Shown piece after piece: positions 1 to 64,000 of a stretch of DNA of 64,000 nucleotides. The position numbers were made by a program, and so were the translations under genes. Under the pieces are notes generated by a model. It worked only from the letters and a program-made list of their open reading frames with translations. It did not search any database and was not told the DNA's origin. Source of the stretch: Candidatus Saccharimonadota bacterium. Lineage in GTDB: Bacteria; Patescibacteriota; Saccharimonadia; Saccharimonadales; Saccharimonadaceae. The first letter of the stretch is position 1; the number at the start of each line of letters is the position of its first letter. Location: assembly GCA_017514805.1 (NCBI GenBank), contig JAFWIP010000007.1, forward strand, positions 1 through 64,000, written 5' to 3'.

Positions 1-271
1 CAAACTCTCCATAAAAATTTTTGAATTTGAAAACTCAATATAAAAGACTGACGATGATAATTAATTGCACACTAAATTGTTAAAAAACTCAAAGCCTTAA
101 CTAACAAGCATCCGTTTTGGACAACCTCGCTCGCAGTTAAAACTATCTCTAATCTTATACCATTCAGAACGCCGCGTCAAGCACTTTTTTAGACTTTTTT
201 TAAGATTTTTAGCCAATTCGACAAAATGGCACCGCTTCTACCCTATTTCCCCCTGTTTTTTTTCATATTAT
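1..271. other. Gene-free left edge
   Basis: AT-rich sequence with no convincing ORF on either strand and no RNA gene that I recognise. Two T-rich runs near 186-212 may be the end of a transcript whose gene lies outside the window. Nothing else is visible. Confidence 0.5.
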
Positions 272-361
272 AAAACTAATTTCCATTTCGGAAATTTATT
301 TCCCCTAGAGCCAAAACCGCTCAAGAGAAAACAATTTTCCATTTCAGCAACCAGTTTCGCA
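272..361. repeat. Dispersed ~90 bp repeat, copy A
   Basis: This segment resembles 19470-19562 over its whole length. Shared blocks include TTTCC(A)...GGAAA inverted pairs, CTAGAGC and the block GAGAAAACAATTTTCCATTT. Both copies are gene-free and rich in short inverted repeats, as expected of a small non-autonomous repeat or a structured intergenic element. Function unknown. Confidence 0.6.
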
Positions 362-424
362 ATGCACGAAAGGCACGCTATTCTTATGTTTGCCATAGCT
401 ATTCCCGACAACGATAATATAAAT

Positions 425-856
425 ATGCCAATGTTATTCCCAAATAGAACCAAAAACCGCTATATCTTTGAAGAAAATATATATTTTAACGCTACTCAAA
501 TCTGCGAGCTACTTAAAATTTCTAGATCCTGCCTCAGTAAGCAGCTTAAAAGCGTCCTCGACATACCCGGTTGCCTCTCGGCCCGATTCCGCGCCGACTA
601 TCATGGCGAAAGATATAAAAAATACCGACGCGCAAAACTAGCGCACTACAACCTAAATACCGTCGTCGCCATCGCATATCGCATAAATAATGCCGCCTGT
701 AAGAAATTCTTAGACGATTACCATCGCGTAATTAACGGGCTCCATATTCGATTGGCCGGAACAAACTATTACATTCCAAGCAGCCTCTCTCCAGGAGAAT
801 TCCTTTATTACGCCAATAGAAACTGCCCGCCGTATCTGCTAGACTTCGAAAACTAG
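425..856 (+). CDS. RhuM/Bro-N-like protein
   Basis: Product of 143 residues if started at 425; an upstream ATG at 362 in the same frame would add 21 residues. I prefer 425 because GATAAT lies at 413-418, six bases before the ATG, matching the leaderless arrangement of many genes here. The protein has a short helix-turn-helix-like segment (NATQICELLKISRSCLSKQL) followed by a YNLNTVVAIAYRIN segment. That pair resembles the RhuM/Bro-N family, where 'tqaqmAeLF...' is followed by 'YNLDvIisVGYRV'. Such proteins are often linked to mobile DNA or host interaction, with no established biochemical role. It is convergent with the next gene and their stop codons overlap by 4 nt. Confidence 0.55.
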   Translation: MPMLFPNRTKNRYIFEENIYFNATQICELLKISRSCLSKQLKSVLDIPGCLSARFRADYHGERYKKYRRAKLAHYNLNTVVAIAYRINNAACKKFLDDYHRVINGLHIRLAGTNYYIPSSLSPGEFLYYANRNCPPYLLDFEN

Positions 857-1299
857 AAGCAAACCGACATCAAAAGCCCGATTCCAACCCCAAGGATACC
901 GCCAACAATCGCCTGCGGAATCGTATGGCCTTCAACCACTTTCACTTTTTTCTTCTTATAATTGCGATCCATAATCATTACATTTAGCAATTTTCCCTGC
1001 TCGCCAACCGCATAGCGCACATTAACTGCGTCGTAGACCACAATAATCGCCGTACAAAGCGACAAAATGCTAATAGGCGCAAATATACCAAACTTACATA
1101 TAAAGAAGGTTGTAAGGCCCGCAAAACTCGCTGTATGGCCACTTGGCATGCCACCACTACGCACAAAACAGTCGACCACATCATGAAGGCTCATCTGCCC
1201 TTTGCTACGAATTAAATCCCCTAATAGTTTTCCAGCCTGAGCCACAAACCATCCGATTACGAATGCCAGTAGCCCACCTAGCCCAGTTATATCTTCCAT
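853..1299 (-). CDS. Divergent PAP2-family membrane protein (YuiD/DUF212-like)
   Basis: 148-residue integral membrane protein with about four hydrophobic segments. The motif RSGGMPSGHTA near residues 47-57 is the signature of the divergent PAP2/acid phosphatase-vanadium haloperoxidase-related family (YuiD of Bacillus). These proteins are thought to hydrolyse lipid or other phosphate esters at the membrane, but substrates are not established. A -10-like TAATAT lies seven bases before the ATG, so the message is probably leaderless. The strong terminator of the RNA gene behind it isolates this gene from that transcript. Confidence 0.8.
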   Translation of the reverse strand: MEDITGLGGLLAFVIGWFVAQAGKLLGDLIRSKGQMSLHDVVDCFVRSGGMPSGHTASFAGLTTFFICKFGIFAPISILSLCTAIIVVYDAVNVRYAVGEQGKLLNVMIMDRNYKKKKVKVVEGHTIPQAIVGGILGVGIGLLMSVCF

Positions 1300-1315
1300 A
1301 CTCTATATATTACCA

Positions 1316-1352
1316 CAAAAAGATACCCCCGCCATAACCTCGGCGAGGGTAT
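1316..1352 (-). terminator. Terminator of unassigned RNA A
   Basis: On the minus strand ATACCCTCGCC, an 8 nt loop and GGCGGGGGTAT form a strong hairpin followed by CTTTTT. It ends the transcript that begins near 1707. Confidence 0.85.
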
Positions 1353-1707
1353 AAACCGGAACAATAAATAACTCTCTTCCTTGATATTGTTCCATTGATT
1401 GATAAAATTACAAATGCTATTGAATCCTTCTTAATTGTTCGGCGCAGGGGCTTATAAAGGGCGTTGGAGGAAAGTAGGGCTCTTATTCTTATTCTTGCCT
1501 AATTTTAGGCGGCCCGTAATGCCTCATTCCGGCTACATTTTTTTGCGTGATTTGCGATAGATTAATATCTAATCGCTAGTTGAGCCTTCAGATTCAACCT
1601 GCTACTTCCGTATCCTTTCCTATGGTTTCGTATAAATCGGTTATATACACCTCATCCTCGTAAGAGGATTCCACGCAATACGTTTTTCCCGAACTTGCAT
1701 TTGCAAT
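1323..1707 (-). ncRNA. Unassigned structured RNA A (~385 nt)
   Basis: No plausible ORF exists here, yet the segment has a perfect promoter upstream and a strong terminator at its end. On the minus strand I can pair many local helices: ATCCTC/GAGGAT around 1660, GTATA/TATAC around 1633, GTTGA/TCAAC around 1585, GCGAT.AGAT/ATCTATCGC around 1563, GCCT/AGGC around 1505 and GGAACAATA/TATTGTTCC between 1357 and 1392. GCGTG near 1668 can also pair with CACGC near 1548. RNase P RNA and tmRNA are found elsewhere in the window, and the segment lacks SRP RNA signatures, so I cannot assign a family. The boundaries follow the predicted start site and terminator. Confidence 0.7.
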
Positions 1708-1713
1708 GTACAC

Positions 1714-1742
1714 ATTATAGCACGCTCGTCATATTTTGTCAA
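1714..1742 (-). promoter_or_regulatory. Consensus sigma-70 promoter for RNA A
   Basis: On the minus strand TTGACA (1742-1737), a 17 nt spacer and TATAAT (1719-1714) form a perfect consensus promoter. The predicted start is near 1707. Confidence 0.9.
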
Positions 1743-1750
1743 TAGCAACA

Positions 1751-1780
1751 CAAAAAAGTAGCCCTTTTTACAGGGCTACT
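1751..1780 (-). terminator. Terminator after gyrA
   Basis: Minus-strand AGTAGCCC, an 8 nt loop and GGGCTACT are followed by TTTTTTG, just downstream of the gyrA stop. Confidence 0.85.
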
Positions 1781-1796
1781 TCTCTAGAAGATTAAC

Positions 1797-4478
1797 TTAT
1801 TTCTTCTTTGCTGCTGGTTTTACGGCTGGTTCCTCTGCTTTCGCGGACGCCTTTGCGTCAGCCTTTGGCTCTTCTTCCTCTGGCTCTTCCTTCGGTAAAA
1901 TACCGATTGAAGCTACCGCGTCGCCATCATTAAGGCGCATTACGCGAACACCCTGCGTTGCACGGCCCAAAGTAGGAATATCTTTCACTGCTACACGAAT
2001 CGCCTGACCACCAGTCGACATCATGATTACCTCTTCCGCCTCTGGATCGAGCGTATGCACCGCTGCGATTGGGCCAGTCTTAGAGGTAATTGCCGCGACC
2101 TTTACGCCAACACCGCCACGCTTATGTGGTGGGAAGTTTGTCGCCGCCGTCATCTTGCCGTAACCCTTCGTCGAAATCACAATCAACTTCTGGTTCTCTG
2201 GATCAGATACGACATCCATGCCGACCACTGTATCATTTGGACGGAGACGAACACCACGGACACCACGTGCCGCGCGACCCATTGGGCGAACATCTTTCTC
2301 ATTGAAGCGAACTGCCTGACCGGCCGAAGTCGAGATGATAATATCATTCTCGCCAGTTGTGCCGCGAACCCAACGCAATTCATCACCATCATCGAGCTTA
2401 ATCGTAATCAAGCCGTTCGTACGAATATTTGCGTAATCCTTGAGTGCAGTTTTCTTAATCGTACCCTTGGTAGTCGCCATAAAGAGGAAGCCATCTTCGC
2501 CAGCCTCAGCGCCCTGCTTAATTACAGAGGTAATCTTCTCTTCTGGGTGGAGGCTCAAGAGGTTAACCGAAGCCGTACCCTTCGCTACTAGAGATGACTG
2601 CGGGATTTCGTAAGCCTTGATGCGGAAAATACGACCTTGGTTTGTGAAGAATAATAGATAATCGTGGGAATTTGCCAAGATAATCGTATCGATAACATCT
2701 TCTTCCTTTGTCGTCATACCGCGACGGCCCTTACCGCCTCTGTTCTGCTTCTTGAAGTCATTCTGTAAGACACGCTTCACGTAACCCTGAGCAGTGAGCA
2801 AGACTACGCTTTCCTCATCTGGAATCAAGTCCTCCTCAGCAAACTTACCGAGCTCGTGATTAATAATCTTACTGCGACGAGGGTCACCGTATTTCTCTTT
2901 CATCGCAAGGAGCTCTTCCTTGATAACATCGAGAATCGCCTGCTCAGAAGCAAGGATCGCCTCAAGTTTAGCGATAAGCTCATGGAGTTCCTTGAGTTCG
3001 TTCTCAATCTTATCGCGCTCGAGTCCTTGGAGGCGGCGAAGCTGCATTGCCAAGATAGCGGCAGCTTGTACCTCTGATAGACCAAAGCGTTCCATGAGGC
3101 GCTTATCTGCGTCATCATAAGATTCGCGAATCGTTTTAATCACCTCATCGATATGGTCGAGCGCAATCTTCAAGCCTTCGAGAATATGCGCGCGTTCCTT
3201 TGCCTTATTAAGATCAAATTCTGTCCTACGGCGAATAACTTTTTGACGATGCTTGATAAACTCAGCGAGTATTTCTTTCAAACCCATGACCTTAGGTTGA
3301 ATACCGTCTACAAGCGCCAACACATTGTAGTGGAACGAAGTCTGCAAGCCAGTTAATTTATACAACTGATTCAAAATCTTCTTCGGGAAGGCGTCTTTCT
3401 TGAGTTCAACCACGACACGTATCTTACCGCGCGCAGATTCATCACGAGCATCAGAGATATGATCAAGCTTCTTCGCAAGTACGAGCTCGCGTACCTTATC
3501 GACGAAGGCTTCCTTACTCATGCCATAAGGCACCTCTGTAATAACGATCGCATAGCGACCATTCTTCTTCTCTTCAATATTCGCTACGGCACGAATCGTT
3601 ACCGAACCGCGACCAGTCTCATAGGCCTGCTTCATCGGTGCACCACCGTAAACCTCAGCACCCGTCGGGAAATCTGGACCCTTTACGTGCTTCATGAGCT
3701 CTTCGAGCGTAATTTCTGGGTTATCAATCTGCGCAATCGTCGCATCGACCACCTCACCAAGGTTGTGTGGCGGGATATTCGTTGCCATACCGACTGCGAT
3801 ACCCATCTGACCATTCAAGAGAATGTTTGGTACTGCCGCTGGCAATACCACTGGCTCCTGTTCGGTACCATCGAAGTTATCGCGAAAATCAACGGTATTC
3901 TTCTCGATATCGGCAAGAAGTTCTGCGCCGACCTTATCCATACGAGCCTCAGTGTAACGTGAAGCAGCTGCTTCATCGCCATCCATCGAACCGAAGTTAC
4001 CCTGACCTTCAACGAGCGTATAGCGCATCTTCCAAGGCTGAGCAAGGTTCACCATCGAGTCATAAATCGACGAATCGCCGTGTGGGTGGTATTTACCCAT
4101 CACTTCACCGACGATACGTGCGGACTTAACTGTCGCATGTGGCGCCTTCCAGCCGTTCTTATTCATTGCGTACAAGATACGGCGGTTCACCGGCTTAAGA
4201 CCATCGCGCACATCTGGAAGCGCGCGATCAATCAAGACTGACATTGAATAGCGAAGGAAGCTATCCTCCATCACGTTCTCAACCGTCAACTCTTCAACAC
4301 CATCCTCGGCTTTGTGAGCTTGTAGGCCACCGACCTTTACGACTTCTTCCTCTTCTGGAGCCGTCGCCCCGAGAGTTTCGTCAACGCCTTTGTCATCTGC
4401 GCTATCAGGAACATTCCCGACTTTGCTTTCGTCGCGTTCGTCTTCTGGATTATTTACTGTCTTTTTCTTATCTGCCAT
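1797..4478 (-). CDS. gyrA: DNA gyrase subunit A
   Basis: GyrA of 893 residues, the DNA-breaking subunit of type IIA topoisomerase that introduces negative supercoils with GyrB. An unusual acidic extension of about 65 residues precedes the family start ([16 protein letters not shown]). The active-site tyrosine is Y175 in ASRYTEAR. The quinolone-resistance region reads [10 protein letters not shown] with wild-type Ser136 and Asp140 (E. coli S83 and D87). A GyrA box (QNRGGKG) in the C-terminal beta-pinwheel marks a true gyrase rather than ParC. The tail is rich in Lys, Ala and Glu. It lies 14 nt downstream of gyrB with GGAGG before the ATG, so the two are cotranscribed and a terminator follows. 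Confidence 0.97.
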
Positions 4479-4492
4479 CTTTCATTCCCTCC

Positions 4493-6493
4493 TTAGAAGT
4501 CCAAATCATCCAGATCGACCGTCGCCGCTCTCGATTGAATAAAGTTTTTACGGAGTTCTGCTTCGTCGCCCATCAACTTAGTAAAGATTGCGTCAGCTTT
4601 CTCGGCATCCTCAATATTTACACGAATAAGCGTACGATTTGCTGGATTCATCGTGGTCTCCCAGAGCTGGGCTGCGTCCATCTCACCAAGACCCTTAAAG
4701 CGCTGCTGCGCGGTATAGCCAGCCTGCTTGAAGGTTTCGTCATCTGGATTAATCTTTGTGCCAGCTGCCTTGCGCTCTGCGATTTTCTTTGCCAAGGTCT
4801 GCTCGAGTGCTTCCTCGTTATAGATATATTCAATCTTACGAGTATTACCCGTACCCTTAATCAAGCCAAATAGAGGCGGCTTTGCCAAGTAAACATGGCC
4901 AGCCTTGATCACCTCTGGCATATAGCGGAAGAAGAAAGTCAAAAGTAGAGTTGAAATATGTGCACCATCGACATCCGCATCGGTCATGAATACAATCTTG
5001 TAGTAGCGAAGACCATTAATGTCAAAGGTGTCGCCAATACCGACACCAAGCGCCTTAATCAAAGATACGATCTCGGCATTCGCGAACATCTTATCGAGAC
5101 GTGCGCGCTCGGTATTGAGCACCTTACCGCGAAGTGGCAAGATTGCCTGAATCTTCGAATCACGACCTTCCTTTGCGGAACCCGCCGCAGAGTTACCCTC
5201 TACGATAAAGAGCTCACACTCGGTACGGTCTCTAGAAGAACAGTCAGCAAGCTTTGAGGGTAAATTGAGGCCTTCGAAAGCGCCTTTGCGAATAACGTTA
5301 TCGCGGGCTGCGCGCGCAGCCTTGCGTGCGCGAGCGGCGAGCGTCGCCTTGTTTACAATCTTCTTTGCAACATCCGGATGCTCCTCGAGATAATAAGCGA
5401 AGTATTCGCTTGTAACCTTATCGGCATAGCCACGTACCTCTGGGTTACCAAGCTTATTCTTGGTCTGACCTTCAAACTGTGGATCTGGAAGCTTCACTAA
5501 GATAACTGCGGTGAGGCCCTCCTTAATATCGTCGCCAGTAAGATTATCTTCTTTCTCTTTGAGAAGACCATTCTTACGCGCGTAATCATTAATTACACGG
5601 TTGAGCGCCGTGCGGAAGCCAACTACGTGCGTACCGCCATCTGGCGTAAGAACGTTGTTCGCGAATGGGCGCATCGTCTCAGAGAATGAATCATTATATT
5701 GTACGGCCACCTCAACAACGCTATCCTCAATCTGTTTCTCGACATAGAAGATATCGTCCGAGATTACCTCTTTACCCTGATTCAAGCGGCGAACATAGCT
5801 CTTGATACCGCCTTCAAAATAGAAGGAATCGCTCTTGCCAGTACGCTCATCATGAACGGAAGTGAGAATACCCTTCGTCAAATATGCCTGGTGGCGAAGA
5901 TAATTCACTACCCAATCATAGTCGAAAGTAACCGTCTCTTTGAAGATAGCTGGATCAGGATAGAATGTAATACTCGTACCCTGCTTATCAGTTGACCCAG
6001 TTACTTCAATCGGTTTGACAGTCTTACCCGTATCGAACTCGATATGATTAATCTTGCCATCACGGTAAACTTCCGCAATCATACGCGTAGAAAGCGCATT
6101 CACTACCGAAGAACCCACACCGTGAAGACCGGAAGAAACCTTATAGCCGCCTCCGCCGAACTTACCGCCAGCATGAAGCACCGTAAGAACGGTTTCCAAA
6201 GTGGACATTTTTGTTTTTGGGTGGATATCTACAGGGATACCACGGCCATCATCATCTACGCGACAGCCACCATCGTTAAGAAGAGTTACCTTAACATGAG
6301 TAGCATAGCCGGCGATTGCTTCGTCGATAGAGTTATCAGCAATCTCCTTAATAAGATGATGTAAGCCATCAAAACCAGTTGAGCCGATATACATACCAGG
6401 GCGCTTACGCACTGGTTCGAGTCCCTCCAAAACCTGAATTTCGGACGCATTGTACTCTTCGTCGGCCCCACCGGACTTCTTAGCTGCAACCAT
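4493..6493 (-). CDS. gyrB: DNA gyrase subunit B
   Basis: GyrB of 666 residues, the ATPase subunit of gyrase. The GHKL ATP-binding domain opens with GLEPVRKRPGMYIGST; the catalytic Glu is at about residue 50 in KEIADNSIDEA. The transducer domain follows, then a TOPRIM domain with EGNSAAGSAK and the metal-binding DADVDGAHI. The C-terminal region closes with the usual QRFKGLGEM segment. Its length matches compact GyrB proteins without the large insert of proteobacteria. It is the first gene of the gyrB-gyrA pair; a purine-rich GGTAATA tract rather than a strong Shine-Dalgarno precedes the ATG. Confidence 0.97.
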   Translation of the reverse strand: MVAAKKSGGADEEYNASEIQVLEGLEPVRKRPGMYIGSTGFDGLHHLIKEIADNSIDEAIAGYATHVKVTLLNDGGCRVDDDGRGIPVDIHPKTKMSTLETVLTVLHAGGKFGGGGYKVSSGLHGVGSSVVNALSTRMIAEVYRDGKINHIEFDTGKTVKPIEVTGSTDKQGTSITFYPDPAIFKETVTFDYDWVVNYLRHQAYLTKGILTSVHDERTGKSDSFYFEGGIKSYVRRLNQGKEVISDDIFYVEKQIEDSVVEVAVQYNDSFSETMRPFANNVLTPDGGTHVVGFRTALNRVINDYARKNGLLKEKEDNLTGDDIKEGLTAVILVKLPDPQFEGQTKNKLGNPEVRGYADKVTSEYFAYYLEEHPDVAKKIVNKATLAARARKAARAARDNVIRKGAFEGLNLPSKLADCSSRDRTECELFIVEGNSAAGSAKEGRDSKIQAILPLRGKVLNTERARLDKMFANAEIVSLIKALGVGIGDTFDINGLRYYKIVFMTDADVDGAHISTLLLTFFFRYMPEVIKAGHVYLAKPPLFGLIKGTGNTRKIEYIYNEEALEQTLAKKIAERKAAGTKINPDDETFKQAGYTAQQRFKGLGEMDAAQLWETTMNPANRTLIRVNIEDAEKADAIFTKLMGDEAELRKNFIQSRAATVDLDDLDF

Positions 6494-6624
6494 TATTACC
6501 TCTACTTTTTATTAACAAGTATTATTCTACACCACTCACCCCCAAAAATCAAGTCTAAGGCCCTTAAAATCGCTTCTAAGGCCCTTCTGGCCCAAAAACC
6601 ATATATTTACCCATTTTAGACAAT

Positions 6625-6716
6625 AAAAAGAAATCCACGACATGCGCGTGGATTTCTTTTCGCCCTAGGTTTCTTTTCCAATCTTTCTTTCCAAAGAAAG
6701 ATTGAGGGCGAAGCCT
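6625..6716. repeat. Dispersed hairpin repeat (type GACATGYGC), copy 1, with terminator
   Basis: A hairpin AAATCCACG...CGTGGATTT flanked by T-runs (6628-6660) is followed by a second inverted repeat CTTTCTTTCC/AAAGAAAG (about 6680-6702). Related two-hairpin units occur at 19628-19722 and 47181-47262, and the first hairpin alone at 22055-22085. The first hairpin is a bidirectional terminator, here ending the ATPase gene on the minus strand. Confidence 0.7.
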
Positions 6717-6718
6717 AT

Positions 6719-9700
6719 TTATCGCCAGCGCAAGACTACGCCGTCTTCAGGATTATCTTCTTGCTTCTTTGCCGGGGTCGGCTCTTCTTTTGCCACGGGA
6801 GATGCCGCCGGAGTCGAAGTTTTCTTCTCATGATGAATCTTAATTCCGCTCGCCAAATCATCTTGCTTTGGCGCCGAAACCACCCCCGCCACATCTTCAT
6901 TCGAAGCCGCCTCTACATTCTTCTCGGCCGCCGCCGCCCAAATCGAGCCGCCTGCCTCAGATATAATCTCATCGGCTGCGTTCTTTTGTTTCGTAGACAA
7001 ATTATCATTCTTCATCGGATGCCCTGCCAAAGAATCCGCCTTCGGCTCCTTTAGGGCAGACTCAACTACCTCCGACGGAGCTTTCTTCTCTACTGGCGCA
7101 GATGTTGCCTTCGCTGGCGCAGCCTTCGGAGCGGCTGGTACACTCTGTTTCTTCTCGATAACTTCGTGCGCCTCTTCTTTCGCCTGCTTACTCAGTTCTG
7201 CTTTCTTTTCAAGCCAAGAATCCAAGAAGTTCTTCTTTGGCGCCGGCTTCGAAGCTTCACTTGTACTACTGGCACTTGGTTTCTTCGCCGCCAAGCGCTC
7301 CTCAATCTCCGCCTCAACCTCGGAACGCGGACGACCGTACTTCGATAGCGCATACATTCGCATCCTCTGACCAAGCTCTTCCGACCCCTCACCCATCGGC
7401 GGCAACGAACGCATCGTGAATGGTGCTGTCGGCGTATCGAACATCATTACCGTCGCAATCCAGTTGAAGTTTGGCTGTTTGTGAAGGTCCTCTGCCGTAA
7501 ATACCGGCGAGAAAGCTTTCTCCATCAATTCCGCATCCGTCACGCCAATACGACCAGACATAATCGTACCGACGTTACCGAGGATAGCCTCGCGAATCTT
7601 ATCGGTTAGCTGCGTCATGAACTGGTTCGCCAAAACAAGGTTCAGACGGTATTTGCGCGCCTCAGATAGAATCGACTCGAAACTCTCTGTCGCAAAGTTC
7701 TGGAACTCGTCTACGAAGAGACAAAAATCAACGCGGTCATCCTCCGGAATGTCCTGACGACTCATCGCTGCAGCCTGGAATTTCATCACGAAAATCATAC
7801 CGAGCAGCTGTGCGTTCAATTCACCCGTCTTACCCTTCGAGAGATTAACGAGAAGAATCTTCTTGTTGTCCATAATCTCGCGAATATTAAAGCCTGACTT
7901 GGTCTGGCCAAGAATGTTGCGCATCATCTTATTCGAAAGGAATGGACCCCACTTCGAAACAAACCAGCTCGTCACCTCACCAGCATCACTCGACTTCTGC
8001 GAAGCTGGAAATTCCTTTGTCCAATAATCATAGACAGTCTTATCTGTTACGTACTTCAACTTCGACTTCACAAATTCTGGATCAATGAAACAGCGCGGAA
8101 TATCAATGAAAGTACCACCGGCCGGATCGCTCATGAGAAGCAAAGCCGCATTGCGGAACATATGCTGAGCACGCGGACCAAAGATACCCTGGTTTCCCGG
8201 ATCATACAAAGAGGTAAGCATATTAATACCCTCTTGTACGATAAAGTCCTTTTGGTCCTCGGTATCGAATTCAAACATATTCATACCGACCGGACTATCC
8301 ATATAACCAGGCTCGAACACAATCACGTCATCCATGCGCTCTTGCGGTACGCGACTGAGCAACCATTCCACCGCATCGCCGTGCGGATCAATAAAGGCAA
8401 AACCACGCCCATCACACATATCTTGATAGGCCAAGTTCTCAAGCAACACGGATTTACCAGAACCAGTAGCACCGATTGCATAAGTATGGCGACGACGATC
8501 CTTTACCTGGAGGCGGATCTCTTTCTTCTCGCCACGGAATTCATTTACGCCAAGAAGCAGACCTTCCTCCGCCAACTTCGCCGGACCATCTACTTGCTTC
8601 ACCGCCTGGCGTTCAACCTGGCTCGTCGGAATCGCATTCTGACTTGGCAAGTGGAAAATACTCGCCATTTCTACGCTGTTCAAGATCATATCGCTCTGAT
8701 TCTGCGGGAACCAGCGCAAAATATAGTTACGTGCCAGCTCTTCCGAACTATTCAAAAAATCATAGCGAAAACCATTATATTGCGCCAAATCGAACTGCGA
8801 AAACACCGATACGACGCTGTTTAATACCGCCTCCGAACGCGGTTTCGATGAAGAGCTCGCAATCACCCGAATCAATGCCTCGAATCCAGGATATTTTGTC
8901 TTTTCCTCAATCCTCTGAATCTCTTCTTGCTCAAGATTAGTCAGTGCCTTATCTTCGGCCGCTTTGTAGGGATCATGCTCCTCAGGCGGCCTCCAGAGTG
9001 CCTCCGCAACATCACCTGCCAAGTTTGCCGCACTATTAACGACTCTGCCTAATACGCCAGCCGCTTTGTTAGCCTTTTTACCATCCTTTATATTTTGTAC
9101 TCGCTCGAGTGATTTTTTTACCCAACCGCCATCAGTCGGACGAAACATTATCTGTACCGCTACACCATCACCCTTCTTTGCTGTTGAGAGTGCATTGATT
9201 AGACCGAGGCTCGCATCACGCTTCGTATCTTCGTAGCTTGCAATTGGATAGTAGAACTCTTCCTTAAAGCGAAACTCACCGCCAACAACCGCATCGATAC
9301 CGCCCTCCTTACTGAAGAAGTTCGGATCATTCACTTCCTCTAGGCGCGCCGTTGGATAAGCAGCCGTAATCGCCTGCTTAACCGTCTCCGTTAGCACCGC
9401 TGGTACTACCGCGTAGTACTTAATAAAACCATCGTGCGCCACAATCTCAAAACTGATATGCTTCTGGCCGTACAAACGCGTCTTTAAACCTTTTGCCAAG
9501 GTGGACGAGATAATACTATACATCACCTGCGCCTCAGAAATCTGCTCACCAATTACGTCACGCTCATCACGCCCATTCACCTGGACATCATCAGTCGATG
9601 GCGGTAGATGAATCAACATCGGTACCATCTTTAGCGCGCGCGCATAATTCTTTTTATCGCGCTTTGCCCCAGCAAAAGTCTTCCAGACTATCACCCCAAT

Positions 9701-9748
9701 CACTACGATAACTGCCAGTACTATCAGAGGAGTTATTAAGCCATCCAT
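6719..9748 (-). CDS. TraG/VirD4-like conjugation-type ATPase, membrane-anchored
   Basis: Large P-loop ATPase of 1009 residues from the preferred start. An N-terminal membrane helix (about residues 5-25) is followed by a poorly characterised CPR-type region to about 400. The ATPase core has Walker A GATGSGKS (about 426-433), a Walker B segment ending LFVDEFQNF, and a TraG/TraD-type C-lobe (LANQFMTQL). The last 200 residues are Ala/Lys/Glu/Pro-rich and probably disordered. Family members couple substrates to type IV secretion channels; in CPR they are common but their substrate is unknown. I start at 9748 because GGAGG sits 8 nt upstream; the in-frame ATG at 9763 overlaps that ribosome site. 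It directly follows a small partner gene. Confidence 0.85.
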   Translation of the reverse strand: MDGLITPLIVLAVIVVIGVIVWKTFAGAKRDKKNYARALKMVPMLIHLPPSTDDVQVNGRDERDVIGEQISEAQVMYSIISSTLAKGLKTRLYGQKHISFEIVAHDGFIKYYAVVPAVLTETVKQAITAAYPTARLEEVNDPNFFSKEGGIDAVVGGEFRFKEEFYYPIASYEDTKRDASLGLINALSTAKKGDGVAVQIMFRPTDGGWVKKSLERVQNIKDGKKANKAAGVLGRVVNSAANLAGDVAEALWRPPEEHDPYKAAEDKALTNLEQEEIQRIEEKTKYPGFEALIRVIASSSSKPRSEAVLNSVVSVFSQFDLAQYNGFRYDFLNSSEELARNYILRWFPQNQSDMILNSVEMASIFHLPSQNAIPTSQVERQAVKQVDGPAKLAEEGLLLGVNEFRGEKKEIRLQVKDRRRHTYAIGATGSGKSVLLENLAYQDMCDGRGFAFIDPHGDAVEWLLSRVPQERMDDVIVFEPGYMDSPVGMNMFEFDTEDQKDFIVQEGINMLTSLYDPGNQGIFGPRAQHMFRNAALLLMSDPAGGTFIDIPRCFIDPEFVKSKLKYVTDKTVYDYWTKEFPASQKSSDAGEVTSWFVSKWGPFLSNKMMRNILGQTKSGFNIREIMDNKKILLVNLSKGKTGELNAQLLGMIFVMKFQAAAMSRQDIPEDDRVDFCLFVDEFQNFATESFESILSEARKYRLNLVLANQFMTQLTDKIREAILGNVGTIMSGRIGVTDAELMEKAFSPVFTAEDLHKQPNFNWIATVMMFDTPTAPFTMRSLPPMGEGSEELGQRMRMYALSKYGRPRSEVEAEIEERLAAKKPSASSTSEASKPAPKKNFLDSWLEKKAELSKQAKEEAHEVIEKKQSVPAAPKAAPAKATSAPVEKKAPSEVVESALKEPKADSLAGHPMKNDNLSTKQKNAADEIISEAGGSIWAAAAEKNVEAASNEDVAGVVSAPKQDDLASGIKIHHEKKTSTPAASPVAKEEPTPAKKQEDNPEDGVVLRWR

Positions 9749-9749
9749 C

Positions 9750-10214
9750 TTATGCGCCTCCATTCAGGCCATCGCCCAATTGCCGACCATAAGCCTTCTT
9801 GAGTAAGTCCCAACGCGCTTTATCTAGATCATTTACTAACTGATGCGGATCACGTTTATCGCTCTCAACTATCTTTGCCACCGCCGCGACATATGCTTTC
9901 GGAAGCTGCTCTGCATCTCGTGGAATATCTATCTTCTTCAGCTCAGCTACCTCATGACTTTCAGGCTCATCGGCGATATCTGTTACGGGTGGAGCAATAG
10001 TTGGCATCGCGCTCGACTGAACCTCACTAGCCATCTCGGGAACACCTACATTCTTTTCGGAATTTAGCGGATCTTGCTCACCACTCTCTTGTGGCTTCTC
10101 TTTATTCACAAAATCATCAAAATTCATTACCTCGCCAGAAGGCACGTTTTCAGGAGGAGTCAAAATAGCGCCATTCTCGCCTGGAACAGAGCTAGAACCA
10201 CCCATATTATCCAT
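9750..10214 (-). CDS. Small acidic partner protein of the TraG-like ATPase
   Basis: 154-residue soluble protein of unknown function. The first 100 residues are Pro/Glu/Ser-rich and look disordered. The last 50 (from IDIPRDAEQLPKAYV to the GDGLNGGA tail) form a likely helical domain with charged and aromatic positions such as DPHQLVNDLDKARWDLLKKAYG. No signal peptide or membrane segment is visible. TATAAT at 10227-10222 leaves seven bases before the ATG at 10214, suggesting a leaderless start there rather than at 10220. The stop lies 1 nt before the ATPase start, implying coupled translation and a shared complex (inference). Confidence 0.7.
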   Translation of the reverse strand: MDNMGGSSSVPGENGAILTPPENVPSGEVMNFDDFVNKEKPQESGEQDPLNSEKNVGVPEMASEVQSSAMPTIAPPVTDIADEPESHEVAELKKIDIPRDAEQLPKAYVAAVAKIVESDKRDPHQLVNDLDKARWDLLKKAYGRQLGDGLNGGA

Positions 10215-10222
10215 AAGCATTA

Positions 10223-10591
10223 TTATATCACATTACGTGACGTCAAAAAGCAAAGTAATATTTCGAGAAAAACCACAATCACAACTTCGCCAATCGATAT
10301 GCCGCCGAATGACCCAACCAGCATTAGAGCAACCGGCGCCAATGCTACCACTAACCCATATCTGAGACTCTTTTTACTAAGATTAGTTGATGCTTTCGCT
10401 TTATTGATCTTTCCGCGAATCATAAAAAATAGCCTGCAGCCTAAAGCCGCAAGCCCTAAAAAGAACAAGTAGGATGTTGTAAAAAATACCAAAACACCTA
10501 CTGGACCGATTGAACTCGGAGAGGTTAGAAACATCATTGCCGCCAAAACGACCGCAGCAAGCACACTTATCATTAGCAACAACTTATTCAT
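10223..10591 (-). CDS. Four-helix membrane protein, unknown
   Basis: 122-residue protein starting MNKLLLMISVLAAVV with about four transmembrane segments and a short basic cytoplasmic loop (RGKINKAKASTNLSKKSLR) in the middle. An extended -10 TGCTATAAT ends six bases before the ATG at 10591, so I place the start there rather than at an upstream in-frame ATG at 10639. No family recognised. It precedes the small partner and the TraG-like ATPase on the same strand, so it could be a membrane component of the same machinery, but that is only context. Confidence 0.65.
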   Translation of the reverse strand: MNKLLLMISVLAAVVLAAMMFLTSPSSIGPVGVLVFFTTSYLFFLGLAALGCRLFFMIRGKINKAKASTNLSKKSLRYGLVVALAPVALMLVGSFGGISIGEVVIVVFLEILLCFLTSRNVI

Positions 10592-10639
10592 AAGCGAATT
10601 ATAGCACAGAATGCCTTCCTCTGCCCTTATGATAGCCAT

Positions 10640-11034
10640 AACTAATTCAAGTAGCCCTCAAGCTAGATAAGATTTTGCTACTATCGTTCCCCGACAAGAT
10701 TATCCTGGGCTAAAGGTAGAGAGGATTATCTGGCAAATATATACATTACTTAAAGCCACAATCTTTGTGTCTACCTATTAGCTCGATTGACCGCCTCTCG
10801 TATAGAGAGGCATTGTCCTTGTAAGTTCTCTACAGTTCTCTATTCTTTGGGTATCAATGTGCTAAAACTGTTTTGATCCTTACGCGCTCTACGCTCCTTA
10901 ACTCTCGTTAAGCTTTGGCGGAGCTTAGCTTACTCCTAGGTGTAATTTATGGCTAGAAATAAGCTATTACTACGCCAAATTTCACTCTCCCTGAACTATT
11001 TTTTTGTTTTGCTTGTTTGTTTTAATTCAAGCAT
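10640..11034 (-). ncRNA. Unassigned structured RNA B (~395 nt)
   Basis: A gene-free stretch behind a near-consensus promoter. On the minus strand it can form GCCTCTC/GAGAGGC around 10800, CTTAAC-GAGA-GTTAAG around 10908, GGAG/CTCC around 10925, AGGTAGA/TCTACCT enclosing CACAAAGATTGTG (about 10720-10780), and TAGCCC/GGGCTA (about 10650-10712). No reading frame of note crosses it. It is similar in length and promoter type to RNA A but I see no sequence similarity between them. It matches no family I know. The 3' end is uncertain; 10640 is approximate, and no strong terminator is visible before the next gene. Confidence 0.6.
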
Positions 11035-11040
11035 ACCTTG

Positions 11041-11069
11041 ACTATAGCAAACATAAGCACAAAAGTCAA
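11041..11069 (-). promoter_or_regulatory. Promoter for RNA B
   Basis: Minus-strand TTGACT (11069-11064), a 17 nt spacer and TATAGT (11046-11041). The predicted start is near 11034. Confidence 0.85.
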
Positions 11070-11364
11070 TAATTATTGTGCTCAAAATTTATAGTATTTT
11101 TTACAACATAGTATCATTCAACAGAGGTAAAAACTGTTGATAACTACGTTGTGTATTTTACAACAACAGTCTCACTCATTACCAAAAAGCCTATCCTTCT
11201 CGCCGACAATTATTTTACTCAACCGCCATTTTTCTATTACTCGATCACACGCAAATGCATTTTTAAAAATTATTCGTGTTTAATTTACTTGCTCATATTT
11301 CCCCTGCATAATTATTTTCCACAATCCCTACATTTTAGTTGTGAAAATTACAACACTTTTTTTA
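11070..11364. other. AT-rich gap between divergent RNA promoters
   Basis: Very AT-rich, with several near copies of GTTGT...ACAAC and single DnaA-box-like words (TTTTCCACA near 11320, TGTTGATAA near 11136). No supported gene: an 85-codon frame on the plus strand has no ribosome site and an unlikely composition. It separates RNA B on the minus strand from the small RNA on the plus strand. Confidence 0.4.
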
Positions 11365-11393
11365 TTGACATGAGCGTTTTGAGCTTATATTAT
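11365..11393 (+). promoter_or_regulatory. Consensus promoter for small RNA
   Basis: TTGACA (11365-11370), a 17 nt spacer and TATTAT (11388-11393). The predicted start is near 11400. Confidence 0.85.
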
Positions 11394-11399
11394 AGAGGT

Positions 11400-11508
11400 A
11401 GCTTTTGAACAAAATTCTTGCCCAAAAGCCAAAAACAAAAATCGATTCCAAAATAACTCCACACTCCACATGAAAGGATCGGTTTTACTCGCAGTTACCG
11501 ATCCTTTT
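11400..11508 (+). ncRNA. Putative small RNA (~110 nt)
   Basis: Transcript inferred from the promoter just upstream and the hairpin AAAGGATCGG/CCGATCCTTTT at 11473-11508. The first 70 nt are A/C-rich and look unpaired (several CCAAAA and ACTCCAC words), the layout of trans-acting sRNAs with a single-stranded seed region and a terminator hairpin. No open frame with a ribosome site is present. The hairpin is nearly symmetrical and might instead protect the region from readthrough. Confidence 0.5.
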
Positions 11509-11543
11509 ACTTTAATCGCCAAAAGGCGCTATTTTTTTACCTC

Positions 11544-11570
11544 AAAAAGAGCCCTTACGGGCTTTCTTTT
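11544..11570 (-). terminator. Terminator of tmRNA
   Basis: Minus-strand AAAGCCCGTAAGGGCTCTTTTT hairpin with U tract, about 15 nt past the encoded CCA end of tmRNA. Confidence 0.85.
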
Positions 11571-11581
11571 CTACATTCATA

Positions 11582-11948
11582 TGGTGGAGCTGCCGGATAC
11601 TGCCTCCGGGTCCGATAAATCTCCATGCATGCATTCTACGAGCATAGTCTATTCTTTTATCTTGGCACTCTCTAAAGGCTGGAATAAACAAAACCTCTAG
11701 ACGCCATGACTAAATTTTCGTGCCGACTACCGTCGCAAAGTCGACCTTAATACCATGAGTATAATACCGAAATCACGCTATGGTATCTCGAGTGACCCGA
11801 TAAGATCTACAAATTCAAGATCTTAGGCGTAAGCTGGCATGTATGCCACATGCTTACTAGCAGTTTTGTCTGCATTTACTTAAGTACTTACGGTACAACT
11901 CGACTCGCCTGCATACTGTTAATAAACCGTCTAAGCTTTGTCAGCCCC
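11582..11948 (-). ncRNA. ssrA: Transfer-messenger RNA (tmRNA)
   Basis: Ribosome-rescue RNA of 367 nt. The 5' GGGGCTG (11948-11942) pairs with 3' CAGCTCC, followed by ACCA at 11582, giving the seven-pair tRNA-like acceptor. The T-arm (GGACCCGGAGGCAGTATCCGG) closes near the 3' end. The tag frame at 11873-11823 begins GCA and ends TAA, encoding ADKTASKHVAYMPAYA, and a GATCTT/AGATC hairpin follows it as in helix 5. The tag ends in AYA rather than the usual ALAA. A TTGAAA-17-TAAAAT promoter lies upstream and a terminator downstream. It is divergent from comM and their promoters interleave. Confidence 0.95.
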
Positions 11949-11963
11949 ATGACTGTAACAGAG

Positions 11964-11992
11964 ATTTTATCATACTTAAGCTTCTCTTTCAA
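11964..11992 (-). promoter_or_regulatory. tmRNA promoter
   Basis: Minus-strand TTGAAA (11992-11987), a 17 nt spacer and TAAAAT (11969-11964). The start is predicted near 11957, nine bases before the mature 5' end, so 5' processing is expected. Confidence 0.8.
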
Positions 11993-12016
11993 TAAGAAGC
12001 CGTTTATACTCCCGCC

Positions 12017-13507
12017 ATGGCTACTTCAAAAATCATTTCAGCATTACCAAGCGGCTTCACTGCCACCCCTGTTATTATCGAGTGTTCCAGCTCCACCGGA
12101 CTCAGCGCCTTCACGATTGTCGGTATGGCCAATAAGACTATCGACGAAAGCCGCGAACGTATCAGATTCGCCCTCAAAAACTCTGGCTTCAAATTCCCAT
12201 GCGACCACCTAACCGTTAATCTTGCACCTGCTAGCCTCCAGAAAACCGGCAGCTATCTTGACTTGCCCATCGCCGTCGCAATTATCGCGCATAGCGGCCA
12301 AATTCTGCCACAAGCAAAAGATATCGCATTCGTCGGAGAACTCGCCTTAGATGGCAAAATACGGCCAATTAGAGGCATTTTAAATATCGTAGAAAGCCTC
12401 GCCAGACGCAAAATAAAACGCTTAATAATTCCTGCCAAAAATTACCATCAAGCCGCCCTATCAGCAACAAATATCAAGCTTGTACCTGTAAATACACTTC
12501 GCGAACTATGGCAGTATCTTGCACAAGATATCGAACCGCCTATTCCACAGGCAAATGTTGTAAATAATACAGAAACAGATAGAATGCTTACGCTCGATCA
12601 TATTATCGGGCAATATCAGGCCAAACGCGCCATTATAATCGCCGTCGCTGGTCGCCATAATATTCTGATGAGCGGCCCACCCGGCACCGGAAAAACTATG
12701 CTCGCTAGCGCTATTCCAAATCTCCTACCGACGCCGGACGCCAAGGAAATAATCGAGATTACAAAGCTTCATTCACTTATCGACGACACTCAAAAAGTCT
12801 ACACTTACCGCCCTTTCCGCGCTCCACACCACAGCGCTAGCCGCGCCGCGCTCCTCGGCGGCGCCAACGGTCTCCCTGGCGAAATCGCCCTCGCCCATAA
12901 AGGCGTACTCTATCTCGATGAACTGCCAGAGTTTAATCGCGACTTTCTCGAGGCTCTTCGTCAACCTCTCGAACAAAAGACTATCACGATTGCTCGAGCC
13001 AACCAAAACGTAACTTATCCAGCAGATTTCATGCTTGTCGCGACCATGAATCCTTGCCCTTGCGGAAATTTTGGCTCTGAAGACCAAGAATGTAGTTGCT
13101 CTCCAAACGAACTCCATAACTATCAGCGCAAACTCTCTGGTCCACTCCTCGATCGCTTTGATATGCGCATTACTGTGCCAAAACCAGAAACCTCTGTTTT
13201 AGTAAAATCTACAACAACTAGCACTCACCAACATGCTAGTGCTAAAAAACAGATTGAAGTAGCCCTGAACAAACAATTTAAGCGTCAGCATAAAACGAAT
13301 GCCGAACTAAGCTCTTATGAAACTATTCAGTTTTGCCAGCTCTCCCCTGACGCCCGCATTGAGCTAGAAAGAATTACTACCAAACACAAACTCTCCGCCC
13401 GCTCATACTTCAAGCTAATCAAAGTATCCCGAACCATCGCCGATCTAGACAACTCTTCAATTATTGAAATAAACCACATCTCCGAAGCCTCTCAGCTTCA
13501 TATCTAG
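12017..13507 (+). CDS. comM: ComM/YifB-family Mg-chelatase-like AAA+ ATPase
   Basis: 496 residues, full length for the YifB/ComM family. The N-terminal ribosomal-S5/Lon-like domain (about 1-170, with IVGMANKTIDESRERIR) precedes the AAA+ core with Walker A SGPPGTGKT (about 219-227), Walker B VLYLDELPEF and sensor segment VATMNPCPCG. A cysteine-rich CPCG...CSC insert and the C-terminal Mg-chelatase lid follow. In Vibrio, ComM is a hexameric helicase that promotes branch migration during natural transformation, so this fits with the type IV pilus genes in the same window. TATACT lies exactly six bases before the ATG, predicting a leaderless message, and the promoter overlaps that of tmRNA on the other strand. 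Confidence 0.93.
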   Translation: MATSKIISALPSGFTATPVIIECSSSTGLSAFTIVGMANKTIDESRERIRFALKNSGFKFPCDHLTVNLAPASLQKTGSYLDLPIAVAIIAHSGQILPQAKDIAFVGELALDGKIRPIRGILNIVESLARRKIKRLIIPAKNYHQAALSATNIKLVPVNTLRELWQYLAQDIEPPIPQANVVNNTETDRMLTLDHIIGQYQAKRAIIIAVAGRHNILMSGPPGTGKTMLASAIPNLLPTPDAKEIIEITKLHSLIDDTQKVYTYRPFRAPHHSASRAALLGGANGLPGEIALAHKGVLYLDELPEFNRDFLEALRQPLEQKTITIARANQNVTYPADFMLVATMNPCPCGNFGSEDQECSCSPNELHNYQRKLSGPLLDRFDMRITVPKPETSVLVKSTTTSTHQHASAKKQIEVALNKQFKRQHKTNAELSSYETIQFCQLSPDARIELERITTKHKLSARSYFKLIKVSRTIADLDNSSIIEINHISEASQLHI

Positions 13508-13516
13508 AATAAAGTG

Positions 13517-13545
13517 TTGTATTTCCAGAAGCTTTTTGATATAAT
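13517..13545 (+). promoter_or_regulatory. infC operon promoter
   Basis: TTGTAT (13517-13522), a 17 nt spacer and TATAAT (13540-13545). The start near 13552 leaves a leader of about 32 nt before infC. Confidence 0.8.
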
Positions 13546-13583
13546 CTACCCCATAACAAGTCTAATTTTTGAGGAGCAAAACT

Positions 13584-14099
13584 ATCAGTAATCCTACATC
13601 TCGTACCCGCATCAATGGCGACATTCGTCACCCAGAGGTACGCGTTATTAGTGCTGATGGTGCACAGCTAGGCATCATGTCTAGCCGCGACGCACAACTC
13701 ATGGCACGCGATGCTGGTTTGGATTTAGTGGAAATCTCCCCTAACGCCAACCCGCCAGTAGTTAAAATCATCGACTGGGGTAAATATCAATACCAAAGGA
13801 TGAAGGAACAGTCTCGTGCTAAGAAGAATGCGAAGAGCTCTGAACTTAAGCAAATCAGACTTGGTTTGAAGATTGGGGAGAATGACCTCAATATTAAAAT
13901 CCGCAAAACTCTCGAGCTTCTCGAGGGCGGTGATCGCGTCAAGATCATGATCGTCTTCCGTGGCCGCGAAATGGCTCACAAGGAGATCGGTACTGATCTT
14001 ATGAACAAAATCATCGAAAAGCTGGGCCCAGACGTCCTCGTTGACGGCAAATCCCAGATGAGCGGTCGCAATCTCACTTTTATGGTTCGCCATAAATAG
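13584..14099 (+). CDS. infC: Translation initiation factor IF-3 (AUC start)
   Basis: IF-3 of 171 residues. The N-domain starts with RINGDIRHPEVRVISADGAQLG, and the C-domain holds LRLGLKIGENDL-like and HKEIGTDLMNKI segments. IF-3 binds the 30S subunit and rejects initiation at non-canonical codons and tRNAs. No ATG, GTG or TTG is suitably placed: the only ribosome site, GAGGAG at 13571-13576, sits 7 nt before an in-frame ATC at 13584. A TTG at 13569 would have to overlap that site and has none of its own. An AUC start fits the known autoregulation of infC through a rare start codon (AUU in E. coli). It heads the infC-rpmI-rplT operon. Confidence 0.93.
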   Translation: MSNPTSRTRINGDIRHPEVRVISADGAQLGIMSSRDAQLMARDAGLDLVEISPNANPPVVKIIDWGKYQYQRMKEQSRAKKNAKSSELKQIRLGLKIGENDLNIKIRKTLELLEGGDRVKIMIVFRGREMAHKEIGTDLMNKIIEKLGPDVLVDGKSQMSGRNLTFMVRHK

Positions 14100-14174
14100 A
14101 TTGCAATCGATGCCCACCGGTTCCCTACACCCCAAAGCATCCTGAATATTAACTAAAGTAGGAAAGGTAATAAA

Positions 14175-14369
14175 ATGCCAAAACTTAAAACCCATAAGGG
14201 TACTGCTAAGCGTGTTCGCATTACCAAGAATGGTAAGGTTATGCGCGAACGTGCATTCGGTAACCACATCTTGGCTAAGAAGTCCAAGGCGCGCAAGCGC
14301 AACATGAAGACCCCTGGCACCGTCAAGGGCAAAATTGCTAAAAACGTTAAAACTGCATTAGGAGCTTAA
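14175..14369 (+). CDS. rpmI: 50S ribosomal protein bL35
   Basis: 64-residue basic protein with the bL35 pattern [20 protein letters not shown] at the N-terminus and a Lys/Arg-rich middle. It is part of the large subunit near the bL33 and bL15 region. AGGAAAGG precedes the ATG. It sits between infC and rplT, the standard order, and is 2 nt from rplT. Confidence 0.97.
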
Positions 14370-14371
14370 TC

Positions 14372-14713
14372 ATGAGAGTTAAACGTGGAGTTGCTGCTCG
14401 CGCAAAGCACAAAAAGATTCTTAAAGCTGCTAAAGGTATGCAGCACTATCGCACCCGTAGCTTCCGCATGGCGAAGCAAGGTGTCATCAAATCATTGCGC
14501 TATTCTTACCGTGATCGCCGCAATCGCAAACGCGATCTTCGTGCTATCTGGATCACCCGCATCAATAATGCTGCCCGTGAGAACGGTATCAGCTACAGCA
14601 AGTTGATCAACGGCATGAAGAATAAAGGTATCGAGCTTGACCGCAAAGTTCTCGCAGAACTCGCCGTCAACGATCCAAAAGCCTTCACCGCTATCTGCGA
14701 AAGCGTAAAATAA
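14372..14713 (+). CDS. rplT: 50S ribosomal protein bL20
   Basis: 113 residues, typical length for bL20. Starts [20 protein letters not shown] and carries the [20 protein letters not shown] helix that binds 23S rRNA early in assembly. AGGAG lies at the end of rpmI, so the two are translationally linked. In E. coli L20 represses this operon; the leader here is short and I do not see an L20 pseudoknot. A strong terminator follows. Confidence 0.97.
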
Positions 14714-14725
14714 TCGACCCAAAAA

Positions 14726-14756
14726 AATATCTCCGCGCAACCGGAGATATTTTTTA
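14726..14756 (+). terminator. Terminator after rplT
   Basis: ATATCTCCG, a short loop and CGGAGATAT are followed by TTTTTT. Ends infC-rpmI-rplT. Confidence 0.9.
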
Positions 14757-14772
14757 TTGCTATAATATTCTT

Positions 14773-15234
14773 ATGCGAGACTTCGAAAAAATCAGTTTCA
14801 ACCAGTTCAAAAAAGACGTCGCCGATGATCGCGACCTCTACGACAGCATTACTATCCCTCAGCGCAGCTCGGAAGCTGCCGCCGGCTATGACCTACCCCT
14901 ATTGAATGACCTCGAGCTTCAGCCCGGCGAATCCGTCAAGCTCCCTACCGGCCTCAAGGCCCGCTTCCAGCCCGACGAAGTCCTTCTCCTTATCGTCCGC
15001 AGCAAAACTGGCTTTAAATACAACATTCGCCTCTGTAATCAGGTCGGCGTTATTGATTCTGACTACTACAATAATCCCGACAACGAAGGTCACCTCTTTA
15101 TTAAAGTCCAGAATGAAGATACCGTCGCTCACAGTTTCAAACGAGGCGACGCCCTCGTTCAAGGCGTTTTCATGAAATTCTTAACCACCGCAAGCGATAA
15201 TAATCTCGGCAAAAATCGCCGAAGCGAATATTAA
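14773..15234 (+). CDS. dut: dUTPase-like nucleotidohydrolase
   Basis: 153-residue trimeric dUTPase-fold protein, which hydrolyses dUTP to dUMP and keeps uracil out of DNA. Motif 1 is AAGYDLPL (about 37-44), motif 2 VRSKTGFK (usually RSS), motif 3 GVIDSDYYNNPDNEGH with the catalytic Asp and Tyr, and motif 4 FKRGDALVQGVF. The C-terminal motif 5 is degenerate: LGKNRRSEY replaces RGxxGFGSTG, so nucleotide capping may differ and dCTP deaminase-like roles cannot be excluded. TATAAT ends six bases before the ATG, predicting a leaderless mRNA. The next small gene follows 13 nt downstream. Confidence 0.85.
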   Translation: MRDFEKISFNQFKKDVADDRDLYDSITIPQRSSEAAAGYDLPLLNDLELQPGESVKLPTGLKARFQPDEVLLLIVRSKTGFKYNIRLCNQVGVIDSDYYNNPDNEGHLFIKVQNEDTVAHSFKRGDALVQGVFMKFLTTASDNNLGKNRRSEY

Positions 15235-15247
15235 AAGGAGAAAAAAT

Positions 15248-15700
15248 ATGGACGACCAAATCAAACTCTCTATCAACGGCCGCAAAGCCGCTTTCGAGAA
15301 TACTTACGAATTAACCCCTGATGCCAAGAAGAAAATCGACACTCTCTTCGAAAAAATCGAGGCTCTTGGACTCGAATGTAAGGATTCTCCAGATTTTGAA
15401 GCGAAATTAGCCGCCAGCCCACTCAACCAGGAATACATCAACCTCTTTACTGAGCTCGCCCAGACCTGCAAATCCAAGCTCGCTCCCGCTCCAGAATCCG
15501 TCGACGCCGGCCCGACTGCTAGCGATGTCGCCAAAGACCTCATTCAAACTCAAGCCGATCTCTCTGTTGACGGCGCCGTTCAGCATGTTCGCGGTCGTGC
15601 ATATCGCGCCGCCTACGATAAAGCCCGCGATATCCCTGTTGTCGGCGACGCCATCGACGTCAAGAATAAGATCGACTTCTTTAGTCGCTTCAAAAAATAA
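15248..15700 (+). CDS. Hypothetical protein with coiled N-terminal half
   Basis: 150-residue soluble protein that I do not recognise. Residues 1-80 are helical and charged (LTPDAKKKIDTLFEKIEAL), followed by an Ala/Pro-rich linker and a C-terminal amphipathic region ending VVGDAIDVKNKIDFFSRFKK. No membrane span, signal peptide or catalytic motif is visible. AAGGAG precedes the ATG, unlike the leaderless dUTPase gene 13 nt upstream with which it is probably cotranscribed. A GC-rich hairpin follows the stop. Confidence 0.7.
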   Translation: MDDQIKLSINGRKAAFENTYELTPDAKKKIDTLFEKIEALGLECKDSPDFEAKLAASPLNQEYINLFTELAQTCKSKLAPAPESVDAGPTASDVAKDLIQTQADLSVDGAVQHVRGRAYRAAYDKARDIPVVGDAIDVKNKIDFFSRFKK

Positions 15701-15705
15701 AAAAC

Positions 15706-15736
15706 AACCCCCGGCCAACGCGGCCGAGGGATTTTC
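15706..15736 (+). terminator. Terminator after hypothetical gene
   Basis: CCCCGGCC-loop-GGCCGAGGG hairpin followed by ATTTT. It also lies at the end of the opposing gene. Confidence 0.6.
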
Positions 15737-15771
15737 AGTGTGTCTTTCAAAAAGAGGGATATATATTGGAT

Positions 15772-16119
15772 TTATCCCCTCTCTCTCTTTCTCGAGCACG
15801 CCTCTTTCAATTCGTGCTCAGTTGCGCCTCTTTTGATGAATAATTTCCGATTTTCATTAATAAACCGTACGCTCGCCTTACGAATAAACCTATGAATATC
15901 GATTTTGGCACCCGATTTCGTTAGCGAATCATAATAATGCCAGACGTCCGCATCCGACATCATCTCGGCCAACTTCGTAGGATCTACGCCGGCTAGGACG
16001 TAAAATGGCCAAACTCTGCCTAATTCTTTATTGATTTCTTCGACAATACTGCTATCACTCCCATCACCATAATCACTAACAAAACTATCAAACTTCTCTT
16101 CATAAAAAGATAAATCCAT
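15772..16119 (-). CDS. Hypothetical 115-residue protein
   Basis: Unrecognised soluble protein. The N-terminus is acidic (YEEKFDSFVSDYGDGSDSS), the middle hydrophobic and helical (VWPFYVLAGVDPTKLAEMMSDADVW), and the C-terminal third strongly basic (IHRFIRKASVRFINENRKLFIKRG). No signal peptide. A strong AGGAGGG ribosome site precedes the ATG, and a TTGACA box at 16208-16203 implies a leader of roughly 60 nt. This promoter class is shared with several other unknown genes in the window. Confidence 0.65.
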   Translation of the reverse strand: MDLSFYEEKFDSFVSDYGDGSDSSIVEEINKELGRVWPFYVLAGVDPTKLAEMMSDADVWHYYDSLTKSGAKIDIHRFIRKASVRFINENRKLFIKRGATEHELKEACSRKRERG

Positions 16120-16179
16120 ACAATCCCTCCTTTTTTTAAAGAACCTTCATCTATAGTCATAGACACACTTACTGTATTA

Positions 16180-16208
16180 ATAACAACACATGAGAGAAAA
16201 TTTGTCAA
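16180..16208 (-). promoter_or_regulatory. Promoter for the 115-residue protein
   Basis: Minus-strand TTGACA (16208-16203) with a weak -10 TGTTAT 17 nt downstream (or the nearby TATTAA). Confidence 0.6.
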
Positions 16209-16252
16209 TAGACAGCCTTTACAATCCCTAGTTTACTCCGTATACTAAAATT

Positions 16253-16966
16253 ATGTTACAGGTCAAAAATCTATCATTTTCCGTCGGACCTGCCCGAAAA
16301 CGTTCAACTATTTTAAACAATCTGAGTCTAAAAATTAAGCCAAGCGAATTTGTCGTCATTACCGGTCCAAACGGGAGCGGCAAATCTACCCTCGCCAAGC
16401 TAATTATGGGGCTCGAGAAGGCAACCGACGGCCAAATCATATTCAATCAACAAAACATAACAGATAAGGACATTACTGAGCGCGCTCGGCTCGGAATCGC
16501 TTTCGCCTTCCAGCAGCCACCGCATTTCAAGGGTGTAACCGTCAAAGATCTCCTTCAAATCTCCGCCACCGGCCACGAGACCTTCCTTGAGGACACCGAG
16601 ACGGACTACAAAAAACTTATTGAGACCGTCGGCCTCGACGAGAGTTATCTTGAACGCGAAGTAAATAATACCCTCTCCGGCGGCGAACTTAAGCGTATTG
16701 AAATCGCTTCCGCCATCGCTCGCAATGCTCAGCTCACCGTATTTGATGAACCTGAAGCCGGCATCGACATCTGGAGCTTCGAGAAGCTTGTACAAATCTT
16801 CAAGAAATTCCGCAATAAAGCCCCAGAACGCGCTCTAATCGTCATTTCTCACCAACAACGCTTAATCAGGCAAGCTGACCGCATCGTCGTCCTCAGAAAC
16901 GGCCAGATAGCCCTAGAGGGGCAACCTGACGATATTCTACCGCAGCTACAGGAGGAAAACGTATGA
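16253..16966 (+). CDS. sufC: SufC-type Fe-S assembly ATPase
   Basis: 237-residue ABC ATPase. Walker A is GPNGSGKST (about 38-46), the Q-loop FAFQQPPHFKGV has the SufC flavour, the ABC signature is LSGGELKR (about 141), and Walker B is LTVFDEPEAGID. SufC drives conformational change of the SufB/SufD scaffold during Fe-S cluster assembly. TATACT lies six bases before the ATG, predicting a leaderless message. It ends in ATGA overlapping sufB. No cysteine desulfurase, SufE or SufU is adjacent, so this resembles the minimal two-gene SufCB-like (SMS) form described for early-branching bacteria and archaea. Confidence 0.92.
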   Translation: MLQVKNLSFSVGPARKRSTILNNLSLKIKPSEFVVITGPNGSGKSTLAKLIMGLEKATDGQIIFNQQNITDKDITERARLGIAFAFQQPPHFKGVTVKDLLQISATGHETFLEDTETDYKKLIETVGLDESYLEREVNNTLSGGELKRIEIASAIARNAQLTVFDEPEAGIDIWSFEKLVQIFKKFRNKAPERALIVISHQQRLIRQADRIVVLRNGQIALEGQPDDILPQLQEENV

Positions 16967-17880
16967 AAACCCTCGATCAAATCGAAAAAGAACTAATGCA
17001 GACTGTCGCCGATATTTCTGAGCCGCCGGCCGGAGCTTATAATTTCCGCGTTAACGGTAAATCTATCGGTCGTCAAAGCTCCAAAAATATCGACGTTCAA
17101 CCTCAAGAAAATGGCCTCATTGTTACCGTTAAAGCAAACACAAAAGACGAAGTCGTCCATATCCCCGTCATCATCTCAAAAACCGGCCACAAAGAGACCG
17201 TTATTAATGATTTCTTTATCGGCGATAACGCTGACGTTACGATCGTTGCCGGTTGCGGCATTTATAACTGTGGCGCCGACGACGCAATCCATGACGGCGT
17301 TCATACCTTCCATATCGGCAAAAACGCCAAAGTTCGCTATATCGAGAAGCATTACGGTGCTGGTCCAGGTGCCGGCAAAATTCTTAACCCGACATCTAAG
17401 TTCTATCTCGAGAAAAACGCCTACGCTGAGGTTGAACTTGAACAAATTCGCGGCGTTGATTCGACCAACCGCGCCACGGCCGCCGAGTTAAAAGACGGCG
17501 CTAAGATTCTTATCCGCGAAAAAATGCTCACCCAAGGCAAACAATATGCAAAAAGTCACATTGAGACTATTTTAGACGGCAAAGATTCCGTCGCCGACAT
17601 CGTCTCACGCTCCGTCGCCACCGATGAGTCGCGCCAAGAATTCACCCTTCATATCGAAGGCAACAACCTCTGTCGCGGCCACTCTGAATGCGATGCAATC
17701 CTTCAGGACAAAGGCACCGTTCTCGCCACCCCTTCCTTAGACGCCAAGCACGTCGACGCTCAGCTTATTCATGAAGCCGCCATCGGCAAAATCGCCGGCG
17801 AGCAGTTTAATAAGCTCATGACCCTCGGCCTCACTAGCCAACAAGCCGAATCTCAAATCATCAACGGTTTCTTAAAGTAA
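16963..17880 (+). CDS. sufB: SufB/SufD-type Fe-S scaffold protein
   Basis: 305 residues, much shorter than SufB (about 480) or SufD (about 430), consistent with a minimal core beta-helix scaffold. Recognisable segments include a central IRGVDSTNR region, SRSVATDESRQEFTLHIEG, and the conserved ending EATIGKI-like HEAAIGKIAGEQFNKLMTLG. Candidate ligands are Cys in VAGCGIYNCG and in NNLCRGHSECDAIL. It overlaps sufC by 4 nt and presumably forms a homodimeric scaffold with SufC. Whether it is closer to SufB or SufD cannot be settled from sequence alone, so the symbol is provisional. Confidence 0.88.
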   Translation: MKTLDQIEKELMQTVADISEPPAGAYNFRVNGKSIGRQSSKNIDVQPQENGLIVTVKANTKDEVVHIPVIISKTGHKETVINDFFIGDNADVTIVAGCGIYNCGADDAIHDGVHTFHIGKNAKVRYIEKHYGAGPGAGKILNPTSKFYLEKNAYAEVELEQIRGVDSTNRATAAELKDGAKILIREKMLTQGKQYAKSHIETILDGKDSVADIVSRSVATDESRQEFTLHIEGNNLCRGHSECDAILQDKGTVLATPSLDAKHVDAQLIHEAAIGKIAGEQFNKLMTLGLTSQQAESQIINGFLK

Positions 17881-18744
17881 TTACTGCCCAGCCATCTTCT
17901 TCTGGCAGGCCAAGAAATACTCCACCGCACGCATTATGTCGTCATAAATCTTTGCAGAGGTCTCTTCATCTTCATGGTCGCTCTCGAGTAACTTTTTCGT
18001 GCGGTCCGTCGCTACGCCAATATCCACCAAGAATTCGGCAAATTTTCCGCCAGTCTCGTCGTCATCGAGAGAAACTGTAGTATCGAAGTAATGGCGAAGC
18101 TTCTCGATCGGCGTCTCGAAATACGCCTTATACATTGACTCCTCCGGAAATGCCTCCCAAATCCGCGACATAATATTGCGCTCAGCTTTATAGCGGAACA
18201 TATTTTCTGTACCCTCGAAGCCCATTTTACCAATCACATGCTTCAGAGTAATATAATGCGTCGTCCCCTCAATCAAAGCAATCAAACCTCGCTCCATCGC
18301 CACTCTCTGCTCGAGGTCATCGTAACTAAAAGGAAGTGTAAAATCACCTCTAAAACCAGCGCCTGCGCCGATACTAGCAGCATGTAGACTCTCATGGAAG
18401 ATCGTTACAAACAACTCGCCACTTGTACGATGTTTATCTTGGTTTATATAACCGATATTGCTCTTTTTATCATAGAAGCCGTATTTCACATCAATATCCT
18501 CGACAATTCTGCCAGATTCAGTTAATGCCTTTTTAAAAGTCTCTTCGTCAACAATCTTCGTACGCCCTACAATTTCGTCAATTAGTTCCGGCTTTACTGG
18601 AAAAGTAGCCTTGAAGTATTCACTAATCACCTGCATCATGTACTCAATATTCTCAGGCGTCAAATTTTTAATATCAAAAAGCTCGATATTCCTCGCATAA
18701 TCCGACTTGCCGTTCGCTCCAATCATTGTATTGCCGTTATTCAT
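17881..18744 (-). CDS. Putative zinc metallopeptidase-like protein (HExxH)
   Basis: 287-residue soluble protein with no signal peptide. FHESLHAASIG near residues 116-126 supplies an HExxH zinc site. About 40 residues later GLIALIEGTTHYITLKHVIG carries an EGTTHY segment whose Glu could be the third ligand, as in gluzincins. No named family recognised. GGAGG precedes the ATG. It is convergent with sufB, with only one base between the stops. A cytosolic protease or a decayed or regulatory relative are the main options. Confidence 0.6.
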   Translation of the reverse strand: MNNGNTMIGANGKSDYARNIELFDIKNLTPENIEYMMQVISEYFKATFPVKPELIDEIVGRTKIVDEETFKKALTESGRIVEDIDVKYGFYDKKSNIGYINQDKHRTSGELFVTIFHESLHAASIGAGAGFRGDFTLPFSYDDLEQRVAMERGLIALIEGTTHYITLKHVIGKMGFEGTENMFRYKAERNIMSRIWEAFPEESMYKAYFETPIEKLRHYFDTTVSLDDDETGGKFAEFLVDIGVATDRTKKLLESDHEDEETSAKIYDDIMRAVEYFLACQKKMAGQ

Positions 18745-18848
18745 AGTACCTCCATATCTCTAATTATTTTAGCATAGCTCACCAACTGCTATAATATCCT
18801 TATCTGGCACATTATCAACTAAGGCATTTTAAGAGAGGGGGTGAAAAA

Positions 18849-19019
18849 ATGGACGATTGGAACAAAATTATGGCACGAGAACTCAAAAGAGCTCATACTG
18901 GCTCAAAGCTATCGCGCATACCAGCCAAGCGCAGACCTACGGCCAAAAGCCTGCAAAAGCTAAATGAAGAAATATTCAATCAAATCAAAGATCGCTATCA
19001 GATACGTTCTCAAAAATAA
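18849..19019 (+). CDS. Small basic protein (56 residues)
   Basis: Short gene starting MDDWNKIMARELKRAHTG and ending DRYQIRSQK, rich in Lys and Arg through the middle (SRIPAKRRPTAKSLQKL). The start is fixed by GAGGGGGTG just upstream; TATAAT at 18790-18795 implies a leader of about 45 nt. A strong terminator follows immediately, making a complete monocistronic unit. Composition suggests an RNA- or DNA-binding peptide, but no family is recognised. Confidence 0.65.
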   Translation: MDDWNKIMARELKRAHTGSKLSRIPAKRRPTAKSLQKLNEEIFNQIKDRYQIRSQK

Positions 19020-19031
19020 AGTGCCTTAATT

Positions 19032-19060
19032 AAAGCCCCTGCTACCAGCAGAGGCTTTTT
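19032..19060 (+). terminator. Terminator after small basic gene
   Basis: AAAGCCCCTGCT, a three-base loop and AGCAGAGGCTTTTT. Confidence 0.85.
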
Positions 19061-19073
19061 GATGCATAAAAAA

Positions 19074-19148
<75 letters not shown>

Positions 19149-19208
19149 AACCTTCGCTAATTTTACCACATAACTATCGCACCCGTCAATCCATGCTACA
19201 ATAAAGCC

Positions 19209-19445
19209 ATGAGCAAGAAAATCGAAAGCCCTGCCCTTCAAGCGCTAATTTACTTTGTTGCAATTCTCGTCGCCAGTCTTATTATCTGGCCACTCCTCGA
19301 CCTCCTTATCTGTGCCGTCATCACCCATTCCGAATTCCACTATACCTTCAACGATTATATTATTGAGCCACTTATCTTCTCTGTTATCTTTACATTAATC
19401 TTCTACATCCCGCCAATCATCAAATCTCGTAAGAAAAAGAAATAA
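19209..19445 (+). CDS. Small two-helix membrane protein
   Basis: 78 residues with two hydrophobic segments (about 10-32 and 52-70), a loop containing HSEFHYTFNDY and a tail of basic residues (KSRKKKK). This is the layout of a small inner-membrane protein with a cytoplasmic C-terminus. TACAAT at 19197-19202 leaves exactly six bases before the ATG, so the message is probably leaderless. No family recognised. Confidence 0.65.
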   Translation: MSKKIESPALQALIYFVAILVASLIIWPLLDLLICAVITHSEFHYTFNDYIIEPLIFSVIFTLIFYIPPIIKSRKKKK

Positions 19446-19469
19446 TCCTCACTATTTGTTCTACGCGCT

Positions 19470-19562
19470 ATGAAATTAGTTTCCACTTAGGAAACTAATT
19501 TTCTCTAGAGCAAAAACGTCATAGAGAAAACAATTTTCCATTTCGGAAACTAGTTTACTAGC
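19470..19562. repeat. Dispersed ~90 bp repeat, copy B
   Basis: Second copy of the element at 272-361. It contains two inverted pairs, AGTTTCC/GGAAACT and TTTCC/GGAAA, around a shared CTAGAGC core. It lies in the gap between a small membrane-protein gene and the RNase P RNA gene. Confidence 0.6.
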
Positions 19563-19627
19563 CCAAAAAACGAGCCACACACCACTCGTCAAATCATCAA
19601 AAAAGTCGCAATATATCTGTTATAATC

Positions 19628-19720
19628 GGAACAAAAAATCAGGACATGTGCCTGTTTTTTGTTCCATACTGGTTTCTTTTTCCAAACTTTTCTTTCCAAA
19701 GAAAAGTTTGAGAGGCGTTA
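19628..19720. repeat. Dispersed hairpin repeat, copy 2, with bidirectional terminator
   Basis: GGAACAAAAAATCAGG...CCTGTTTTTTGTTCC is a strong hairpin with U-tracts both ways, ending RNase P RNA on the minus strand. An AACTTTTCTTTCC/AAAGAAAAGTTT inverted repeat follows, as in the copies near 6625 and 47181. Confidence 0.7.
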
Positions 19721-19721
19721 G

Positions 19722-20077
19722 CCTGTAGCTCGCTCTAGTAAGCCGGGTTCTGTAACTACACTCAAAGGCGCAGCCTGTAGCCATCTATCTAGCTCTACGA
19801 TTGCTCATAGAGTCAAGCGGTGAGCGACCATCCGCGGATCACGGTATCTAGGTCTCCTTGCAGCCGATAGAGTTTACCTCACCCCACTGTCACCAGCGAG
19901 GTCTGTGGGCTCTTACCCCACTCTTTTCACCCTTACCTCCGAAGAGGCGGTTTAGTTTCTGTGGCACTTTTCCTACGCTTACACGCGGTTGCCGTTAGCA
20001 ACTATCGTATCCTGTGCTGCCCGGACTTTCCTCTCGCCATTTTTCAGGCCAGCGACTACATTGAACGAGCTGCCCTA
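19722..20077 (-). ncRNA. rnpB: RNase P RNA, class A
   Basis: Catalytic RNA that removes 5' leaders of tRNA precursors. On the minus strand GAGGAAAGTCCGGGC and ACAGAACCCGGCTTA form the P4 core, and the outer AGCTCG/CGAGCT helix is P1. GTGAAAAGAGTGG-like and GGTAAACTCTATC segments are the specificity-domain and P15-type landmarks. A TAAAAT -10 sits about 5 nt upstream of the predicted 5' end. The ends are good to a few nucleotides. The hairpin at 19628-19665 terminates it. Confidence 0.95.
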
Positions 20078-20140
20078 TATTTTAGCATAAACTCTTAAAA
20101 TTCGCCAGCCGAGCACCGACTGTGCTATACTACATGCAAT

Positions 20141-20341
20141 ATGGGTGCGTTTATTGAACTATCTCCATTCTTCTTAGGCGGCATCGGCGTCTTATCGCTG
20201 ATTATTGCTACTGTCGCCAGAGTTGTCAGCCCAGAAAAACGCCAATCAAAGATCCATAAAATCTTCACGATTGCTGGTTTTACTACCCTATTCGCCGCCG
20301 CAGGCATTGCTGCTTGGACTATCTTTTCCAGTATCGGCTAG
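20141..20341 (+). CDS. Small two-helix membrane protein
   Basis: 66 residues with hydrophobic segments at about 8-28 and 43-63, joined by a short basic loop (SPEKRQSKIHK). A TATACT box lies nine bases before the ATG, so the leader is very short or absent. The stop overlaps that of the convergent Nudix-RNase H gene. No family recognised. Confidence 0.55.
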   Translation: MGAFIELSPFFLGGIGVLSLIIATVARVVSPEKRQSKIHKIFTIAGFTTLFAAAGIAAWTIFSSIG

Positions 20342-21228
20342 TACTCGCCGCGCGTCGTATATTCATCAATTACGCGGTTAACTTCCGCATCTGCCTCTTT
20401 ATTTTGTTCGCGCGGAACATGCGTAAACGAATACGAATCAAGTTTCGACAACAAACCCAAAACATCTGTATAGACATTCATTAAGTCCATATTCTTCACC
20501 TGGTAAACCCCATTTAACTGGTTTACCATCATCAAGCTATCGCTCTTAAAGTTCACGCGCTTCAAACCGAGCTCAAGCGCCTGCTCAATTCCCTCTTTCA
20601 AACCATAGTATTCCGCCAAGCGCGAATTAGACATACCAAGAAACTCACCGCCACGCTTAATCTCACGCCCATCTGCACCAACAATATAGTAGCCAATTCC
20701 GCTCGGACCAGGATTGCCTCGACTACCGCCATCTGTGTAAATCGTCGCCGCATCGCTTGCTGGCAATACCTGTTCTCCGCCACCAATATGGCGCAACTTT
20801 GAATGTACTTCTACTCCCTTCGTAGAAGTAATCTGCAACACCATCATCGTCGCTTCGTCTAACGGATAGTTCGTTGTCTCATTTAGTGGCGTCCACTTAT
20901 ATGCCGAATAGCGCTCGGAAGTAATCTTCACCGCCGCATCGTCATCGATTTTTACTTCGTAAATAATATAGAGACTCCCAAGCTGCGACGACCCCTCTAA
21001 ACTCGTAAAAGTCACCACATCCATCAGCTGTAGGCTCGCCGTCTTCACTCCTGTATATTCATAAAGCACGCGCGCCATTGCCTCTTCAGGTTGCTCTCCA
21101 AAGATAATCTTCCCCGTCGGAAGCTCAAAATCTATCTCCGCGCCATCTACTCTCCCCCCTGCGCGCTTCAATAGCAAAATATCACCCCCCTTCTTACAGA
21201 TTGCCGACACCCGAATCCGCTGTTTCAT
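20338..21228 (-). CDS. Nudix-RNase HI fusion protein
   Basis: 296 residues with two domains. Residues 1-140 are Nudix-like: the box reads GKIIFGEQPEEAMARVLYEY, so the usual REUxEExGU is RVLYEYTGV and only one of the paired metal-binding Glu remains. Residues 155-290 form RNase HI with all four acidic positions: YTDGGSRGNPG (D), LAEYYGLKEG (E), FKSDSLMMV (D) and NKEADAEVN (D). The RNase H part should cut RNA in RNA-DNA hybrids; the Nudix part may bind rather than hydrolyse nucleotides. TAAAAT sits seven bases before the ATG. Confidence 0.85.
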   Translation of the reverse strand: MKQRIRVSAICKKGGDILLLKRAGGRVDGAEIDFELPTGKIIFGEQPEEAMARVLYEYTGVKTASLQLMDVVTFTSLEGSSQLGSLYIIYEVKIDDDAAVKITSERYSAYKWTPLNETTNYPLDEATMMVLQITSTKGVEVHSKLRHIGGGEQVLPASDAATIYTDGGSRGNPGPSGIGYYIVGADGREIKRGGEFLGMSNSRLAEYYGLKEGIEQALELGLKRVNFKSDSLMMVNQLNGVYQVKNMDLMNVYTDVLGLLSKLDSYSFTHVPREQNKEADAEVNRVIDEYTTRGEY

Positions 21229-21248
21229 TATCTATATTTTACCATAAA

Positions 21249-21381
21249 CAAAATACCCGGCTTACGGTTTTTCCCGTGATATAGACCACGGTGGGTAAGC
21301 TCTTATGCAATCAGACCACGGTCTAATCGCCACGAACTCCCTATGAATGATTATTCAGGAAAAATTTTGTAAGTCGGGATA
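21249..21381 (-). ncRNA. Unassigned structured RNA C (~130 nt)
   Basis: The ends are complementary: minus-strand CCCGACTTAC near the 5' end pairs with GTAAGCCGGG near the 3' end. Inside it TTTTTCC pairs with GGAAAAA, followed by a hairpin AGACC/GGTCT. The word CCGTGGTCT occurs twice. TATAAT at 21393-21388 gives a start near 21381, and the closing stem is followed by TATTTTGTTT, a plausible terminator. It lacks the SRP Alu/GGAA core. A short 6S-like RNA is possible (long closed helix with inner bubble), but I cannot show this. Confidence 0.5.
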
Positions 21382-21392
21382 CTATTATTATA

Positions 21393-22034
21393 CTACCTAA
21401 TGCCTATAATCCAATAGAATGCCGTCAAAATTGCCTTCTCGCCATTCATGAAATACACTGCAAGCGCTGAACCAAAAATCCAGATTAGCGCATAGATTAC
21501 AATAAATCCATAACGCTCTAATTCTTGCATAAACGTCTTTACTGCCTCTGGCGCAAGCGCATATAGTACGCGACTACCATCAAGTGGCGGAATCGGGATA
21601 ATATTAAACAGTGCGAAACCCATATTCAAGAGCATACCAGTCGTACAAATTAACCCCCCTGCTCCATCGGTATAAATCATGCCTGAAAAATGCCCAACCA
21701 AGAAGAATATAAATGCCAACAATATATTCGTCACCGGACCAGCAATCGCCACAAGCGCAAATCCCCACTCGCCACCCTTAAGGTTACGCGTATTGATCGG
21801 AACCGGTTTTGCGCCACCAAATACCGGCGCGCCAATCAATGCCAAAAACACTGGCACGATAATCGACATTACCGGATCAATATGTTTAAGCGGATTAAGC
21901 GTTAAACGGCCGCTAAGCTTCGCTGTCTGATCTCCTAGCCAATAAGCCACTACGCCATGCATTAACTCATGTAGAATAACCGAAAAAATTGAAATAACGA
22001 ATACGGCAGCAATATACCCAAGATTTATGTCCAT
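21393..22034 (-). CDS. Site-2-protease-family (M50) membrane metalloprotease
   Basis: 213-residue integral membrane protease with about five or six helices. The zinc motif HELMH (about residues 22-26) lies in the first helix region and the third ligand motif is NIIPIPPLDGSR. The GAKPVPINTRNLKGG loop is typical of the small FtsH-less M50 group found in many bacteria. Such proteases cut membrane-spanning substrates, but the substrate is unknown. TAGACT lies exactly six bases before the ATG. A stop codon overlaps the promoter of RNA C. Confidence 0.9.
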   Translation of the reverse strand: MDINLGYIAAVFVISIFSVILHELMHGVVAYWLGDQTAKLSGRLTLNPLKHIDPVMSIIVPVFLALIGAPVFGGAKPVPINTRNLKGGEWGFALVAIAGPVTNILLAFIFFLVGHFSGMIYTDGAGGLICTTGMLLNMGFALFNIIPIPPLDGSRVLYALAPEAVKTFMQELERYGFIVIYALIWIFGSALAVYFMNGEKAILTAFYWIIGIR

Positions 22035-22054
22035 AAAACTAGTCTACCATAAAC

Positions 22055-22085
22055 AAAAAGAAATCCGCGACATCTGCACGGATTC
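22055..22085 (-). terminator. Terminator after rpmB
   Basis: Minus-strand AATCCG-loop-CGGATT followed by TCTTTTTG. It carries the same CGACAT core as the dispersed hairpin repeats. Confidence 0.75.
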
Positions 22086-22106
22086 CTCTATTCTGAAAGG
22101 CGAAAT

Positions 22107-22301
22107 TTATTTCTTGATGATGCCTTTTTTCTTTAGCGTACGAAGCGCAGAAGTAGAAACATTAAGCTTAACCTTCTGGCCATCGATTACGAAAGTGCGC
22201 TTCTGAATGTTTGGCTTAAAAACCTTGCGAGTCTTATGCTGAGAAAAGCTCACATTGTGGCCATACATCTTGCCTTTACCGGTAATTTCACAAATTGCCA
22301 T
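22107..22301 (-). CDS. rpmB: 50S ribosomal protein bL28
   Basis: 64 residues starting MAICEITGKGKMYGHNVSFS, the usual bL28 opening, with the basic KTRKVFKPNIQKRTF segment. An upstream in-frame ATG at 22403 would add a hydrophobic stretch foreign to the family, so 22301 is the start. No zinc-binding Cys pairs are present. It is monocistronic with its own terminator. Confidence 0.95.
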   Translation of the reverse strand: MAICEITGKGKMYGHNVSFSQHKTRKVFKPNIQKRTFVIDGQKVKLNVSTSALRTLKKKGIIKK

Positions 22302-22390
22302 ATCTTTACTCTTTACTATTAAATTAAAACTGCTATTAATTATACCCCATATATTGAGATAATTCAAGCATAAACCACGCCAGACCAACA

Positions 22391-22416
22391 AAAATCCGCC
22401 CATAAGAGCGGATTTT
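22391..22416 (-). terminator. Terminator after MBL-like gene
   Basis: AAAATCCGC-loop-GCGGATTTTT, which is symmetrical and should work on both strands. Confidence 0.8.
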
Positions 22417-22421
22417 TGAAA

Positions 22422-22868
22422 TTAATCTAATTTCCAAATCTCTAGCGTTGCTGGGAGAGAGCCGTTTTTAATCTTGATCTTCTTCTCGACCTTAACACTA
22501 CCTTTTACGTCAGCAAAATCCATATTTCCCATCGGAATCACTGCCTTTGGCTCAACGACAGATACAAATTTTGCATTAGAGGTGCCGAGAATATCAATCG
22601 GACCAAGCTCATCAAGATCCTCGACCTTCGCAGTGCTGCCAACTAGGCCAATCTTTACGCCCTCTACGCACACGCGATACATAATACCACCTGCCGAAAC
22701 CGGGCTAGCTGAAATTGAGATATCGCCAATCTCAAACTCGCCTGCTCCGCCAATCGTACCGACGCGCAAATCTGCGTTGATTGTCGACTCTGCAATATTA
22801 ATTGCGACGGTTTTATCTTTATCTTTAATTACCAATTCATCTGGATTCTTTAACTCAATCTCAAACAT
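22422..22868 (-). CDS. Metallo-beta-lactamase-fold-like protein without metal site
   Basis: 148 residues, almost all beta-strand in prediction by eye. The order GAGEFEIGDISI, YRVCVEGVKIGLVGS, DELGPIDIL and ...VVEPKAVIPM resembles the core of small MBL-fold (UPF0173-like) proteins. The HxHxDH metal-binding motif and the later His and Asp ligands are missing, so a catalytic role is unlikely. It lies 12 nt behind a winged-helix protein gene with AAGGAGG before its ATG, so the pair probably forms one operon. Function unknown. Confidence 0.55.
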   Translation of the reverse strand: MFEIELKNPDELVIKDKDKTVAINIAESTINADLRVGTIGGAGEFEIGDISISASPVSAGGIMYRVCVEGVKIGLVGSTAKVEDLDELGPIDILGTSNAKFVSVVEPKAVIPMGNMDFADVKGSVKVEKKIKIKNGSLPATLEIWKLD

Positions 22869-22880
22869 CTTACCTCCTTA

Positions 22881-23504
22881 TTAAAGAATTTTCTCTGGAT
22901 CATACGTTTCGCTAATCTGGAGAGACCATACATTGTTCGATAAGAACTTATCTCTGACACTCTTACGATAAATATAATCCTCGCGACTAATAATAACATA
23001 GTTAAGTGGCTTGCCCTGACGCTTTTCGACAACTTCAGCCCAATGCGTAAGCTTGTGCGTACGATTATCGCCAATCACGAGCAAATCCAAACCATCTTGT
23101 CCTGGAATACGGTTCGTAACAATAAGTGCCGTAATGAGATTCGAAACTGGGCGAACATATTCTTCCCAAATCGACTTTTTCTTAACTGCTTTTACGTCGC
23201 CAGTATCACTTGCATAGCTAGTTGAATTAGAACGAGCAAATATTTCGGTCATAGGGCGCGCAAATGGATGCTTCATGTTTGCTGAATAATAAACTTTGTT
23301 TTCGTAGTTCTCGATCTTGACTAAACCAAGCGCAGAAAGATTAGTTAACTCACGGCGAACAGAGTTAATCTGCTCTTCAATCACTCTAGTAATCTCACGA
23401 ACGTAATAAGATTTTTCGGTATTCTCGAAGAAAAGCGACAATAATTTTGCACGAGTCTTCGAACCAAATAATTTTTCTAGTGGCATTGAATTATCTTTGC
23501 TCAT
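22881..23504 (-). CDS. Winged-helix protein with nucleotidyltransferase-like C-terminus
   Basis: 207 residues. The N-terminal 95 residues form a winged helix (LFGSKTRAKLLSLFFENTEKSYYVREI then INSVRRELTNLSALGLVKIEN). The C-terminal part (LITALIVTNRIPGQDGLDLLVIGD...) resembles the predicted nucleotidyltransferase-type domains fused to such helices in archaea and CPR, but the usual GSxxxG...DxD pattern is incomplete. It is probably a transcriptional regulator. A TAAAAT box lies nine bases before the ATG. Confidence 0.65.
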   Translation of the reverse strand: MSKDNSMPLEKLFGSKTRAKLLSLFFENTEKSYYVREITRVIEEQINSVRRELTNLSALGLVKIENYENKVYYSANMKHPFARPMTEIFARSNSTSYASDTGDVKAVKKKSIWEEYVRPVSNLITALIVTNRIPGQDGLDLLVIGDNRTHKLTHWAEVVEKRQGKPLNYVIISREDYIYRKSVRDKFLSNNVWSLQISETYDPEKIL

Positions 23505-23539
23505 ATTAAGATAATTTTACCACAAAGCGAAACAATTGT

Positions 23540-24328
23540 TTAAGAATATGTGTTCAGAATGAACTCTTTTGCTTGTTCTAACGGTAACCAAATAATATTC
23601 GGGTTGCGTTTAAACCAAGTTAATTGACGTTTCGCCAAATGCCAGTCATCAAGCACAAAAGCGTCTATCGCCTCTTCGCGAGTAATCTTACCATCCAGCA
23701 TATCCCGAATAATTGGATAAATATTCGACTTCATTGCTTGCGAGTCGGCATCATAATGTTCAGCTGCCCACCTATACTCTTTTTCGATATCCTGATCAAA
23801 AAATTGTTCGGCACGCTGGCGCAATCTTTTGCGCAACTCATCACGTGGCCAATCAATTCCAACCACTAAGAATTGTTCACTCATTTTATCGCGGTCTGAA
23901 TAACTTTTTTTCGCTTCATCAGAAAATGAATAATTAAATATCAGGGCATCTACATACAATCCCGTTCCACCAGCAATTATCGGTAAATGTCCCCTCTGAG
24001 TAATTTCAGAAATTTTTTGTTCGGCATATTCCTTGAAGTCGGCGACCGTAAAGCGTTCACCCGGTCCGACCAAGTCTATCCCCCAATGCGGCACGCCGTC
24101 CATCTCTTCAATAGTCGGTTTTGCCGTTCCTATATCTAATCCTTTATATATCGCCCGCGAATCCGCCGAAATCACCTCACAAGCGCAATCCGGCATCAAA
24201 ATACCACGCCTACGCGACAATTCCTGCGCAACCGCTATCGCCAACCCGGTCTTCCCTGACCCCGTTGGACCAATAATGGCCAGGATCTTCTCCTGACCAT
24301 CACTAGTTTTAGACGAAATCTTATCCAT
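23540..24328 (-). CDS. miaA: tRNA dimethylallyltransferase
   Basis: 262 residues, short for MiaA (about 300). The P-loop GPTGSGKTGLA (about 20-30) binds dimethylallyl diphosphate; the SADSRAIYKGLDIGTAKPT segment and the GGTGLYVDAL motif are family signatures. It adds the isopentenyl group to A37 of tRNAs reading UNN codons. The C-terminal QLTWFKRNPNIIWL segment is intact, so the shortening comes from the insertion domain. It starts 1 nt after the efp stop and is the last gene of rpsF-ssb-rpsR-efp-miaA. Confidence 0.95.
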   Translation of the reverse strand: MDKISSKTSDGQEKILAIIGPTGSGKTGLAIAVAQELSRRRGILMPDCACEVISADSRAIYKGLDIGTAKPTIEEMDGVPHWGIDLVGPGERFTVADFKEYAEQKISEITQRGHLPIIAGGTGLYVDALIFNYSFSDEAKKSYSDRDKMSEQFLVVGIDWPRDELRKRLRQRAEQFFDQDIEKEYRWAAEHYDADSQAMKSNIYPIIRDMLDGKITREEAIDAFVLDDWHLAKRQLTWFKRNPNIIWLPLEQAKEFILNTYS

Positions 24329-24329
24329 C

Positions 24330-24890
24330 TTACTTCTGACGTTCGCGATAAGCGTAAGTCTCCGTGTCGATCGATACTACATCACCAGTTTTAATGAATG
24401 CTGGAACCTTTACGATAACGCCAGTTTCAAGCTTTGCATCCTTCACGATCGAAGAAGAGGTATCGCCCTTCACTGCCGTCTCAGTATACTCAACCGTCAA
24501 CCAAACGTTCTTTGGAAGATTGAGGTTAATTGGCATTTCATTATAGAACTGAATCTCGGCCTCAGACCCCTCTTTGAGGAAATCTTTTGCATCGCCAACC
24601 ATATCGGCCGCGAGCTCATACTGCTCAAAGCTTGTAGGGTCCATGAAGTAGAATTTCTCGCCATCATTATAGAGATACTGAACAGTCTGGTTCGTTACCT
24701 CAGCTGGCTCGATCTTCTCCTGGCCTTTGAAGGTCTTTGGAAGCAAAGCGCCCGTAATTAGGTTCTTTACCTTGACATTCACGATGCTGCCACCGCGACC
24801 CATTACCTTCTGGGAATACTCAATTACCTTGTATGGCTGACCATCAAGCGTAATCAAGGTGTTTTTCTTTAAATCTGTTGGTCCGTACAT
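24330..24890 (-). CDS. efp: Elongation factor P
   Basis: 186 residues starting MYGPTDLKKNTLITLDGQPY; GGAGG six bases upstream fixes this start over an ATG at 24920. Three OB/KOW domains of normal length. EF-P relieves stalling at polyproline. The loop at the position of E. coli Lys34 reads VMGRGGS, so the modified residue is Arg, as in the rhamnosylated (EarP) type, but the surrounding sequence is unlike that group and no modification gene is in the window. It lies 13 nt after rpsR. Confidence 0.95.
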   Translation of the reverse strand: MYGPTDLKKNTLITLDGQPYKVIEYSQKVMGRGGSIVNVKVKNLITGALLPKTFKGQEKIEPAEVTNQTVQYLYNDGEKFYFMDPTSFEQYELAADMVGDAKDFLKEGSEAEIQFYNEMPINLNLPKNVWLTVEYTETAVKGDTSSSIVKDAKLETGVIVKVPAFIKTGDVVSIDTETYAYRERQK

Positions 24891-24903
24891 AATCAGACCT
24901 CCA

Positions 24904-25101
24904 CTATGCGCTTGCGACAAATGGCATTAATGCTAGATGACGTGCGCGCTTTACAGCGACAGCGAGCTGGCGCTGCTGCTTTGCAGAGAGACCAGTCTTG
25001 CTGATTGGCTCAATGCGGCCATAAGCGTCTACATAACGCTGCAAGGTCTTTACATCACGATAGTCGAAGTAAAGATCTGGATCATTCTTATATTTTCTCA
25101 T
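24904..25101 (-). CDS. rpsR: 30S ribosomal protein bS18
   Basis: 65 residues with the S18 core [34 protein letters not shown], which pairs with bS6 on the platform of the small subunit. Zinc-type cysteines are absent. It sits 11 nt behind ssb in the standard rpsF-ssb-rpsR order. Confidence 0.97.
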
Positions 25102-25112
25102 CCTTACCCTTT

Positions 25113-25550
25113 CTAAAATGGAATTTCACTTAAATCGATTGGCTCATCAGAGATATCATCTGGAGCGACATCGGTAGAAGCGGCACTAGACGTGCTCTTG
25201 CTACCACCATCACCAGCAGTACCACCAATGAAGTTGAAATCTTCGACGACGATTTCAACGCGGGAGCGTTTTTGGCCTTCCTTGTCTTCCCAGCTACGCT
25301 GTTCGAGACGTCCGGAAACGAGGATACCGCTACCCTTCTTTGCATATTGCGCGATTAGTTCGCCAGACTTGCCCCAAGCCGAACAATCGAAGAAAGAAAC
25401 ATTCTCTTTTTGCTCACCGGAGCTGTCACGATAATTGCGATTTACTGCTACCGAGAAACCACAGACCTGCGTGCCACTAGGGGTAGAACGGAGTTCTGGA
25501 TCTCTTGTAATATTGCCCACAATTATAACTTTGCTAAAACCTCGCGCCAT
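25113..25550 (-). CDS. ssb: Single-stranded DNA-binding protein
   Basis: 145 residues. OB-fold from [21 protein letters not shown] to about residue 105, with the usual aromatic DNA-contact positions. A Gly/Ser/Thr-rich linker follows, and the acidic tail ends [11 protein letters not shown]. That tip keeps the IPF partner-docking element seen in E. coli DDDIPF. SSB coats DNA in replication, repair and uptake. It starts 3 nt after rpsF. Confidence 0.96.
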
Positions 25551-25553
25551 ATT

Positions 25554-25901
25554 TTATTCCTCCTCTTTTTCTTCTTGCGCTTTACGTTCTTGGCGTTTTG
25601 CCAACATCTTCTCACGACGTGGATCTTTTGCAACTAGCAAGTAGCGGATAGCTTCGTCGGTAATATTGAGCACCGAAGAAATCTTCGCTGGGGCTGCTGC
25701 AGGAAGTTCCAATTCGTAATAGTAATAAACCGCAAAGTCCTGGCCCTTAATCTGATAAGCAAGACGCTTCTTGCCTTCGTTGGCTTCCTTGGTAATCTTA
25801 CCGCCGTTGCCCTCGATCAAAGCCTTGATCTTGTCGGTTGCCGGCTCGAGATTCATCTCCAAATCAGGATGAATGAGCACGGTTAATTCGTATTCTCTCA
25901 T
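25554..25901 (-). CDS. rpsF: 30S ribosomal protein bS6
   Basis: 115 residues starting MREYELTVLIHPDLE, with the GKITKEANEGKKRLAYQIKG core. The C-terminal tail is highly acidic (EEKEEE). AAGGAG lies five bases before this ATG, so the GTG two codons upstream is not used. A TTGCAT-17-TATGAT promoter about 70 nt upstream leaves a leader with small hairpins (GCAG/CTGC, CTCT/AGAG); in other bacteria an S6:S18 complex represses through such a leader, but the known CCG-type motif is not obvious. Confidence 0.95.
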   Translation of the reverse strand: MREYELTVLIHPDLEMNLEPATDKIKALIEGNGGKITKEANEGKKRLAYQIKGQDFAVYYYYELELPAAAPAKISSVLNITDEAIRYLLVAKDPRREKMLAKRQERKAQEEKEEE

Positions 25902-26008
25902 GAACACTCCTTTGGTTAAAGCAGAAGCATGTTATTCTCTCTGTTAGAGTCATCTCCTGCTGAGCTAATATTAGATATAATCATACCACAATCATCTTAA
26001 AAATGCAA

Positions 26009-26037
26009 TAAAATGCCTCGGGATCAAATCCCGAGGC
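26009..26037 (-). terminator. Terminator after acidic hypothetical gene
   Basis: GCCTCGGGAT-ttg-ATCCCGAGGC followed by ATTTTATT on the minus strand. Confidence 0.85.
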
Positions 26038-26060
26038 TTGTCTGTTTTATAAATCCATTA

Positions 26061-27041
26061 TTAGTCAAAGGACGAGTCTGCATCCTCATCGGATTTCGCA
26101 TCATCGTCGTCTGATGTTTCATCGCCGCCGTCGCCTGATTCATCTGCACTACCAGCTCCATCTCCTCCCATATCTTCTTTTCTTGGGTATTCTGGAGAAG
26201 GATTAGCGCTAGCCGTGTCTTCAGGTTTTATGCTAGAAGTGTCACCAACAAACTTAAAGCCTTCGTCTTCATTGTTCATGGTCTCTTTCAGTCCCTGATC
26301 GTTGCTAGCGATATCAGTGGTCTCCTCAGCCGCCACAGGCTCTTCTGCGGACTCAATGGGCGTCATCGCTTCGTCTACTGGCTTCGGTTCCGGTTCAGAT
26401 GCTGCAACTGTCGACACATTATTCGATAAGTCTAAGTTCGTTGACGGCTCTTCTTCAGATAACATACTAAACCTATCCTTTATTGCCTGCGCTCTTTTAC
26501 CCAGCGCCAACGTGCTGTTAGATACAATGCTACTAATACTAGTTATGATACTTGCTAATTCAGCATTTATTTTTAGAGCTACATGCAATAATTCAGCGAT
26601 AAGATTAGAATCAACTTTGCCTTCAAATTCCTCAGCAATTTCTACAAAAGCTGTTGCCGGAACAAGGCGGTTACTGATCTCGTTTTCAATAGTTGCACCT
26701 TCCAAAATACGTTTGACTACTTCAATATAATCAACCAAAGGCGGCGCCTCGAGCAGTTCATTATACTTCTTCGAGAGAGACGAATAATAACATGTACGAA
26801 GCAAAAAATCTTTTGCCTCATTTCCTTCGACCTCCATAATGAGCTCTTCGGCAACATTATCAGAAATATCTTCAATCTGATAGCTCTTACCATTGATCAC
26901 GACAAGACCCTTGTCTTTGGATATCTTGCTCAACGAAGGCTCAATAACCTTCGAGCAGAGATCATCCCAGCTCTTTCTAGACAAGCTACTGCAAGCAGCG
27001 ATGCCTATTACACGTTTTGCAAATAAAATGTCATTTCTCAT
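26061..27041 (-). CDS. Hypothetical protein with long acidic tail
   Basis: 326 residues. The first 200 are helical and look globular (starting MRNDILFAKRVIGIAACSSL), followed by about 125 residues of Glu/Asp/Ser/Pro-rich disorder ending in repeated Asp. No signal peptide or membrane helix. AGGAGGG precedes the ATG at 27041; upstream ATGs lie inside the leader. A TTGATT-17-TATAAT promoter and a leader of about 70 nt with a CTTCCC/GGGAAG hairpin mark it as one of the leadered genes. Family not recognised. Confidence 0.7.
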   Translation of the reverse strand: MRNDILFAKRVIGIAACSSLSRKSWDDLCSKVIEPSLSKISKDKGLVVINGKSYQIEDISDNVAEELIMEVEGNEAKDFLLRTCYYSSLSKKYNELLEAPPLVDYIEVVKRILEGATIENEISNRLVPATAFVEIAEEFEGKVDSNLIAELLHVALKINAELASIITSISSIVSNSTLALGKRAQAIKDRFSMLSEEEPSTNLDLSNNVSTVAASEPEPKPVDEAMTPIESAEEPVAAEETTDIASNDQGLKETMNNEDEGFKFVGDTSSIKPEDTASANPSPEYPRKEDMGGDGAGSADESGDGGDETSDDDDAKSDEDADSSFD

Positions 27042-27116
27042 TAGCGTGTTCCCTCCTATATATAAAATGGACTGTAAAAACATCAAGCCTTCCCTTATGG
27101 GAAGACTCATTACTCT

Positions 27117-27145
27117 ATTATAGCACAAAAACGCTCAAAAATCAA
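27117..27145 (-). promoter_or_regulatory. Promoter of acidic hypothetical gene
   Basis: Minus-strand TTGATT (27145-27140), a 17 nt spacer and TATAAT (27122-27117). The -35 box nearly touches the stop of the upstream helicase gene. Confidence 0.85.
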
Positions 27146-27153
27146 TGATAGGC

Positions 27154-29097
27154 TTATTCATAAATCGGCCCGTCATCTGGAAACGGGTCATCATCGAACG
27201 AGTCGAAATCATCAAAATCATCATCGTCTTCAAGCTTCATTCCTCCAATACCGTACGGATTATAACCTAAATCCTGTAAAAACCTTGACGGAAAATTATA
27301 ATTCCGTCCACCGAACATAAAGCGCGAGTTCGCATAGCTCAAGAATAGCTCCTGCATTGCACGCGTCATGCCTACGTAGGCCAAACGCCTCTCTTCCTCG
27401 ACGTCTTCTACCGACTCATCCATCGAACGAACATGCGGCAGCAAGCCTTCCTCGAGTCCAACCAAGAAAACTACCGGAAACTCCAAACCTTTTGCTGCAT
27501 GTAGCGTCATCAAGGTTACTGCGTCCTCGCCAGCGCTCTCATCAGCCGATGACATCAAGGCCGCATCAGCAAGAAACTCGTCAAGCGTCTCATACGCACC
27601 CGCTTCACCGACAAGTACCGTCAAGTTCTCATTGCGCTCCTCGGCCTTGAGCTTATCACCATCGTTTAAATATTCACGATAATTAATCTTACGCAGCAAT
27701 TCTTCAATAATATCCGCCGGCCCAACCCCTGCCGCATTTCGCTCACGCAAAGTCGCCAATACGTCTACGAACTTCTCGTATGCACCGCGCGTCTTTGGCG
27801 TCAAACCATCTAAGTCTCCTGCCAAAATTTTCTGTACCGACTTCTCGCCAATCCCGCGTGCCGGTACATTTATAATTCTCGTCAATGAAATAATATCGTG
27901 CGGATTCACGACAAGATGCAAATACGCCACAATATCACGAATCTCCTTGCGATCATAAAAGCGCACCCCGCCAACAAGCTTGTACGGCAAACGATAATCC
28001 ATAAATGCTCGTTCAAAAGCCTGCGATTGTGCATTCGTGCGATATAGTACCGCAAAATCCGATAGCGGACGATTCATCTTTCGAATCATTGAAGCTACCC
28101 ATTTCGCCTCGTCCTGCTCGTCGCGCGCTTGCTGAATCGTAATCGGCGCGCCCTTTCCGGACTCTGTAAACAAAACTTTGTCGCTTCTCTGCGTATTCTT
28201 CGTAATCACCTTTTGTGCCGCATCGAGAATATTCTGCGTCGAACGGTAATTCTGTTCTAGCTTAATCACCTTTGCGCCCGGAAAATCACGCTCGAAATTC
28301 AGGATATTTGTAAAATCAGCGCCACGCCACGAATAAATCGACTGCCAGTCATCGCCCACACAACAGATATTCATCTCGTCGTTAACCAGCAACTTCACAA
28401 TCTCATACTGAATATGGTTCGTGTCCTGATACTCATCAATTAATATATGTTTAAAACGATTACGCCACTTCTCGCGCACATCTTTTCGCTGACGCAAAAG
28501 TCTCGCTACGTACAACAATAAGTCATCAAAATCAACCGCATCTGCCTTCTTGCGCATCTCCTCATAACGCTCATATACCCGAGCAATATTCTGTTGATTT
28601 GGATAGTACGCATTCGCCAACATCTCATCTGGCTCCTGCCCCTCATTTTTCGCCTTCGAAATTGCCGCCTCCACTGCACGCGGTTTTACATTCTTGTCAT
28701 TGATTTGAAGCTCTTTCATTGCACGCTTAATTAACGCGAGCCTGTCATCTGTATCGTAGATAACAAAACTTTCATCGAGCCCAACATTTTCCGCCTCAAT
28801 CCGAAGCATCTTTACGCAAATCGAGTGAAATGTCCCCATCCAAGGCATAAAGCTAAATGAATTCTCGCGCCCAAGCAAATGCGCCAGACGCTCACGCATC
28901 TCGCGCGCCGCCTTATTAGTAAAAGTTAAAGCCAAAATCTCACTCGGTAACACCCCGCTTTCAATCAATGCCGCAATCCTATGCGTTAAAGTCTTCGTCT
29001 TACCAGAACCAGCGCCCGCCAAAATCAATACCGGTCCAGACATCGTCTGAACTGCTTCTTGTTGCGCTGAATTTAAGCCCTCCAAAATCTTAGTCAT
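27154..29097 (-). CDS. uvrD: UvrD/PcrA-type superfamily 1 DNA helicase
   Basis: 647-residue 3'-5' helicase. Motif I is AGAGSGKTKTL (about 27-37), motif II VDFDDLL followed by ILIDEYQDTN, motif III VGDDWQSIYSWRGAD (Gln-Trp variant of GDPDQSIY), motif V VTLMTLHAAKGLEFP and motif VI VGMTRAM. The last 40 residues are highly acidic (DDDDFDDFDSFDDD). PcrA/UvrD enzymes work in repair and in displacement of proteins from DNA. The length is shorter than E. coli UvrD (720). TAAAAT ends six bases before the ATG. Confidence 0.93.
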   Translation of the reverse strand: MTKILEGLNSAQQEAVQTMSGPVLILAGAGSGKTKTLTHRIAALIESGVLPSEILALTFTNKAAREMRERLAHLLGRENSFSFMPWMGTFHSICVKMLRIEAENVGLDESFVIYDTDDRLALIKRAMKELQINDKNVKPRAVEAAISKAKNEGQEPDEMLANAYYPNQQNIARVYERYEEMRKKADAVDFDDLLLYVARLLRQRKDVREKWRNRFKHILIDEYQDTNHIQYEIVKLLVNDEMNICCVGDDWQSIYSWRGADFTNILNFERDFPGAKVIKLEQNYRSTQNILDAAQKVITKNTQRSDKVLFTESGKGAPITIQQARDEQDEAKWVASMIRKMNRPLSDFAVLYRTNAQSQAFERAFMDYRLPYKLVGGVRFYDRKEIRDIVAYLHLVVNPHDIISLTRIINVPARGIGEKSVQKILAGDLDGLTPKTRGAYEKFVDVLATLRERNAAGVGPADIIEELLRKINYREYLNDGDKLKAEERNENLTVLVGEAGAYETLDEFLADAALMSSADESAGEDAVTLMTLHAAKGLEFPVVFLVGLEEGLLPHVRSMDESVEDVEEERRLAYVGMTRAMQELFLSYANSRFMFGGRNYNFPSRFLQDLGYNPYGIGGMKLEDDDDFDDFDSFDDDPFPDDGPIYE

Positions 29098-29113
29098 ATA
29101 TCTATTTTACCAT

Positions 29114-29147
29114 CAAAAAGAGGCGCTTTTTATTCCGCCTCTTTTTT
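29114..29147 (-). terminator. Terminator after anchored surface protein gene
   Basis: Minus-strand AGAGGCG-loop-GCGCCTCTTTTTG with a U-tract; it lies between this gene and the helicase gene. Confidence 0.8.
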
Positions 29148-29152
29148 AATTG

Positions 29153-29974
29153 CTAGTTATTCTCGCTTAGCCAATTATTCAGCGTATCTTCGAGAGAAAC
29201 ATGCCCACCATTACGCGTAATTAACATCGTTGATACATGATCGCCACCATCTATCGCTACGGCGCTCGCGATATTTTTGTAATTACCGACATTCTTAGCT
29301 AATGTCGCCTTGAAGTTGGTTTTTGGATATTGCGGTATTAAATATAGAATATCAATCGTGCCGTCTTCTTTTACGAGGACATATATATCGCCTACCCAGT
29401 TTTGTCCTATCTCGGCCGGCGCTGCCGCCACAATCCCAGATTCATCTAGTTTTAGCCCATTCTCAATCGAAACAACATCCTCCCCGCCGATAAAATAGCT
29501 GCCAGAAAACTCACTTCCTTTCAAGGAATAGTTCCCGATTGCACCAGTACCATTATTAGCGCTGCCGATTGTTACCGCCTGAGAGCTATCATATTCTGGG
29601 CAACCAGAGCCACCAGCCGCATACGCTTCGCCATTTTTCGTAAGATAGAGATACGAGCAATGGCTATTAGTTACATATCCTAAACGCGCATCAGTAGACT
29701 TCCTATCAGGAGTCGGCGAAGGCTCTTCGTCTGGTTCATCAGGCTTATCTTCATCTGGAGTCCCGACAATCTCTTCTTTTTTGTCACTATCATTGCAAGC
29801 CGAATCTTTCTTCGGTGGATTAAGCAGCGTAATTGCCAAAAATACCCCAAGACCTACTGTGGCTAATCCAAAAATTATCGTCGAAATCAATAAGCCTTTG
29901 TTGCCTCTTCGTTTTATGACAACAGATGGCTCGACTTGTCTCGGTGCCGATGCTTCGAATTCCCCTCTATCCAT
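29153..29974 (-). CDS. Membrane-anchored extracytoplasmic protein
   Basis: 273 residues: a basic cytoplasmic N-terminus, one membrane helix (about 29-52), an acidic Pro-rich stalk (DEDKPDEPDEEPSPTPD) and an extracytoplasmic domain of about 170 residues with repeated Gly/Tyr (GAIGNYSLKGSEFSGSYFIGG). No catalytic motif recognised; two Cys in the domain could form a disulfide. GGGAGG precedes the ATG. Type II anchoring with a stalk is typical of surface-displayed proteins in this lineage. Confidence 0.65.
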   Translation of the reverse strand: MDRGEFEASAPRQVEPSVVIKRRGNKGLLISTIIFGLATVGLGVFLAITLLNPPKKDSACNDSDKKEEIVGTPDEDKPDEPDEEPSPTPDRKSTDARLGYVTNSHCSYLYLTKNGEAYAAGGSGCPEYDSSQAVTIGSANNGTGAIGNYSLKGSEFSGSYFIGGEDVVSIENGLKLDESGIVAAAPAEIGQNWVGDIYVLVKEDGTIDILYLIPQYPKTNFKATLAKNVGNYKNIASAVAIDGGDHVSTMLITRNGGHVSLEDTLNNWLSENN

Positions 29975-30004
29975 ATTGCCTCCCTTTTTCTTTAACTTAT
30001 TTTA

Positions 30005-31756
30005 CTACAAGTTTTTCAAAAATTCTGCGAGCTTTTCTAGTTTCACTTTTTGCTCAGAATCGCGCAAGCGAACCGAAACTTCGCCAGCTTCAACGTCTTT
30101 TGGACCAACAATCAAAACTACCGGAATCTTCATCTTTGTCGCCTCGCGAATCTTCTTGCCAAGGCTTTCATTACGATTATCAATCGTCATACGAAGCTGA
30201 TTATGCTCAATCGGAATATCCAATTCAAAGCCAGCAAGCTCAGCCTTTATCTTATCGACATATTCATCCACTGAATCATTGACCGTTACAATACGAAGCT
30301 GTTCTGGTGCCATCCAGAATGGGAACCAACCCGCAGTATGCTCGATCAAGACCGACATAAAGCGTTCAATCGAACCAACCAAAGCACAGTGAACCATCAC
30401 TGGAGTCTTTTTACTGCCATCCTCTGCCGTGTATTCTAGGCCAAAACGATCTGGAGTTGCATAATCAAGCTGTACAGTTGCAACCTGCCATTCACGACCA
30501 AGCGCATCGGTTGCCATAAAGTCCATCTTTGGACCATACATTGCAGCCTCACCAATACCGATGTAATATTCGATATTATATCTGTCTGCCATTGCCTGAA
30601 TTGCACTCTGCGCCTTCTCCCACATCTCTGGCGTGCCAGTATAGCCGTCACCATCATCACGGAACGACAAGCGTAGCTTCAAATCCATATCAATACGCTG
30701 ATACAAATCTTGCGCCGACTCAATCAACTCGCCAAAGATATCACCAATCTGGTCCTCAGTACAGAAAACATGCGAATCATCCTGCGTAATTGCACGTACG
30801 CGACTAAGACCACCAAGCTCGCCCTTACGCTCATCGCGATAAACCATCGTTGTCTCGAGATACTTAATCGGAAGTTCACGATATGAACGAGGCTGCGAAG
30901 CGTAAATCTGCGAATGATGCGGACAGTTTACCGGCTTCAATGCAAGGTGATCGCCAGATTCTTGGCTCGTAAACTGAAGCATCTCTGGGAACTTCTCGTA
31001 ATGGCCAGAGGTCTTATAGAGATCAACTAACGCAATATGCGGAATACATACCTTCTGATAACCATTACGTACACGATAACTTTGTGCAAACTCATTCAAG
31101 ATATTGCGAAGAATCGTGCCACGTGGCGTAAACATTGGCAAGCCAGAACCAACAAGCTCCGAAAAACAGAACAAATCAAGTTCCTTACCAAGCTTGCGGT
31201 GATCACGTTGCTTTGCTTCTTCTTGTTTCTTTTCGTATTCATCAAGCTCTTCTTTAGTTTCAAAAGCTAAACCATAAATACGCGTAAGCATCTCGCGCTT
31301 CTCGTCACCACGCCAATAAGCACCTGCAACCTTATCTAGCTTAAACGCGCCAATCTTGCTCGTATCCTCAACGTGAGGACCCTTACAAAGATCAGTAAAA
31401 TCGCCAAGCGTATAGAACGAAATTACTTCATCCTCTGGCAAATCTTCAATTAACTCAACCTTGTATTTCTGGTTATTATCCTTTGCCCACATCAAAGCTT
31501 CTTCGCGCGATTTTTCTTCACGAACTAGAGGTAATTTCTGCGCAATAATTTTACGCATTTCCTTCTCAATCTTTTTAAAATCATCTTCAGAGATTTTTGT
31601 TTCGCCAAAATCAATATCGTAATAGAAACCATTATCGATTGCTGGGCCAATTCCGAACTGAACTGTTGTTGTGTCAGAATATAAATTCTTAATCGCCGCG
31701 GCCATCACATGGCTGAGCGTATGACGCATCTTCATAACATTTGATTCTTCTGACAT
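30005..31756 (-). CDS. thrS: Threonyl-tRNA synthetase lacking the TGS domain
   Basis: 583 residues against about 640 in E. coli. The protein starts in the editing (SAD) domain: RHTLSHVMAAAIKNLY supplies the HxxxH, and TDLCKGPHVE the C...H pair, so editing ligands are intact while the N-terminal TGS domain is missing. The class II catalytic core and anticodon domain follow, with motif 2 TTMVYRDERKGELGGLSRVRA and motif 3 GSIERFMSVLIEH. A ribosome-site-like AAAGGGCAG precedes the ATG. It follows the tRNA-Val gene in the opposite orientation. Confidence 0.95.
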   Translation of the reverse strand: MSEESNVMKMRHTLSHVMAAAIKNLYSDTTTVQFGIGPAIDNGFYYDIDFGETKISEDDFKKIEKEMRKIIAQKLPLVREEKSREEALMWAKDNNQKYKVELIEDLPEDEVISFYTLGDFTDLCKGPHVEDTSKIGAFKLDKVAGAYWRGDEKREMLTRIYGLAFETKEELDEYEKKQEEAKQRDHRKLGKELDLFCFSELVGSGLPMFTPRGTILRNILNEFAQSYRVRNGYQKVCIPHIALVDLYKTSGHYEKFPEMLQFTSQESGDHLALKPVNCPHHSQIYASQPRSYRELPIKYLETTMVYRDERKGELGGLSRVRAITQDDSHVFCTEDQIGDIFGELIESAQDLYQRIDMDLKLRLSFRDDGDGYTGTPEMWEKAQSAIQAMADRYNIEYYIGIGEAAMYGPKMDFMATDALGREWQVATVQLDYATPDRFGLEYTAEDGSKKTPVMVHCALVGSIERFMSVLIEHTAGWFPFWMAPEQLRIVTVNDSVDEYVDKIKAELAGFELDIPIEHNQLRMTIDNRNESLGKKIREATKMKIPVVLIVGPKDVEAGEVSVRLRDSEQKVKLEKLAEFLKNL

Positions 31757-31895
31757 CGCTGCCCTTTCTTTTAATTAATACCTATATATTTTACCACCTT
31801 TTCGCCTCTGTCGGCAAACGCTTATGTTATAATTCAGTCGCGCTAAAACCTAATCTTCCCCCTTAGCAATTTTTATGCTATAATAACTCCGTTGT

Positions 31896-31972
31896 GGGTC
31901 GCTAGCTCAGTTGGCTAGAGCGCCTCGTTTACACCGAGGAGGTCGGGGGTTCGAGCCCCTCGCGACCCACCA
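31896..31972 (+). tRNA. tRNA-Val (TAC)
   Basis: Acceptor GGGTCGC pairs with GCGACCC. Anticodon stem CCTCG/CGAGG with loop TTTACAC gives anticodon TAC. CCA is encoded. TATAAT at 31879 lies close upstream. Confidence 0.96.
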
Positions 31973-31979
31973 ATTCAAG

Positions 31980-32005
31980 AAAAGACCCCGCAGGGTCTTA
32001 TTTTG
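31980..32005 (+). terminator. Terminator after tRNA-Val
   Basis: AAGACCC-CGCA-GGGTCTTATTTT hairpin. The convergent MazG gene ends at 31998 within it, so it may serve both strands. Confidence 0.75.
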
Positions 32006-32303
32006 TTTCTTCCTTTACTAGCACACCATTTGCGGCTCTCTTATATACGCGCTTCTCATTTATCGCCATCTTTTTCTCAATCTCTTTGCCGAGATCAATA
32101 CCTAGCATTTCAGACAGTCCAAGCAGATATATTCCGACGTCAGCCAATTCAGACCCCAAGCCGTCTTCCTTCATTAGCCACGCATGATAGGCTTCGCCCA
32201 CCTCGCCATACAATAAACAAAATTCAAAATTAATATCATCTAGATTGAAGCCGTGCTTAACTTTATTGTCATAAGCACGTTTTTGAAGTTCTTTTATACT
32301 CAT
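31998..32303 (-). CDS. MazG-like nucleotide pyrophosphohydrolase
   Basis: 101 residues matching the MazG-like fold: LLYGEVGEAYHAWL carries the first acidic pair (ExxE variant) and SELADVGIYLLGLSEMLG the second ExxD. The KR-rich C-terminus (EKRVYKRAANG) is usual. Such enzymes hydrolyse (d)NTPs to monophosphates and diphosphate. It overlaps the upstream histidine phosphatase gene by 4 nt (ATGA), so the two are coupled, which suggests a shared role in nucleotide or metabolite clean-up (inference). Confidence 0.8.
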   Translation of the reverse strand: MSIKELQKRAYDNKVKHGFNLDDINFEFCLLYGEVGEAYHAWLMKEDGLGSELADVGIYLLGLSEMLGIDLGKEIEKKMAINEKRVYKRAANGVLVKEETK

Positions 32304-32833
32304 AACTCATACTCCCAAATATCACCATTTTTAAAATGCATACTCATAAAATCCGTATCGTCCTCATACCCCACAATATTATAATGAAGCGTTTTTAGCA
32401 TGCCTCCATGACCTACAATAAGAATCGACGCATCCGACGAATGGTTCTTACGAATCTTCTCGAGAAATTCTTTACTGCGCTCAAAAACCTTCGTCAATGG
32501 CTCCATCCCCATCTCGTCATCATTGCAGTCTAAATGCCAATATTTTAGCCAATCGTCAGTAGGAGAAGTTCCCTCATATTTTCCAAAGCAACGCTCAACT
32601 AATAGCTTATCTGGGACAATCTTGCAGCGCCCATCGACTACGATCTCGGCCGTTTTTGCTGCTCTAACTAACGGCGAACAATAGCAAATATCGAACTTAT
32701 AGTCTTTTACCCTATCTCTTAAAGCCTCCGCCTGAGCAATACCGGTACTGTTTAGCGGAATATCCGTCCTGCCCTGCGCAAGCATCTGCACATTCCAATC
32801 CGTCTGTCCATGTCTAACAAGATATAGCTTCAT
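32300..32833 (-). CDS. Histidine phosphatase family protein
   Basis: 177 residues starting MKLYLVRHGQTDWN; RHG carries the phosphorylated His8, and VGHGGML near residue 140 supplies the second His. The acidic residue follows RCFGKYEGTSP. This is the phosphoglycerate-mutase/acid-phosphatase superfamily; the 'WNVQMLAQGRTDIPLNSTG' region favours GpmB/CobC-type phosphatases. TATAAT ends seven bases before the ATG, and an open upstream frame reaching 33133 is antisense to the HAD gene, so it is not part of the protein. Confidence 0.88.
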   Translation of the reverse strand: MKLYLVRHGQTDWNVQMLAQGRTDIPLNSTGIAQAEALRDRVKDYKFDICYCSPLVRAAKTAEIVVDGRCKIVPDKLLVERCFGKYEGTSPTDDWLKYWHLDCNDDEMGMEPLTKVFERSKEFLEKIRKNHSSDASILIVGHGGMLKTLHYNIVGYEDDTDFMSMHFKNGDIWEYEL

Positions 32834-32903
32834 GAGCTCTATTATACACCTTGAAAAATCGCCAAAAAATGCTATAATAAAAATTGTAGGAGGTGGGATA
32901 ACT

Positions 32904-33704
32904 ATGAAACTTACAGATAACACCAAAATATTGGTTAGTGATTTTGATTTTACGATCATGGAGCACGGATACCCGGATATCACAGCAATGAATTTGCAGG
33001 CAATTAAGCGCTGGCGAAGCAAAGGCAACCTATCGGTTATTGCATCAGGACGCAGTCTACCAGGCTTAGAATCCGAAATGAAAAATTTCAGAGAGTATGC
33101 CGATTTTCTCATTCTGAACGACGGCGCAACCATTATTCACGCCGACAAAGAAAAGGTACATTCGGACAGAATTGAATCTCAACTCATTGACGATTTTAAA
33201 GATGCCCTGCTCAATCTTCATTTACGCGGAAAATATGCGACCATCAGCTATTATGGCGAACGCGAACTAGACCGCATTCAGCCAGGTTGCTGCAAATTCC
33301 GTCTTTGGTTTGAGCATGCCGACGATTGTAGGGCCGTTAAGACGCTTATTGACGAACGCTTTAACAAAAAGTTTCAAAGCATTATGTATCTAGATGTCAT
33401 TTTTAATCATGATACTCGCTTAGACTGGATTGACGGTTCACTGCAAAATACCCTCGAGGTTAATCGCAAGGGGACCGACAAAAAGACTGCTTTAGATCGT
33501 TTGCTCACGACAATTTGTGTCAATAATCCAAAAGATAAAGTCATAGCAATCGGCGACGACTCTAACGATCTCAGCATGCTTGAAGCATATAATGGCTACA
33601 CGCTCTATCACGCAAACGAAGAAGTCATTAGGCGTATCCCGCAATACCATGTCGTAACTCATCTTTATCAACTAATTGCTAACCAAATGAAAGCTCTCGC
33701 CTAA
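32904..33704 (+). CDS. HAD-superfamily hydrolase (Cof/sugar-phosphatase type)
   Basis: 266 residues. Motif I LVSDFDFTIMEHG (about 10-22; usually DxDGT, here DFDFT), motif II IASGRS, motif III lysine in RKGTDKKTALDRLL and motif IV GDDSNDLSMLEAY. A C2-type cap lies between motifs II and III. These enzymes dephosphorylate sugar phosphates or nucleotides. GGAGG before the ATG at 32904 sets the start. It is divergent from the histidine phosphatase, with two TATAAT boxes in 60 bp. Confidence 0.85.
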   Translation: MKLTDNTKILVSDFDFTIMEHGYPDITAMNLQAIKRWRSKGNLSVIASGRSLPGLESEMKNFREYADFLILNDGATIIHADKEKVHSDRIESQLIDDFKDALLNLHLRGKYATISYYGERELDRIQPGCCKFRLWFEHADDCRAVKTLIDERFNKKFQSIMYLDVIFNHDTRLDWIDGSLQNTLEVNRKGTDKKTALDRLLTTICVNNPKDKVIAIGDDSNDLSMLEAYNGYTLYHANEEVIRRIPQYHVVTHLYQLIANQMKALA

Positions 33705-33716
33705 ACGGGGGCTTTT

Positions 33717-34673
33717 TCATGTCAATAAAACGTATACATAATATGCCGCAAATAACATCACCATAAAAATCCCCTCCTTGCGCGTAAGTCGCTTGTTACT
33801 TCTACCAAATATATAGTACGCTACCGCCGCAAGCAACACGACTAAAGTATCAACGATACCAAATGCCCCCGATTCAAAACCGCCAAATATTAATGTCGGC
33901 AAACCAAGAACGATACAAATATTAAAGATATTTGTGCCGATTATATTCCCCACCGCCAAATCGAACTCGCCCTTCTTTGCCGCTCCGACCGTCATCGTCA
34001 ATTCCGGCAACGAAGTACCAATCACAATTACTGTCATTGCGATAATTTTTTGCGATATACCTATTTCGCCCGCAACTGCAACTGCATTATCTACTGCTAT
34101 ATTCGCGGCAAGCGCAATCGTTATAAGGCTCAATACGATATAAACCAAAGAATAGCCAGTCGTGTACTTCGTCTTCGGCAAACGCCCCCGTCTCACCTTC
34201 TTCACGTGCACAGCGAAGAAAATATAAAGCATAAATAAACCAAACAATGCCAACAGAACAACTGCGTCCCACCGACCTAACCCATTATTCCGACCAAAGA
34301 AAATTGAATCATTCAAAACAAAGAAAAAGGCCGCCGACACAAGCACTAGCAGTGGCAGTTCGCGCTTCACCGTCTGTTCTTTAACTTCAATTGGCTTTAC
34401 GATTGTTGCCACGCCGACAATTAGCAATATATTTACAATGCATGAGCCGATTACATTTGCTAAAGTCATATCGACATTTTTCGTCGCAATCGACGTAAAC
34501 GATATTGCTAACTCCGGCGCACAAGTCCCAAATGCCGCAATCGTTAACGCTACTAGCATCTTTGGCACGCGCATCCGCGTTGCAAACGACGAAGCGGCAT
34601 CAACAAAAACATCCGACGCCTTCACTAGCGCGACTAGACCAATGATTAACATGACGAGATTTAAGGCCAACAT
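33717..34673 (-). CDS. Calcium/sodium (cation) antiporter of the CaCA family
   Basis: 318 residues with ten or so membrane helices in two repeats. Repeat 1 holds ALTIAAFGTCAPELAISFTS and repeat 2 AMTVIVIGTSLPELTMTVGA, the GTS/ATPE-type alpha-1 and alpha-2 motifs of YrbG-like exchangers. Each is followed by an (L)ANVIGSCIVN or (L)AVGNIIGTNIFN half-repeat. The exchanger expels Ca2+ in return for Na+ or H+; the ion specificity cannot be read from sequence. TAGAAT lies about eight bases before the ATG. Confidence 0.92.
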   Translation of the reverse strand: MLALNLVMLIIGLVALVKASDVFVDAASSFATRMRVPKMLVALTIAAFGTCAPELAISFTSIATKNVDMTLANVIGSCIVNILLIVGVATIVKPIEVKEQTVKRELPLLVLVSAAFFFVLNDSIFFGRNNGLGRWDAVVLLALFGLFMLYIFFAVHVKKVRRGRLPKTKYTTGYSLVYIVLSLITIALAANIAVDNAVAVAGEIGISQKIIAMTVIVIGTSLPELTMTVGAAKKGEFDLAVGNIIGTNIFNICIVLGLPTLIFGGFESGAFGIVDTLVVLLAAVAYYIFGRSNKRLTRKEGIFMVMLFAAYYVYVLLT

Positions 34674-34745
34674 CTACCACTATTCTACCCTATTTTGCTT
34701 ATGTTTAACCAAAATACTCACTCGTGCTATAATAAATCTAGCCAA

Positions 34746-34821
34746 GGGGTGTTAGCTCAGTTGGTAGAGCGATTGGTTCGCAATCAATAGGTCAGGAGTT
34801 CGAATCTCCTACACTCCACCA
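34746..34821 (+). tRNA. tRNA-Ala (CGC)
   Basis: Acceptor GGGGTGT pairs with ACACTCC including the alanine identity pair G3-U70. Loop TTCGCAA between ATTGG and TCAAT gives anticodon CGC. CCA is encoded. Confidence 0.93.
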
Positions 34822-34832
34822 AAACCAATAAA

Positions 34833-34855
34833 TATGACCGAAAGGTCATTTTTTA
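34833..34855 (+). terminator. Terminator after tRNA-Ala
   Basis: ATGACC-GAAA-GGTCATTTTTTAT. Overlaps the 3' end of the convergent sortase gene. Confidence 0.8.
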
Positions 34856-35497
34856 TTGGACTTTTCGCAGAATTAACACGTCTCTTTTCTCATGCTCGGA
34901 CCGATCGCAAGTCGACAAAACAATTATTCCGGCGCCATTATTTGATAAATGCAGTTCGCGATACAGTTTGTCATCAACACTAATCCTCTGAAACCCAATC
35001 GCCTGCAATTGATATTTTTTACCGTTTCTCAAAGTTAACAACCCGCTATCATGCTGAGCAAAATATTCCGCATCTCGATATCTAGCAACATCTGAAAACA
35101 TTAAATTACTATTCATTCTATGTCCATAAATAATCGAAACGTCATCAGTAAAAAAGCTGCTGTTTCTATAATCTAAAAACACCGATCCTGCAGCCGCTTC
35201 ACGCCCAAGGAAATCATGCGACAAATACCAACTATTGTCCGTGCCCTGCATGACAGGATAATTAATATTTGTCCCATCAATTCTTAGCCAAGCAACCTGA
35301 TTATTAGTTCACTCAAAAACGTCTTTATCCGCCTGCGCGCGCAAAACTGGTATTTCCGCCACCTCAGTCTCAAAAGCACCTGTTTCCGTCAAAAAGAACA
35401 TACAAAAACCAAAAATCGCAACAACCATTCCCACAAACATGCCAATCCACACTCCTAGGCAGCGCACGCGCCGCCTAGGAGTTTTATGCCGCTTCAT
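34853..35497 (-). pseudogene. Sortase (class B-like) interrupted by in-frame TGA
   Basis: An N-terminal part (MKRHKTPRRRVRCLGVWIG, one membrane helix at about 15-37) runs in frame through a single TGA at 35311-35309 into a complete sortase domain. Downstream are WLRIDGTNINYPVMQGT, the catalytic His in IIYGHRMNSN, catalytic Cys in VLSTCDRSEH and Arg in EKRDVLILRK. Only one stop and no frameshift separates the halves, so it is a recent nonsense change (for example CGA to TGA), a sequencing error, or a readthrough site. Sortases join surface proteins to each other or to the wall. The start shares one base with the stop of the upstream surface gene (TAATG), so the two are coupled; that gene is its likely substrate. 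Confidence 0.85.
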
Positions 35498-36594
35498 TAA
35501 ATGCTTCTTCCTGCTATCTTTCTAGCAATTATGAATCCACTCAAACCAAACGCTGCCACGATTAAATACGGCCAAGCGTCTATAAATACTCCAGTATTTA
35601 CCGAGCCGTCTTTACTGTTAATAATAGTTGTCGTATTTGTACTAGTAAAATCACTTGATCCGACTATATTAGTAACCTTTGTACGCTCGGCTATATTTTC
35701 TCCATCTATCGTTACTTCATATCCATCTTCCGCATCGACTTTTGCAATCGTATATTCCAACGTAGCCGGTAACTGCATAACATTCCCATCATCGCTCGAC
35801 AACAACCCGATCGTTGCAGTTTGCCCATGCTTCAAATAAACATATACTATATTTTCGTCACCAGAAGTGCTAAATTGATTTTCCGTAATAATCGACTCGC
35901 CATTATAGCTTACTTTTCTACTCTGACCATTAACTATAATACTGGCACCTACATTCATTCCTTTTAATGTCACAGCGTATTTGAAATACTTATCTGCATC
36001 TGCACCAGCACCCCTTACTTTGTTCGTCAACGAAATATACGTCCTAATGGCCGGCGCCTCAAATTGCGCGATCAATGGCACCTTCGCGTCATCTTTATAG
36101 CTATACAACTGATCAACAAGCGAAACCTTCAAATCTCCAGTCGGCATCTGATTTTCGTCAAGCACATTCGTTACTTCAAACATGATATCGTACTTATTTT
36201 CAGTGTCGACAGCATAATTATTCGGGTCACCCGTACTCTCCTCGTTCAAAGTTAGCGTATAGCTTCCCACTTTAAAAAATCGCAAATATTGCAAGTTAAT
36301 TCTACACTCACTTTCGATACTATTATTACCGTCCGGCATCGCGTTCATGCTTAGCGTAGTTAAAGACTGAAGGCCGCCGACTTGCGCCGGGTTGCCCTCT
36401 TTCTCAACTAATCGATACCTAAATTCAGCTTTTGTTTGACCAAAAACATTTGTCACTTTCCTTCTTATCGGAATCGTAAATGTTCCCGACAAAGATAACT
36501 GCCCAATTCCGCTCGCTGCGGAAACTTTCGGCACCAAAAACACCGTCGCTGCCAAAGCTACTATAACGGCAGCGCCTACTAATATTCTTCTCAT
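35497..36594 (-). CDS. Sortase-dependent pilin-like surface protein
   Basis: 365 residues. A signal peptide (1-26, LPAATVFLVPKVSA-like; cleavage after VSA) is followed by two or three beta-rich domains. FKYAVTLKGMNVGASIIVNG resembles the pilin/isopeptide-bond domains of Gram-positive surface proteins. The C-terminus has a membrane helix (WPYLIVAAFGLSGFIIARK) and a basic tail, preceded by NTGVFIDAWPY in place of a classical LPxTG; similar short NTG/NTN signals are used by class B-type sortases. It is followed directly by the sortase gene. It may form part of a fibre or adhesin; internal isopeptide bonds are not proven. Confidence 0.75.
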   Translation of the reverse strand: MRRILVGAAVIVALAATVFLVPKVSAASGIGQLSLSGTFTIPIRRKVTNVFGQTKAEFRYRLVEKEGNPAQVGGLQSLTTLSMNAMPDGNNSIESECRINLQYLRFFKVGSYTLTLNEESTGDPNNYAVDTENKYDIMFEVTNVLDENQMPTGDLKVSLVDQLYSYKDDAKVPLIAQFEAPAIRTYISLTNKVRGAGADADKYFKYAVTLKGMNVGASIIVNGQSRKVSYNGESIITENQFSTSGDENIVYVYLKHGQTATIGLLSSDDGNVMQLPATLEYTIAKVDAEDGYEVTIDGENIAERTKVTNIVGSSDFTSTNTTTIINSKDGSVNTGVFIDAWPYLIVAAFGLSGFIIARKIAGRSI

Positions 36595-36685
36595 AAAACT
36601 CCAAATTAATTATTTACTTTTAGCATCAAAAATAAATCATGGTCCTTTCATATTTACCTCCACATTTGTTCTGTCTCAAAAATAA

Positions 36686-36705
36686 CGCAGACCGTTCAGT
36701 CTGCG
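36686..36705 (-). terminator. Terminator after glycosyltransferase gene
   Basis: Minus-strand CGCAGACTGAACGGTCTGCG followed by TTATTTTTG. Confidence 0.8.
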
Positions 36706-36758
36706 AAGCATAAGTACATTATTTTTGGTATATTTTTAAAAATATGATTTAATAGCAG

Positions 36759-38381
36759 CTATTTCTTCACTGCCTTATCTGTAACGTCAAATTTTTCCAT
36801 ATACAAACCAGTCGCCAAACGTGTCTGCGAATAAAATGCACATAGCGACGAATAAATAATTGAAATCATTGGCGCTAATACCCACTGAAGCACCATCATG
36901 ACATGGCGTGCTTTACGATATTTCTTCGGCTTTGGTGGAAGCATCTTTATCGACAAGATTAACGAAATGAAGATACCTAAAGTAGCCACCATTTCAACAT
37001 AGCCAACCACAACCGGCAAATTATGCGAAATCAAATCACGCGACTGGCTATTAAAAATCAACGGCACCCAACCACCAAAGGCAATAATCGGTGCTGTCGC
37101 AGCAAGCGTAACATGACCATCAAGCAGACGAATAAACTTCGGGATAATCGAATACAGCGGGATCGTGCGCTTCTTCGAGAAGATATAGTTGCCGACATAA
37201 GCAACATCACTTGCACCATAATCCCATCGCCTTAGCTGGACCCACTGCGCCCTCAAAGTCTTGAATAGCGTATTCGACAACACTGCGTCCTGATAAATCG
37301 GCGCGCGAATCGGAAGCACTTCATAATTTCCGTCAAAATAGAACAAGGAACGCCAATACTGATGCCCATCCTCAACAATCGTCTTTGTGCTCCAGAAATT
37401 CATTTCAGCCAAAGCATCAAGCGGCTGTGAGTGTGAAGCAAAATTTCGCAAAGTGTGCGGGCGCATTGCGGAAATAATATTCCAGAATGAGTTCATCGAA
37501 GCAACTACGCGCGTCACAGCTGGCGCGTCCCAAATATTATTCGTAAACAACGACACTGGCTGGTAGCTCAAACGTTTTCTATCTTCATGGACAATATATT
37601 CATAAGCCACCTGATCAAAATACGTCTTATGTGGTCTGTTATCGCTATCAAGCGTCGTTACAATTACATCGCTATAGCGTAGACCTTTTTCGTTAACGAA
37701 CCTTTTAAGGACCTTCCCGGCATTCGTAATATTTCCACCTTTACCGACGACTTCGCCCTTAACGCCATCCGGATGTTTCGCTAAGATGAAATTGCCGAAT
37801 TTCTTTTTATAATTTTTCTCTAGCGTCTTCGCAACTTTTTCTGCTGCTTCGCCGCCACGTTCTTCGTATGCTAGCACCAAAATAATTCTCTCTTTCGGGA
37901 AAGTCGTATCAACCACCGAATCAAGCGTTGGCGCCAAAACATCAAGTGTCTCATTGTACATCGTCACAATCACCGCATGATAAATCTGGCTCGGCTTCGG
38001 GAAATACCCTTCCTCTGCCGCCGCAACCATACAGAGATTACGTAGATGCTGCTCATGATCATACGCGTTACTCTTTGTGCCAGCAAGCCTATCATAGCTA
38101 TCAGCTGCATTCTCCAGCTCATTCAAACGCTTCGACCAGTCGACTTTTACCCCCTTCTTCAACAACTTATACCCCTGGACTGTACGCACGGCAATCCCAA
38201 CAGCTTTCACTAGATTAACAATCACAATCGTGAGCAAATAAAGCGAAGCCGCAATCGGCGAAATAATCGAAAGAATAATTAGTAATGCCAGCATAATATA
38301 GCTAAGCGTGGCTGGAAGCATTTCGAAGAAACGATACTTTAGTGTACGCTTGCCAGTTGGCAAATCTATAACTTTCGACAT
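36759..38381 (-). CDS. Membrane glycosyltransferase, family 2
   Basis: 540 residues from the preferred start (MSKVIDLPTGKR). Two N-terminal helices (about 25-65), a GT-A domain with IVTMYNE, VTTLDSDNR (DxD metal site) and EDGHQYWR, then a QLRRWDYG motif that is the Q/RxxRW of processive or polysaccharide-synthase-type GT2 enzymes, and four C-terminal helices. It is probably a polysaccharide or glycolipid synthase. GGGGAGGG six bases before the ATG at 38381 rules out the ATG at 38396, which overlaps that ribosome site. It follows a small membrane-protein gene with close spacing. Confidence 0.85.
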   Translation of the reverse strand: MSKVIDLPTGKRTLKYRFFEMLPATLSYIMLALLIILSIISPIAASLYLLTIVIVNLVKAVGIAVRTVQGYKLLKKGVKVDWSKRLNELENAADSYDRLAGTKSNAYDHEQHLRNLCMVAAAEEGYFPKPSQIYHAVIVTMYNETLDVLAPTLDSVVDTTFPKERIILVLAYEERGGEAAEKVAKTLEKNYKKKFGNFILAKHPDGVKGEVVGKGGNITNAGKVLKRFVNEKGLRYSDVIVTTLDSDNRPHKTYFDQVAYEYIVHEDRKRLSYQPVSLFTNNIWDAPAVTRVVASMNSFWNIISAMRPHTLRNFASHSQPLDALAEMNFWSTKTIVEDGHQYWRSLFYFDGNYEVLPIRAPIYQDAVLSNTLFKTLRAQWVQLRRWDYGASDVAYVGNYIFSKKRTIPLYSIIPKFIRLLDGHVTLAATAPIIAFGGWVPLIFNSQSRDLISHNLPVVVGYVEMVATLGIFISLILSIKMLPPKPKKYRKARHVMMVLQWVLAPMISIIYSSLCAFYSQTRLATGLYMEKFDVTDKAVKK

Positions 38382-38382
38382 T

Positions 38383-38748
38383 CTAACCCTCCCCAATAAT
38401 ATTCAGCAAGAACCGAATCCCCACAATTAGAATTACCATCGAAATCAATAAGAACAAACGAGCCAAATCCTTACCGCGTTTTGTATATAATCTTGCTGCT
38501 AATAAGGTATGGCCAATCCCCATTGCAATCGCAATCAAAGAAAAAGCAAGTAAATACCACCAATCACTCTGCGCATAACCATTATCTATATCTGAATAGC
38601 GCGCCCAAATCTTCGCTCTACCGGAATTCAAATTAAACAGCGGGATCAAGAAAAGCCATAGACTCAACAAAAAGTTCGCCGCCATCCATACAAATAAATT
38701 GCGGTCCTTCTTTGCTATTAGCTTAAAATCTTCGGAAATTTCCTTCAT
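38383..38748 (-). CDS. Three-helix membrane protein
   Basis: 121 residues, about three helices with a short hydrophilic loop (NSGRAKIWARYSDIDNGYAQSD) between the first two. No family recognised. It lies 1 nt upstream of the GT2 gene and is translated first in that operon, so it may be an accessory of the glycosyltransferase (context only). A weak TATGGT box lies six bases before the ATG. Confidence 0.65.
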   Translation of the reverse strand: MKEISEDFKLIAKKDRNLFVWMAANFLLSLWLFLIPLFNLNSGRAKIWARYSDIDNGYAQSDWWYLLAFSLIAIAMGIGHTLLAARLYTKRGKDLARLFLLISMVILIVGIRFLLNIIGEG

Positions 38749-38871
38749 TTGTCTACCATAACAATTATACCATTTTGCCTATAATATGTAAAAATTGAAC
38801 AATTTCTTTCCCTATTTTCAGCTTCGTTTAATTTATATTGAATAAAATGATGGCATAAAAAGGAGATTACT

Positions 38872-39537
38872 ATGCCAACAGAATCACCAAAACAAACGGA
38901 CGATAATTATCGTCTGCCAAAAAACATTGTCATGATAATAGCAATCATCGCCATCGGCGTCGCCGCTGGCTTTACGATTGCTAGCACAAAAAACACAAAT
39001 CGACCGAGCATGGAACCTACACCAAATGAGCCACAAAGCTTCCTAGATTATTCTTCAATGAAGCCAAAACTAGACACAGACGAAGAAGCGGATGAAGAAG
39101 AAGCAAATAAAGAAGAATCCGAAGACGAAGATTCGACCGACAAAAATCTCTCAGAAGATAAGGCTCCTATGGGCGTAGCCGGACAGCAACCGCCATGCAT
39201 GCCAGGTCAAATGCCAGCAGCCGGTAGCAACGACCAGACAACGCAAATTATCCTCTTTAGCGTAGAGGCAATTGCAGCAGCTTTGCTGATAATTTACCTA
39301 CTCATGAGCGGCTTCAACAAAAAGAGCTTCAAAGAAACTCTAAAGACGAGCGATAAAGCTCTAGTATTCATACTGAGCAGCATCGTCTTATCGGCAGCCT
39401 TCGTAGGTATAGACATCCTAATAGCGAACGCAATCAATAATACGGATGCTAACAGGCCTAGCCAAATATCTACGCCAGCCATAAATCAGCCAAGGCAGCC
39501 AAGACAACCTAGACAGCCAAGAGGAAATAGGCATTAA
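38872..39537 (+). CDS. Unknown membrane protein with acidic insert and RQP repeats
   Basis: 221 residues with a helix at about 18-38, an acidic disordered segment (DEEADEEEANKEESEDEDSTD), a Pro/Met-rich part, two more helices (about 126-145 and 160-180) and a C-terminal tail of three Arg-Gln-Pro repeats followed by GNRH. AAGGAG precedes the ATG. It is monocistronic with its own terminator, and convergent with the sortase-substrate operon. Topology suggests the acidic part outside the membrane. No family recognised. Confidence 0.6.
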   Translation: MPTESPKQTDDNYRLPKNIVMIIAIIAIGVAAGFTIASTKNTNRPSMEPTPNEPQSFLDYSSMKPKLDTDEEADEEEANKEESEDEDSTDKNLSEDKAPMGVAGQQPPCMPGQMPAAGSNDQTTQIILFSVEAIAAALLIIYLLMSGFNKKSFKETLKTSDKALVFILSSIVLSAAFVGIDILIANAINNTDANRPSQISTPAINQPRQPRQPRQPRGNRH

Positions 39538-39538
39538 A

Positions 39539-39564
39539 AAATAGCCCTCAGATGAGGGCTATTT
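39539..39564. terminator. Terminator between convergent genes
   Basis: AATAGCCCTCA-loop-TGAGGGCTATTT hairpin with A- and T-rich flanks on both sides, serving both converging genes. Confidence 0.8.
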
Positions 39565-39567
39565 AAA

Positions 39568-40254
39568 TTAGCGAGACTTTTTACGCTCTACTCTTTCACG
39601 GATTGTTATAAATGCAAGTAGACCAAAGGAGCCGCCAAGCAGTACTAAGAACCAAGGCGTAAAATCGTCATTAGTTCTAGGGTTCGGAACAATTTCCTCA
39701 GGAACAACCGGTTCCGGTTCCGGTTCAGGACCAGGAGTTGGGTCAATCGGATCGGTAATAAAGAAATGCCAATGCGTCAATGAAGTATCAGGATTATCGA
39801 TATCCTCGTAAGCAGAATCAAGGAATGTCTCTACACGCATTTCCTTCGACGAACCAGCACTGAACGTACCAATCTTTACAGCGTCAGTTAAATCTACGCC
39901 CTGAGAGCGATAATCCAAACCGCGCGCCTTGCCGTCATAGAAAAGCACACCATCCAGATAAATCTTCATCTCGATATGCTCAATAAGATTATCTGCTTTT
40001 GCAGAGTTATTTTCCGAAGTAATCTTAAAATAAATATCATATTCCTTCGATGTGCCATTTTCGACCGTGAGAGTATCAGTATATACCTGTCCGCCAGGAG
40101 TCATATTCTCATGGATCATAAATCGATCATCGAAACGCTCGCTATCGTAATAAATCTTGCCGTCTGCCTCGTAGATATAAACGACATTGCCAGCAGCAAA
40201 AGCGGGAGCCGCAATAAAGATACTTGCAAGTATTGCTGCGATTATCTTTTTCAT
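39568..40254 (-). CDS. Secreted protein with NPRTN sortase signal
   Basis: 228 residues. Signal peptide 1-20 (AAILASIFIAAPAFA), a single beta-rich domain with GGQVYTDTLTVENGTSKEYDIYFKI, a Pro/Glu-rich stalk (PEPEPEPVVPEEIV) and NPRTNDDF just before a C-terminal membrane helix and basic tail (ERVERKKSR). NPxTN is the recognition type of class B sortases such as SrtB (NPQTN), matching the class B-like sortase 4 kb away. It is last of the four-gene tasA-sipW-tasA operon. Confidence 0.8.
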   Translation of the reverse strand: MKKIIAAILASIFIAAPAFAAGNVVYIYEADGKIYYDSERFDDRFMIHENMTPGGQVYTDTLTVENGTSKEYDIYFKITSENNSAKADNLIEHIEMKIYLDGVLFYDGKARGLDYRSQGVDLTDAVKIGTFSAGSSKEMRVETFLDSAYEDIDNPDTSLTHWHFFITDPIDPTPGPEPEPEPVVPEEIVPNPRTNDDFTPWFLVLLGGSFGLLAFITIRERVERKKSR

Positions 40255-40295
40255 TGCGGGACTCCCTCTTTATTTCTGTTTTATTTTATTCCGTA

Positions 40296-41009
40296 TTACT
40301 CACTGATGGTTGGAGCAGTCGTCCAAACTACATCATACTTATCGAACTGAACAGTTTCAATTGTGATGGTAAGAATGTAAGTTGCCTTACCGAGACCAGC
40401 GATGCTAGTAGTACAAGTTTTAGTAGTGACCTTGTTACCCTGATCGTCATAGGTGACAGTAGCAGTTGCATCAGTATCACAGCTCTGGGTTACAGGAACG
40501 CTAGAGCTCAAAGTAACAGCTTTAATGAAAGTTTCAGTCGTGTTATTTGGAGCAAGCTTAGTACCATAGTAATAGTAGCCATCAGCAGCAGAAGCGCCAG
40601 TAGCAGCGGTGGTAGTGTTGTCGATCCAAGTCCAAGTACCATCTTCTGGATCAGAGAGTTCAATCTCGATTGCGCCAGCTGGAATACTTGCAGCAGGAAT
40701 TACGTGCTGTGCTTTCTGCTCTGGAGTCATATCATCAGTATAATCAGCATCATACCAAACGCCATTCATCGTAGCACGAACAGCAACATCGACGTTACCT
40801 TCGTTCTTAGTGACTACTTCCTTTGGTGTACGAGTACCAGGAACCCAGTTCGATGGGCTCTCGAAAGTTTCAGTTGACTTAGTCTTGTAGATAGCCGTCT
40901 TAAAGACGTTATCAAACGTAACTTCACTAGTGAAGTATGCAATCGTACCAGCAATCAGACCAACGACCGCCAAGGCACCGAGCGCGATAATAGGTTTTTT
41001 ATTCTTCAT
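40296..41009 (-). CDS. TasA/BsaA-type matrix protein
   Basis: 237 residues. A SipW-type signal sequence (MKNKKPIIALGALAVVGLIAGTIAYFTSEV) is followed by the camelysin/TasA pattern: WVPGTRTPKEVVTKNEGNVDVAVRA and YYYYGTKLAPNNTTETFI. TasA proteins are released by SipW and form extracellular fibres in Bacillus biofilms. The SipW gene is the next upstream gene (47 nt away). AAGGAAAGGG precedes the ATG. This is probably a structural fibre or adhesion protein; assembly is not shown by sequence. Confidence 0.85.
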   Translation of the reverse strand: MKNKKPIIALGALAVVGLIAGTIAYFTSEVTFDNVFKTAIYKTKSTETFESPSNWVPGTRTPKEVVTKNEGNVDVAVRATMNGVWYDADYTDDMTPEQKAQHVIPAASIPAGAIEIELSDPEDGTWTWIDNTTTAATGASAADGYYYYGTKLAPNNTTETFIKAVTLSSSVPVTQSCDTDATATVTYDDQGNKVTTKTCTTSIAGLGKATYILTITIETVQFDKYDVVWTTAPTISE

Positions 41010-41055
41010 ATTATTCCCTTTCCTTAATATGATTTATTTTTTACTTTTTTTATCT

Positions 41056-41583
41056 TTAATGAGCTAGGTCTTTATCGTTGTCTTCATGCTCGCGACCTTT
41101 CTCGCTTACGCTTATTTTATCACTCTTTATATTACTTAGCAAGAACTCTGCTACCAAAATACCGATAAATATCGCAAACATCCAAATATGTTCGTTAATA
41201 AACTGCACTCCAAAACCAAGAATAGGAATCGCCAAACCGCCTACTTTACCCTGAACCGAAGAATATGGTACTAGCTGCTGATCTTCAATATTATTAGCGT
41301 CACCTTGCGTACGATATTGTCCGTTCACGATCTCTTTTACGCGGTGCGTAACAAGCGTGCCATTCAAATCATAAGTAATCACATCGCCTGGCGCAATCTC
41401 CTGCTCGTCGACATGTTTATAGTAGATAATCGTGCCAACATTGTAGGTGGGTGTCATTGATGGCGAAAGGACTACGACTGGCTTGTTCCCTAAAATCATT
41501 GGCAAACAAATTAACGCATAAATACCAATAATCGCATAGCAAATATAGCTCAGAACTCGTACAACAATCTTTAGAACTGCCAC
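41056..41583 (-). CDS. sipW: Signal peptidase I, SipW type
   Basis: 175 residues with N- and C-terminal membrane helices. The catalytic Ser is in VLSPSMTPTYNVG; the general base is His rather than Lys, in TLVTHRVKEI, followed by TQGDANN. The Ser-His arrangement defines the ER/archaeal-type SipW group, which cleaves TasA-like preproteins. It overlaps the upstream TasA-like gene by 13 nt and precedes the second one, so enzyme and substrates are made together. Confidence 0.9.
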   Translation of the reverse strand: MAVLKIVVRVLSYICYAIIGIYALICLPMILGNKPVVVLSPSMTPTYNVGTIIYYKHVDEQEIAPGDVITYDLNGTLVTHRVKEIVNGQYRTQGDANNIEDQQLVPYSSVQGKVGGLAIPILGFGVQFINEHIWMFAIFIGILVAEFLLSNIKSDKISVSEKGREHEDNDKDLAH

Positions 41584-42161
41584 GTAGCCACTCCGTTCTC
41601 CACCGTCACAGTCTTGCCCCAGAGCGCACTAGCTGCTGCGGCATCGGCTTGTACTGCTTCAAAACGGAACGAAATGTCATAATCATAAATACTATAGTCT
41701 TGATTTCCGAGAGCAATTGCCGAAAGAACCTGAACTTGCTGAAGTGGGTTCAAAGTTTTCTTATAGTAATACCAACCATCATTGCCGGATTCGAAATCAT
41801 CAACAAAAGCTTGCGTCCAGGTCTTCGTCACTACATTCGAACCATTACTTACGGTATTACTAATCGCCTGACCGTCGCCGTCTTGCCACGTTTCGCTATA
41901 AGAAATACGCAGTAATACCGGAGTATTAGAAGCGTCATCGTTATAGAATGAGATTTCCTTCTTGCCAAAACCTGGATCAGAATCCTCAATAATCCTAACA
42001 CCATTAGAAGATACGCGGACACTATTATCGATTACAGAAGTATTGCGACTAACTGCATATACGACAAAGCCAGCACCACACGCAATTGCTATCAATAAAG
42101 CTGCCACAACCGGAGTTGCAAACAAGAATTTTTTATTCGTTTTTTGTTTGATTCTCTTCAT
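41571..42161 (-). CDS. TasA/BsaA-type protein
   Basis: 196 residues. A basic N-terminus and SipW-type signal (about 12-36) are followed by a beta-rich domain with NTPVLLRISYSETWQ, GWYYYKKTLNPLQQVQVL and IYDYDISFRFEAVQ, all landmarks of the camelysin/TasA fold. It is the first gene of the operon, overlapping sipW by 13 nt. The leader contains AGGTCAAAAC before the ATG, like the leaders of the two large surface genes 3-7 kb away. Confidence 0.8.
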   Translation of the reverse strand: MKRIKQKTNKKFLFATPVVAALLIAIACGAGFVVYAVSRNTSVIDNSVRVSSNGVRIIEDSDPGFGKKEISFYNDDASNTPVLLRISYSETWQDGDGQAISNTVSNGSNVVTKTWTQAFVDDFESGNDGWYYYKKTLNPLQQVQVLSAIALGNQDYSIYDYDISFRFEAVQADAAAASALWGKTVTVENGVATWQF

Positions 42162-42182
42162 GTTTTGACCTTTTATATCGCT

Positions 42183-42211
42183 ATATTAACATAACCGATT
42201 TCAAAAATCAA
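42183..42211 (-). promoter_or_regulatory. Promoter of tasA-sipW operon
   Basis: Minus-strand TTGATT (42211-42206), a 17 nt spacer and TAATAT (42188-42183). The leader is about 15-20 nt. Confidence 0.7.
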
Positions 42212-42245
42212 TATATACATGAGCATTTTCGTTTAAGCAACAAAA

Positions 42246-42268
42246 AACGACCAAAACTGGTCATTTTT
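42246..42268. terminator. Terminator between tRNA-Thr and tasA operon
   Basis: GACCA-AAAC-TGGTC hairpin with A- and T-runs on both sides; it ends tRNA-Thr on the minus strand. Confidence 0.7.
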
Positions 42269-42275
42269 TATATTC

Positions 42276-42351
42276 TGGAGCCGTTGACTGGGATCGAACC
42301 AGCGACCTGCTCGTTACGAATGAGCTGCTCTGCCAGCTGAGCTACAACGGC
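42276..42351 (-). tRNA. tRNA-Thr (CGT)
   Basis: Acceptor GCCGTTG pairs with CAACGGC. The loop TTCGTAA between GCTCA and CGAGC gives anticodon CGT (one A-C mismatch closes the stem). T-arm has GTTCGATCC. CCA is encoded. Confidence 0.93.
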
Positions 42352-42417
42352 ATGGAATTATTATAGCATAAAATCGCTTGATTTTTATATAATATTCCTA
42401 TATAATTAACGAGGTAA

Positions 42418-42494
42418 GGGCTCGTAGCTCAGTTGGTTAGAGCGCCTCCCTGTCACGGAGGAGGTCGCGCGTTCGAGTCGCGTCGGGCCCGCCA
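42418..42494 (+). tRNA. tRNA-Asp (GTC)
   Basis: Acceptor GGGCTCG pairs with CGGGCCC, discriminator G. CCTCC-CTGTCAC-GGAGG gives anticodon GTC. CCA is encoded. Confidence 0.96.
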
Positions 42495-42503
42495 TTACAA
42501 TAA

Positions 42504-42530
42504 AAATACGCCGCAAGGCGCTATTTTTTT
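42504..42530 (+). terminator. Terminator after tRNA-Asp
   Basis: ATACGCC-GCAA-GGCGCTATTTTTTT. Confidence 0.85.
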
Positions 42531-42539
42531 ATTATAGAC

Positions 42540-42614
42540 TGGTGCGGGTAGAGGGAGTCGGACCCTCATCTCTTGCTTGGGAAGCAAACATAATAGCCGC
42601 TATACGATACCCGC
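42540..42614 (-). tRNA. tRNA-Gly (CCC)
   Basis: Acceptor GCGGGTA pairs with TACCCGC. Loop TTCCCAA between TTTGC and GCAAG gives anticodon CCC. T-arm has GTCCGACTC (slightly divergent). CCA is encoded. Confidence 0.93.
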
Positions 42615-42651
42615 AATGTCCTAATTATAGCACGTCTGCTATAATGAGATT

Positions 42652-43446
42652 ATGAAATTACAGAGATACAGACGCGATGACGAAGTAAGCTACGCTATGG
42701 GCGCAACCATAGTCGCAGAGCTACTGAAAGCCAACCCCGATTGTATTACGCGCGTTTTTCTCCGCCCTACCGAAAAACACGGAGATGATTTAGATAGAAT
42801 CATCGCCGACATCAAACAGCGCAATATCAAGATCATCGAATCCACCAAGGCTTTCAATATCCTCGGAGCCAAAGACAACTGTCTTCTTATTGCAGAATTC
42901 GACAAATGGCGCTGCGACATGCCTGGTGACGACATTTATAATGATGACGAATACTATTATCATCAATTCTTTAAAGTCGTCTTAGTTAACCCATCCGATG
43001 CCGGCAATCTAGGCACAATCATGCGTAGCGCCGCTGCTTTTGGATATGGCGAAATCGTTATCGTTAACCCTGGCGTCGATCCTTATGATCCAAAAGTTAT
43101 CAGAGCCTCGATGGGCGCTATATTCCATTTATGGATAAAGACCGTCGACGATATTAGCGAAGTAGACCTAGCGCCTGGCAGTCTTGCTTTCGTACTCGAC
43201 GAAGACGCTATCGCCTTAGACAAAATCGAACGCTCATATAATTTAGGCGGACCACCTCCAGATCTCATCTTCGGCAATGAAGCAACGGGTCTTCCAAAAG
43301 ATTTCTGCAAAAAGACCGGCGCTACGCCAGTCTATATTCCAGAAACCGACTTCGTCGACAGCCTCAACCTTAGCATCGCCGCCTCAATCGCACTATACAC
43401 TTTCCGCAGAGTGCCAAACGATTTTTCTATGCACAGCCGCCACTAA
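42652..43446 (+). CDS. SpoU/TrmH-type RNA 2'-O-methyltransferase
   Basis: 264 residues. The SPOUT trefoil-knot domain carries motif 1 VNPSDAGNLGTIMRSAAAFG, motif 2 LIFGNEATGLP and motif 3 VYIPETDFVDSLNLSIAASIALY. The N-terminal part (about 1-90) resembles the substrate-binding half of rRNA Gm/Um methylases. The enzyme transfers methyl from SAM to a ribose in rRNA or tRNA; the exact site is not shown. TATAAT ends exactly six bases before the ATG, predicting a leaderless mRNA. Confidence 0.9.
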   Translation: MKLQRYRRDDEVSYAMGATIVAELLKANPDCITRVFLRPTEKHGDDLDRIIADIKQRNIKIIESTKAFNILGAKDNCLLIAEFDKWRCDMPGDDIYNDDEYYYHQFFKVVLVNPSDAGNLGTIMRSAAAFGYGEIVIVNPGVDPYDPKVIRASMGAIFHLWIKTVDDISEVDLAPGSLAFVLDEDAIALDKIERSYNLGGPPPDLIFGNEATGLPKDFCKKTGATPVYIPETDFVDSLNLSIAASIALYTFRRVPNDFSMHSRH

Positions 43447-44501
43447 TCTTTTATTTCTTCTTTTTCGGTAGGCTCTTCTTCTTTCGATTCGTCGCCCGCT
43501 TCAACTTCGATATACTCGTCGATTTTATTGTCGTTACGAATTTCCTGCATTTTCTTATCAAATTCTGTAAAGCGTACCCAAATCGAATCGTACTTCACTT
43601 TGTTTCCCTCACGCGCCGTCAATTTTACGAAATAGTAGCCATCACCATTCTTTGAAATAAATCCCTCAGAAACATCTCCGACTTCTTTTAGTGACATCGC
43701 TTTTGATGCGCGACCGGAGTCAAGATTCGTCGAATCGACCATCTCGCTTAGCGTCTCAAAGTCAAAGATATCATTATTTTTGTACGCCTCAGAAATCTTT
43801 CCAAAATCCTTCTCGCCTTCTAGCGCTTTGGTAATTTCACTGACCAAACTCTTGGCACGGCTATCAATCTCAGCAGAGTATTTCTTCTTCGCCAATGAAA
43901 GCTTAATCATTCTACGATATTCATCGATGCTTAAACCAAAATTATCGCGCACAATCCCGCTAAACGCCGAGTCACTACGAACCTCACCGTCGATTGTCTT
44001 ATGTTCATTTATCACCTCATCAATTTCAGCATCAGTTACGCCCTTACCCATCTCATCGAGTTTTGCCATCGCATAACTATATTCTTCTGCACTAGACAAA
44101 GCCTGACGCTTATAATAATCACGCAAACGATTCGAATCCTCAGAATTATCAAGCGTACCCTGCTGGCGCTCAATAGACTTTATGCTGCTGCGATATAACA
44201 TCAAATAATCACTGTAGCGAACACTAACGCCATCAATCTTTGCTACCGGCAAACCAAACGCGCGCGTGAAGCGATACATTACATCGCTCGTATTCTGTAC
44301 CTTATATAGCTGAATCCAACCAATAATGCCGAAAGTAGCCAGAGCAACAATCGAAATCAAAATCGTAATAATCACCAAGCGATGCTTAGCATACTGAAAT
44401 GGATAACGAAACTTCTTACCCTTTGCTAAGATTTCCTCGCGGCTTTCCTCGAGGTTTTGTTGCGTTATCGCCTTTGATTTTTTCTTCTTACCTTTTATCA
44501 T
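43443..44501 (-). CDS. Membrane-anchored SurA/PrsA-like foldase
   Basis: 352 residues from the preferred start (MIKGKKKKSKAITQ). A basic cytoplasmic N-terminus, one helix (about 40-65) and a SurA-N-like chaperone domain (LPVAKIDGVSVRYSDYLMLY then VTDAEIDEVINEH) are followed by a parvulin-like region (DFGKISEAYKNND, MSLKEVGDVSEGFI, YYFVKLTAREG) and an acidic tail. It probably helps fold secreted proteins such as the surface proteins nearby. Whether the parvulin part is active is unclear. GGAG ten bases upstream favours 44501 over 44522. Confidence 0.75.
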   Translation of the reverse strand: MIKGKKKKSKAITQQNLEESREEILAKGKKFRYPFQYAKHRLVIITILISIVALATFGIIGWIQLYKVQNTSDVMYRFTRAFGLPVAKIDGVSVRYSDYLMLYRSSIKSIERQQGTLDNSEDSNRLRDYYKRQALSSAEEYSYAMAKLDEMGKGVTDAEIDEVINEHKTIDGEVRSDSAFSGIVRDNFGLSIDEYRRMIKLSLAKKKYSAEIDSRAKSLVSEITKALEGEKDFGKISEAYKNNDIFDFETLSEMVDSTNLDSGRASKAMSLKEVGDVSEGFISKNGDGYYFVKLTAREGNKVKYDSIWVRFTEFDKKMQEIRNDNKIDEYIEVEAGDESKEEEPTEKEEIKD

Positions 44502-44961
44502 GCCAAGTATTCTCCAATTCATTATACACTGTTTCAGGATGGCTCACCATGCTAATCACTAAGTCTCCAGCCTCTGTCTGAATCAAAATCGAGCCGTAGT
44601 CAAACATCGTCGCAAACACTCCATTCACGCCAAAACTCATATTTTGAATACTAGATAGCTCTAAGTCTACGACGCTCTTCTTAAATAAGCCCTTTTGGCG
44701 CGTCTGGCGTAATCGCTCATCCGTCACAATATAGTAGCTAAAATACCACAACATCCAGCTATATGCTGCACCCAAAATTCCAACGCCGAGAAAGATTAGC
44801 CAAACAAAGAACATCTGTCCATTACCCGGCCAAATAAACATCGGAATCAGACCTACCCCGGTCAATACGACTAGCCATAAAAATCCTTTTATGGACGTCA
44901 TAATATGACGACGAAAAACATAGATTACCTCTTCGCCCTCGCGTTGTCCTTCAAATTCCAT
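44488..44961 (-). CDS. PH-domain (bPH2/DUF304) membrane protein
   Basis: 157 residues. A beta-strand N-terminus (VIYVFRRH), two helices (about 25-70) and a bacterial PH-like domain from YYIVTDERLRQTRQKGLFKKSVVDLELSSIQNM to the C-terminus, the typical DUF304 layout. Function unknown in most bacteria. TAAAAT ends six bases before the ATG. It overlaps the foldase gene by 14 nt. Confidence 0.85.
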   Translation of the reverse strand: MEFEGQREGEEVIYVFRRHIMTSIKGFLWLVVLTGVGLIPMFIWPGNGQMFFVWLIFLGVGILGAAYSWMLWYFSYYIVTDERLRQTRQKGLFKKSVVDLELSSIQNMSFGVNGVFATMFDYGSILIQTEAGDLVISMVSHPETVYNELENTWHDKR

Positions 44962-44990
44962 ATCTATATTTTAGCACGAGCAGTTCTCTG

Positions 44991-47000
44991 CTACCACTCG
45001 AGTGTATAAGGATCAGTCGCCGTACCAGTACCGCCCGCGACATAAGTATCGTACTTGAACGAAACCATTGGACGAATACCGTATGCGTTCAGGTTATTCG
45101 TATAAATCAAATTTCCAACATCATAGCTACCTCTCTGTGAGTACATCTGGATCCCGTCTGGCAAGGTACCGTAGCCGACTTTAGCCGAAATAGCAGGCGT
45201 CATCGAGAACATATCTGAGCCATACAAATAAGTCAATCTCCAGTCACCCTGTCCATCAACCCATTTATAGCCAGACAGCATTAATTCATCGGCAGTAATA
45301 ATCGCCATTGGGTGTTTCAGCTTGCCGTTTCCATTCTCGCTACTTACAGTAAATTTATCATCCTCGCGCTCACAATCGACAGATGGCACACCCTGCATTA
45401 CTCTATCGTAACCAGCCATCGTTGTAGCTCCCGGCTCGTAGTTATGATCGTCCAATAATGCATATGGGCCGCTCGTGATCTTTCTATCATTGCACCACTG
45501 CGTATCTTCAAATTTATCTGTTTCATCAGCTAAATTACTTTCATACCACTGGTCTAGATACATCTTCAACTGCGAATCACGCTCATTTGATAAGAATTCG
45601 CGTTTTGCATCATCGCCAGTCTTTCCGTTCTCTAGTGGCCAGTGGAAGATTATGCCAGAAGTACTATCACTCATAGAGGAAGAAATAATGAAGCCTGCCG
45701 ATTCGCAAGTATCATTCGCGCTAGCCGAGAAACAAGTGTAATAGTAACGTGGCGTAGAAGTATCGTAATAGTTAGCGCTTGGGAACATAGCCGTATCGCC
45801 AGTAAGTTTATATACCCCATTCTCATAGCTGATGCCACGGCTCACCGCTACAGGCTCACTTATATAGAGACCAAGCGAAGCACCGTAGGAATAAATTTTT
45901 CTGCCTGTCGGATTAGGGACATATTGACCGTCCGTATAACCGTCGAAATGATAATTCGCATTAAACATATAGCCAGCAGAGACAAGCCCAGACGAAGGGT
46001 TATACATTCCGTAAGTATCGATATTATTCGTATAAGCCATCGAGGTATAGTATGGCGCAGTTCCGCTCTTCGAACATGTACCGTCATTCTTAACTGGACC
46101 ACTGTAGATAATCTTCGTACCACCAGTGCCCGTAGTGCGAACAATATTCCAACAAATGTTATTGTATTTTACAAAATTATTCTGTACTCTACCACGATAA
46201 TAATAGACTGCTTTTTCGCCAGCCGCTGGGCGCGAGTACGTATATACGCCCTCTTCTACTGGCGTAAAGTAGCGACCAATATCGTCAAAATCTCTGTTTA
46301 CGGCTGTTGCATTAAAATCAATGCCAGCATCCGAACCGAGCGTCTGTCTTGCAACCTCATCATAAAGGCGTAGACGGCTAGGCGTTAATGGTTCATCGCT
46401 AATCTCGAATATCACGTAAATATGATATTCCGAGTCAACATAAGGGCTCGGATTAGATTCAGCAACTAAGCCATCTTGGCTATAGGTCATTTCGCCCGTA
46501 ATATTCGCATCACAGTTAAACATTGCAGATTTTAGAAGCGATTCGGTTGTAGCGCCAGGAGCAAGGGGCTCATTGTAATAGTAGTAGCCGTCATTAGCAA
46601 GCGTCCACTTATCGTCATTCTGAGTATTATAAAATGCGTATTTATGCGTACCACTACCGTCAGTCCAGCTCATAGCTAAGTCACTTGTTTCGTGATCGGT
46701 CTGTTGGCTATTTTGAACACGCCAATAATCATTAATCTTCATGCGAACATAGCGCGGGGTATCGTTTTTATTCTTAACGCCTGCAGTTTTTGGATATTCT
46801 TGGCATGGCTGCCAATCTTCAACAAGCGGAACAATATCGAATGCCTCAATCTCATCGCTCGCTAAGCGAAAATGATTATTAAACATTGTTGCGGCTTGGT
46901 TATATGCAATCGTTCCTCCCACAGCGAGTATGGCAAGACTTACACCAGCAATAGCAAGCTTCCGCTTATTGCTCGGCGAAATGTTTTTGAAACGCTTCAT
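44991..47000 (-). CDS. Large TasA-type surface protein, paralogue 1
   Basis: 669 residues. A SipW-type signal (KRKLAIAGVSLAILAVGGTIAYNQ) and a TasA-like domain (YVRMKINDYWRV, YYYYNEPLAPGATTESLL, EYHIYVIFEISDEP) precede a central Tyr/Gly-rich region and a C-terminal module. That module holds WCNDRKI, PSVDCEREDDKFT, ITADELMLSG, SMTPAIS and RPMVSFKYDT...GTATDPYTLEW, shared with the next paralogue and with the gene at the right edge. No C-terminal anchor is seen, so it may be held by TasA-like assembly. It has a consensus promoter with a conserved leader (AGGTCAAAAAGGTCAAAATG). Confidence 0.8.
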   Translation of the reverse strand: MKRFKNISPSNKRKLAIAGVSLAILAVGGTIAYNQAATMFNNHFRLASDEIEAFDIVPLVEDWQPCQEYPKTAGVKNKNDTPRYVRMKINDYWRVQNSQQTDHETSDLAMSWTDGSGTHKYAFYNTQNDDKWTLANDGYYYYNEPLAPGATTESLLKSAMFNCDANITGEMTYSQDGLVAESNPSPYVDSEYHIYVIFEISDEPLTPSRLRLYDEVARQTLGSDAGIDFNATAVNRDFDDIGRYFTPVEEGVYTYSRPAAGEKAVYYYRGRVQNNFVKYNNICWNIVRTTGTGGTKIIYSGPVKNDGTCSKSGTAPYYTSMAYTNNIDTYGMYNPSSGLVSAGYMFNANYHFDGYTDGQYVPNPTGRKIYSYGASLGLYISEPVAVSRGISYENGVYKLTGDTAMFPSANYYDTSTPRYYYTCFSASANDTCESAGFIISSSMSDSTSGIIFHWPLENGKTGDDAKREFLSNERDSQLKMYLDQWYESNLADETDKFEDTQWCNDRKITSGPYALLDDHNYEPGATTMAGYDRVMQGVPSVDCEREDDKFTVSSENGNGKLKHPMAIITADELMLSGYKWVDGQGDWRLTYLYGSDMFSMTPAISAKVGYGTLPDGIQMYSQRGSYDVGNLIYTNNLNAYGIRPMVSFKYDTYVAGGTGTATDPYTLEW

Positions 47001-47043
47001 TTTGACCTTTTTGACCTATTTATTTTGCAAAATTGTTATGCTT

Positions 47044-47072
47044 ATTATAACTATCAATTTCTCCCCTGTCAA
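47044..47072 (-). promoter_or_regulatory. Promoter of surface paralogue 1
   Basis: Minus-strand TTGACA (47072-47067), a 17 nt spacer and TATAAT (47049-47044). The following leader AAGCATAACAATTTTGCAAA is identical in the paralogue at 49378-49406. Confidence 0.9.
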
Positions 47073-47085
47073 GAGAAATAATCAA

Positions 47086-47213
47086 GACATATGCCAATAG
47101 CAAAAACAAAAAATCCGTTGCATGTGCCACTCGATAATCAAAAAATGAGTCGCGACATATGCCAATAGCAAAAACAAAAAGAAATCCGCGACATGCGCGT
47201 GGATTTCTTTTCA
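47086..47213. repeat. Clustered hairpin and direct repeats
   Basis: Two 27 bp direct copies starting GACATATGCCAATAGCAAAA lie at 47086-47112 and 47154-47180, and degenerate AAATCCG..GCATGTGCC words between them. The block ends in the hairpin AAATCCGCG...CGTGGATTT (47181-47213), a terminator for tRNA-Arg, related to those at 6625 and 22055. A second inverted repeat with CTTCTTCC/AAGAAG follows at about 47235-47258, as in the other copies. Confidence 0.7.
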
Positions 47214-47265
47214 TAATAAGTTCTTCTTTAGCAACTTTCTTCTTCCAAGAAGAAAGTTGAGCGTT

Positions 47266-47341
47266 TGGTAGCCCAGGCGCGAGTCGAACGCACAACCTTC
47301 TCCTTAGGACGGAGCCGCTCTATCCATTGAGCTACTGGGCC
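47266..47341 (-). tRNA. tRNA-Arg (CCT)
   Basis: Acceptor GGCCCAG pairs with CTGGGCT (terminal G-U). Loop GTCCTAA gives anticodon CCT. T-arm has GTTCGACTC. CCA is encoded. Confidence 0.92.
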
Positions 47342-47358
47342 ACCCTTATATTATACCA

Positions 47359-49335
47359 CTACCACTCTAGCGTATACGGATTAGATGCCGTACCATCACC
47401 GTCAGCAACATAAGTATCATAGATCATCGAAATCACTGGGCGCACACGATAATCGCCGCATCCACGCGAACCGCAGTTATTCCCGCCCATTGACTGCGAC
47501 CAATAGATCGTATATATCACGTTATTTTCATCAATCACATTATAGACCTGGCTCATTGTCCACGAATCAGACCAACGATGCTCACCAGTTTGATCGTGCG
47601 GCATTGAAAGATAGTTCGTATCAGCATTAGTTCCATACAATATACCAGCAAGTGAAAGCTCGTCTGCCGTCATTAGGCCAACCTTATACGTCAACTTACC
47701 ATTCCCAGTCGCACTTTCCTGCTTCGTAAACGAATCGCGTTTATTAGGACAATCAACACTTGGCTGGTTTACGCGAACTACGCGATAACCAGGACCATAC
47801 CAAGCCCAATCATTATTCGCACGCGACACGCCAGCGTCCTTAGAGCCTAAAGCCTGATTATAGACAGTTCTATCATCGCAATAAACCGTATCTTCAAGCT
47901 TATCTTCGACCGACGCCATATTATTCCCAAACCACGTTTCTACCGTTTTCTTCGCTTCGGAATCATAATCATTTGCATAAACACCATTCTCGTCATCAAT
48001 CTTACCGCCATTTGTGAACTCTACGCTCTTGCTCGAAAATACCCAATCACTTCCGGATTGATAACTTGTTATTTCGACCGAGTATAAAACTTTTTCGCAA
48101 CTTGCACTACCATCCTGACAATAATAGTGTTTATTGTTATAGAAGTCATTGATTACTTCATATATTTTACCCGATGAAGTATTCCTTAGCTCATAATGAC
48201 CATTCACATACTCTACGTCATTACCAACAACAATATTATCCTCGCTGCTTGTTCGATGCTCTGTACAAATATACAAATATCGACGGTTAAACATATAGCC
48301 TACAATGCCAGGTGAAGTTTTGTAGCGATATCCAACCCAGCACCCATCGAGCCAGCTATCGCTATCGTCTTGCGGATCAACATAGTGTGTAAGGTCTTCA
48401 AGCTCCGTACTAATACCGACATTATTGCAGACCATAGCACCATTCTCTTCATTTGGCGTACCTGCGTAGACCATCTTCACACCGCCAGTGCCAGTCGTTC
48501 GAACCATTTTCCAACATTGATTATTAAAGAGGACATTATTATCGGAGACCTCGCCGCGATAATAATAAACTGGTTTATCGTCATCTTTGTGTGCAGCCAA
48601 AGTATTTACGCCGTTGCCATTCCCATCACTAACGGTAGCAGCCTGCGCAAAATTAACATCGCTGTCTACTCCGCTCGTCTGACTTGCCACTAAATCATAA
48701 AGTCGCGTTCTAGAAATCATTGGCTCGTCACTAATCTGAAAAGTTACATAAATATGAAATTCAGCGTTGGAATATGGCGACACAATCGTCTCCGCAACTA
48801 AACCATCTTGGCTATAACTCGTCTCACCGCCAAAGTTAGCATCACAGTTAAACATTGCAGATTTTAGAAGTGATTCGGTTGTAGCGCCACCTGCGAGTGG
48901 TTGGTAGTAGTAATACCAGCCATCGTTATTAAGATTCCATTTGTCGTCATTTTGAGTGAGATAGTAAGCGTATTCATGTGTGCCAGAACCATCAGTCCAG
49001 GTCATAGGAAGATCAGATGTTTCATGGTCGGTCTGCGTACTATTTTCTACGCGCCAATATGTATTAATTTTCATCCTGACATAACGCGAATCATTATTTT
49101 TATTCTTCACGACAGCAGTCTTCGGATACTCTTCGCAAGGCTGAGCTGTATTACGTTCAATAGGTACGACATCTATTGCCTCAATCTCATCTGTAGCAAG
49201 TTTAAAATTGTTGCTAAATATCGATGCGGTTTGGTTATATGCAATTGTTCCGCCAATCGCGAGAACCGCCAGCCCAACACCAGCAACAGCAAGCTTCCGC
49301 CTATTGCTTAGCGTAATATTCTTGAAACGCTTCAT
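47359..49335 (-). CDS. Large TasA-type surface protein, paralogue 2
   Basis: 658 residues, about the same architecture as paralogue 1. The N-terminal 220 residues are closely similar (signal, YVRMKINTYWRV, YYYYQPLAGGATTESLL), the middle is divergent, and the C-terminus has the shared module: YCDDRTV, QPSVDCPNKRDSFT, MTADELSLAG, SWTMSQVYN and RPVISMIYDTYVADGDGTASNPYTLEW. A tRNA-Arg gene and repeats separate the copies. The promoter and leader are duplicated too, so the unit was copied whole. Divergent middle parts suggest different binding partners (inference). Confidence 0.8.
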   Translation of the reverse strand: MKRFKNITLSNRRKLAVAGVGLAVLAIGGTIAYNQTASIFSNNFKLATDEIEAIDVVPIERNTAQPCEEYPKTAVVKNKNNDSRYVRMKINTYWRVENSTQTDHETSDLPMTWTDGSGTHEYAYYLTQNDDKWNLNNDGWYYYYQPLAGGATTESLLKSAMFNCDANFGGETSYSQDGLVAETIVSPYSNAEFHIYVTFQISDEPMISRTRLYDLVASQTSGVDSDVNFAQAATVSDGNGNGVNTLAAHKDDDKPVYYYRGEVSDNNVLFNNQCWKMVRTTGTGGVKMVYAGTPNEENGAMVCNNVGISTELEDLTHYVDPQDDSDSWLDGCWVGYRYKTSPGIVGYMFNRRYLYICTEHRTSSEDNIVVGNDVEYVNGHYELRNTSSGKIYEVINDFYNNKHYYCQDGSASCEKVLYSVEITSYQSGSDWVFSSKSVEFTNGGKIDDENGVYANDYDSEAKKTVETWFGNNMASVEDKLEDTVYCDDRTVYNQALGSKDAGVSRANNDWAWYGPGYRVVRVNQPSVDCPNKRDSFTKQESATGNGKLTYKVGLMTADELSLAGILYGTNADTNYLSMPHDQTGEHRWSDSWTMSQVYNVIDENNVIYTIYWSQSMGGNNCGSRGCGDYRVRPVISMIYDTYVADGDGTASNPYTLEW

Positions 49336-49377
49336 TTTGACCTTTTGACCTGTTTATTTTGCAAAATTGTTATGCTT

Positions 49378-49406
49378 ATAATAACTTCCTCACGCGAAAT
49401 TGTCAA
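49378..49406 (-). promoter_or_regulatory. Promoter of surface paralogue 2
   Basis: Minus-strand TTGACA (49406-49401), a 17 nt spacer and TATTAT (49383-49378), then the leader shared with paralogue 1. Confidence 0.88.
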
Positions 49407-49434
49407 GAGATGCGCATGGTCTACTATCGTAGCG

Positions 49435-49467
49435 ACAAAAAAACAGCCGCGAGAAAAAGCGGCCGTT
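49435..49467 (-). terminator. Terminator after ndk
   Basis: Minus-strand CGGCCGC-loop-GCGGCTG followed by TTTTTTTG. Confidence 0.85.
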
Positions 49468-49485
49468 TTTTTGAAGATATGAATA

Positions 49486-50103
49486 TTAACGCGTAAAGCG
49501 CTCAGAAAGAGTCTTGTAAAGCTGAATCTCTTCTGGCTTAAACCACCAAGAAACTTCCTGCTCTGCCTCAGCAGCATTGCCGGAAGCGTGGATTAAGTTA
49601 GCGACGCCCTCATCGCGCGCATCGGCATAACCAAATGAAACGTGAGCATAATCACCGCGAATTGTACCCATATCAGCCGCCATTGGCTCAGTCGAACCAA
49701 CAATCTTGCGAACGACAGGAATTGCCTCGACGCCTTCGAGCACCATCGCAATAACTGGACCGGAAGTCATAAAGTTAACTACGAGATCAAAGGCTTTTTG
49801 GCCACGACGGGAAACCATCTTCGAAATGCTCTCATAGTGATGGTAGTAATGGTCCTTATCAGGATTTACCATCTTAGTCGCAACAATCTTAAGACCAACA
49901 CGCTCAAAGCGAGAAAGAATCTCGCCGACGATACCGCGTTGGACAGCATCAGGCTTAAAGATAATCAAAGTACGCTGAACTAAACCATCAGGATTGTTCG
50001 TTTTGTTAAAACCGACATTCCACGCATTTACCTCGCGCGAAGTTTCTTTTGCTACTTTTTCTGTAGCTTTACCGATTTTTTTGGTATCTTTTTTCTCTGC
50101 CAT
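49486..50103 (-). CDS. ndk: Nucleoside diphosphate kinase
   Basis: 205 residues, longer than the usual 140-150 owing to an N-terminal extension of about 40 residues (Lys/Glu-rich) and an insert before the catalytic part. The core reads QRTLIIFKPDAVQRGIVGEIL and DEGVANLIHASGNAAEAEQEVSWWF, with the phosphorylated His in NLIHASG. It balances (d)NTP pools by transferring gamma-phosphate. AAAAGGAG precedes the ATG. Surface paralogue 2 follows it in the other transcription unit. Confidence 0.93.
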   Translation of the reverse strand: MAEKKDTKKIGKATEKVAKETSREVNAWNVGFNKTNNPDGLVQRTLIIFKPDAVQRGIVGEILSRFERVGLKIVATKMVNPDKDHYYHHYESISKMVSRRGQKAFDLVVNFMTSGPVIAMVLEGVEAIPVVRKIVGSTEPMAADMGTIRGDYAHVSFGYADARDEGVANLIHASGNAAEAEQEVSWWFKPEEIQLYKTLSERFTR

Positions 50104-50146
50104 TAAAAACTCCTTTTCGTGAGTATATCACAAAATACAGATAAAA

Positions 50147-51085
50147 TTACACCGCAGAATGAAATTTTTTATGAATGTCGCGAAGCTGCGGATCAGTCAC
50201 GTGCGTATAAATCTGCGTCGTCGAAATATTTGAATGGCCAAGTAATGATTGTACAGAACGCAAATCCGCCCCGTTCATCAATAGATCCGTCGCAAATGAA
50301 TGGCGAAAAGTATGCGGTGTCACATGCTTCGTAATTCCCGCCGCTCGCACATATTTCTCGATAATTCGCTGAATACTGCGCGGTGTCAATCTCCGGTAAT
50401 CGCCCGAGGTTCCCTGCAATGGAGTATTCCGAGAATTATTCAAGAACAGTGCCGGCAACGAATCGTGTCGTTCCGCAAGATAATCCTCAATCGCCTCCGC
50501 CGCCGAATCCGAAATAAATACTGGGCGATCCTTTTGGCCTTTTCCGCGCACAGTAAATTCTTTGCGTTTTAAGTTTACGTTATCACGATTTAAATTAATT
50601 AGCTCAGACACACGCAAACCCGATGAAAATAATAATTCCATTATTGCCCTATCGCGCAAACCCGTCTCCGTATCGCATGGAATTTCTTTGAAAATCCTTT
50701 CAATTTCGTCGACATGCAAAAAGGTTACTTGCGGACGATGCGTACGCGGCAATTCAACAAGAACCGGATCAAGACTCTTTATCTTGCGTTTCGCCAGATA
50801 TTTCAAGAAACCGCGTAAAGCAATCAGATGATAAGCTTGCGTCGTCACAGACAAAGTCTTGCCACGCGAATTTTCAATTTCAAAACGGTTCAACCATAAA
50901 CGATATTTACGCAACCACTCTTCTGTAATGTCCTCAGGTTTTAATTCTTTATCTGGATAAAACTCATAACTAAACTCGACAATCCGCGAAAGACAAAGTT
51001 CGTAATTGCGCGAAGTATAACGACTACGCCCACCTTCAATTTCGAGCGATTCTAGATAGTCGTTAATTAAATCCGAAACAAACAT
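50147..51085 (-). CDS. XerC/XerD-type tyrosine recombinase
   Basis: 312 residues with the SAM-like N-terminal domain (to about 105) and a complete catalytic domain: R in SGLRVSELINL, K in GKGQKDRPV, H/R in HTFRHSFAT, H in LLGHSNIS and Tyr in TTQIYTHV. Such enzymes resolve chromosome dimers at dif. No second Xer gene is nearby and it could be the single recombinase of a small genome. The start at 51085 lies 1 nt after the prepilin peptidase stop, so the two are coupled, which is unusual company for Xer. Confidence 0.93.
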   Translation of the reverse strand: MFVSDLINDYLESLEIEGGRSRYTSRNYELCLSRIVEFSYEFYPDKELKPEDITEEWLRKYRLWLNRFEIENSRGKTLSVTTQAYHLIALRGFLKYLAKRKIKSLDPVLVELPRTHRPQVTFLHVDEIERIFKEIPCDTETGLRDRAIMELLFSSGLRVSELINLNRDNVNLKRKEFTVRGKGQKDRPVFISDSAAEAIEDYLAERHDSLPALFLNNSRNTPLQGTSGDYRRLTPRSIQRIIEKYVRAAGITKHVTPHTFRHSFATDLLMNGADLRSVQSLLGHSNISTTQIYTHVTDPQLRDIHKKFHSAV

Positions 51086-51086
51086 A

Positions 51087-51899
51087 TTAGAAATTAATAA
51101 AATCAATAATTGCGTGCTGACAGAAGAATACTATCAAAAATCCTAAAATCAGAAACGGCCCGAACGGAATCATTGCATGCTTTTCTTTTTTTGCCGCAAC
51201 AACTGGCATCATAATTACTGAACCGATCATGTTGGATCCAAACAAACAAAACATTGCGAGCCAAAACTTCTCTAGCATAATCGCAAGCGGCAAGCAAAGA
51301 ATCGCATCGCCACTCCCCACCCACTTCTCTTTGCTAGCCCTATACATAAAGTAATAAAAACCAGGCAGGATAATTACCGCACCGGTTACCTCCATCACCA
51401 TTTGCCACGAGAAATCACCTTTTGCGATTATCTGCACCCAATCAATTCCCGTCCATATCAATCCGACCGCTACCGAAACTAATAGTATTTTTGTCGGCAT
51501 CTCTTTCCACTTTGCGTCATAGACAAACAGAATCCAAAAAATTACTAGCTCGACCAAGAACACTATAAACTTCGCTATTTCAAAGCCATTCCCGCTCAGC
51601 AAGCTCGCTCGCCACGGCCAGAACAAATAGCTAAAAACAAATATCGCTGCTAAACCGATTTCGGAAAAGAGTTCTAGAAAACCAATCTTTTTACCACACT
51701 TACGACATTTACCGCGAAGAAAAAGCCAACTAATCACCGGAATATTATCAAACCATTTCAGCTGGTACTCACAATTCATACAATGCGAACGCGGCGACTT
51801 GTCGCTTTTACGAATCCGCCACGCCTGGCAACACGCAAACGAGCCGAGTCCAGCACCCATTAAAGCTAATATAATTGTTACCGCCACTTCTGTATTCAT
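51087..51899 (-). CDS. pilD: Type IV prepilin peptidase
   Basis: 270 residues with seven or eight membrane helices. The zinc-binding pairs are CMNC (about 40-43) and CRKC (about 65-68). The two active-site Asp are in VYDAKWKEMP and VGSGDAILCL, the GxGD motif. It cuts prepilins after Gly and methylates the new N-terminus. TAAAAT ends six bases before the ATG. It lies downstream of the pilin gene and terminator and upstream of the Xer recombinase. Confidence 0.95.
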   Translation of the reverse strand: MNTEVAVTIILALMGAGLGSFACCQAWRIRKSDKSPRSHCMNCEYQLKWFDNIPVISWLFLRGKCRKCGKKIGFLELFSEIGLAAIFVFSYLFWPWRASLLSGNGFEIAKFIVFLVELVIFWILFVYDAKWKEMPTKILLVSVAVGLIWTGIDWVQIIAKGDFSWQMVMEVTGAVIILPGFYYFMYRASKEKWVGSGDAILCLPLAIMLEKFWLAMFCLFGSNMIGSVIMMPVVAAKKEKHAMIPFGPFLILGFLIVFFCQHAIIDFINF

Positions 51900-51920
51900 A
51901 ACTCTATTTTACCACAAGCA

Positions 51921-51948
51921 CAAAAAGAGACCTCTCTCGAGGCCTCTT
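51921..51948 (-). terminator. Terminator after pilin
   Basis: Minus-strand AGAGGCCTCGAGAGAGGTCTCTTTTTG. Confidence 0.85.
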
Positions 51949-51962
51949 CGACAAATCACGAA

Positions 51963-52517
51963 TTAGTGGTTATCGTTACAAGACGTTGAACCGCCTTCTA
52001 AGATATAGAACATAGCATACTGACGAGTACCAGTACCCTTGACTGCAATACCCTCATCGCCACATGTAGCATTCGTATAGACGCGTACTTGGTGATTGGA
52101 AGTTTCCCAACTATCATTGTCGCCGACAACTTCCTTAGTATCAGAAGTGACCGCCTCGTACCATTTCATTGCATAAATAGAACCATCTGGATCCGTAAAT
52201 TCACTTTCACAGCTCTTATACGAACCACTATCATTTGCATCAGTTTCGCAGTTCTTATCAATATATTTCTTTACGAAATTTTTATCAACACCAGCATGCG
52301 CATTCTCAGTTTTACCGAATGGAGACTTACCATTGTTATTTGTCTGATAGTCGTTTGCCGCAGTCAAGAAACGAGAGAGATCGTCCTCGCGCTGCGTGTT
52401 ACGTTGCGAACGCTGAAGTGCTGGCAACGCAATAAAGACCATCAAGAAGATAAGACCTGCAATCGCAAGCACTAAGACCACCTCGATGATCGTAAAGCCT
52501 TTTTTATTTTTTGTCAT
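51963..52517 (-). CDS. Type IV pilin (prepilin)
   Basis: 184 residues. The class III leader MTKNKKG is followed by FTIIEVVLVLAIAGLIFLM with the conserved Glu at +5 after the cleaved Gly, then a long N-terminal helix and a globular domain. Two Cys pairs late in the protein (NCE...KSCE, TCGDEG...SCNDNH) can form disulfides. GGAG precedes the ATG. A separate strong promoter (52615-52643) lies between it and pilC with a leader of about 90 nt holding a CAGGGGGAACTG hairpin, fitting a highly made structural subunit. Confidence 0.92.
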   Translation of the reverse strand: MTKNKKGFTIIEVVLVLAIAGLIFLMVFIALPALQRSQRNTQREDDLSRFLTAANDYQTNNNGKSPFGKTENAHAGVDKNFVKKYIDKNCETDANDSGSYKSCESEFTDPDGSIYAMKWYEAVTSDTKEVVGDNDSWETSNHQVRVYTNATCGDEGIAVKGTGTRQYAMFYILEGGSTSCNDNH

Positions 52518-52614
52518 TATTTTTCTCCTTTATTTTTATTTTTGCGGTCGTAATTCCAACCACACTCTTTCAGTTCCCCCTGAAACTACGAGTCGCAAAA
52601 TTGGACTTACCAAA

Positions 52615-52643
52615 AATATAACTAAACATAAACGTTTTGTCAA
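52615..52643 (-). promoter_or_regulatory. Pilin promoter
   Basis: Minus-strand TTGACA (52643-52638), a 17 nt spacer and TATATT (52620-52615). The start is near 52608. Confidence 0.8.
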
Positions 52644-52647
52644 GCAC

Positions 52648-53847
52648 CTAGGCAATCGTATTCACGAGCGCGTAGATCGGGAATAGAATACCGCCAACCA
52701 AACCACCCGCCATAATCGCAAGAAGGATCATCATTACCGGCTCAATCGCCGAAGAAATCTGCTCAACCTTGTTGTCGAGGTCATCTTCAAATACCTGCGC
52801 TGCTTTGCCAAGCATCTCGTCCATCTTACCAGATTGCTCACCAATCGCCGCCATCTGATGAACTAGCGGTAGAATATATTGATGATCCTTGAGCGCTTCA
52901 GACATTGGCTTACCACCTTGGACCTTTTCCATCGCATCCTTAACTTCATCAATCACGACCACGTTATTTGTCGCATCGCCAGCAATCTGCATTGTATCAA
53001 GCACCGCCACACCAGTTGCAAGCAATATCTGCGAAATCCTCGTAAAGCGAGCCATATAGAGCATTCTAAATAAACCATTAAACATTGGTACATTTAATTT
53101 CAAGTTTGCCATCGCTCTCGTGCCCTGCTCAGTCTTGCGATACTGATTAAAGCCGACCACGAGACCAGCAACAATTAAAATTGCTAACCACCAGAAATTG
53201 AGAATAAAGTTCTTAATACCTACGAAGATCACCGTAAGCGTCGGCAATTCTTGGCCGAGATCAGCATAAAGACTTTCCACATGCGGCACAACCTCAAGCA
53301 TCATATAGAGGAAGACTACAAAAATGACGACGAGCGTAATAATCGGCATCACCATTGCATTACGAATGCTGCTGAGCATCTTCTCATCTTTTTCTTCCTG
53401 AGTCGCAATACGCTTCAAGCTCTCGTCGAGCGTACCAGAAACTTCACCTGCGCGAATCAAAGAAAGATAAACATTACTAAATACTTCTGGATGCTTACCA
53501 AATGCATCGCCAAGACTACGACCAGCCTCAACATCAGCAAGAATATCCTCAACAACGGCCTTCATTGCCTTATTCGAAGTTTGCTCTGCTACCGTACGAA
53601 GCGCCTGCGCAATCGGAAGACCAGCACCAACGAGTGTCGCAAACTGACGCGTAAAGTTAATACGGTCACGACTGCGAACTTTATTTAATTTGTCCTGAAA
53701 GCTCTGCCCCTCTTCGCGAAGACTTTCTGGCACATAACCGCGGTCCACCAAAAGCTTGCCAGCGATACGCTCGGTCTCAGCCTGAATGGTGCCTTTGATT
53801 ACTTTACCAGTGCCCTGCTCTTTGGCTTTGTAGACAAATCGTTTCAT
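52648..53847 (-). CDS. pilC: Type IV pilus inner-membrane platform protein
   Basis: 399 residues, normal for PilC/GspF. Two copies of the F domain (ARQFATLVGAGLPIAQAL-like in the first half, MARFTRISQILLATGVAVLDTM in the second) surround three helices. PilC anchors the pilus motors and hands subunits to the filament. It overlaps pilT by 4 nt (ATGA). pilB, pilM, N, O and P and the secretin-like genes are absent from the window. Confidence 0.95.
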   Translation of the reverse strand: MKRFVYKAKEQGTGKVIKGTIQAETERIAGKLLVDRGYVPESLREEGQSFQDKLNKVRSRDRINFTRQFATLVGAGLPIAQALRTVAEQTSNKAMKAVVEDILADVEAGRSLGDAFGKHPEVFSNVYLSLIRAGEVSGTLDESLKRIATQEEKDEKMLSSIRNAMVMPIITLVVIFVVFLYMMLEVVPHVESLYADLGQELPTLTVIFVGIKNFILNFWWLAILIVAGLVVGFNQYRKTEQGTRAMANLKLNVPMFNGLFRMLYMARFTRISQILLATGVAVLDTMQIAGDATNNVVVIDEVKDAMEKVQGGKPMSEALKDHQYILPLVHQMAAIGEQSGKMDEMLGKAAQVFEDDLDNKVEQISSAIEPVMMILLAIMAGGLVGGILFPIYALVNTIA

Positions 53848-54998
53848 CCGCGCGATAGCCTCTCAAATTCTTGTAGATCAACTGCATACTCACGTGCGGC
53901 ATCATGCGTAATAACACCAGTCTGGACAAGCTTTACCAAAGTGCGATCCATCGTCTGCATACCCTGGTCTGCACCAGTCTGAATAATCGTATCAAGCTGA
54001 TGTGTCTTACCTTCGCGAATCACCGAACGAACCGCTGGGTTAGCAACCAAAATTTCAGCTGCTACAACGCGACCGCCGCCAATTGCCGGAACGAGACGCT
54101 GCGCACAAATTGCCTGCAAAATATTCGCAAGCTGCGAGCGCACCTGTGGCTGCTGATGTGGCGGAAAAACATCAATCATACGGTCAATCGACTGTGAAGC
54201 AGAGTTCGTATGAAGCGTAGCAAAGACCAAGTGACCAGTCTCAGCAATCGTAATCGCTGCGGAAATAGTCTCGAGATCGCGCATCTCGCCAATAAGAACT
54301 ACATCTGGATCCTCACGGAGCGCGCTACGAAGCGCCGCCGAGAAGGAATAGGTATCATAGTGAACTTCACGCTGAACTACGACTGAACGCTTCGACTTAT
54401 GCGTAAATTCAATCGGATCTTCAATCGTAATAATGTGGGATGATTTTTCGGTATTAATCTTATCGACTAAAGCAGCGAGCGTCGTAGACTTGCCAGAACC
54501 AGTTGGACCAGTCACAAGCACTAAGCCACGCGGAAAATCCGCAAAGCTTGTAACCACTGGTGGCATACCAAGTTCAGCGATTGTCTGGATCTGATTCGGA
54601 ATTAAACGAAATGCCGCCGCGAGATTACCTTTTTCATGAAAAGCATTTACGCGGAAACGACCCAAATCACCAAACGAAAACGAATAGTCAAACTCTTTAT
54701 CCTTCAATAAAATCTGTTTTTGATCTTCTTCTAGTGTCGCAAAAACCAACTTCTCTACCGCCGATTCGTCTAGCGAGTTGTAGCCAGAGACTGGCTGCAA
54801 TGCACCATCAATCCTCAAAATCGGAGGCAAGCCAACCTGTATGTGTAAATCGCTTGCTTTCGTGCGTACACATTCTTCAAGAAGATTTTCGATTCGAATA
54901 TTAGCAGTCTGCGCCGCATTATTATTCGAAGATACACTTGGCGCCGGCGACGGATTAAAACCCTGTGTCGCAGCACCTCCCTGCCCACTTTGTTCCAT
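53844..54998 (-). CDS. pilT: Type IV pilus retraction ATPase
   Basis: 384 residues starting MEQSGQGGAATQ; TATAAT lies exactly six bases upstream, so this start is preferred over the in-frame ATG at 55025. Walker A GPTGSGKSTTL, the Asp box IITIEDPIE, Walker B VVLIGEMRDLETI and the His box FATLHTN are intact, as is the C-terminal AIRNLIRE-type part (AAREYAVDLQEF). PilT powers retraction for twitching and DNA uptake. The first 40 residues are Gly/Ser/Pro-rich. Confidence 0.95.
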   Translation of the reverse strand: MEQSGQGGAATQGFNPSPAPSVSSNNNAAQTANIRIENLLEECVRTKASDLHIQVGLPPILRIDGALQPVSGYNSLDESAVEKLVFATLEEDQKQILLKDKEFDYSFSFGDLGRFRVNAFHEKGNLAAAFRLIPNQIQTIAELGMPPVVTSFADFPRGLVLVTGPTGSGKSTTLAALVDKINTEKSSHIITIEDPIEFTHKSKRSVVVQREVHYDTYSFSAALRSALREDPDVVLIGEMRDLETISAAITIAETGHLVFATLHTNSASQSIDRMIDVFPPHQQPQVRSQLANILQAICAQRLVPAIGGGRVVAAEILVANPAVRSVIREGKTHQLDTIIQTGADQGMQTMDRTLVKLVQTGVITHDAAREYAVDLQEFERLSRG

Positions 54999-55033
54999 AA
55001 CACTATTATACTTAAGCTTTTTCAAAAAAACAA

Positions 55034-55059
55034 CAAAAATTAGGGCTTTCGCCCTAATT
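55034..55059 (-). terminator. Terminator after rpoD
   Basis: Minus-strand AATTAGGGC-GAAA-GCCCTAATTTTTG, just past the rpoD stop. Confidence 0.9.
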
Positions 55060-55061
55060 CT

Positions 55062-56036
55062 CTATTTCAAATATTCGTGAAGCTTCTTTGTGTCTTTATT
55101 CTTGCGCAACTTCGTCAAAGCTTTTGCCTCAATCTGACGAATACGTTCACGCGTAACTGAAAATTCCGCACCCACTTCCTCAAGTGTATGGCTCTTGCCG
55201 CCACCGATGCCGAAACGCATCTTGATAATCTTCTGCTCACGGTCGCTAAGAGTCGAAAGAATCGAAGCAATCTGCTCCTTGAGAAGCTGAGTTGCTGCAG
55301 AATCTTCTGGCGAAACACGATCCTCGTCTTCAATAAAATCGCCAAGCGAAGAATCGTCATCGTCGCCATCGCGACCAACTGACGCATCAAGCGAAGCAAT
55401 ATCCTGCTTAATCTTCATCACATACTCAATCTTCTCCGGCTCCATACCCATTGCCTTTGCAATCTCTTCAGTCGATGGCTCGCGGTTAAATTCCTGCGTT
55501 AAACGGCGCTGCGTACGCAAAACTTTATTAATCGTCTCAACCATATGTACTGGAATACGAATCGTACGTGCCTGATCGGCAATTGCGCGCGTAATCGCCT
55601 GGCGAATCCACCACGTTGCATAAGTCGAAAACTTAAAGCCTTTGTCCGGATCAAACTTCTCAACTGCGCGCAAAAGACCAGTGTTGCCTTCCTGGATTAA
55701 ATCCAAGAAATCCAAACCACGTCCAGAATAACGCTTCGCAATCGAAACCACGAGACGCATATTCGACTCGGCCATTTTATCCTTGGCGCGCTTCTGCTCT
55801 TTTGGCGTACCGTTAATAATTTTTTGTGCTAATTCGTATTCTTCGTCTGCAGAAAGAAGCGGAATTTTACCAATCTCACGCAAATACAATTTAACTGAAT
55901 CGTCCGAAACTTCATCGTAGCTCGCCGATTCCAAATCAATATTTAAATCCTCTTCGGATTCTTCGTCCATGTCGTCGAAACTTGGCTCGTCATTATAGTC
56001 ATTATCGAGCCGCAAATCTCTCTCTTCGTCGTCCAT
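55062..56036 (-). CDS. rpoD: Primary RNA polymerase sigma factor (sigma-70)
   Basis: 324 residues, a short RpoD. An acidic N-terminus replaces region 1.1; region 1.2 begins [16 protein letters not shown], region 2 holds [28 protein letters not shown] and [13 protein letters not shown], region 3 is [13 protein letters not shown], and region 4 has [24 protein letters not shown]. This is the sigma expected to read the TTGACA-17-TATAAT promoters here. GGGG in AAGGGGAAAA precedes the ATG. It follows dnaG as in the classical macromolecular synthesis operon. Confidence 0.97.
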
Positions 56037-56189
56037 TTTTCCCCTTAATTTGCTTAGTTATTTTGTTTTTGGCGTTTTTCTTTTACTACTATTTCGCTTC
56101 TACCTGGTGCGGGGATATATACAAAAACTTACCGCATTCCAGCGCTTTCACAGCACATTTTAACATATAATCCAATAAAGCGATACTTT

Positions 56190-57818
56190 TTAGCGATTTT
56201 TTCGACTTTTCTTATCTAAGGCCTGTAGTTGTCGCATCAATTCATCAACTTTTTCATCATCTTCGGCTTCTTCGGCCACACGAATCGCCTCTGCTAATTC
56301 CTCGCGCTCTTGCTTCATTCGCTCTTGTTCAACTTTTATTAGCAAACTCTGTGCCTCTTTTTCGCGTTCTCCCGCGCCAAGCTCCTTGTATAGTTCATCG
56401 TATATCAACGACAGCTCTGCTTCGTCTACTTCTACCGGGTCAAACCCCTCTAACGCTACTCCGCCAAATTTTAGCAATGCCGCCAAGTTCTTCTCAGCGC
56501 GCGAAATCGCCGACTTCTCGCCCTGAACCGCAACATTCTTGCGCAATTTCTTCTTTGGCGCCGCCACTTTCTTTGCACGAAAGGCCTCTAGCGAAATACC
56601 AAGTCGCTCACTCACCATTCGCTCGTACTTCTCGCGCAAAACCGCATCCTCAATATCCTCAATTAAGCGCTTTGCCTCGGATGCATATTCCGAGAAACCT
56701 TTTTCTGTACGCAGATTAAACCTTATCTCGTACTTCTCTAATAACCACTCTAGTGCCGGACGACAGCTCTGCGTCGCCTTCTGCCATAGCGCCGGATCTT
56801 TCTGAATCAGCTCATCCGCATCTTTGCAACCATGATAATCGTCAATTACTGACAAATATATCCCGAACTTGCTTGCCATGCTAATTGCCCGCTCTGCCGC
56901 CTTCACGCCCGCTTCGTCTCCATCGTATGCGAGACGAATATCATTCGTCATGCGCGCAAAACTCTTCAAATGCATTTCCGTCATTGCCGTACCAGCCGTC
57001 GCCACCGCCTCGCAAACACCGGCCTGATGCGACGAAATTACGTCCATATTCCCCTCAACTACCACTACGAACTCTGAACGCCTAATCGCATCCTTCGCCT
57101 GGCTCAAGCCAAAAATATGTCGGCCTTTATTATACAGTAGAGTTTCTGGCGTGTTGAGATACTTCGGCGAGTTATCATCCTTCTCAATAATACGCGCCGT
57201 AAAACCAATCACGCGCCCGCCCACATCCATCAACGGAACTGTCATTCTGCCCTTAAATAAGTCGCCGCCAAAACGATTCACGAGACCCGCATCTTCAATT
57301 TCCTTCTTCGTAAAACCACGCTTCGTTAGAAAATCAACTAATGCGCGTCCAGATTTTGGCGCATAACCAATCCGAAACTTCTGTACTGTTCCCTTATTCA
57401 AATTTCTCTTATAAAAGACATACTTCATCACGTCCTTATTCTTTGTAAGGCAGTACTGAAAATACTTTGTCGCCAACTCTAATGCCTCATATAGACGCTG
57501 TTTATGCTGAGCCTGCTTTTTATCGTCGCCCGAATAACGCTTCAGTTCTACGCCAGCCTGCTGCGCCAACTTTTCGAGCGCTTCGCGAAAAGTGCAGCCT
57601 TCCATCTCCATTACAAACGTAAAGATGTCGCCACCTTTATTGCTCGAAAAATCATGCCAAATCCCCTTCTCTGGCGAAACCATAAAACTTGGCGTACGAT
57701 CAGTCCCCCAAGGTGAGTGCCCTTTAAAATTTCGACCGGCACGCTTCAACTCGATGTACTGCCCAATTACATCTTCCACCGCCAACCGTGCTCGAATTTC
57801 CTCTTTGGCATCCTCCAT
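56190..57818 (-). CDS. dnaG: DNA primase without zinc ligands
   Basis: 542 residues. The CHC2 zinc domain keeps its fold (FKGHSPWGTDRTPSFMVSPE, IWHDFSSNKGGDIFTF) but the metal ligands CPFH and CFGC are replaced by SPWG and DFSS, so zinc binding should be lost. The core is complete: RFGGDLFKGRMTVPL, the TOPRIM motif VVVEGNMDVISSHQAG and LAYDGDEAGVKAAERA. The C-terminus is helical and Lys/Glu-rich with no clear DnaB-binding signature. DnaG makes replication primers. TATAAT ends six bases before the ATG. Confidence 0.95.
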   Translation of the reverse strand: MEDAKEEIRARLAVEDVIGQYIELKRAGRNFKGHSPWGTDRTPSFMVSPEKGIWHDFSSNKGGDIFTFVMEMEGCTFREALEKLAQQAGVELKRYSGDDKKQAQHKQRLYEALELATKYFQYCLTKNKDVMKYVFYKRNLNKGTVQKFRIGYAPKSGRALVDFLTKRGFTKKEIEDAGLVNRFGGDLFKGRMTVPLMDVGGRVIGFTARIIEKDDNSPKYLNTPETLLYNKGRHIFGLSQAKDAIRRSEFVVVVEGNMDVISSHQAGVCEAVATAGTAMTEMHLKSFARMTNDIRLAYDGDEAGVKAAERAISMASKFGIYLSVIDDYHGCKDADELIQKDPALWQKATQSCRPALEWLLEKYEIRFNLRTEKGFSEYASEAKRLIEDIEDAVLREKYERMVSERLGISLEAFRAKKVAAPKKKLRKNVAVQGEKSAISRAEKNLAALLKFGGVALEGFDPVEVDEAELSLIYDELYKELGAGEREKEAQSLLIKVEQERMKQEREELAEAIRVAEEAEDDEKVDELMRQLQALDKKSRKNR

Positions 57819-57873
57819 GCCACTATTATACCTTAAATGTATTTTTCTATCTCGCTTATGATATAATTGCCTT

Positions 57874-58485
57874 ATGGATAATAAAGCCTACCTAGATCAA
57901 ATCGCCGTCAAAGGCAAAGTCAAATCGGGCCCAATCTTTACCCCGATGCTTATAAAAATAATCGCCGCCGGCGTCGTAGCTTTAATTACTCTTATTATCG
58001 TAGGCGCTGTAATTAGCAGCAGCAACAGCAAGGTCACTCAGACTTACGAACGCGCTTATCTCCGCATCACTAACCTCGCTAACGCAAAAGGTCCTCTCCA
58101 GGTCTACGCCGAGAAGGTCAAAGATTCCAATCTCCGCAGCTATGCGCTCACCTTCTTCTCTTCTCTCAAGACTACCAATGTCAGCCTCAGCGGCATCTCA
58201 AACAATATCGGTATCAAACCTAACGACATCTCCAAAACCGTAAAGGGCGAAGAAGACGCCAATACCGCCGATCTCGAAGCATCATTCAATAATGCGGTTC
58301 TCACTGGCACAATCGACGAAGTTTATGCTTCCAAGTTTTATCAGCAAATATCTCTCCTGCTCGCAATCGAAGCCGAAGCACGTGCTAAAACGACCAATCA
58401 GCAATTCGCATCAGTCCTCGATCAATCAACTAACGACATCGTTATAATTCAGAACCAACTCAACGAATTCAATTCGGGCAAATAA
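57874..58485 (+). CDS. Single-helix membrane protein, unknown
   Basis: 203 residues: basic N-terminus, one helix (about 24-48) and an extracytoplasmic helical domain of about 150 residues (TQTYERAYLRITNLANAKGPL ...). No family recognised. TATAAT ends exactly six bases before the ATG and is divergent from the dnaG promoter, so both genes appear leaderless in a 55 nt intergenic region. A terminator follows. Confidence 0.65.
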   Translation: MDNKAYLDQIAVKGKVKSGPIFTPMLIKIIAAGVVALITLIIVGAVISSSNSKVTQTYERAYLRITNLANAKGPLQVYAEKVKDSNLRSYALTFFSSLKTTNVSLSGISNNIGIKPNDISKTVKGEEDANTADLEASFNNAVLTGTIDEVYASKFYQQISLLLAIEAEARAKTTNQQFASVLDQSTNDIVIIQNQLNEFNSGK

Positions 58486-58487
58486 AA

Positions 58488-58517
58488 ATAACCCCTCGCA
58501 AAAGGGGTTATTTTTTT
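58488..58517 (+). terminator. Terminator between convergent genes
   Basis: AATAACCCCTCGCAAAAGGGGTTATTTTTTT. Confidence 0.85.
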
Positions 58518-58836
58518 ATTCTTCAGTCGGAGCCGACATCTCGTAAGCATGCCGGATTAAATCAAAGATTTCGTCTTCTGCGAGCTGACCGGAGCAAATC
58601 ACTTCAATCCCATTCCGACCCAAAGCTCGACTCTCCATCACGCTCTCGTAGCGCTCCTGCAAGGTCTGACCGAGCTTGCGATCGCAACGTAATTCAATAC
58701 GAAGCGGCTCTTTTCCCTCTTCTACGCAAAGAAAAATCTTTTCCCCGCGCGAGAATATCCGCCAGCCTTCTTTTTTCTGTTCGGCAAGATCCTCAAATCG
58801 CTCTAGATATTTTACGACAGCTTCTTCAGATACCAT
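58516..58836 (-). CDS. MmcQ/YjbR-family protein
   Basis: 106 residues of the MmcQ/YjbR (DUF419) fold: IELRCDRKLGQTLQERYESVM, followed by VICSGQLAEDEIFDLIRHAYE, matches the family's conserved elements. These are small double-wing, DNA-binding-like proteins without a firm biochemical role. It overlaps orn by 25 nt, so the two are coupled. Confidence 0.8.
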   Translation of the reverse strand: MVSEEAVVKYLERFEDLAEQKKEGWRIFSRGEKIFLCVEEGKEPLRIELRCDRKLGQTLQERYESVMESRALGRNGIEVICSGQLAEDEIFDLIRHAYEMSAPTEE

Positions 58837-59348
58837 TTCAACTCCTCAATGCTGCCACGAATATCGTCTAGCGCGCGATGATTCTCGGGCTTCAAAAACT
58901 TCTGATTCAGGGCGTTCTCAAAGTAAACCTTCCACGCCGACACATCAAGCTGACGATAATGTAGGCGCTCGTTTAACTTTGGCCACTCGCGCTCAATGAA
59001 TTTCTGATCCTGATGAATGGAATTACCCGCCAAATATACCACTGCGTCGCCGCAATTTTTCTTGACGAAATCCAACAATTCATTTTCAATTGCCGCCGCC
59101 GCCTTGCCAGAAGCATTCTGCGCGACCAAACCATCATAAGAAGCTTTGTTCTTCTCCCAGAACTCACCAACCATGCGCTCCTTGATGATCTTGTCCGAGA
59201 CCTTTACGACGCCCGTATAGGTCGCCACTTCCTCAAGATCCCAGCCAGTAATTATCGCCGCTACTTCTAGAATACGGTCGTGCACTGGAGACAACCCCGT
59301 CATTTCGAGGTCGACCCAGAGCAGCATAGACTTATCTTTTTTCTTCAT
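58812..59348 (-). CDS. orn: Oligoribonuclease
   Basis: 178 residues of the DEDDh 3'-5' exonuclease family: LLWVDLEMTGLSP (first two acidic residues), AGNSIHQDQKF and HRALDDIRGSIEELKWYL (His and last Asp). Orn degrades di- to pentanucleotides left by other RNases and is normally essential. It starts with TAATG sharing the mscL stop, giving a tight mscL-orn-yjbR operon. No second candidate nano-RNase is seen here. Confidence 0.96.
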   Translation of the reverse strand: MKKKDKSMLLWVDLEMTGLSPVHDRILEVAAIITGWDLEEVATYTGVVKVSDKIIKERMVGEFWEKNKASYDGLVAQNASGKAAAAIENELLDFVKKNCGDAVVYLAGNSIHQDQKFIEREWPKLNERLHYRQLDVSAWKVYFENALNQKFLKPENHRALDDIRGSIEELKWYLKKLS

Positions 59349-59785
59349 TATTTTTTCTTAATATCAAGCTTTAGGAGCTTAATTACGAGATAAACAACAA
59401 GCGCCAAGACCAAGAAGTTAATGAAGTCATTAATAAATGCGCCATAAGCCAAGACTGCATGTTCACCAGCTGGTGTCGTGCCAAGATCAACCGACAAACC
59501 ACGAATACCATCTGCACTGCCGAGTAGGAAGCCGAGTGGTGGCATAATTACGTTATTAATAAGCGAATTAACGAGTGCGCTCGCTGCGGTACCTAAAATC
59601 AAACCTACAGCAAGACCAACCACATTTTGCTCGCGAATAAATTGCATGAAGCCGCTACCGCCGCCCTTAAATTTTTCAAATGCTGCTTTGTTGAGCTCTA
59701 GTGCTTTTGCTTTTGCGTCAACTTTTTTGTCTGCCGCTTTTGCGTCCTTTACTTTTGGCGCAGCTTTTTTTGCTTTTTCTGCCAT
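59348..59785 (-). CDS. mscL: Large-conductance mechanosensitive channel
   Basis: 145 residues. A basic Lys/Ala extension of about 45 residues precedes the MscL core: GFMQFIREQNVVGLAVGLILGTAASALVNSLINNVI (TM1) and INDFINFLVLALVVYLVIKLL (TM2). Five subunits form a tension-gated safety valve that releases solutes during osmotic downshift. GGGAAGA precedes the ATG. It is the first gene of mscL-orn-yjbR. Confidence 0.94.
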   Translation of the reverse strand: MAEKAKKAAPKVKDAKAADKKVDAKAKALELNKAAFEKFKGGGSGFMQFIREQNVVGLAVGLILGTAASALVNSLINNVIMPPLGFLLGSADGIRGLSVDLGTTPAGEHAVLAYGAFINDFINFLVLALVVYLVIKLLKLDIKKK

Positions 59786-59825
59786 ATTCTTCCCTTATTT
59801 AAACTTATTTTTACTATAGCAAACA

Positions 59826-59854
59826 TTGACTTTTTTCGCAATCTGTGCTATAAT
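59826..59854 (+). promoter_or_regulatory. Promoter of 233-residue unknown gene
   Basis: TTGACT (59826-59831), a 17 nt spacer and TATAAT (59849-59854). The leader is about 73 nt and contains a CCCAGGGTAGTATTTTTGCCC segment before GAGGAGGTG. Confidence 0.88.
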
Positions 59855-59932
59855 AACAAAACATACTGAACTGTAAACCCAGGGTAGTATTTTTGCCCTT
59901 TAAAAAGCCATTATCATAGAGGAGGTGATAGC

Positions 59933-60634
59933 ATGGCAGCAAAAGTATATCAATTTCAACCGGCCGGCTTCTCCTTCGAAAGGGATAAGAGCGGCCAATA
60001 TAATCTAATCCCCGGAGAAATCCTCCGAGATTATTACAATAAAGTCGTCCATGGCTCTGAAATTGGACCTTTTATCATTAAGCTCTACTATAATGATGAT
60101 CGACTACCTTTAGTTATAGACGACGGAATCATCGTACCGATGACAGACAAGGAAAAATCCGATCTTCGCCGTTATGGAGGAGAAGCTTTCTCCGACATTC
60201 TACTTTGTCATAACTTCACTATCGAAAAGCTAACTAAGATTAAAAAACGGCTAAGCGATGAAGCCGACAAAGCCAGCAGTGACGCCTCGTTCGTATTACA
60301 CAAAAAGAACGTTTATCAGCGCCACACTGACGAAGGTTACGATGTTATTACTCTAAAAGTAGGAAACGATCGTATTTCTTGTGGCTGGTATGATTGCTAT
60401 CGAACTGATAAACTTGGTCTCGAAATGTCCGCTTTTATGCTCTACGCCCTAGGCTTCGTAAACGCCGAAGACGAAAAACATAAAGAGCTCTGGAAAGTTT
60501 GCCACAATATTTTACCGCACAGTTCCGAGCTAAAGGATATCAGCATCGTCGATCGAATCATATTAGACGGAATGCGGAAACTAATCTTACCCAACCAAAA
60601 ACCGATAGTTTTCGAAAGCGAAACTCTGTGGTAG
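59933..60634 (+). CDS. Hypothetical 233-residue protein
   Basis: Soluble protein of alternating helical and beta segments, starting MAAKVYQFQPAGFSFERD. No signal peptide, membrane helix or familiar motif; HGSEIGPFIIKLYYNDDRLPLVIDDG may be a beta-rich ligand pocket. GAGGAGGTG before the ATG is one of the strongest ribosome sites in the window, and the promoter is near consensus, so expression should be high. A strong terminator follows. Unrecognised. Confidence 0.65.
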   Translation: MAAKVYQFQPAGFSFERDKSGQYNLIPGEILRDYYNKVVHGSEIGPFIIKLYYNDDRLPLVIDDGIIVPMTDKEKSDLRRYGGEAFSDILLCHNFTIEKLTKIKKRLSDEADKASSDASFVLHKKNVYQRHTDEGYDVITLKVGNDRISCGWYDCYRTDKLGLEMSAFMLYALGFVNAEDEKHKELWKVCHNILPHSSELKDISIVDRIILDGMRKLILPNQKPIVFESETLW

Positions 60635-60647
60635 TGACAAAAAATAA

Positions 60648-60679
60648 ACCCCAGCACATTGAAGTGCTGGGGTCATTTT
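60648..60679 (+). terminator. Terminator after 233-residue gene
   Basis: ACCCCAGCAC-loop-GTGCTGGGGTCATTTTG. The convergent gene ends shortly after it. Confidence 0.85.
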
Positions 60680-60697
60680 GTTGAGAAAAATATACAA

Positions 60698-61183
60698 TCA
60701 ATTATTTACAGCTTTTGCCAATTTAGCCGCTGCTGGGTACATTTCCTTAACGAAACCATATTTAGCAAAAATTGAATCAATCTCCTCATCAGTCTTGGCG
60801 CGACAAAGCTCAGGCAGCATTTTTGAATATTTTTCAACGTCAGACGATGCGGTAATAATTCTTCCAAGCTTCTCTAGCTGGTTCGCCTCTTTCTGCTGTT
60901 CTCTCTTCGCAATTCGAAGCAGCTCGTCTGCACAGTCGCCAATGGCCTCAGTTTCTTCGTCCGGATAGCTATCCTTTATAATCTCTTTGCCTCTGCGCTT
61001 GTCTTCCTCTTTGGTGCGAATCTGATAACCACGATTCGTGCTGGTTCTTTGCAGAAGATGATCTGCTCGAACAATCCCGCTCGTTATCTCCTCGCCATCG
61101 CTGCTGGACTCTCCCCCACCCAACAAATAATCGATTCCGTACTGTACTTGGTTAATAGTTTTCTGCTTTTTCTTTTTACTCAT
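60698..61183 (-). CDS. Hypothetical 161-residue protein
   Basis: Basic N-terminus (MSKKKKQKTINQVQYG), a Gly/Ser/Glu-rich linker, a charged helical middle (RGKEIIKDSYPDEETEAIGDCADELLRIAKREQ) and a helical C-terminus. Looks cytosolic. No family recognised. AGGGG precedes the ATG by nine bases. It lies behind a structured leader of about 160 nt and a consensus promoter, an unusual investment for an unknown protein. Confidence 0.65.
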   Translation of the reverse strand: MSKKKKQKTINQVQYGIDYLLGGGESSSDGEEITSGIVRADHLLQRTSTNRGYQIRTKEEDKRRGKEIIKDSYPDEETEAIGDCADELLRIAKREQQKEANQLEKLGRIITASSDVEKYSKMLPELCRAKTDEEIDSIFAKYGFVKEMYPAAAKLAKAVNN

Positions 61184-61343
61184 TTTTTATTTCCCCTTTC
61201 GCCTTCTCGGCAAATATATTTAATCCAGAAGACATAAAAGCGAACTGCCTTCGGATTAGTTTCCGCTCCCCTGTGCCGAAACTAACCCGAAAGTAATGAG
61301 TATTCCCAACAAAATTAAAGTACACTAATAAAAATTAGAACAC
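61184..61343 (-). promoter_or_regulatory. Structured 160 nt leader
   Basis: Predicted 5' leader of the 161-residue gene. It contains a 12 bp hairpin (CGGGTTAGTTTC/GAAACTAATCCG, about 61253-61290) whose stem resembles the AGTTTC/GAAACT pairs of the dispersed repeats at 272 and 19470. No riboswitch family that I know. Confidence 0.55.
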
Positions 61344-61349
61344 CTTATA

Positions 61350-61378
61350 ATTATATCACTCTAAGCCCAAAAAGTCAA
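61350..61378 (-). promoter_or_regulatory. Promoter of 161-residue gene
   Basis: Minus-strand TTGACT (61378-61373), a 17 nt spacer and TATAAT (61355-61350). It lies just after the argS stop. Confidence 0.88.
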
Positions 61379-61384
61379 GATACA

Positions 61385-63064
61385 TTACATCTTTTCAGGG
61401 ATCTCTACCCCTAATAAATCGAGGCCGCGCTCAAGAATAATTGCCGCCTTCTCAACCAACCACAAACGCGCCGCCCGTACCGAATCTTCCGCACTAGAAA
61501 TCGGCGCATTCTCATAATAGCGATTCATTTCTTGCGCTAGCTCAAAACAATAACCCGCAATTCGATGCGCTTCCAAATTATCTGCCACGCCCGCAACTAG
61601 TGCCGGGAATTCTAACAGCTTCTGCAAAACTGCCTTCTCTGCTTCAAAATCATAATCGCCGAAATCTGCACCCGCAAAATCCGCATTCTTCTCAAGAATT
61701 CTACGCATTCTCACGCATGCATACTGACAAAATGGACCAGACTGTCCAGTTAACGCAAAAATCTTCGCCGGATCATACAGAATTCCCGTCTTTCTATCCG
61801 CGATAAAGTCCGAATACTTAATCGCACCAGTCGAAATCCTACGTACATCTTCATCTGACATCTCCGCATCTGAGAAATTCTCGCGCACGCGCTTCTCTGC
61901 ATCGTCGAGCATTGCCTCAAGCAATACCACGCCCTTACGCGAAGACATCTTCTCGCGCTTACCATCTGGGCCAACTTGATCAATCGTACCGAACCATACA
62001 TGCTGCATCTCGGCATTCCAACCAAGCTTCTTTGCTACAGCAAAGAGCTGCTCGAAGTAGAACTTCTGCTCTGCGCCAACTGCATAAACCAAACGATCCG
62101 CCTTCCACTCATGTAGACGATAGTCCAAACAGCCCAAATCGGTCGTCGCATATAGCGCCGCGCCGTTGCTCTTGAGCATCAACATCGGCACCTCAATCCC
62201 AAATTCATCTAGCGGACAAATCACCGAGCCATCTGGATTCTTTACAAACACACCCTCATCGAGATATTTCTGCACCAAGGCCTTACCGCGCTCCACGAAA
62301 AAACTCTCGCCCAATTCATAATCCGTCGACAAATTCATTCGCTTCATCACGCTATGGATATGGTCGAGCGAAATTTTATTAAAGCGTTCGGATAATTCAA
62401 CCGCTTCAGCGTCGCCAGATTCTAACTTCAAAAGCCAATCCTGCGCCGCATCCGCTAACGCATGCTCGCCAGCCGCTTCCTCAGCCTTCATATCGGCCTT
62501 CATCTGAATATAAATTTCGCCAAGATCATAAATCGTCACATCATCAATTGCACAGCCAGAACGCTTAAAACCGGTCGCCCAAATCCCAAACGGAGTGCCC
62601 GCATCACCAAGATGATTATCGGTAATCACTTTCCAACCATTCGCCTCAAGAATGCGCTTTGCCGCCCAGCCCTGCGTGCCAGGACGCAGATGCCCAACCG
62701 AATACGGCTTCGCCATATTTGTACTCGGAAACTCCGAAACTGCAATCTTCCCCTCGCCAGACTGGTTATAGCCATAATCTTCACGCCACGCCTCGCTCAA
62801 TTGGCCAAATAGCGCCTTGCCAGAAACCGAAATATTAATGAAGCCGGGCCCCGCAATCGCATACGAATAATCGCTAGGTAATTCCGCAATAATCTCGGCT
62901 GCAATCTCGCGCGGCGCCTTCCCTGCCGCCTTTGCCAGACGCATCGCAACATTACACGAATAATCGCCCTCAATTTCCGCCGGCACCGCCGCAAACTCCA
63001 CCGGCACTTCCACGCCGTAGAGTTTCTTTACAACTTCAAAAATCTTCGCTTTCAAACTATCCAT
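61385..63064 (-). CDS. argS: Arginyl-tRNA synthetase
   Basis: 559 residues. N-terminal additional domain (DYSCNVAMRLAKAAGKAPREIA), then the class I core with the HIGH-type KPYSVGHLRPGTQ and GDAGTPFG, KMSKS-type REKMSSRKGVVLLEA, and a C-terminal anticodon-binding DALR-like domain (QYACVRMRRILEKN). The anticodon tRNA-Arg(CCT) is encoded 14 kb away. A TATAAT box lies ten bases before the ATG. The length is typical. Confidence 0.96.
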   Translation of the reverse strand: MDSLKAKIFEVVKKLYGVEVPVEFAAVPAEIEGDYSCNVAMRLAKAAGKAPREIAAEIIAELPSDYSYAIAGPGFINISVSGKALFGQLSEAWREDYGYNQSGEGKIAVSEFPSTNMAKPYSVGHLRPGTQGWAAKRILEANGWKVITDNHLGDAGTPFGIWATGFKRSGCAIDDVTIYDLGEIYIQMKADMKAEEAAGEHALADAAQDWLLKLESGDAEAVELSERFNKISLDHIHSVMKRMNLSTDYELGESFFVERGKALVQKYLDEGVFVKNPDGSVICPLDEFGIEVPMLMLKSNGAALYATTDLGCLDYRLHEWKADRLVYAVGAEQKFYFEQLFAVAKKLGWNAEMQHVWFGTIDQVGPDGKREKMSSRKGVVLLEAMLDDAEKRVRENFSDAEMSDEDVRRISTGAIKYSDFIADRKTGILYDPAKIFALTGQSGPFCQYACVRMRRILEKNADFAGADFGDYDFEAEKAVLQKLLEFPALVAGVADNLEAHRIAGYCFELAQEMNRYYENAPISSAEDSVRAARLWLVEKAAIILERGLDLLGVEIPEKM

Positions 63065-63087
63065 AATTATCTCTATTATACTACATC

Positions 63088-63113
63088 AAAAAGCGCCCTC
63101 ATAAGAGAGCGCC
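63088..63113 (-). terminator. Terminator after right-edge surface gene
   Basis: Minus-strand GGCGCTCTCTTATGAGGGCGCTTTTTG. Confidence 0.8.
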
Positions 63114-63119
63114 ATATTG

Positions 63120-64000
63120 CTAAATTTCAATATAGTATGGACTATTCGGCGTTCCGTTGCCAGACGCGAATTCCGTACCAGGCTTCAACGACACTACCGG
63201 ACGTACGGCTCCCTCTCCTCCGAGCTGACCACCGGTCACAATATGTTCTTCGAACAAATGTAAATTCGTCAAAGCGTATTGATACATATGATCATAACCT
63301 AAAGCCGACGGAGTTAATGTCCACAAATGCGACGTCCAATATACATTTAGCCAATAGCTAGTACTATTCGCATTAATATCTGCATAAGTGCCTGTATTAA
63401 GATATGCCCTAGCTCCACCAAGCATCGCCTCATCGGCAGTAATCATACCAAAGGTGCCAGTATGTATATGGGAATCGTTTTGACAATCTATTGACGGTTT
63501 TGCATCGATCGAAACGCGCTTATAACCGCCAAAGAGGTTATTATTCATATCATATGCCCATTCCCCCCATTGACTACTATCCGTGCCGGCCTTAAAATCC
63601 TTCGACACCAAGCTGCCCGACCAAATGCTTCGGTCATTACAATAAGTCGTAGCTTCTAATTTTGATGCCGCCCGCCTCATATTACTACCGAACCAATTTG
63701 CAATTGTCCAGTAAACATCCGAAGGAGCAGTCTGTTTCTCAAACATAAGACGTTTTGCTTCTTCTATATCTTCACCATGCGTAAGTCTAATGGCGAAAAT
63801 CTTTGAGCCGCCATTTGCAAAATATGTACCATAATACACTTCTTCACATGAATCCTCGTAATTCGGGCAGAAATAGTGATGCCCATCGGCTGCATCGGCA
63901 TAAATATTGTTTCGCGTAAAGCCGGATATAACATCTACTAAGTGATACTTGGAACCGTCGTACGTCACGTCATTACCAAAGTATATCCTCGTATCTGAAT
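63120..64000 (-). CDS. Large TasA-type surface protein, paralogue 3 (partial)
   Basis: The reading frame runs off the right edge (codons before the GTG at 63968 read SDTRIYFGND, in frame and similar to the paralogues). The visible 293 residues are the C-terminal half: FGNDVTYDGSKYHL (compare VGNDVEYVNGHYEL in paralogue 2), WFGSNMRR, TTYCNDRSI, KPSIDCQNDSHIH, MITADEAMLGG, LWTLTPSALG and RPVVSLKPGTEF. It ends with GNGTPNSPYYIEI, the shared terminal element. The start and signal lie outside the window. Confidence 0.8.
   Translation of the reverse strand, partial: SDTRIYFGNDVTYDGSKYHLVDVISGFTRNNIYADAADGHHYFCPNYEDSCEEVYYGTYFANGGSKIFAIRLTHGEDIEEAKRLMFEKQTAPSDVYWTIANWFGSNMRRAASKLEATTYCNDRSIWSGSLVSKDFKAGTDSSQWGEWAYDMNNNLFGGYKRVSIDAKPSIDCQNDSHIHTGTFGMITADEAMLGGARAYLNTGTYADINANSTSYWLNVYWTSHLWTLTPSALGYDHMYQYALTNLHLFEEHIVTGGQLGGEGAVRPVVSLKPGTEFASGNGTPNSPYYIEI

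Follow-up and report, generated by a model that had tools for sequence, protein, structure and literature searches.

What is encoded by the stretch without a long open reading frame that lies between gyrA and a divergent-PAP2 family gene, near the start of the window (the whole 64-kb stretch of DNA that was analysed)? An earlier note had singled it out as a non-coding segment with a perfect promoter, a strong terminator and many internal helices, and had supposed that the RNA serves a general function. To our knowledge, very little is known about the noncoding RNAs of CPR bacteria. We consider it very probable that a noncoding RNA gene is present at this locus. The fuller reading, namely that the gene is independent and its RNA a trans-acting branched rod, replaceable and occupying a slot subject to turnover, is given a probability of about 0.5, a figure that covers it loosely.

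The RNA gene is on the minus strand, between the two protein-coding genes, and the features of the locus are listed below in the direction of transcription. Both ends of the RNA are inferred from the sequence, with the 5′ end placed 7 nt past the -10 element.

1797 to 4478, minus strand: gyrA, the upstream neighbour of the RNA gene
1751 to 1786, minus strand: terminator of gyrA, dividing gyrA from the RNA gene
1714 to 1742, minus strand: promoter of the RNA, with TTGACA at 1742-1737, a 17-nt spacer and the extended -10 element TGC-TATAAT (TATAAT at 1719-1714)
1316 to 1707, minus strand: predicted noncoding RNA, ~390 nt
1316 to 1352, minus strand: intrinsic terminator of the RNA, a 12-bp G+C-rich stem (1352-1323) followed by the T-run CTTTTTG
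1307 to 1315, minus strand: extended -10 element of PAP2, TGGTAATAT, 7 nt before the PAP2 ATG
853 to 1299, minus strand: divergent-PAP2 family gene (PF02681), the downstream neighbour of the RNA gene

The promoter, TTGACA-17-TGCTATAAT (1742-1714, minus strand; TTGACAAAATATGACGAGCGTGCTATAAT in full), matches the consensus at 12 of 12 bases with a 17-nt spacer, and has the TG of an extended -10 element in addition to what had been claimed for it. The terminator is likewise as described, and the largest ORF in the intergenic region does not exceed 41 aa, in agreement with a non-coding segment. Only one other perfect 12/12 promoter match is found in the 64-kb window, where 0.03 would be expected by chance (estimated from shuffles). 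By eye, the window's genes for RNase P RNA, tmRNA and most tRNAs are preceded by a TGNTANNNT-like -10 element and show little or no match to a -35 element, and the promoter of the RNA is therefore nearer to the consensus than theirs.

The other perfect TTGACA-17-TATAAT is at 47044-47072 (minus strand), upstream of a gene (44991-47000) for a 669-aa surface-protein-like product, which has a tandem paralogue at 47359-49335. The RNA promoter, spacer included, has a second copy in the genome (L003, G000:C9, 1501-1534), 85 % identical over 34 nt and ahead of a membrane-protein ORF, and another in G023 (L002, G023:C3); conservation of the spacer among these copies may reflect a shared regulator. A motif made up of promoter plus start, TGTGCTAYAATNNATRNATACG, matched only three gyrA loci and the comEC genes of two genomes, and was read as chance. 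In two species (L041 and L043; G024 and G001; near position 1500), comEC contains a strong promoter-like site in antisense orientation, probably a chance product of conserved codons. The contig starts shortly downstream of PAP2, and contigs of relatives break there too, beside the 16S rRNA gene.

When the segment was searched against Rfam 15, as the earlier note had proposed, no family reached its gathering cutoff and only chance-level matches were seen up to an E value of 10, so a hit to a known family, which that note said would count against it, was not found. The models for 6S RNA (up to E 10) and for the ornate large RNAs ROOL, GOLLD, OLE and raiA did not match the segment. Origin from a phage or plasmid was considered and no match was found; a guide-RNA or CRISPR-like array was set aside, as the repeats amount to one 11-nt repeat in two copies and a TCTTAT microsatellite. 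No Saccharibacteria RNA of this kind was found described in the literature. That the segment is neither tmRNA nor RNase P RNA, as the earlier note held, is borne out by the genuine genes elsewhere in the window.

11582 to 11948, minus strand: tmRNA, missed by ARAGORN though its Rfam match scores 83 bits
19723 to 20071: RNase P RNA, identified with Rfam

A further reading is that the RNA is a divergent form of the SRP RNA missing from this lineage. The Rfam SRP models (RF00169 and RF01854) detect no SRP RNA in the source genome, and a GNRA-like loop followed by AGCAG is present within the RNA, both of which would suit this reading. However, the same models do not match the segment itself, the RNA is missing from 43 of the 45 genus genomes, and none of the ten genus genomes searched for Ffh, including the source genome (G000), had one over the family cutoff, the single weak sub-cutoff match being in G046. 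This absence matches the loss of SRP already published for CPR bacteria (PMC4508563, PMC8080830). Because no Ffh was found, we reject SRP RNA and give this reading practically no weight, unless an Ffh has escaped recognition; the earlier note had also set SRP RNA aside, by sequence. The small SRP model gave one sub-threshold match among 21 genomes and the large model none among 41. SRP RNA and Ffh alike went undetected in those genomes of the genus that were searched.

The RNA and PAP2 are on the same strand, with ~24 nt between the end of the terminator and the start codon of PAP2, an arrangement consistent with a 5′ leader or riboswitch of PAP2 in which the terminator is a conditional attenuator. 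This is improbable because a -10 element belonging to PAP2 itself lies close to the start of the gene, even in junctions lacking the RNA: a matching TGNTANNNT element near the PAP2 start codon was found in 23 of the 28 junctions of relatives, RNA-less ones included. In addition, PAP2 in G059, G053, G055 and G051 is preceded by a spacer of a mere 50-65 nt, and no riboswitch family model matched the segment. In most relatives, ~7 nt separate the -10 element from the start codon, so that PAP2 appears to be leaderless.

The source genome belongs to a genus of Saccharibacteria. The core of the RNA in G000 is identical to that in the sister species G046 at 232 of 272 aligned bases (85 %), while between the same genomes identity at fourfold sites is 67-68 % for gyrA, gyrB and PAP2. 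On this comparison, the RNA gene is judged to be under selection as RNA. The promoters differ at one base. The two RNAs differ by indels of 1, 2, 7 and 16 nt, which would break any long reading frame, and have no long ORF in common. The nearest named record with the RNA, Candidatus Saccharibacteria RGIG5861 from sheep jejunum, matches G046 in sequence. A micro-peptide of 11-12 aa (MRHYGPP...) has its first seven codons in common with G046, but there is no synonymous change in this block, nonsynonymous changes and unequal length are found beyond it, no Shine-Dalgarno is present and a longer ORF of 30 aa is interrupted by a stop in G046. Hence, a coding function of this kind is most unlikely.

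The elements of the predicted fold are as follows.

1697 to 1707, minus strand: 5′ arm of P1, AUUGCAAAUGC, identical in G046, pairing with 1407-1417
1689 to 1694, minus strand: 5′ arm of P2, GUUCGG, predicted to pair with CCGAAC at 1437-1442
1580 to 1605, minus strand: invariant block GTAGCAGGTTGAATCTGAAGGCTCAA, identical in G046
1507 to 1538, minus strand: near-invariant block ATGTAGCYGGAATGAGGCATTACGGGCCGCCT, with a single difference from G046
1407 to 1417, minus strand: 3′ arm of P1, GCAUUUGUAAU, predicted to pair with 1697-1707
1358 to 1393, minus strand: predicted 3′ hairpin with arms at 1385-1393 and 1358-1366, outside the domain closed by P1

The predicted 11-bp P1 joins the 5′ end of the RNA to bases ~290 nt downstream, and the rod is extended by P2, by a helix around CUUACGAGG and CCUUUAUAAG and by another around GGAAGUAG and CUACUUUCC. 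The two near-invariant blocks fall in small apical hairpins in this prediction, and the 3′ hairpin followed by the terminator closes the transcript.

Folding energy alone is weak evidence for structure in this RNA. As a single sequence, the whole transcript has a z score of -2.9 including the terminator hairpin; without this hairpin the body reaches -1.8 and its complement -2.1, and RNase P RNA reaches only -2.1 by the same measure. The comparison with G046 is more informative. The G000/G046 consensus fold has a z score of -4.1 for the RNA strand, whereas the complementary strand reaches -1.9. The minimum free energy structure of the G000 RNA, predicted without G046, has 5 pairs broken in G046 against 11.3 expected (P=0.002), and the same test on the complement strand was not significant. 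The reciprocal test, with the G046 structure imposed on G000, went in the same direction and was not significant (P 0.12-0.24). Among the 92 pairs of the RNAalifold consensus, made from two sequences only, two have compensatory changes. The many internal helices seen by the earlier note are thus not significant in the single sequence, and it is the comparison with G046 that speaks for structure. An own promoter and terminator, selection on the sequence and strand-specific pairing, the last seen in two sequences only and in one direction of the test, are the marks of a structured noncoding RNA gene, and each was found here.

The RNA is not widespread. A blastn search of the first 40 genomes found no full-length relative, and the covariance model that the earlier note had called for, built from the G000 and G046 sequences, recovered these two genomes and no other of the 45 in the genus. 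A weak match to the model in G020 overlaps coding sequence and was read as chance. Conservation, the absence of which from related genomes was to speak against the earlier note, therefore extends to one sister species and not to the genus. The supposed general function is not supported, as the corresponding position in close relatives is taken by an unrelated RNA or by a spacer of 50-90 nt. Because close relatives lack the RNA or have another one, it looks like a lineage-specific and replaceable RNA rather than a universal housekeeping one, judging from its distribution.

The order gyrA-PAP2 is kept in relatives, with the 16S rRNA gene just beyond PAP2 in several, and 32 gyrA-PAP2 junctions from 31 genomes were surveyed. 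Ten of these have spacers of up to 90 nt, including G059 (63 nt, no covariance-model match), and several others contain protein genes. Seven (G000, G046, G056, G060, G048, G022 and G004) are 403-529 nt long and have no ORF >65 aa, a TTGACR-17 promoter, which is found in none of the remaining 25, and a terminator. These seven are mostly without detectable homology to one another. The fourfold-site identities of gyrA (G000-G046, 0.70; G000-G056, 0.71; G046-G056, 0.73) make G000, G046 and G056 about equally close, but the ORF-less transcript predicted in the G056 slot resembles neither of the other two RNAs using nhmmer. With a sequence-plus-structure aligner custom-written for cassette pairs, G056 scored z -0.3 and 0.05 against G000 and G046, respectively, compared to 7.6 for G000-G046. 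When five cassettes were searched against 160 relatives, with scoring limited to the two best candidates in each genome, four matched their own genome only and the G000 type also matched G046; two additional 25-nt matches were at chance level. Hence, the junction survey points to a site of turnover for predicted ORF-less, strongly promoted transcripts of ~300-400 nt.

Alternatively, the seven transcripts could belong to one fast-evolving, genus-wide family, i.e. be drifted homologues rather than replaced cassettes. They share the slot, the promoter design with its 17-nt spacer and a similar length; the structural score for G000-G022 exceeds those of all 120 shuffles (z 2.3), and nhmmer gives a weak match for G048-G022 (E 0.003). 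Scores for G048-G022, G060-G022 and G060-G048 are weak (z 1.1-1.8, with 1.8 for G060-G022). Against a single family, G046-G022 reaches only z 1.4, the pairs of G056 with G000 and G046 are at about 0 despite equal kinship, the G000/G046 model fails to recognize the other junctions, and the slot lacks an RNA of this type in G059, among others. We view common descent as possible though doubtful, and prefer turnover. A motif common to three of the junction RNAs, GGAAG..UAG.AUAAAA, had no match in 295 genomes, a sample that excluded those three genomes. A more speculative and rather unlikely proposal is that the junction is a dedicated hypervariable RNA locus of gut Saccharibacteria, a conserved strong-promoter slot in which swapping or diversification of the RNA outpaces divergence at neutral sites, as would be expected in an arms race with a phage, host or mobile element.

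Among the other junctions, those of G005 and G044 (L026, L047) contain an ORF-poor insert of ~1.03 kb that has a weaker promoter, folds with a z score of -6.2 (complement -3.0) and has no Rfam match; it is a candidate giant structured RNA. Most of this insert is deleted in G058 (L027). The 233-nt junction of G047 (L048) has, by eye, a long near-perfect inverted repeat with ~33 bp arms, GCCGAGAAGGGGCGTATAGCTGCTTTCTTGGCA...

The explanation we prefer is an independent noncoding RNA gene on the minus strand, equipped with a consensus promoter and a terminator of its own and with a sequence kept by selection. In the predicted strand-specific fold, P1 would tie the 5′ end to bases ~290 nt downstream, with the enclosed helices forming a long branched rod. 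The strong promoter, and P1 and the terminator as seals of the two ends, suggest an abundant and long-lived RNA, which would act in trans as a structured RNA. Judging from the anatomy of the gene, the likeliest action would be to bind, sequester or scaffold protein, and a protein-binding or scaffolding role is put forward tentatively. Base pairing with mRNA would be less likely. An independent promoter and terminator, invariant blocks partly in loops and a lineage-restricted distribution, which is common among sRNAs, would fit a trans-acting base-pairing sRNA controlling one or a few mRNAs, but base-pairing sRNAs are typically shorter and less closed than this RNA, and we consider this unlikely.

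The locus provides a defined noncoding RNA candidate that, as predicted from its promoter, should be one of the most strongly transcribed RNAs in a gut Saccharibacterium, at a place where unlike RNAs appear to replace one another under one promoter design. Should these RNAs prove abundant, the locus offers a way into the RNA biology of organisms that have apparently lost SRP. Should recombination be what swaps them, it would be a rare cassette locus for noncoding RNA.

Among known systems, ROOL, GOLLD, OLE and raiA are, like this RNA, standalone or intergenic, long and structured, without a known catalytic role and of narrow to patchy spread. However, the RNA (~390 nt) is shorter than ROOL, GOLLD and OLE, and differs from all four in having no Rfam match, no phage or plasmid relatives found and a range of two species only. 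It resembles 6S and other protein-binding housekeeping RNAs in its predicted rod-like shape and paired ends and its own strong promoter, and in that it is predicted to bind protein, but it does not match 6S, is about twice as long and is not conserved across the genus. Comparative genomics (for instance DIMPL-type searches, PMC8723152) has also turned up orphan structured RNAs of bacteria, which are conserved, lie in long intergenic regions and have an unknown function; relative to these, the RNA described here has a very narrow distribution and occupies a slot with turnover.

Follow-up and report, generated by a model that had tools for sequence, protein, structure and literature searches.

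A large structured RNA of Saccharibacteria with a putative antisense loop for the start of infA mRNA

A structured RNA of about 345 nt, encoded in a 64,000-nt stretch of a Candidatus Saccharimonadota genome (hereafter the window), represents a new RNA family of Saccharibacteria. It carries a 16-nt seed, CUAGCCAUAAAUUACA, perfectly complementary to the infA (IF-1) mRNA over its predicted 5′ end and start codon. Judged from these sequences, the RNA is probably a stand-alone antisense regulator, transcribed from its own minus-strand promoter and acting in trans on the infA start, where it would repress. The sequences argue well for this infA-antisense role in three genera.

An earlier note on this DNA had placed here an unassigned, non-coding RNA of about 395 nt, driven by TTGACT-17-TATAGT and lying next to tmRNA. 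The promoter is indeed present; the note named neither a strand nor a function, and the actual strand is minus, with TG preceding the −10 (Table 1). An RNA gene does follow it, its length being corrected to about 345 nt, from an inferred start at ∼11034 to ∼10690 (−), where the 3′ end is approximate; its folded core spans ∼10979–10700 (−). The tmRNA adjoins at 11582–11948 (−), as had been stated; it scores 83.4 bits with Rfam, yet is absent from the ARAGORN output. A second large RNA mentioned in the note may be the RNase P RNA (349 nt, 19723–20071, an Rfam match), which lies within 10 kb. The note had reasoned that a lack of conservation would count against the RNA. Such a lack did not occur: blastn found the RNA in 36 of the 37 genus genomes, a count that includes the own genome; its helices covary and its promoter is conserved. 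Relatives align as an RNA with compensatory pairs and not as a protein gene, which agrees with the non-coding assignment.

Table 1. Positions in the window of the RNA, its parts and its adjoining elements.
Feature	Positions	Strand	Basis or remark
RNA	10690..11034	−	5′ end inferred from −10; 3′ end approximate; BLAST conservation, alignments, structure, fold
RNA promoter: TTGACT, 17 nt, extended −10 TGCTATAGT	11041..11069	−	Kept in aligned loci
Palindromic operator-like site, TGTTGTAAAAAATACAACA-type, just upstream of promoter	11090..11108	+	Pattern search; conserved columns upstream of −35
Second palindromic site	11147..11165	+	Pattern search; second conserved copy in alignment
5′ hairpin GCUUG...CAAGC with A-rich loop, then A/C-rich unstructured tract	11011..11032	−	Alignments, MFE fold
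Seed domain: stem UUUGGCG/CGCCAAA and inner stem presenting apical loop	10914..10979	−	Helices 1 and 2
Antisense seed CUAGCCAUAAAUUACA, apical loop	10941..10956	−	Perfect complement of infA mRNA 5′ end
Hairpin CUUAACGAGAGUUAAG	10897..10912	−	Helix 4; most variable helix, compensatory changes in all 6 pairs
Conserved 3′ domain (model R1)	10710..10826	−	Structure, covariance-model searches
Membrane protein gene, no Pfam or NCBIfam match	10223..10591	−	Syntenic neighbour, not part of the RNA
Separate promoter of the downstream gene, TGCTATAAT, 6 nt before ATG (leaderless)	10589..10606	−	−10 survey

Palindromes of the form GTTGTA-N5-TACAAC (11090–11165 and relatives) are conserved upstream of the RNA promoter, and the pair suggests that the RNA may itself be regulated by some factor. 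Seven such sites with up to three mismatches occur in the window, against a shuffle mean of 0.22. Across the genome, the palindrome GTTGTANWWWWTAC has 20 sites versus 0 in a reversed control; because most of these lie inside coding sequence (V-V-K-N-T-like codons), a regulon was rejected and none is claimed.

The Infernal comparison with Rfam that the earlier note had proposed matched the RNA to no described family. At normal and permissive settings alike, no family reached its gathering score in the window stretch, and the same was true of 13 related loci; the RNA thus stays unassigned. The matches below threshold (LhrC, snoZ30a, 6A, SNORA46 and others) were well short of their gathering scores and were dismissed as chance. 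Neither 6S RNA (RF00013, E up to 1) nor bacterial SRP RNA (RF00169) was matched in the whole genome, nor was 6S RNA in the window, which leaves room for a diverged version of one of them. The RNA could be such a version, or a diverged second tmRNA or RNase P relative, but we regard an origin of this kind as highly improbable. Besides the lack of any Rfam family above cut-off here or in the 13 relatives, tmRNA and RNase P RNA are present separately, and the comparative fold consists of several helices in a row, unlike 6S RNA, the structure of which is a single long bubbled rod. The SRP54 domain was likewise not found above cut-off in the own genome (G000, estimated to be 98.9% complete), from which the signal recognition particle may be missing altogether.

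The structure of the RNA was examined in an alignment of 34 sequences (A1), which omits two of the 36 loci (L009, near-identical to L008, and L028, the 5′ end of which is cut). Standard pairs are formed by 95.6% of 2,539 cells, and 28 of 75 pairs have changed on both sides; none of 500 shuffles reached either value, so that the covariance analysis advocated in the earlier note came out in favour of the RNA. Versions of the structure slid along the alignment dropped to 35–44% standard pairing. The structure was derived from this same alignment, which favours the figure for paired cells and makes both-side changes the stronger measure; the 75-pair totals include the nine pairs of helix 3, a pseudoknot candidate. 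Both hairpins that had been read from the sequence, GCCTCTC/GAGAGGC (10811–10793) and CTTAAC-GAGA-GTTAAG (∼10912–10897), belong to the comparative structure.

The 5′ hairpin takes the form GTGC/GCAC in relatives, as read from the alignments without pair counts. In the seed domain, 99 to 100% of the cells of helices 1 and 2 are paired, with compensatory pairs in the inner stem. At its tip, CCAUAAAUUACA forms an open 12-nt loop in the window RNA (predicted unpaired probability 0.84–1.0), while the flanking CUAG is paired. The 3′ domain has two hairpins, GCCUCUCUAUACGAGAGGC (10811–10793) and AUUGUGGC...GCCAGAUAAU. A pseudoknot between AUUAC of the seed and GUAAU of the 3′ hairpin loop (helix 3) is not claimed: 86.9% of its cells are paired in the genus, never with a both-side change, and the loop also differs in the second genus. 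In some loci, the frame TTT GGC GTA GTA ATA GCT TAT TTC TAG across the first stem has the look of a short peptide; it was rejected, being explained by the stem, with changes that alter amino acids and no common start codon. The resemblance of ATTAGATACCC to what we take to be a 16S rRNA stretch was treated as chance.

The gene matched by the seed is identified as that of IF-1 by TIGR00008 (111.5 bits). RNA and infA lie on separate contigs (C5 and C9, respectively), the RNA having its own promoter and no overlap with its target. The own genome holds only two perfect copies of the 16-mer, those of the RNA and infA; two further sites have two mismatches, the same number as with the reversed pattern, which gave no perfect match. 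When the RNA was shuffled 300 times, the longest match to the infA start was 12 nt, as against 16 nt for the RNA itself. The loop together with CUAG is exactly complementary to UGUAAUUUAUGGCUAG, which takes in all 8 nt of the predicted infA leader, the start codon and five bases beyond it. The −10 of the infA promoter is found about 6 nt before UGUAAUUUAUGGCUAG, which puts the complement of the loop at the very start of the predicted mRNA.

The match recurs in related genomes. In searches allowing up to two mismatches, the RNA copy was perfect in all 13 genus genomes examined and the infA copy had 0 or 1 mismatch; further sites had two mismatches, except for one 1-mismatch site in G034. The same antisense match occurs at a second place in G034, G035 and G011. 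In G035, this second site (L193) is a putative membrane protein gene, divergent from an aquaporin-like gene, which starts with the GTAATTTATGGCTAG leader; the corresponding gene of the own genome lacks this leader. Of 62 genomes from the three genera with the loop, 60 (25/25, 33/35 and 2/2) have GTAATTTATGGCTAG at infA nucleotides −7 to +8, and none of 24 genomes from other genera does; these counts come from related genomes and are not independent. The 16th position of the site is free to vary, with T, G, A or C found there. Across the three genera, nothing is more constant than the loop and its infA target, and even members that differ by hundreds of bases in the middle of the RNA share an unchanged loop. 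Genera with a loop-less RNA also commonly have one part of the infA leader, TGTAAYTTATGG, and some of the conservation of the leader must for that reason have another cause.

The two copies also change together. In G175, a T to C change in infA (leader GTAATCT) is matched by an A to G change in the RNA loop (CATAGATTAC), and pairing is kept. In G328, the RNA stem is kept and the loop has been replaced (covariance-model match), and infA departs at two positions. Both exceptions to GTAATTTATGGCTAG among the 62 genomes are thereby described: one is compensated in the RNA and the other belongs to a genome whose RNA has lost the loop. Five further genomes (G015, G387, G412, G321 and G326) have the A to G change in the RNA with infA unchanged, where pairing survives as G-U; a G219 contig with the G321-identical sequence, probably stray, was not counted among these variants. 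Two genomes speak against the pairing: G207 and G252 keep the infA site, and neither the loop pattern nor the covariance model found the RNA there, G252 giving only a weak covariance-model match away from the usual neighbours.

These variants bear on another way of reading the shared 16-mer, as the DNA site of one regulatory protein that lies at the infA start and, by coincidence, inside the RNA gene. A complement is the same DNA word on either strand, and the infA copy does sit at the predicted transcription start. Against this, the RNA copy occupies the open apical loop of a covarying hairpin, far inside the gene, each genome has only two perfect copies, and all five uncompensated variants of the RNA copy keep RNA pairing through G-U. 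We therefore consider a protein site very unlikely.

Pairing between two RNAs would work as follows. A stiff hairpin would present the 12-nt open loop flanked by CUAG, and both would pair with UGUAAUUUAUGGCUAG at the head of the infA mRNA. With a predicted leader of only 8 nt, this pairing would cover the start codon and keep the 30S subunit off, and less IF-1 would be made. We infer that the RNA is expressed, that it pairs with infA mRNA in the cell and that the outcome is repression rather than protection of the mRNA. If pairing takes place, repression is the outcome that we expect with reasonable confidence; activation, through protection of the infA mRNA end, is possible. The calculated duplex energy with infA is −25.3 kcal/mol, and the strongest duplex among 52 ORF starts of the window reaches −30.6 kcal/mol; hybridisation energy does not discriminate infA and was discarded as proof of the target.

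The position of the RNA in front of a conserved gene raises the question of a cis-acting role, in which it would be a long 5′ UTR regulating a membrane-protein/TraG-like operon. The membrane protein gene downstream opens a run of genes, the last of which encodes a TraG-like T4SS ATPase (6719–9763). In 133 of 137 loci the membrane protein gene follows the RNA, on the same strand, the other four loci ending within 402 bases, and nine diverged RNA copies in other genera also stand upstream of TraG. This arrangement says little for a cis leader, because the whole neighbourhood (ComM, IF-3, tmRNA) is also syntenic; tmRNA lies upstream of the RNA in 95 loci on the same strand and in 24 on the other, these locus counts including duplicates of the same genomes. 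More directly, TGnTAnnnT occurs 3–9 nt before the downstream gene start in 140 of 143 loci (99 distinct sequences), versus 3.6% at random places, and with its own extended −10 so close the downstream mRNA should begin at the start codon. Read-through from the RNA is possible, and the predicted −10 elements point to separate transcription where a cis-regulatory leader would be cotranscribed with its gene. In G397, moreover, an intrinsic terminator, ATACCCCAGCGGGGGTATTTTT, separates the RNA from the gene. A cis-acting leader thus seems improbable to us. Starts of this leaderless type, with the −10 right at the start codon, may be more general in the window, where 19 of 52 long ORFs have TANNNT 4–16 nt upstream of ATG, against 13.7% at random places, with ORF starts not curated.

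The distribution of the RNA and that of its loop are different. Outside the family, blastn found the RNA in none of 24 genomes from other families of the order. The loop pattern TTNCTAGCCATRAATTACA (up to one mismatch), which also matches infA, was found in 110 of 392 genomes of the order: 20 of 20 in the genus of the window (g1), 85 of 88 in g27, one in g63 and four stray. When 36 genomes were searched with CCATAARTTACA for a loop complementary to infA outside these genera, the matches inspected outside infA were unrelated, apart from G397, and L269 proved to be infA itself; such a loop was therefore rejected. A covariance model of the 3′ domain (R1), built from 65 sequences with the loop left out, matched 18 of 48 genomes at E up to 0.1. 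Ten of the matched genomes belong to genera without the loop pattern and have the match upstream of TraG on the same strand (G117, G250, G183, G329, G221, G315, G144, G297, G158 and G392); a repeat analysis recovered nine, G158 being the exception. This gives nine more genera of the family with diverged copies, each copy lying immediately before the same TraG-like gene. Matches in G050 and G056 (other families) and in G252 have no TraG neighbour and were taken as chance. Since R1 matches stand upstream of TraG where the loop pattern is lacking, the RNA is, on this comparison, older than its infA-complementary loop.

The same distribution gives some weight to the idea that the main job of the RNA lies elsewhere, for example in protein binding, with the infA match a protective, activating or minor side function that arose in three genera. 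The 3′ domain and the location are family-wide and the loop is confined to those genera; in six members from other genera, complementarity to the own infA start is at the shuffle level of 6–9 nt, as it is in the loop-less G328. The RNA is also far larger than an antisense loop needs. Such a main job does not compete with pairing itself, and within the three genera the loop and the target remain the most constant parts. We hold it to be a real prospect, though short of an even chance. Somewhat more doubtful, and offered tentatively, is a picture that joins it to the antisense role: an old RNA scaffold, family-wide and fixed between tmRNA and the TraG-like operon, might carry an exchangeable address loop, directed at IF-1 in three genera and at other mRNAs elsewhere. 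If so, one RNA would tune the start of all translation in those three genera, perhaps between free and host-attached life.

An antisense regulator of infA would resemble the trans-encoded base-pairing RNAs (Hfq-type sRNAs, RoxS) in being encoded away from its target and complementary to a translation start, with a single-stranded seed in a loop and a target that evolves with the seed. It differs from them in its much larger size, its target (IF-1), its Saccharibacterial host and its 15–16 nt of unbroken complementarity to the extreme 5′ end of an mRNA that has almost no leader. RNAIII of Staphylococcus aureus is likewise a large folded RNA, whose hairpin loops serve as antisense seeds against the start regions of mRNAs; it also encodes a peptide, and its C-rich loops are directed against Shine-Dalgarno sequences. 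Here, no conserved ORF was seen and the target is without a Shine-Dalgarno sequence. OLE, GOLLD, ROOL and HEARO are large structured RNAs of unknown or partly known role. Like them, this RNA has several hundred nucleotides, conserved loops and a restriction to some lineages; unlike them, it can be given a specific mRNA target, and none of their Rfam models scored above cut-off. Among the titles listed by a literature search, which covered few subscription papers, none describes an RNA regulator of infA or an RNA of this group, and a term search of PMC10768705 gave no occurrence. Base-pairing regulators are a known kind; the size, target and host group appear to be new. Little is known of gene regulation in Saccharibacteria, the genomes of which are very small. 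A conserved RNA for which a target in the translation machinery can be named provides a first concrete post-transcriptional circuit to test there, with compensated, lost and exchanged loops as natural experiments.

The seed-hairpin pattern was also searched more widely, giving 101 stretches in genome contigs and none in viral contigs. The titles are almost all Candidatus Saccharibacteria, mostly from animal gut or rumen, with one Nomurabacteria and one 'bacterium' as exceptions. The entry titled Candidatus Nomurabacteria (L103) has the RNA and its neighbours as in Saccharibacteria, yet bears the other name, and is probably a mislabelled bin. Two assemblies, G347 (L347, L348) and G219 (L345, L346), each contain two different copies of the RNA; one of the G219 copies is identical to that of G321, and contamination is likely in G219. 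In some loci (L100, L101, L111, L123 and L135), an extra stretch of about 300 nt with an apparent structure of its own lies between the seed domain and the 3′ domain.
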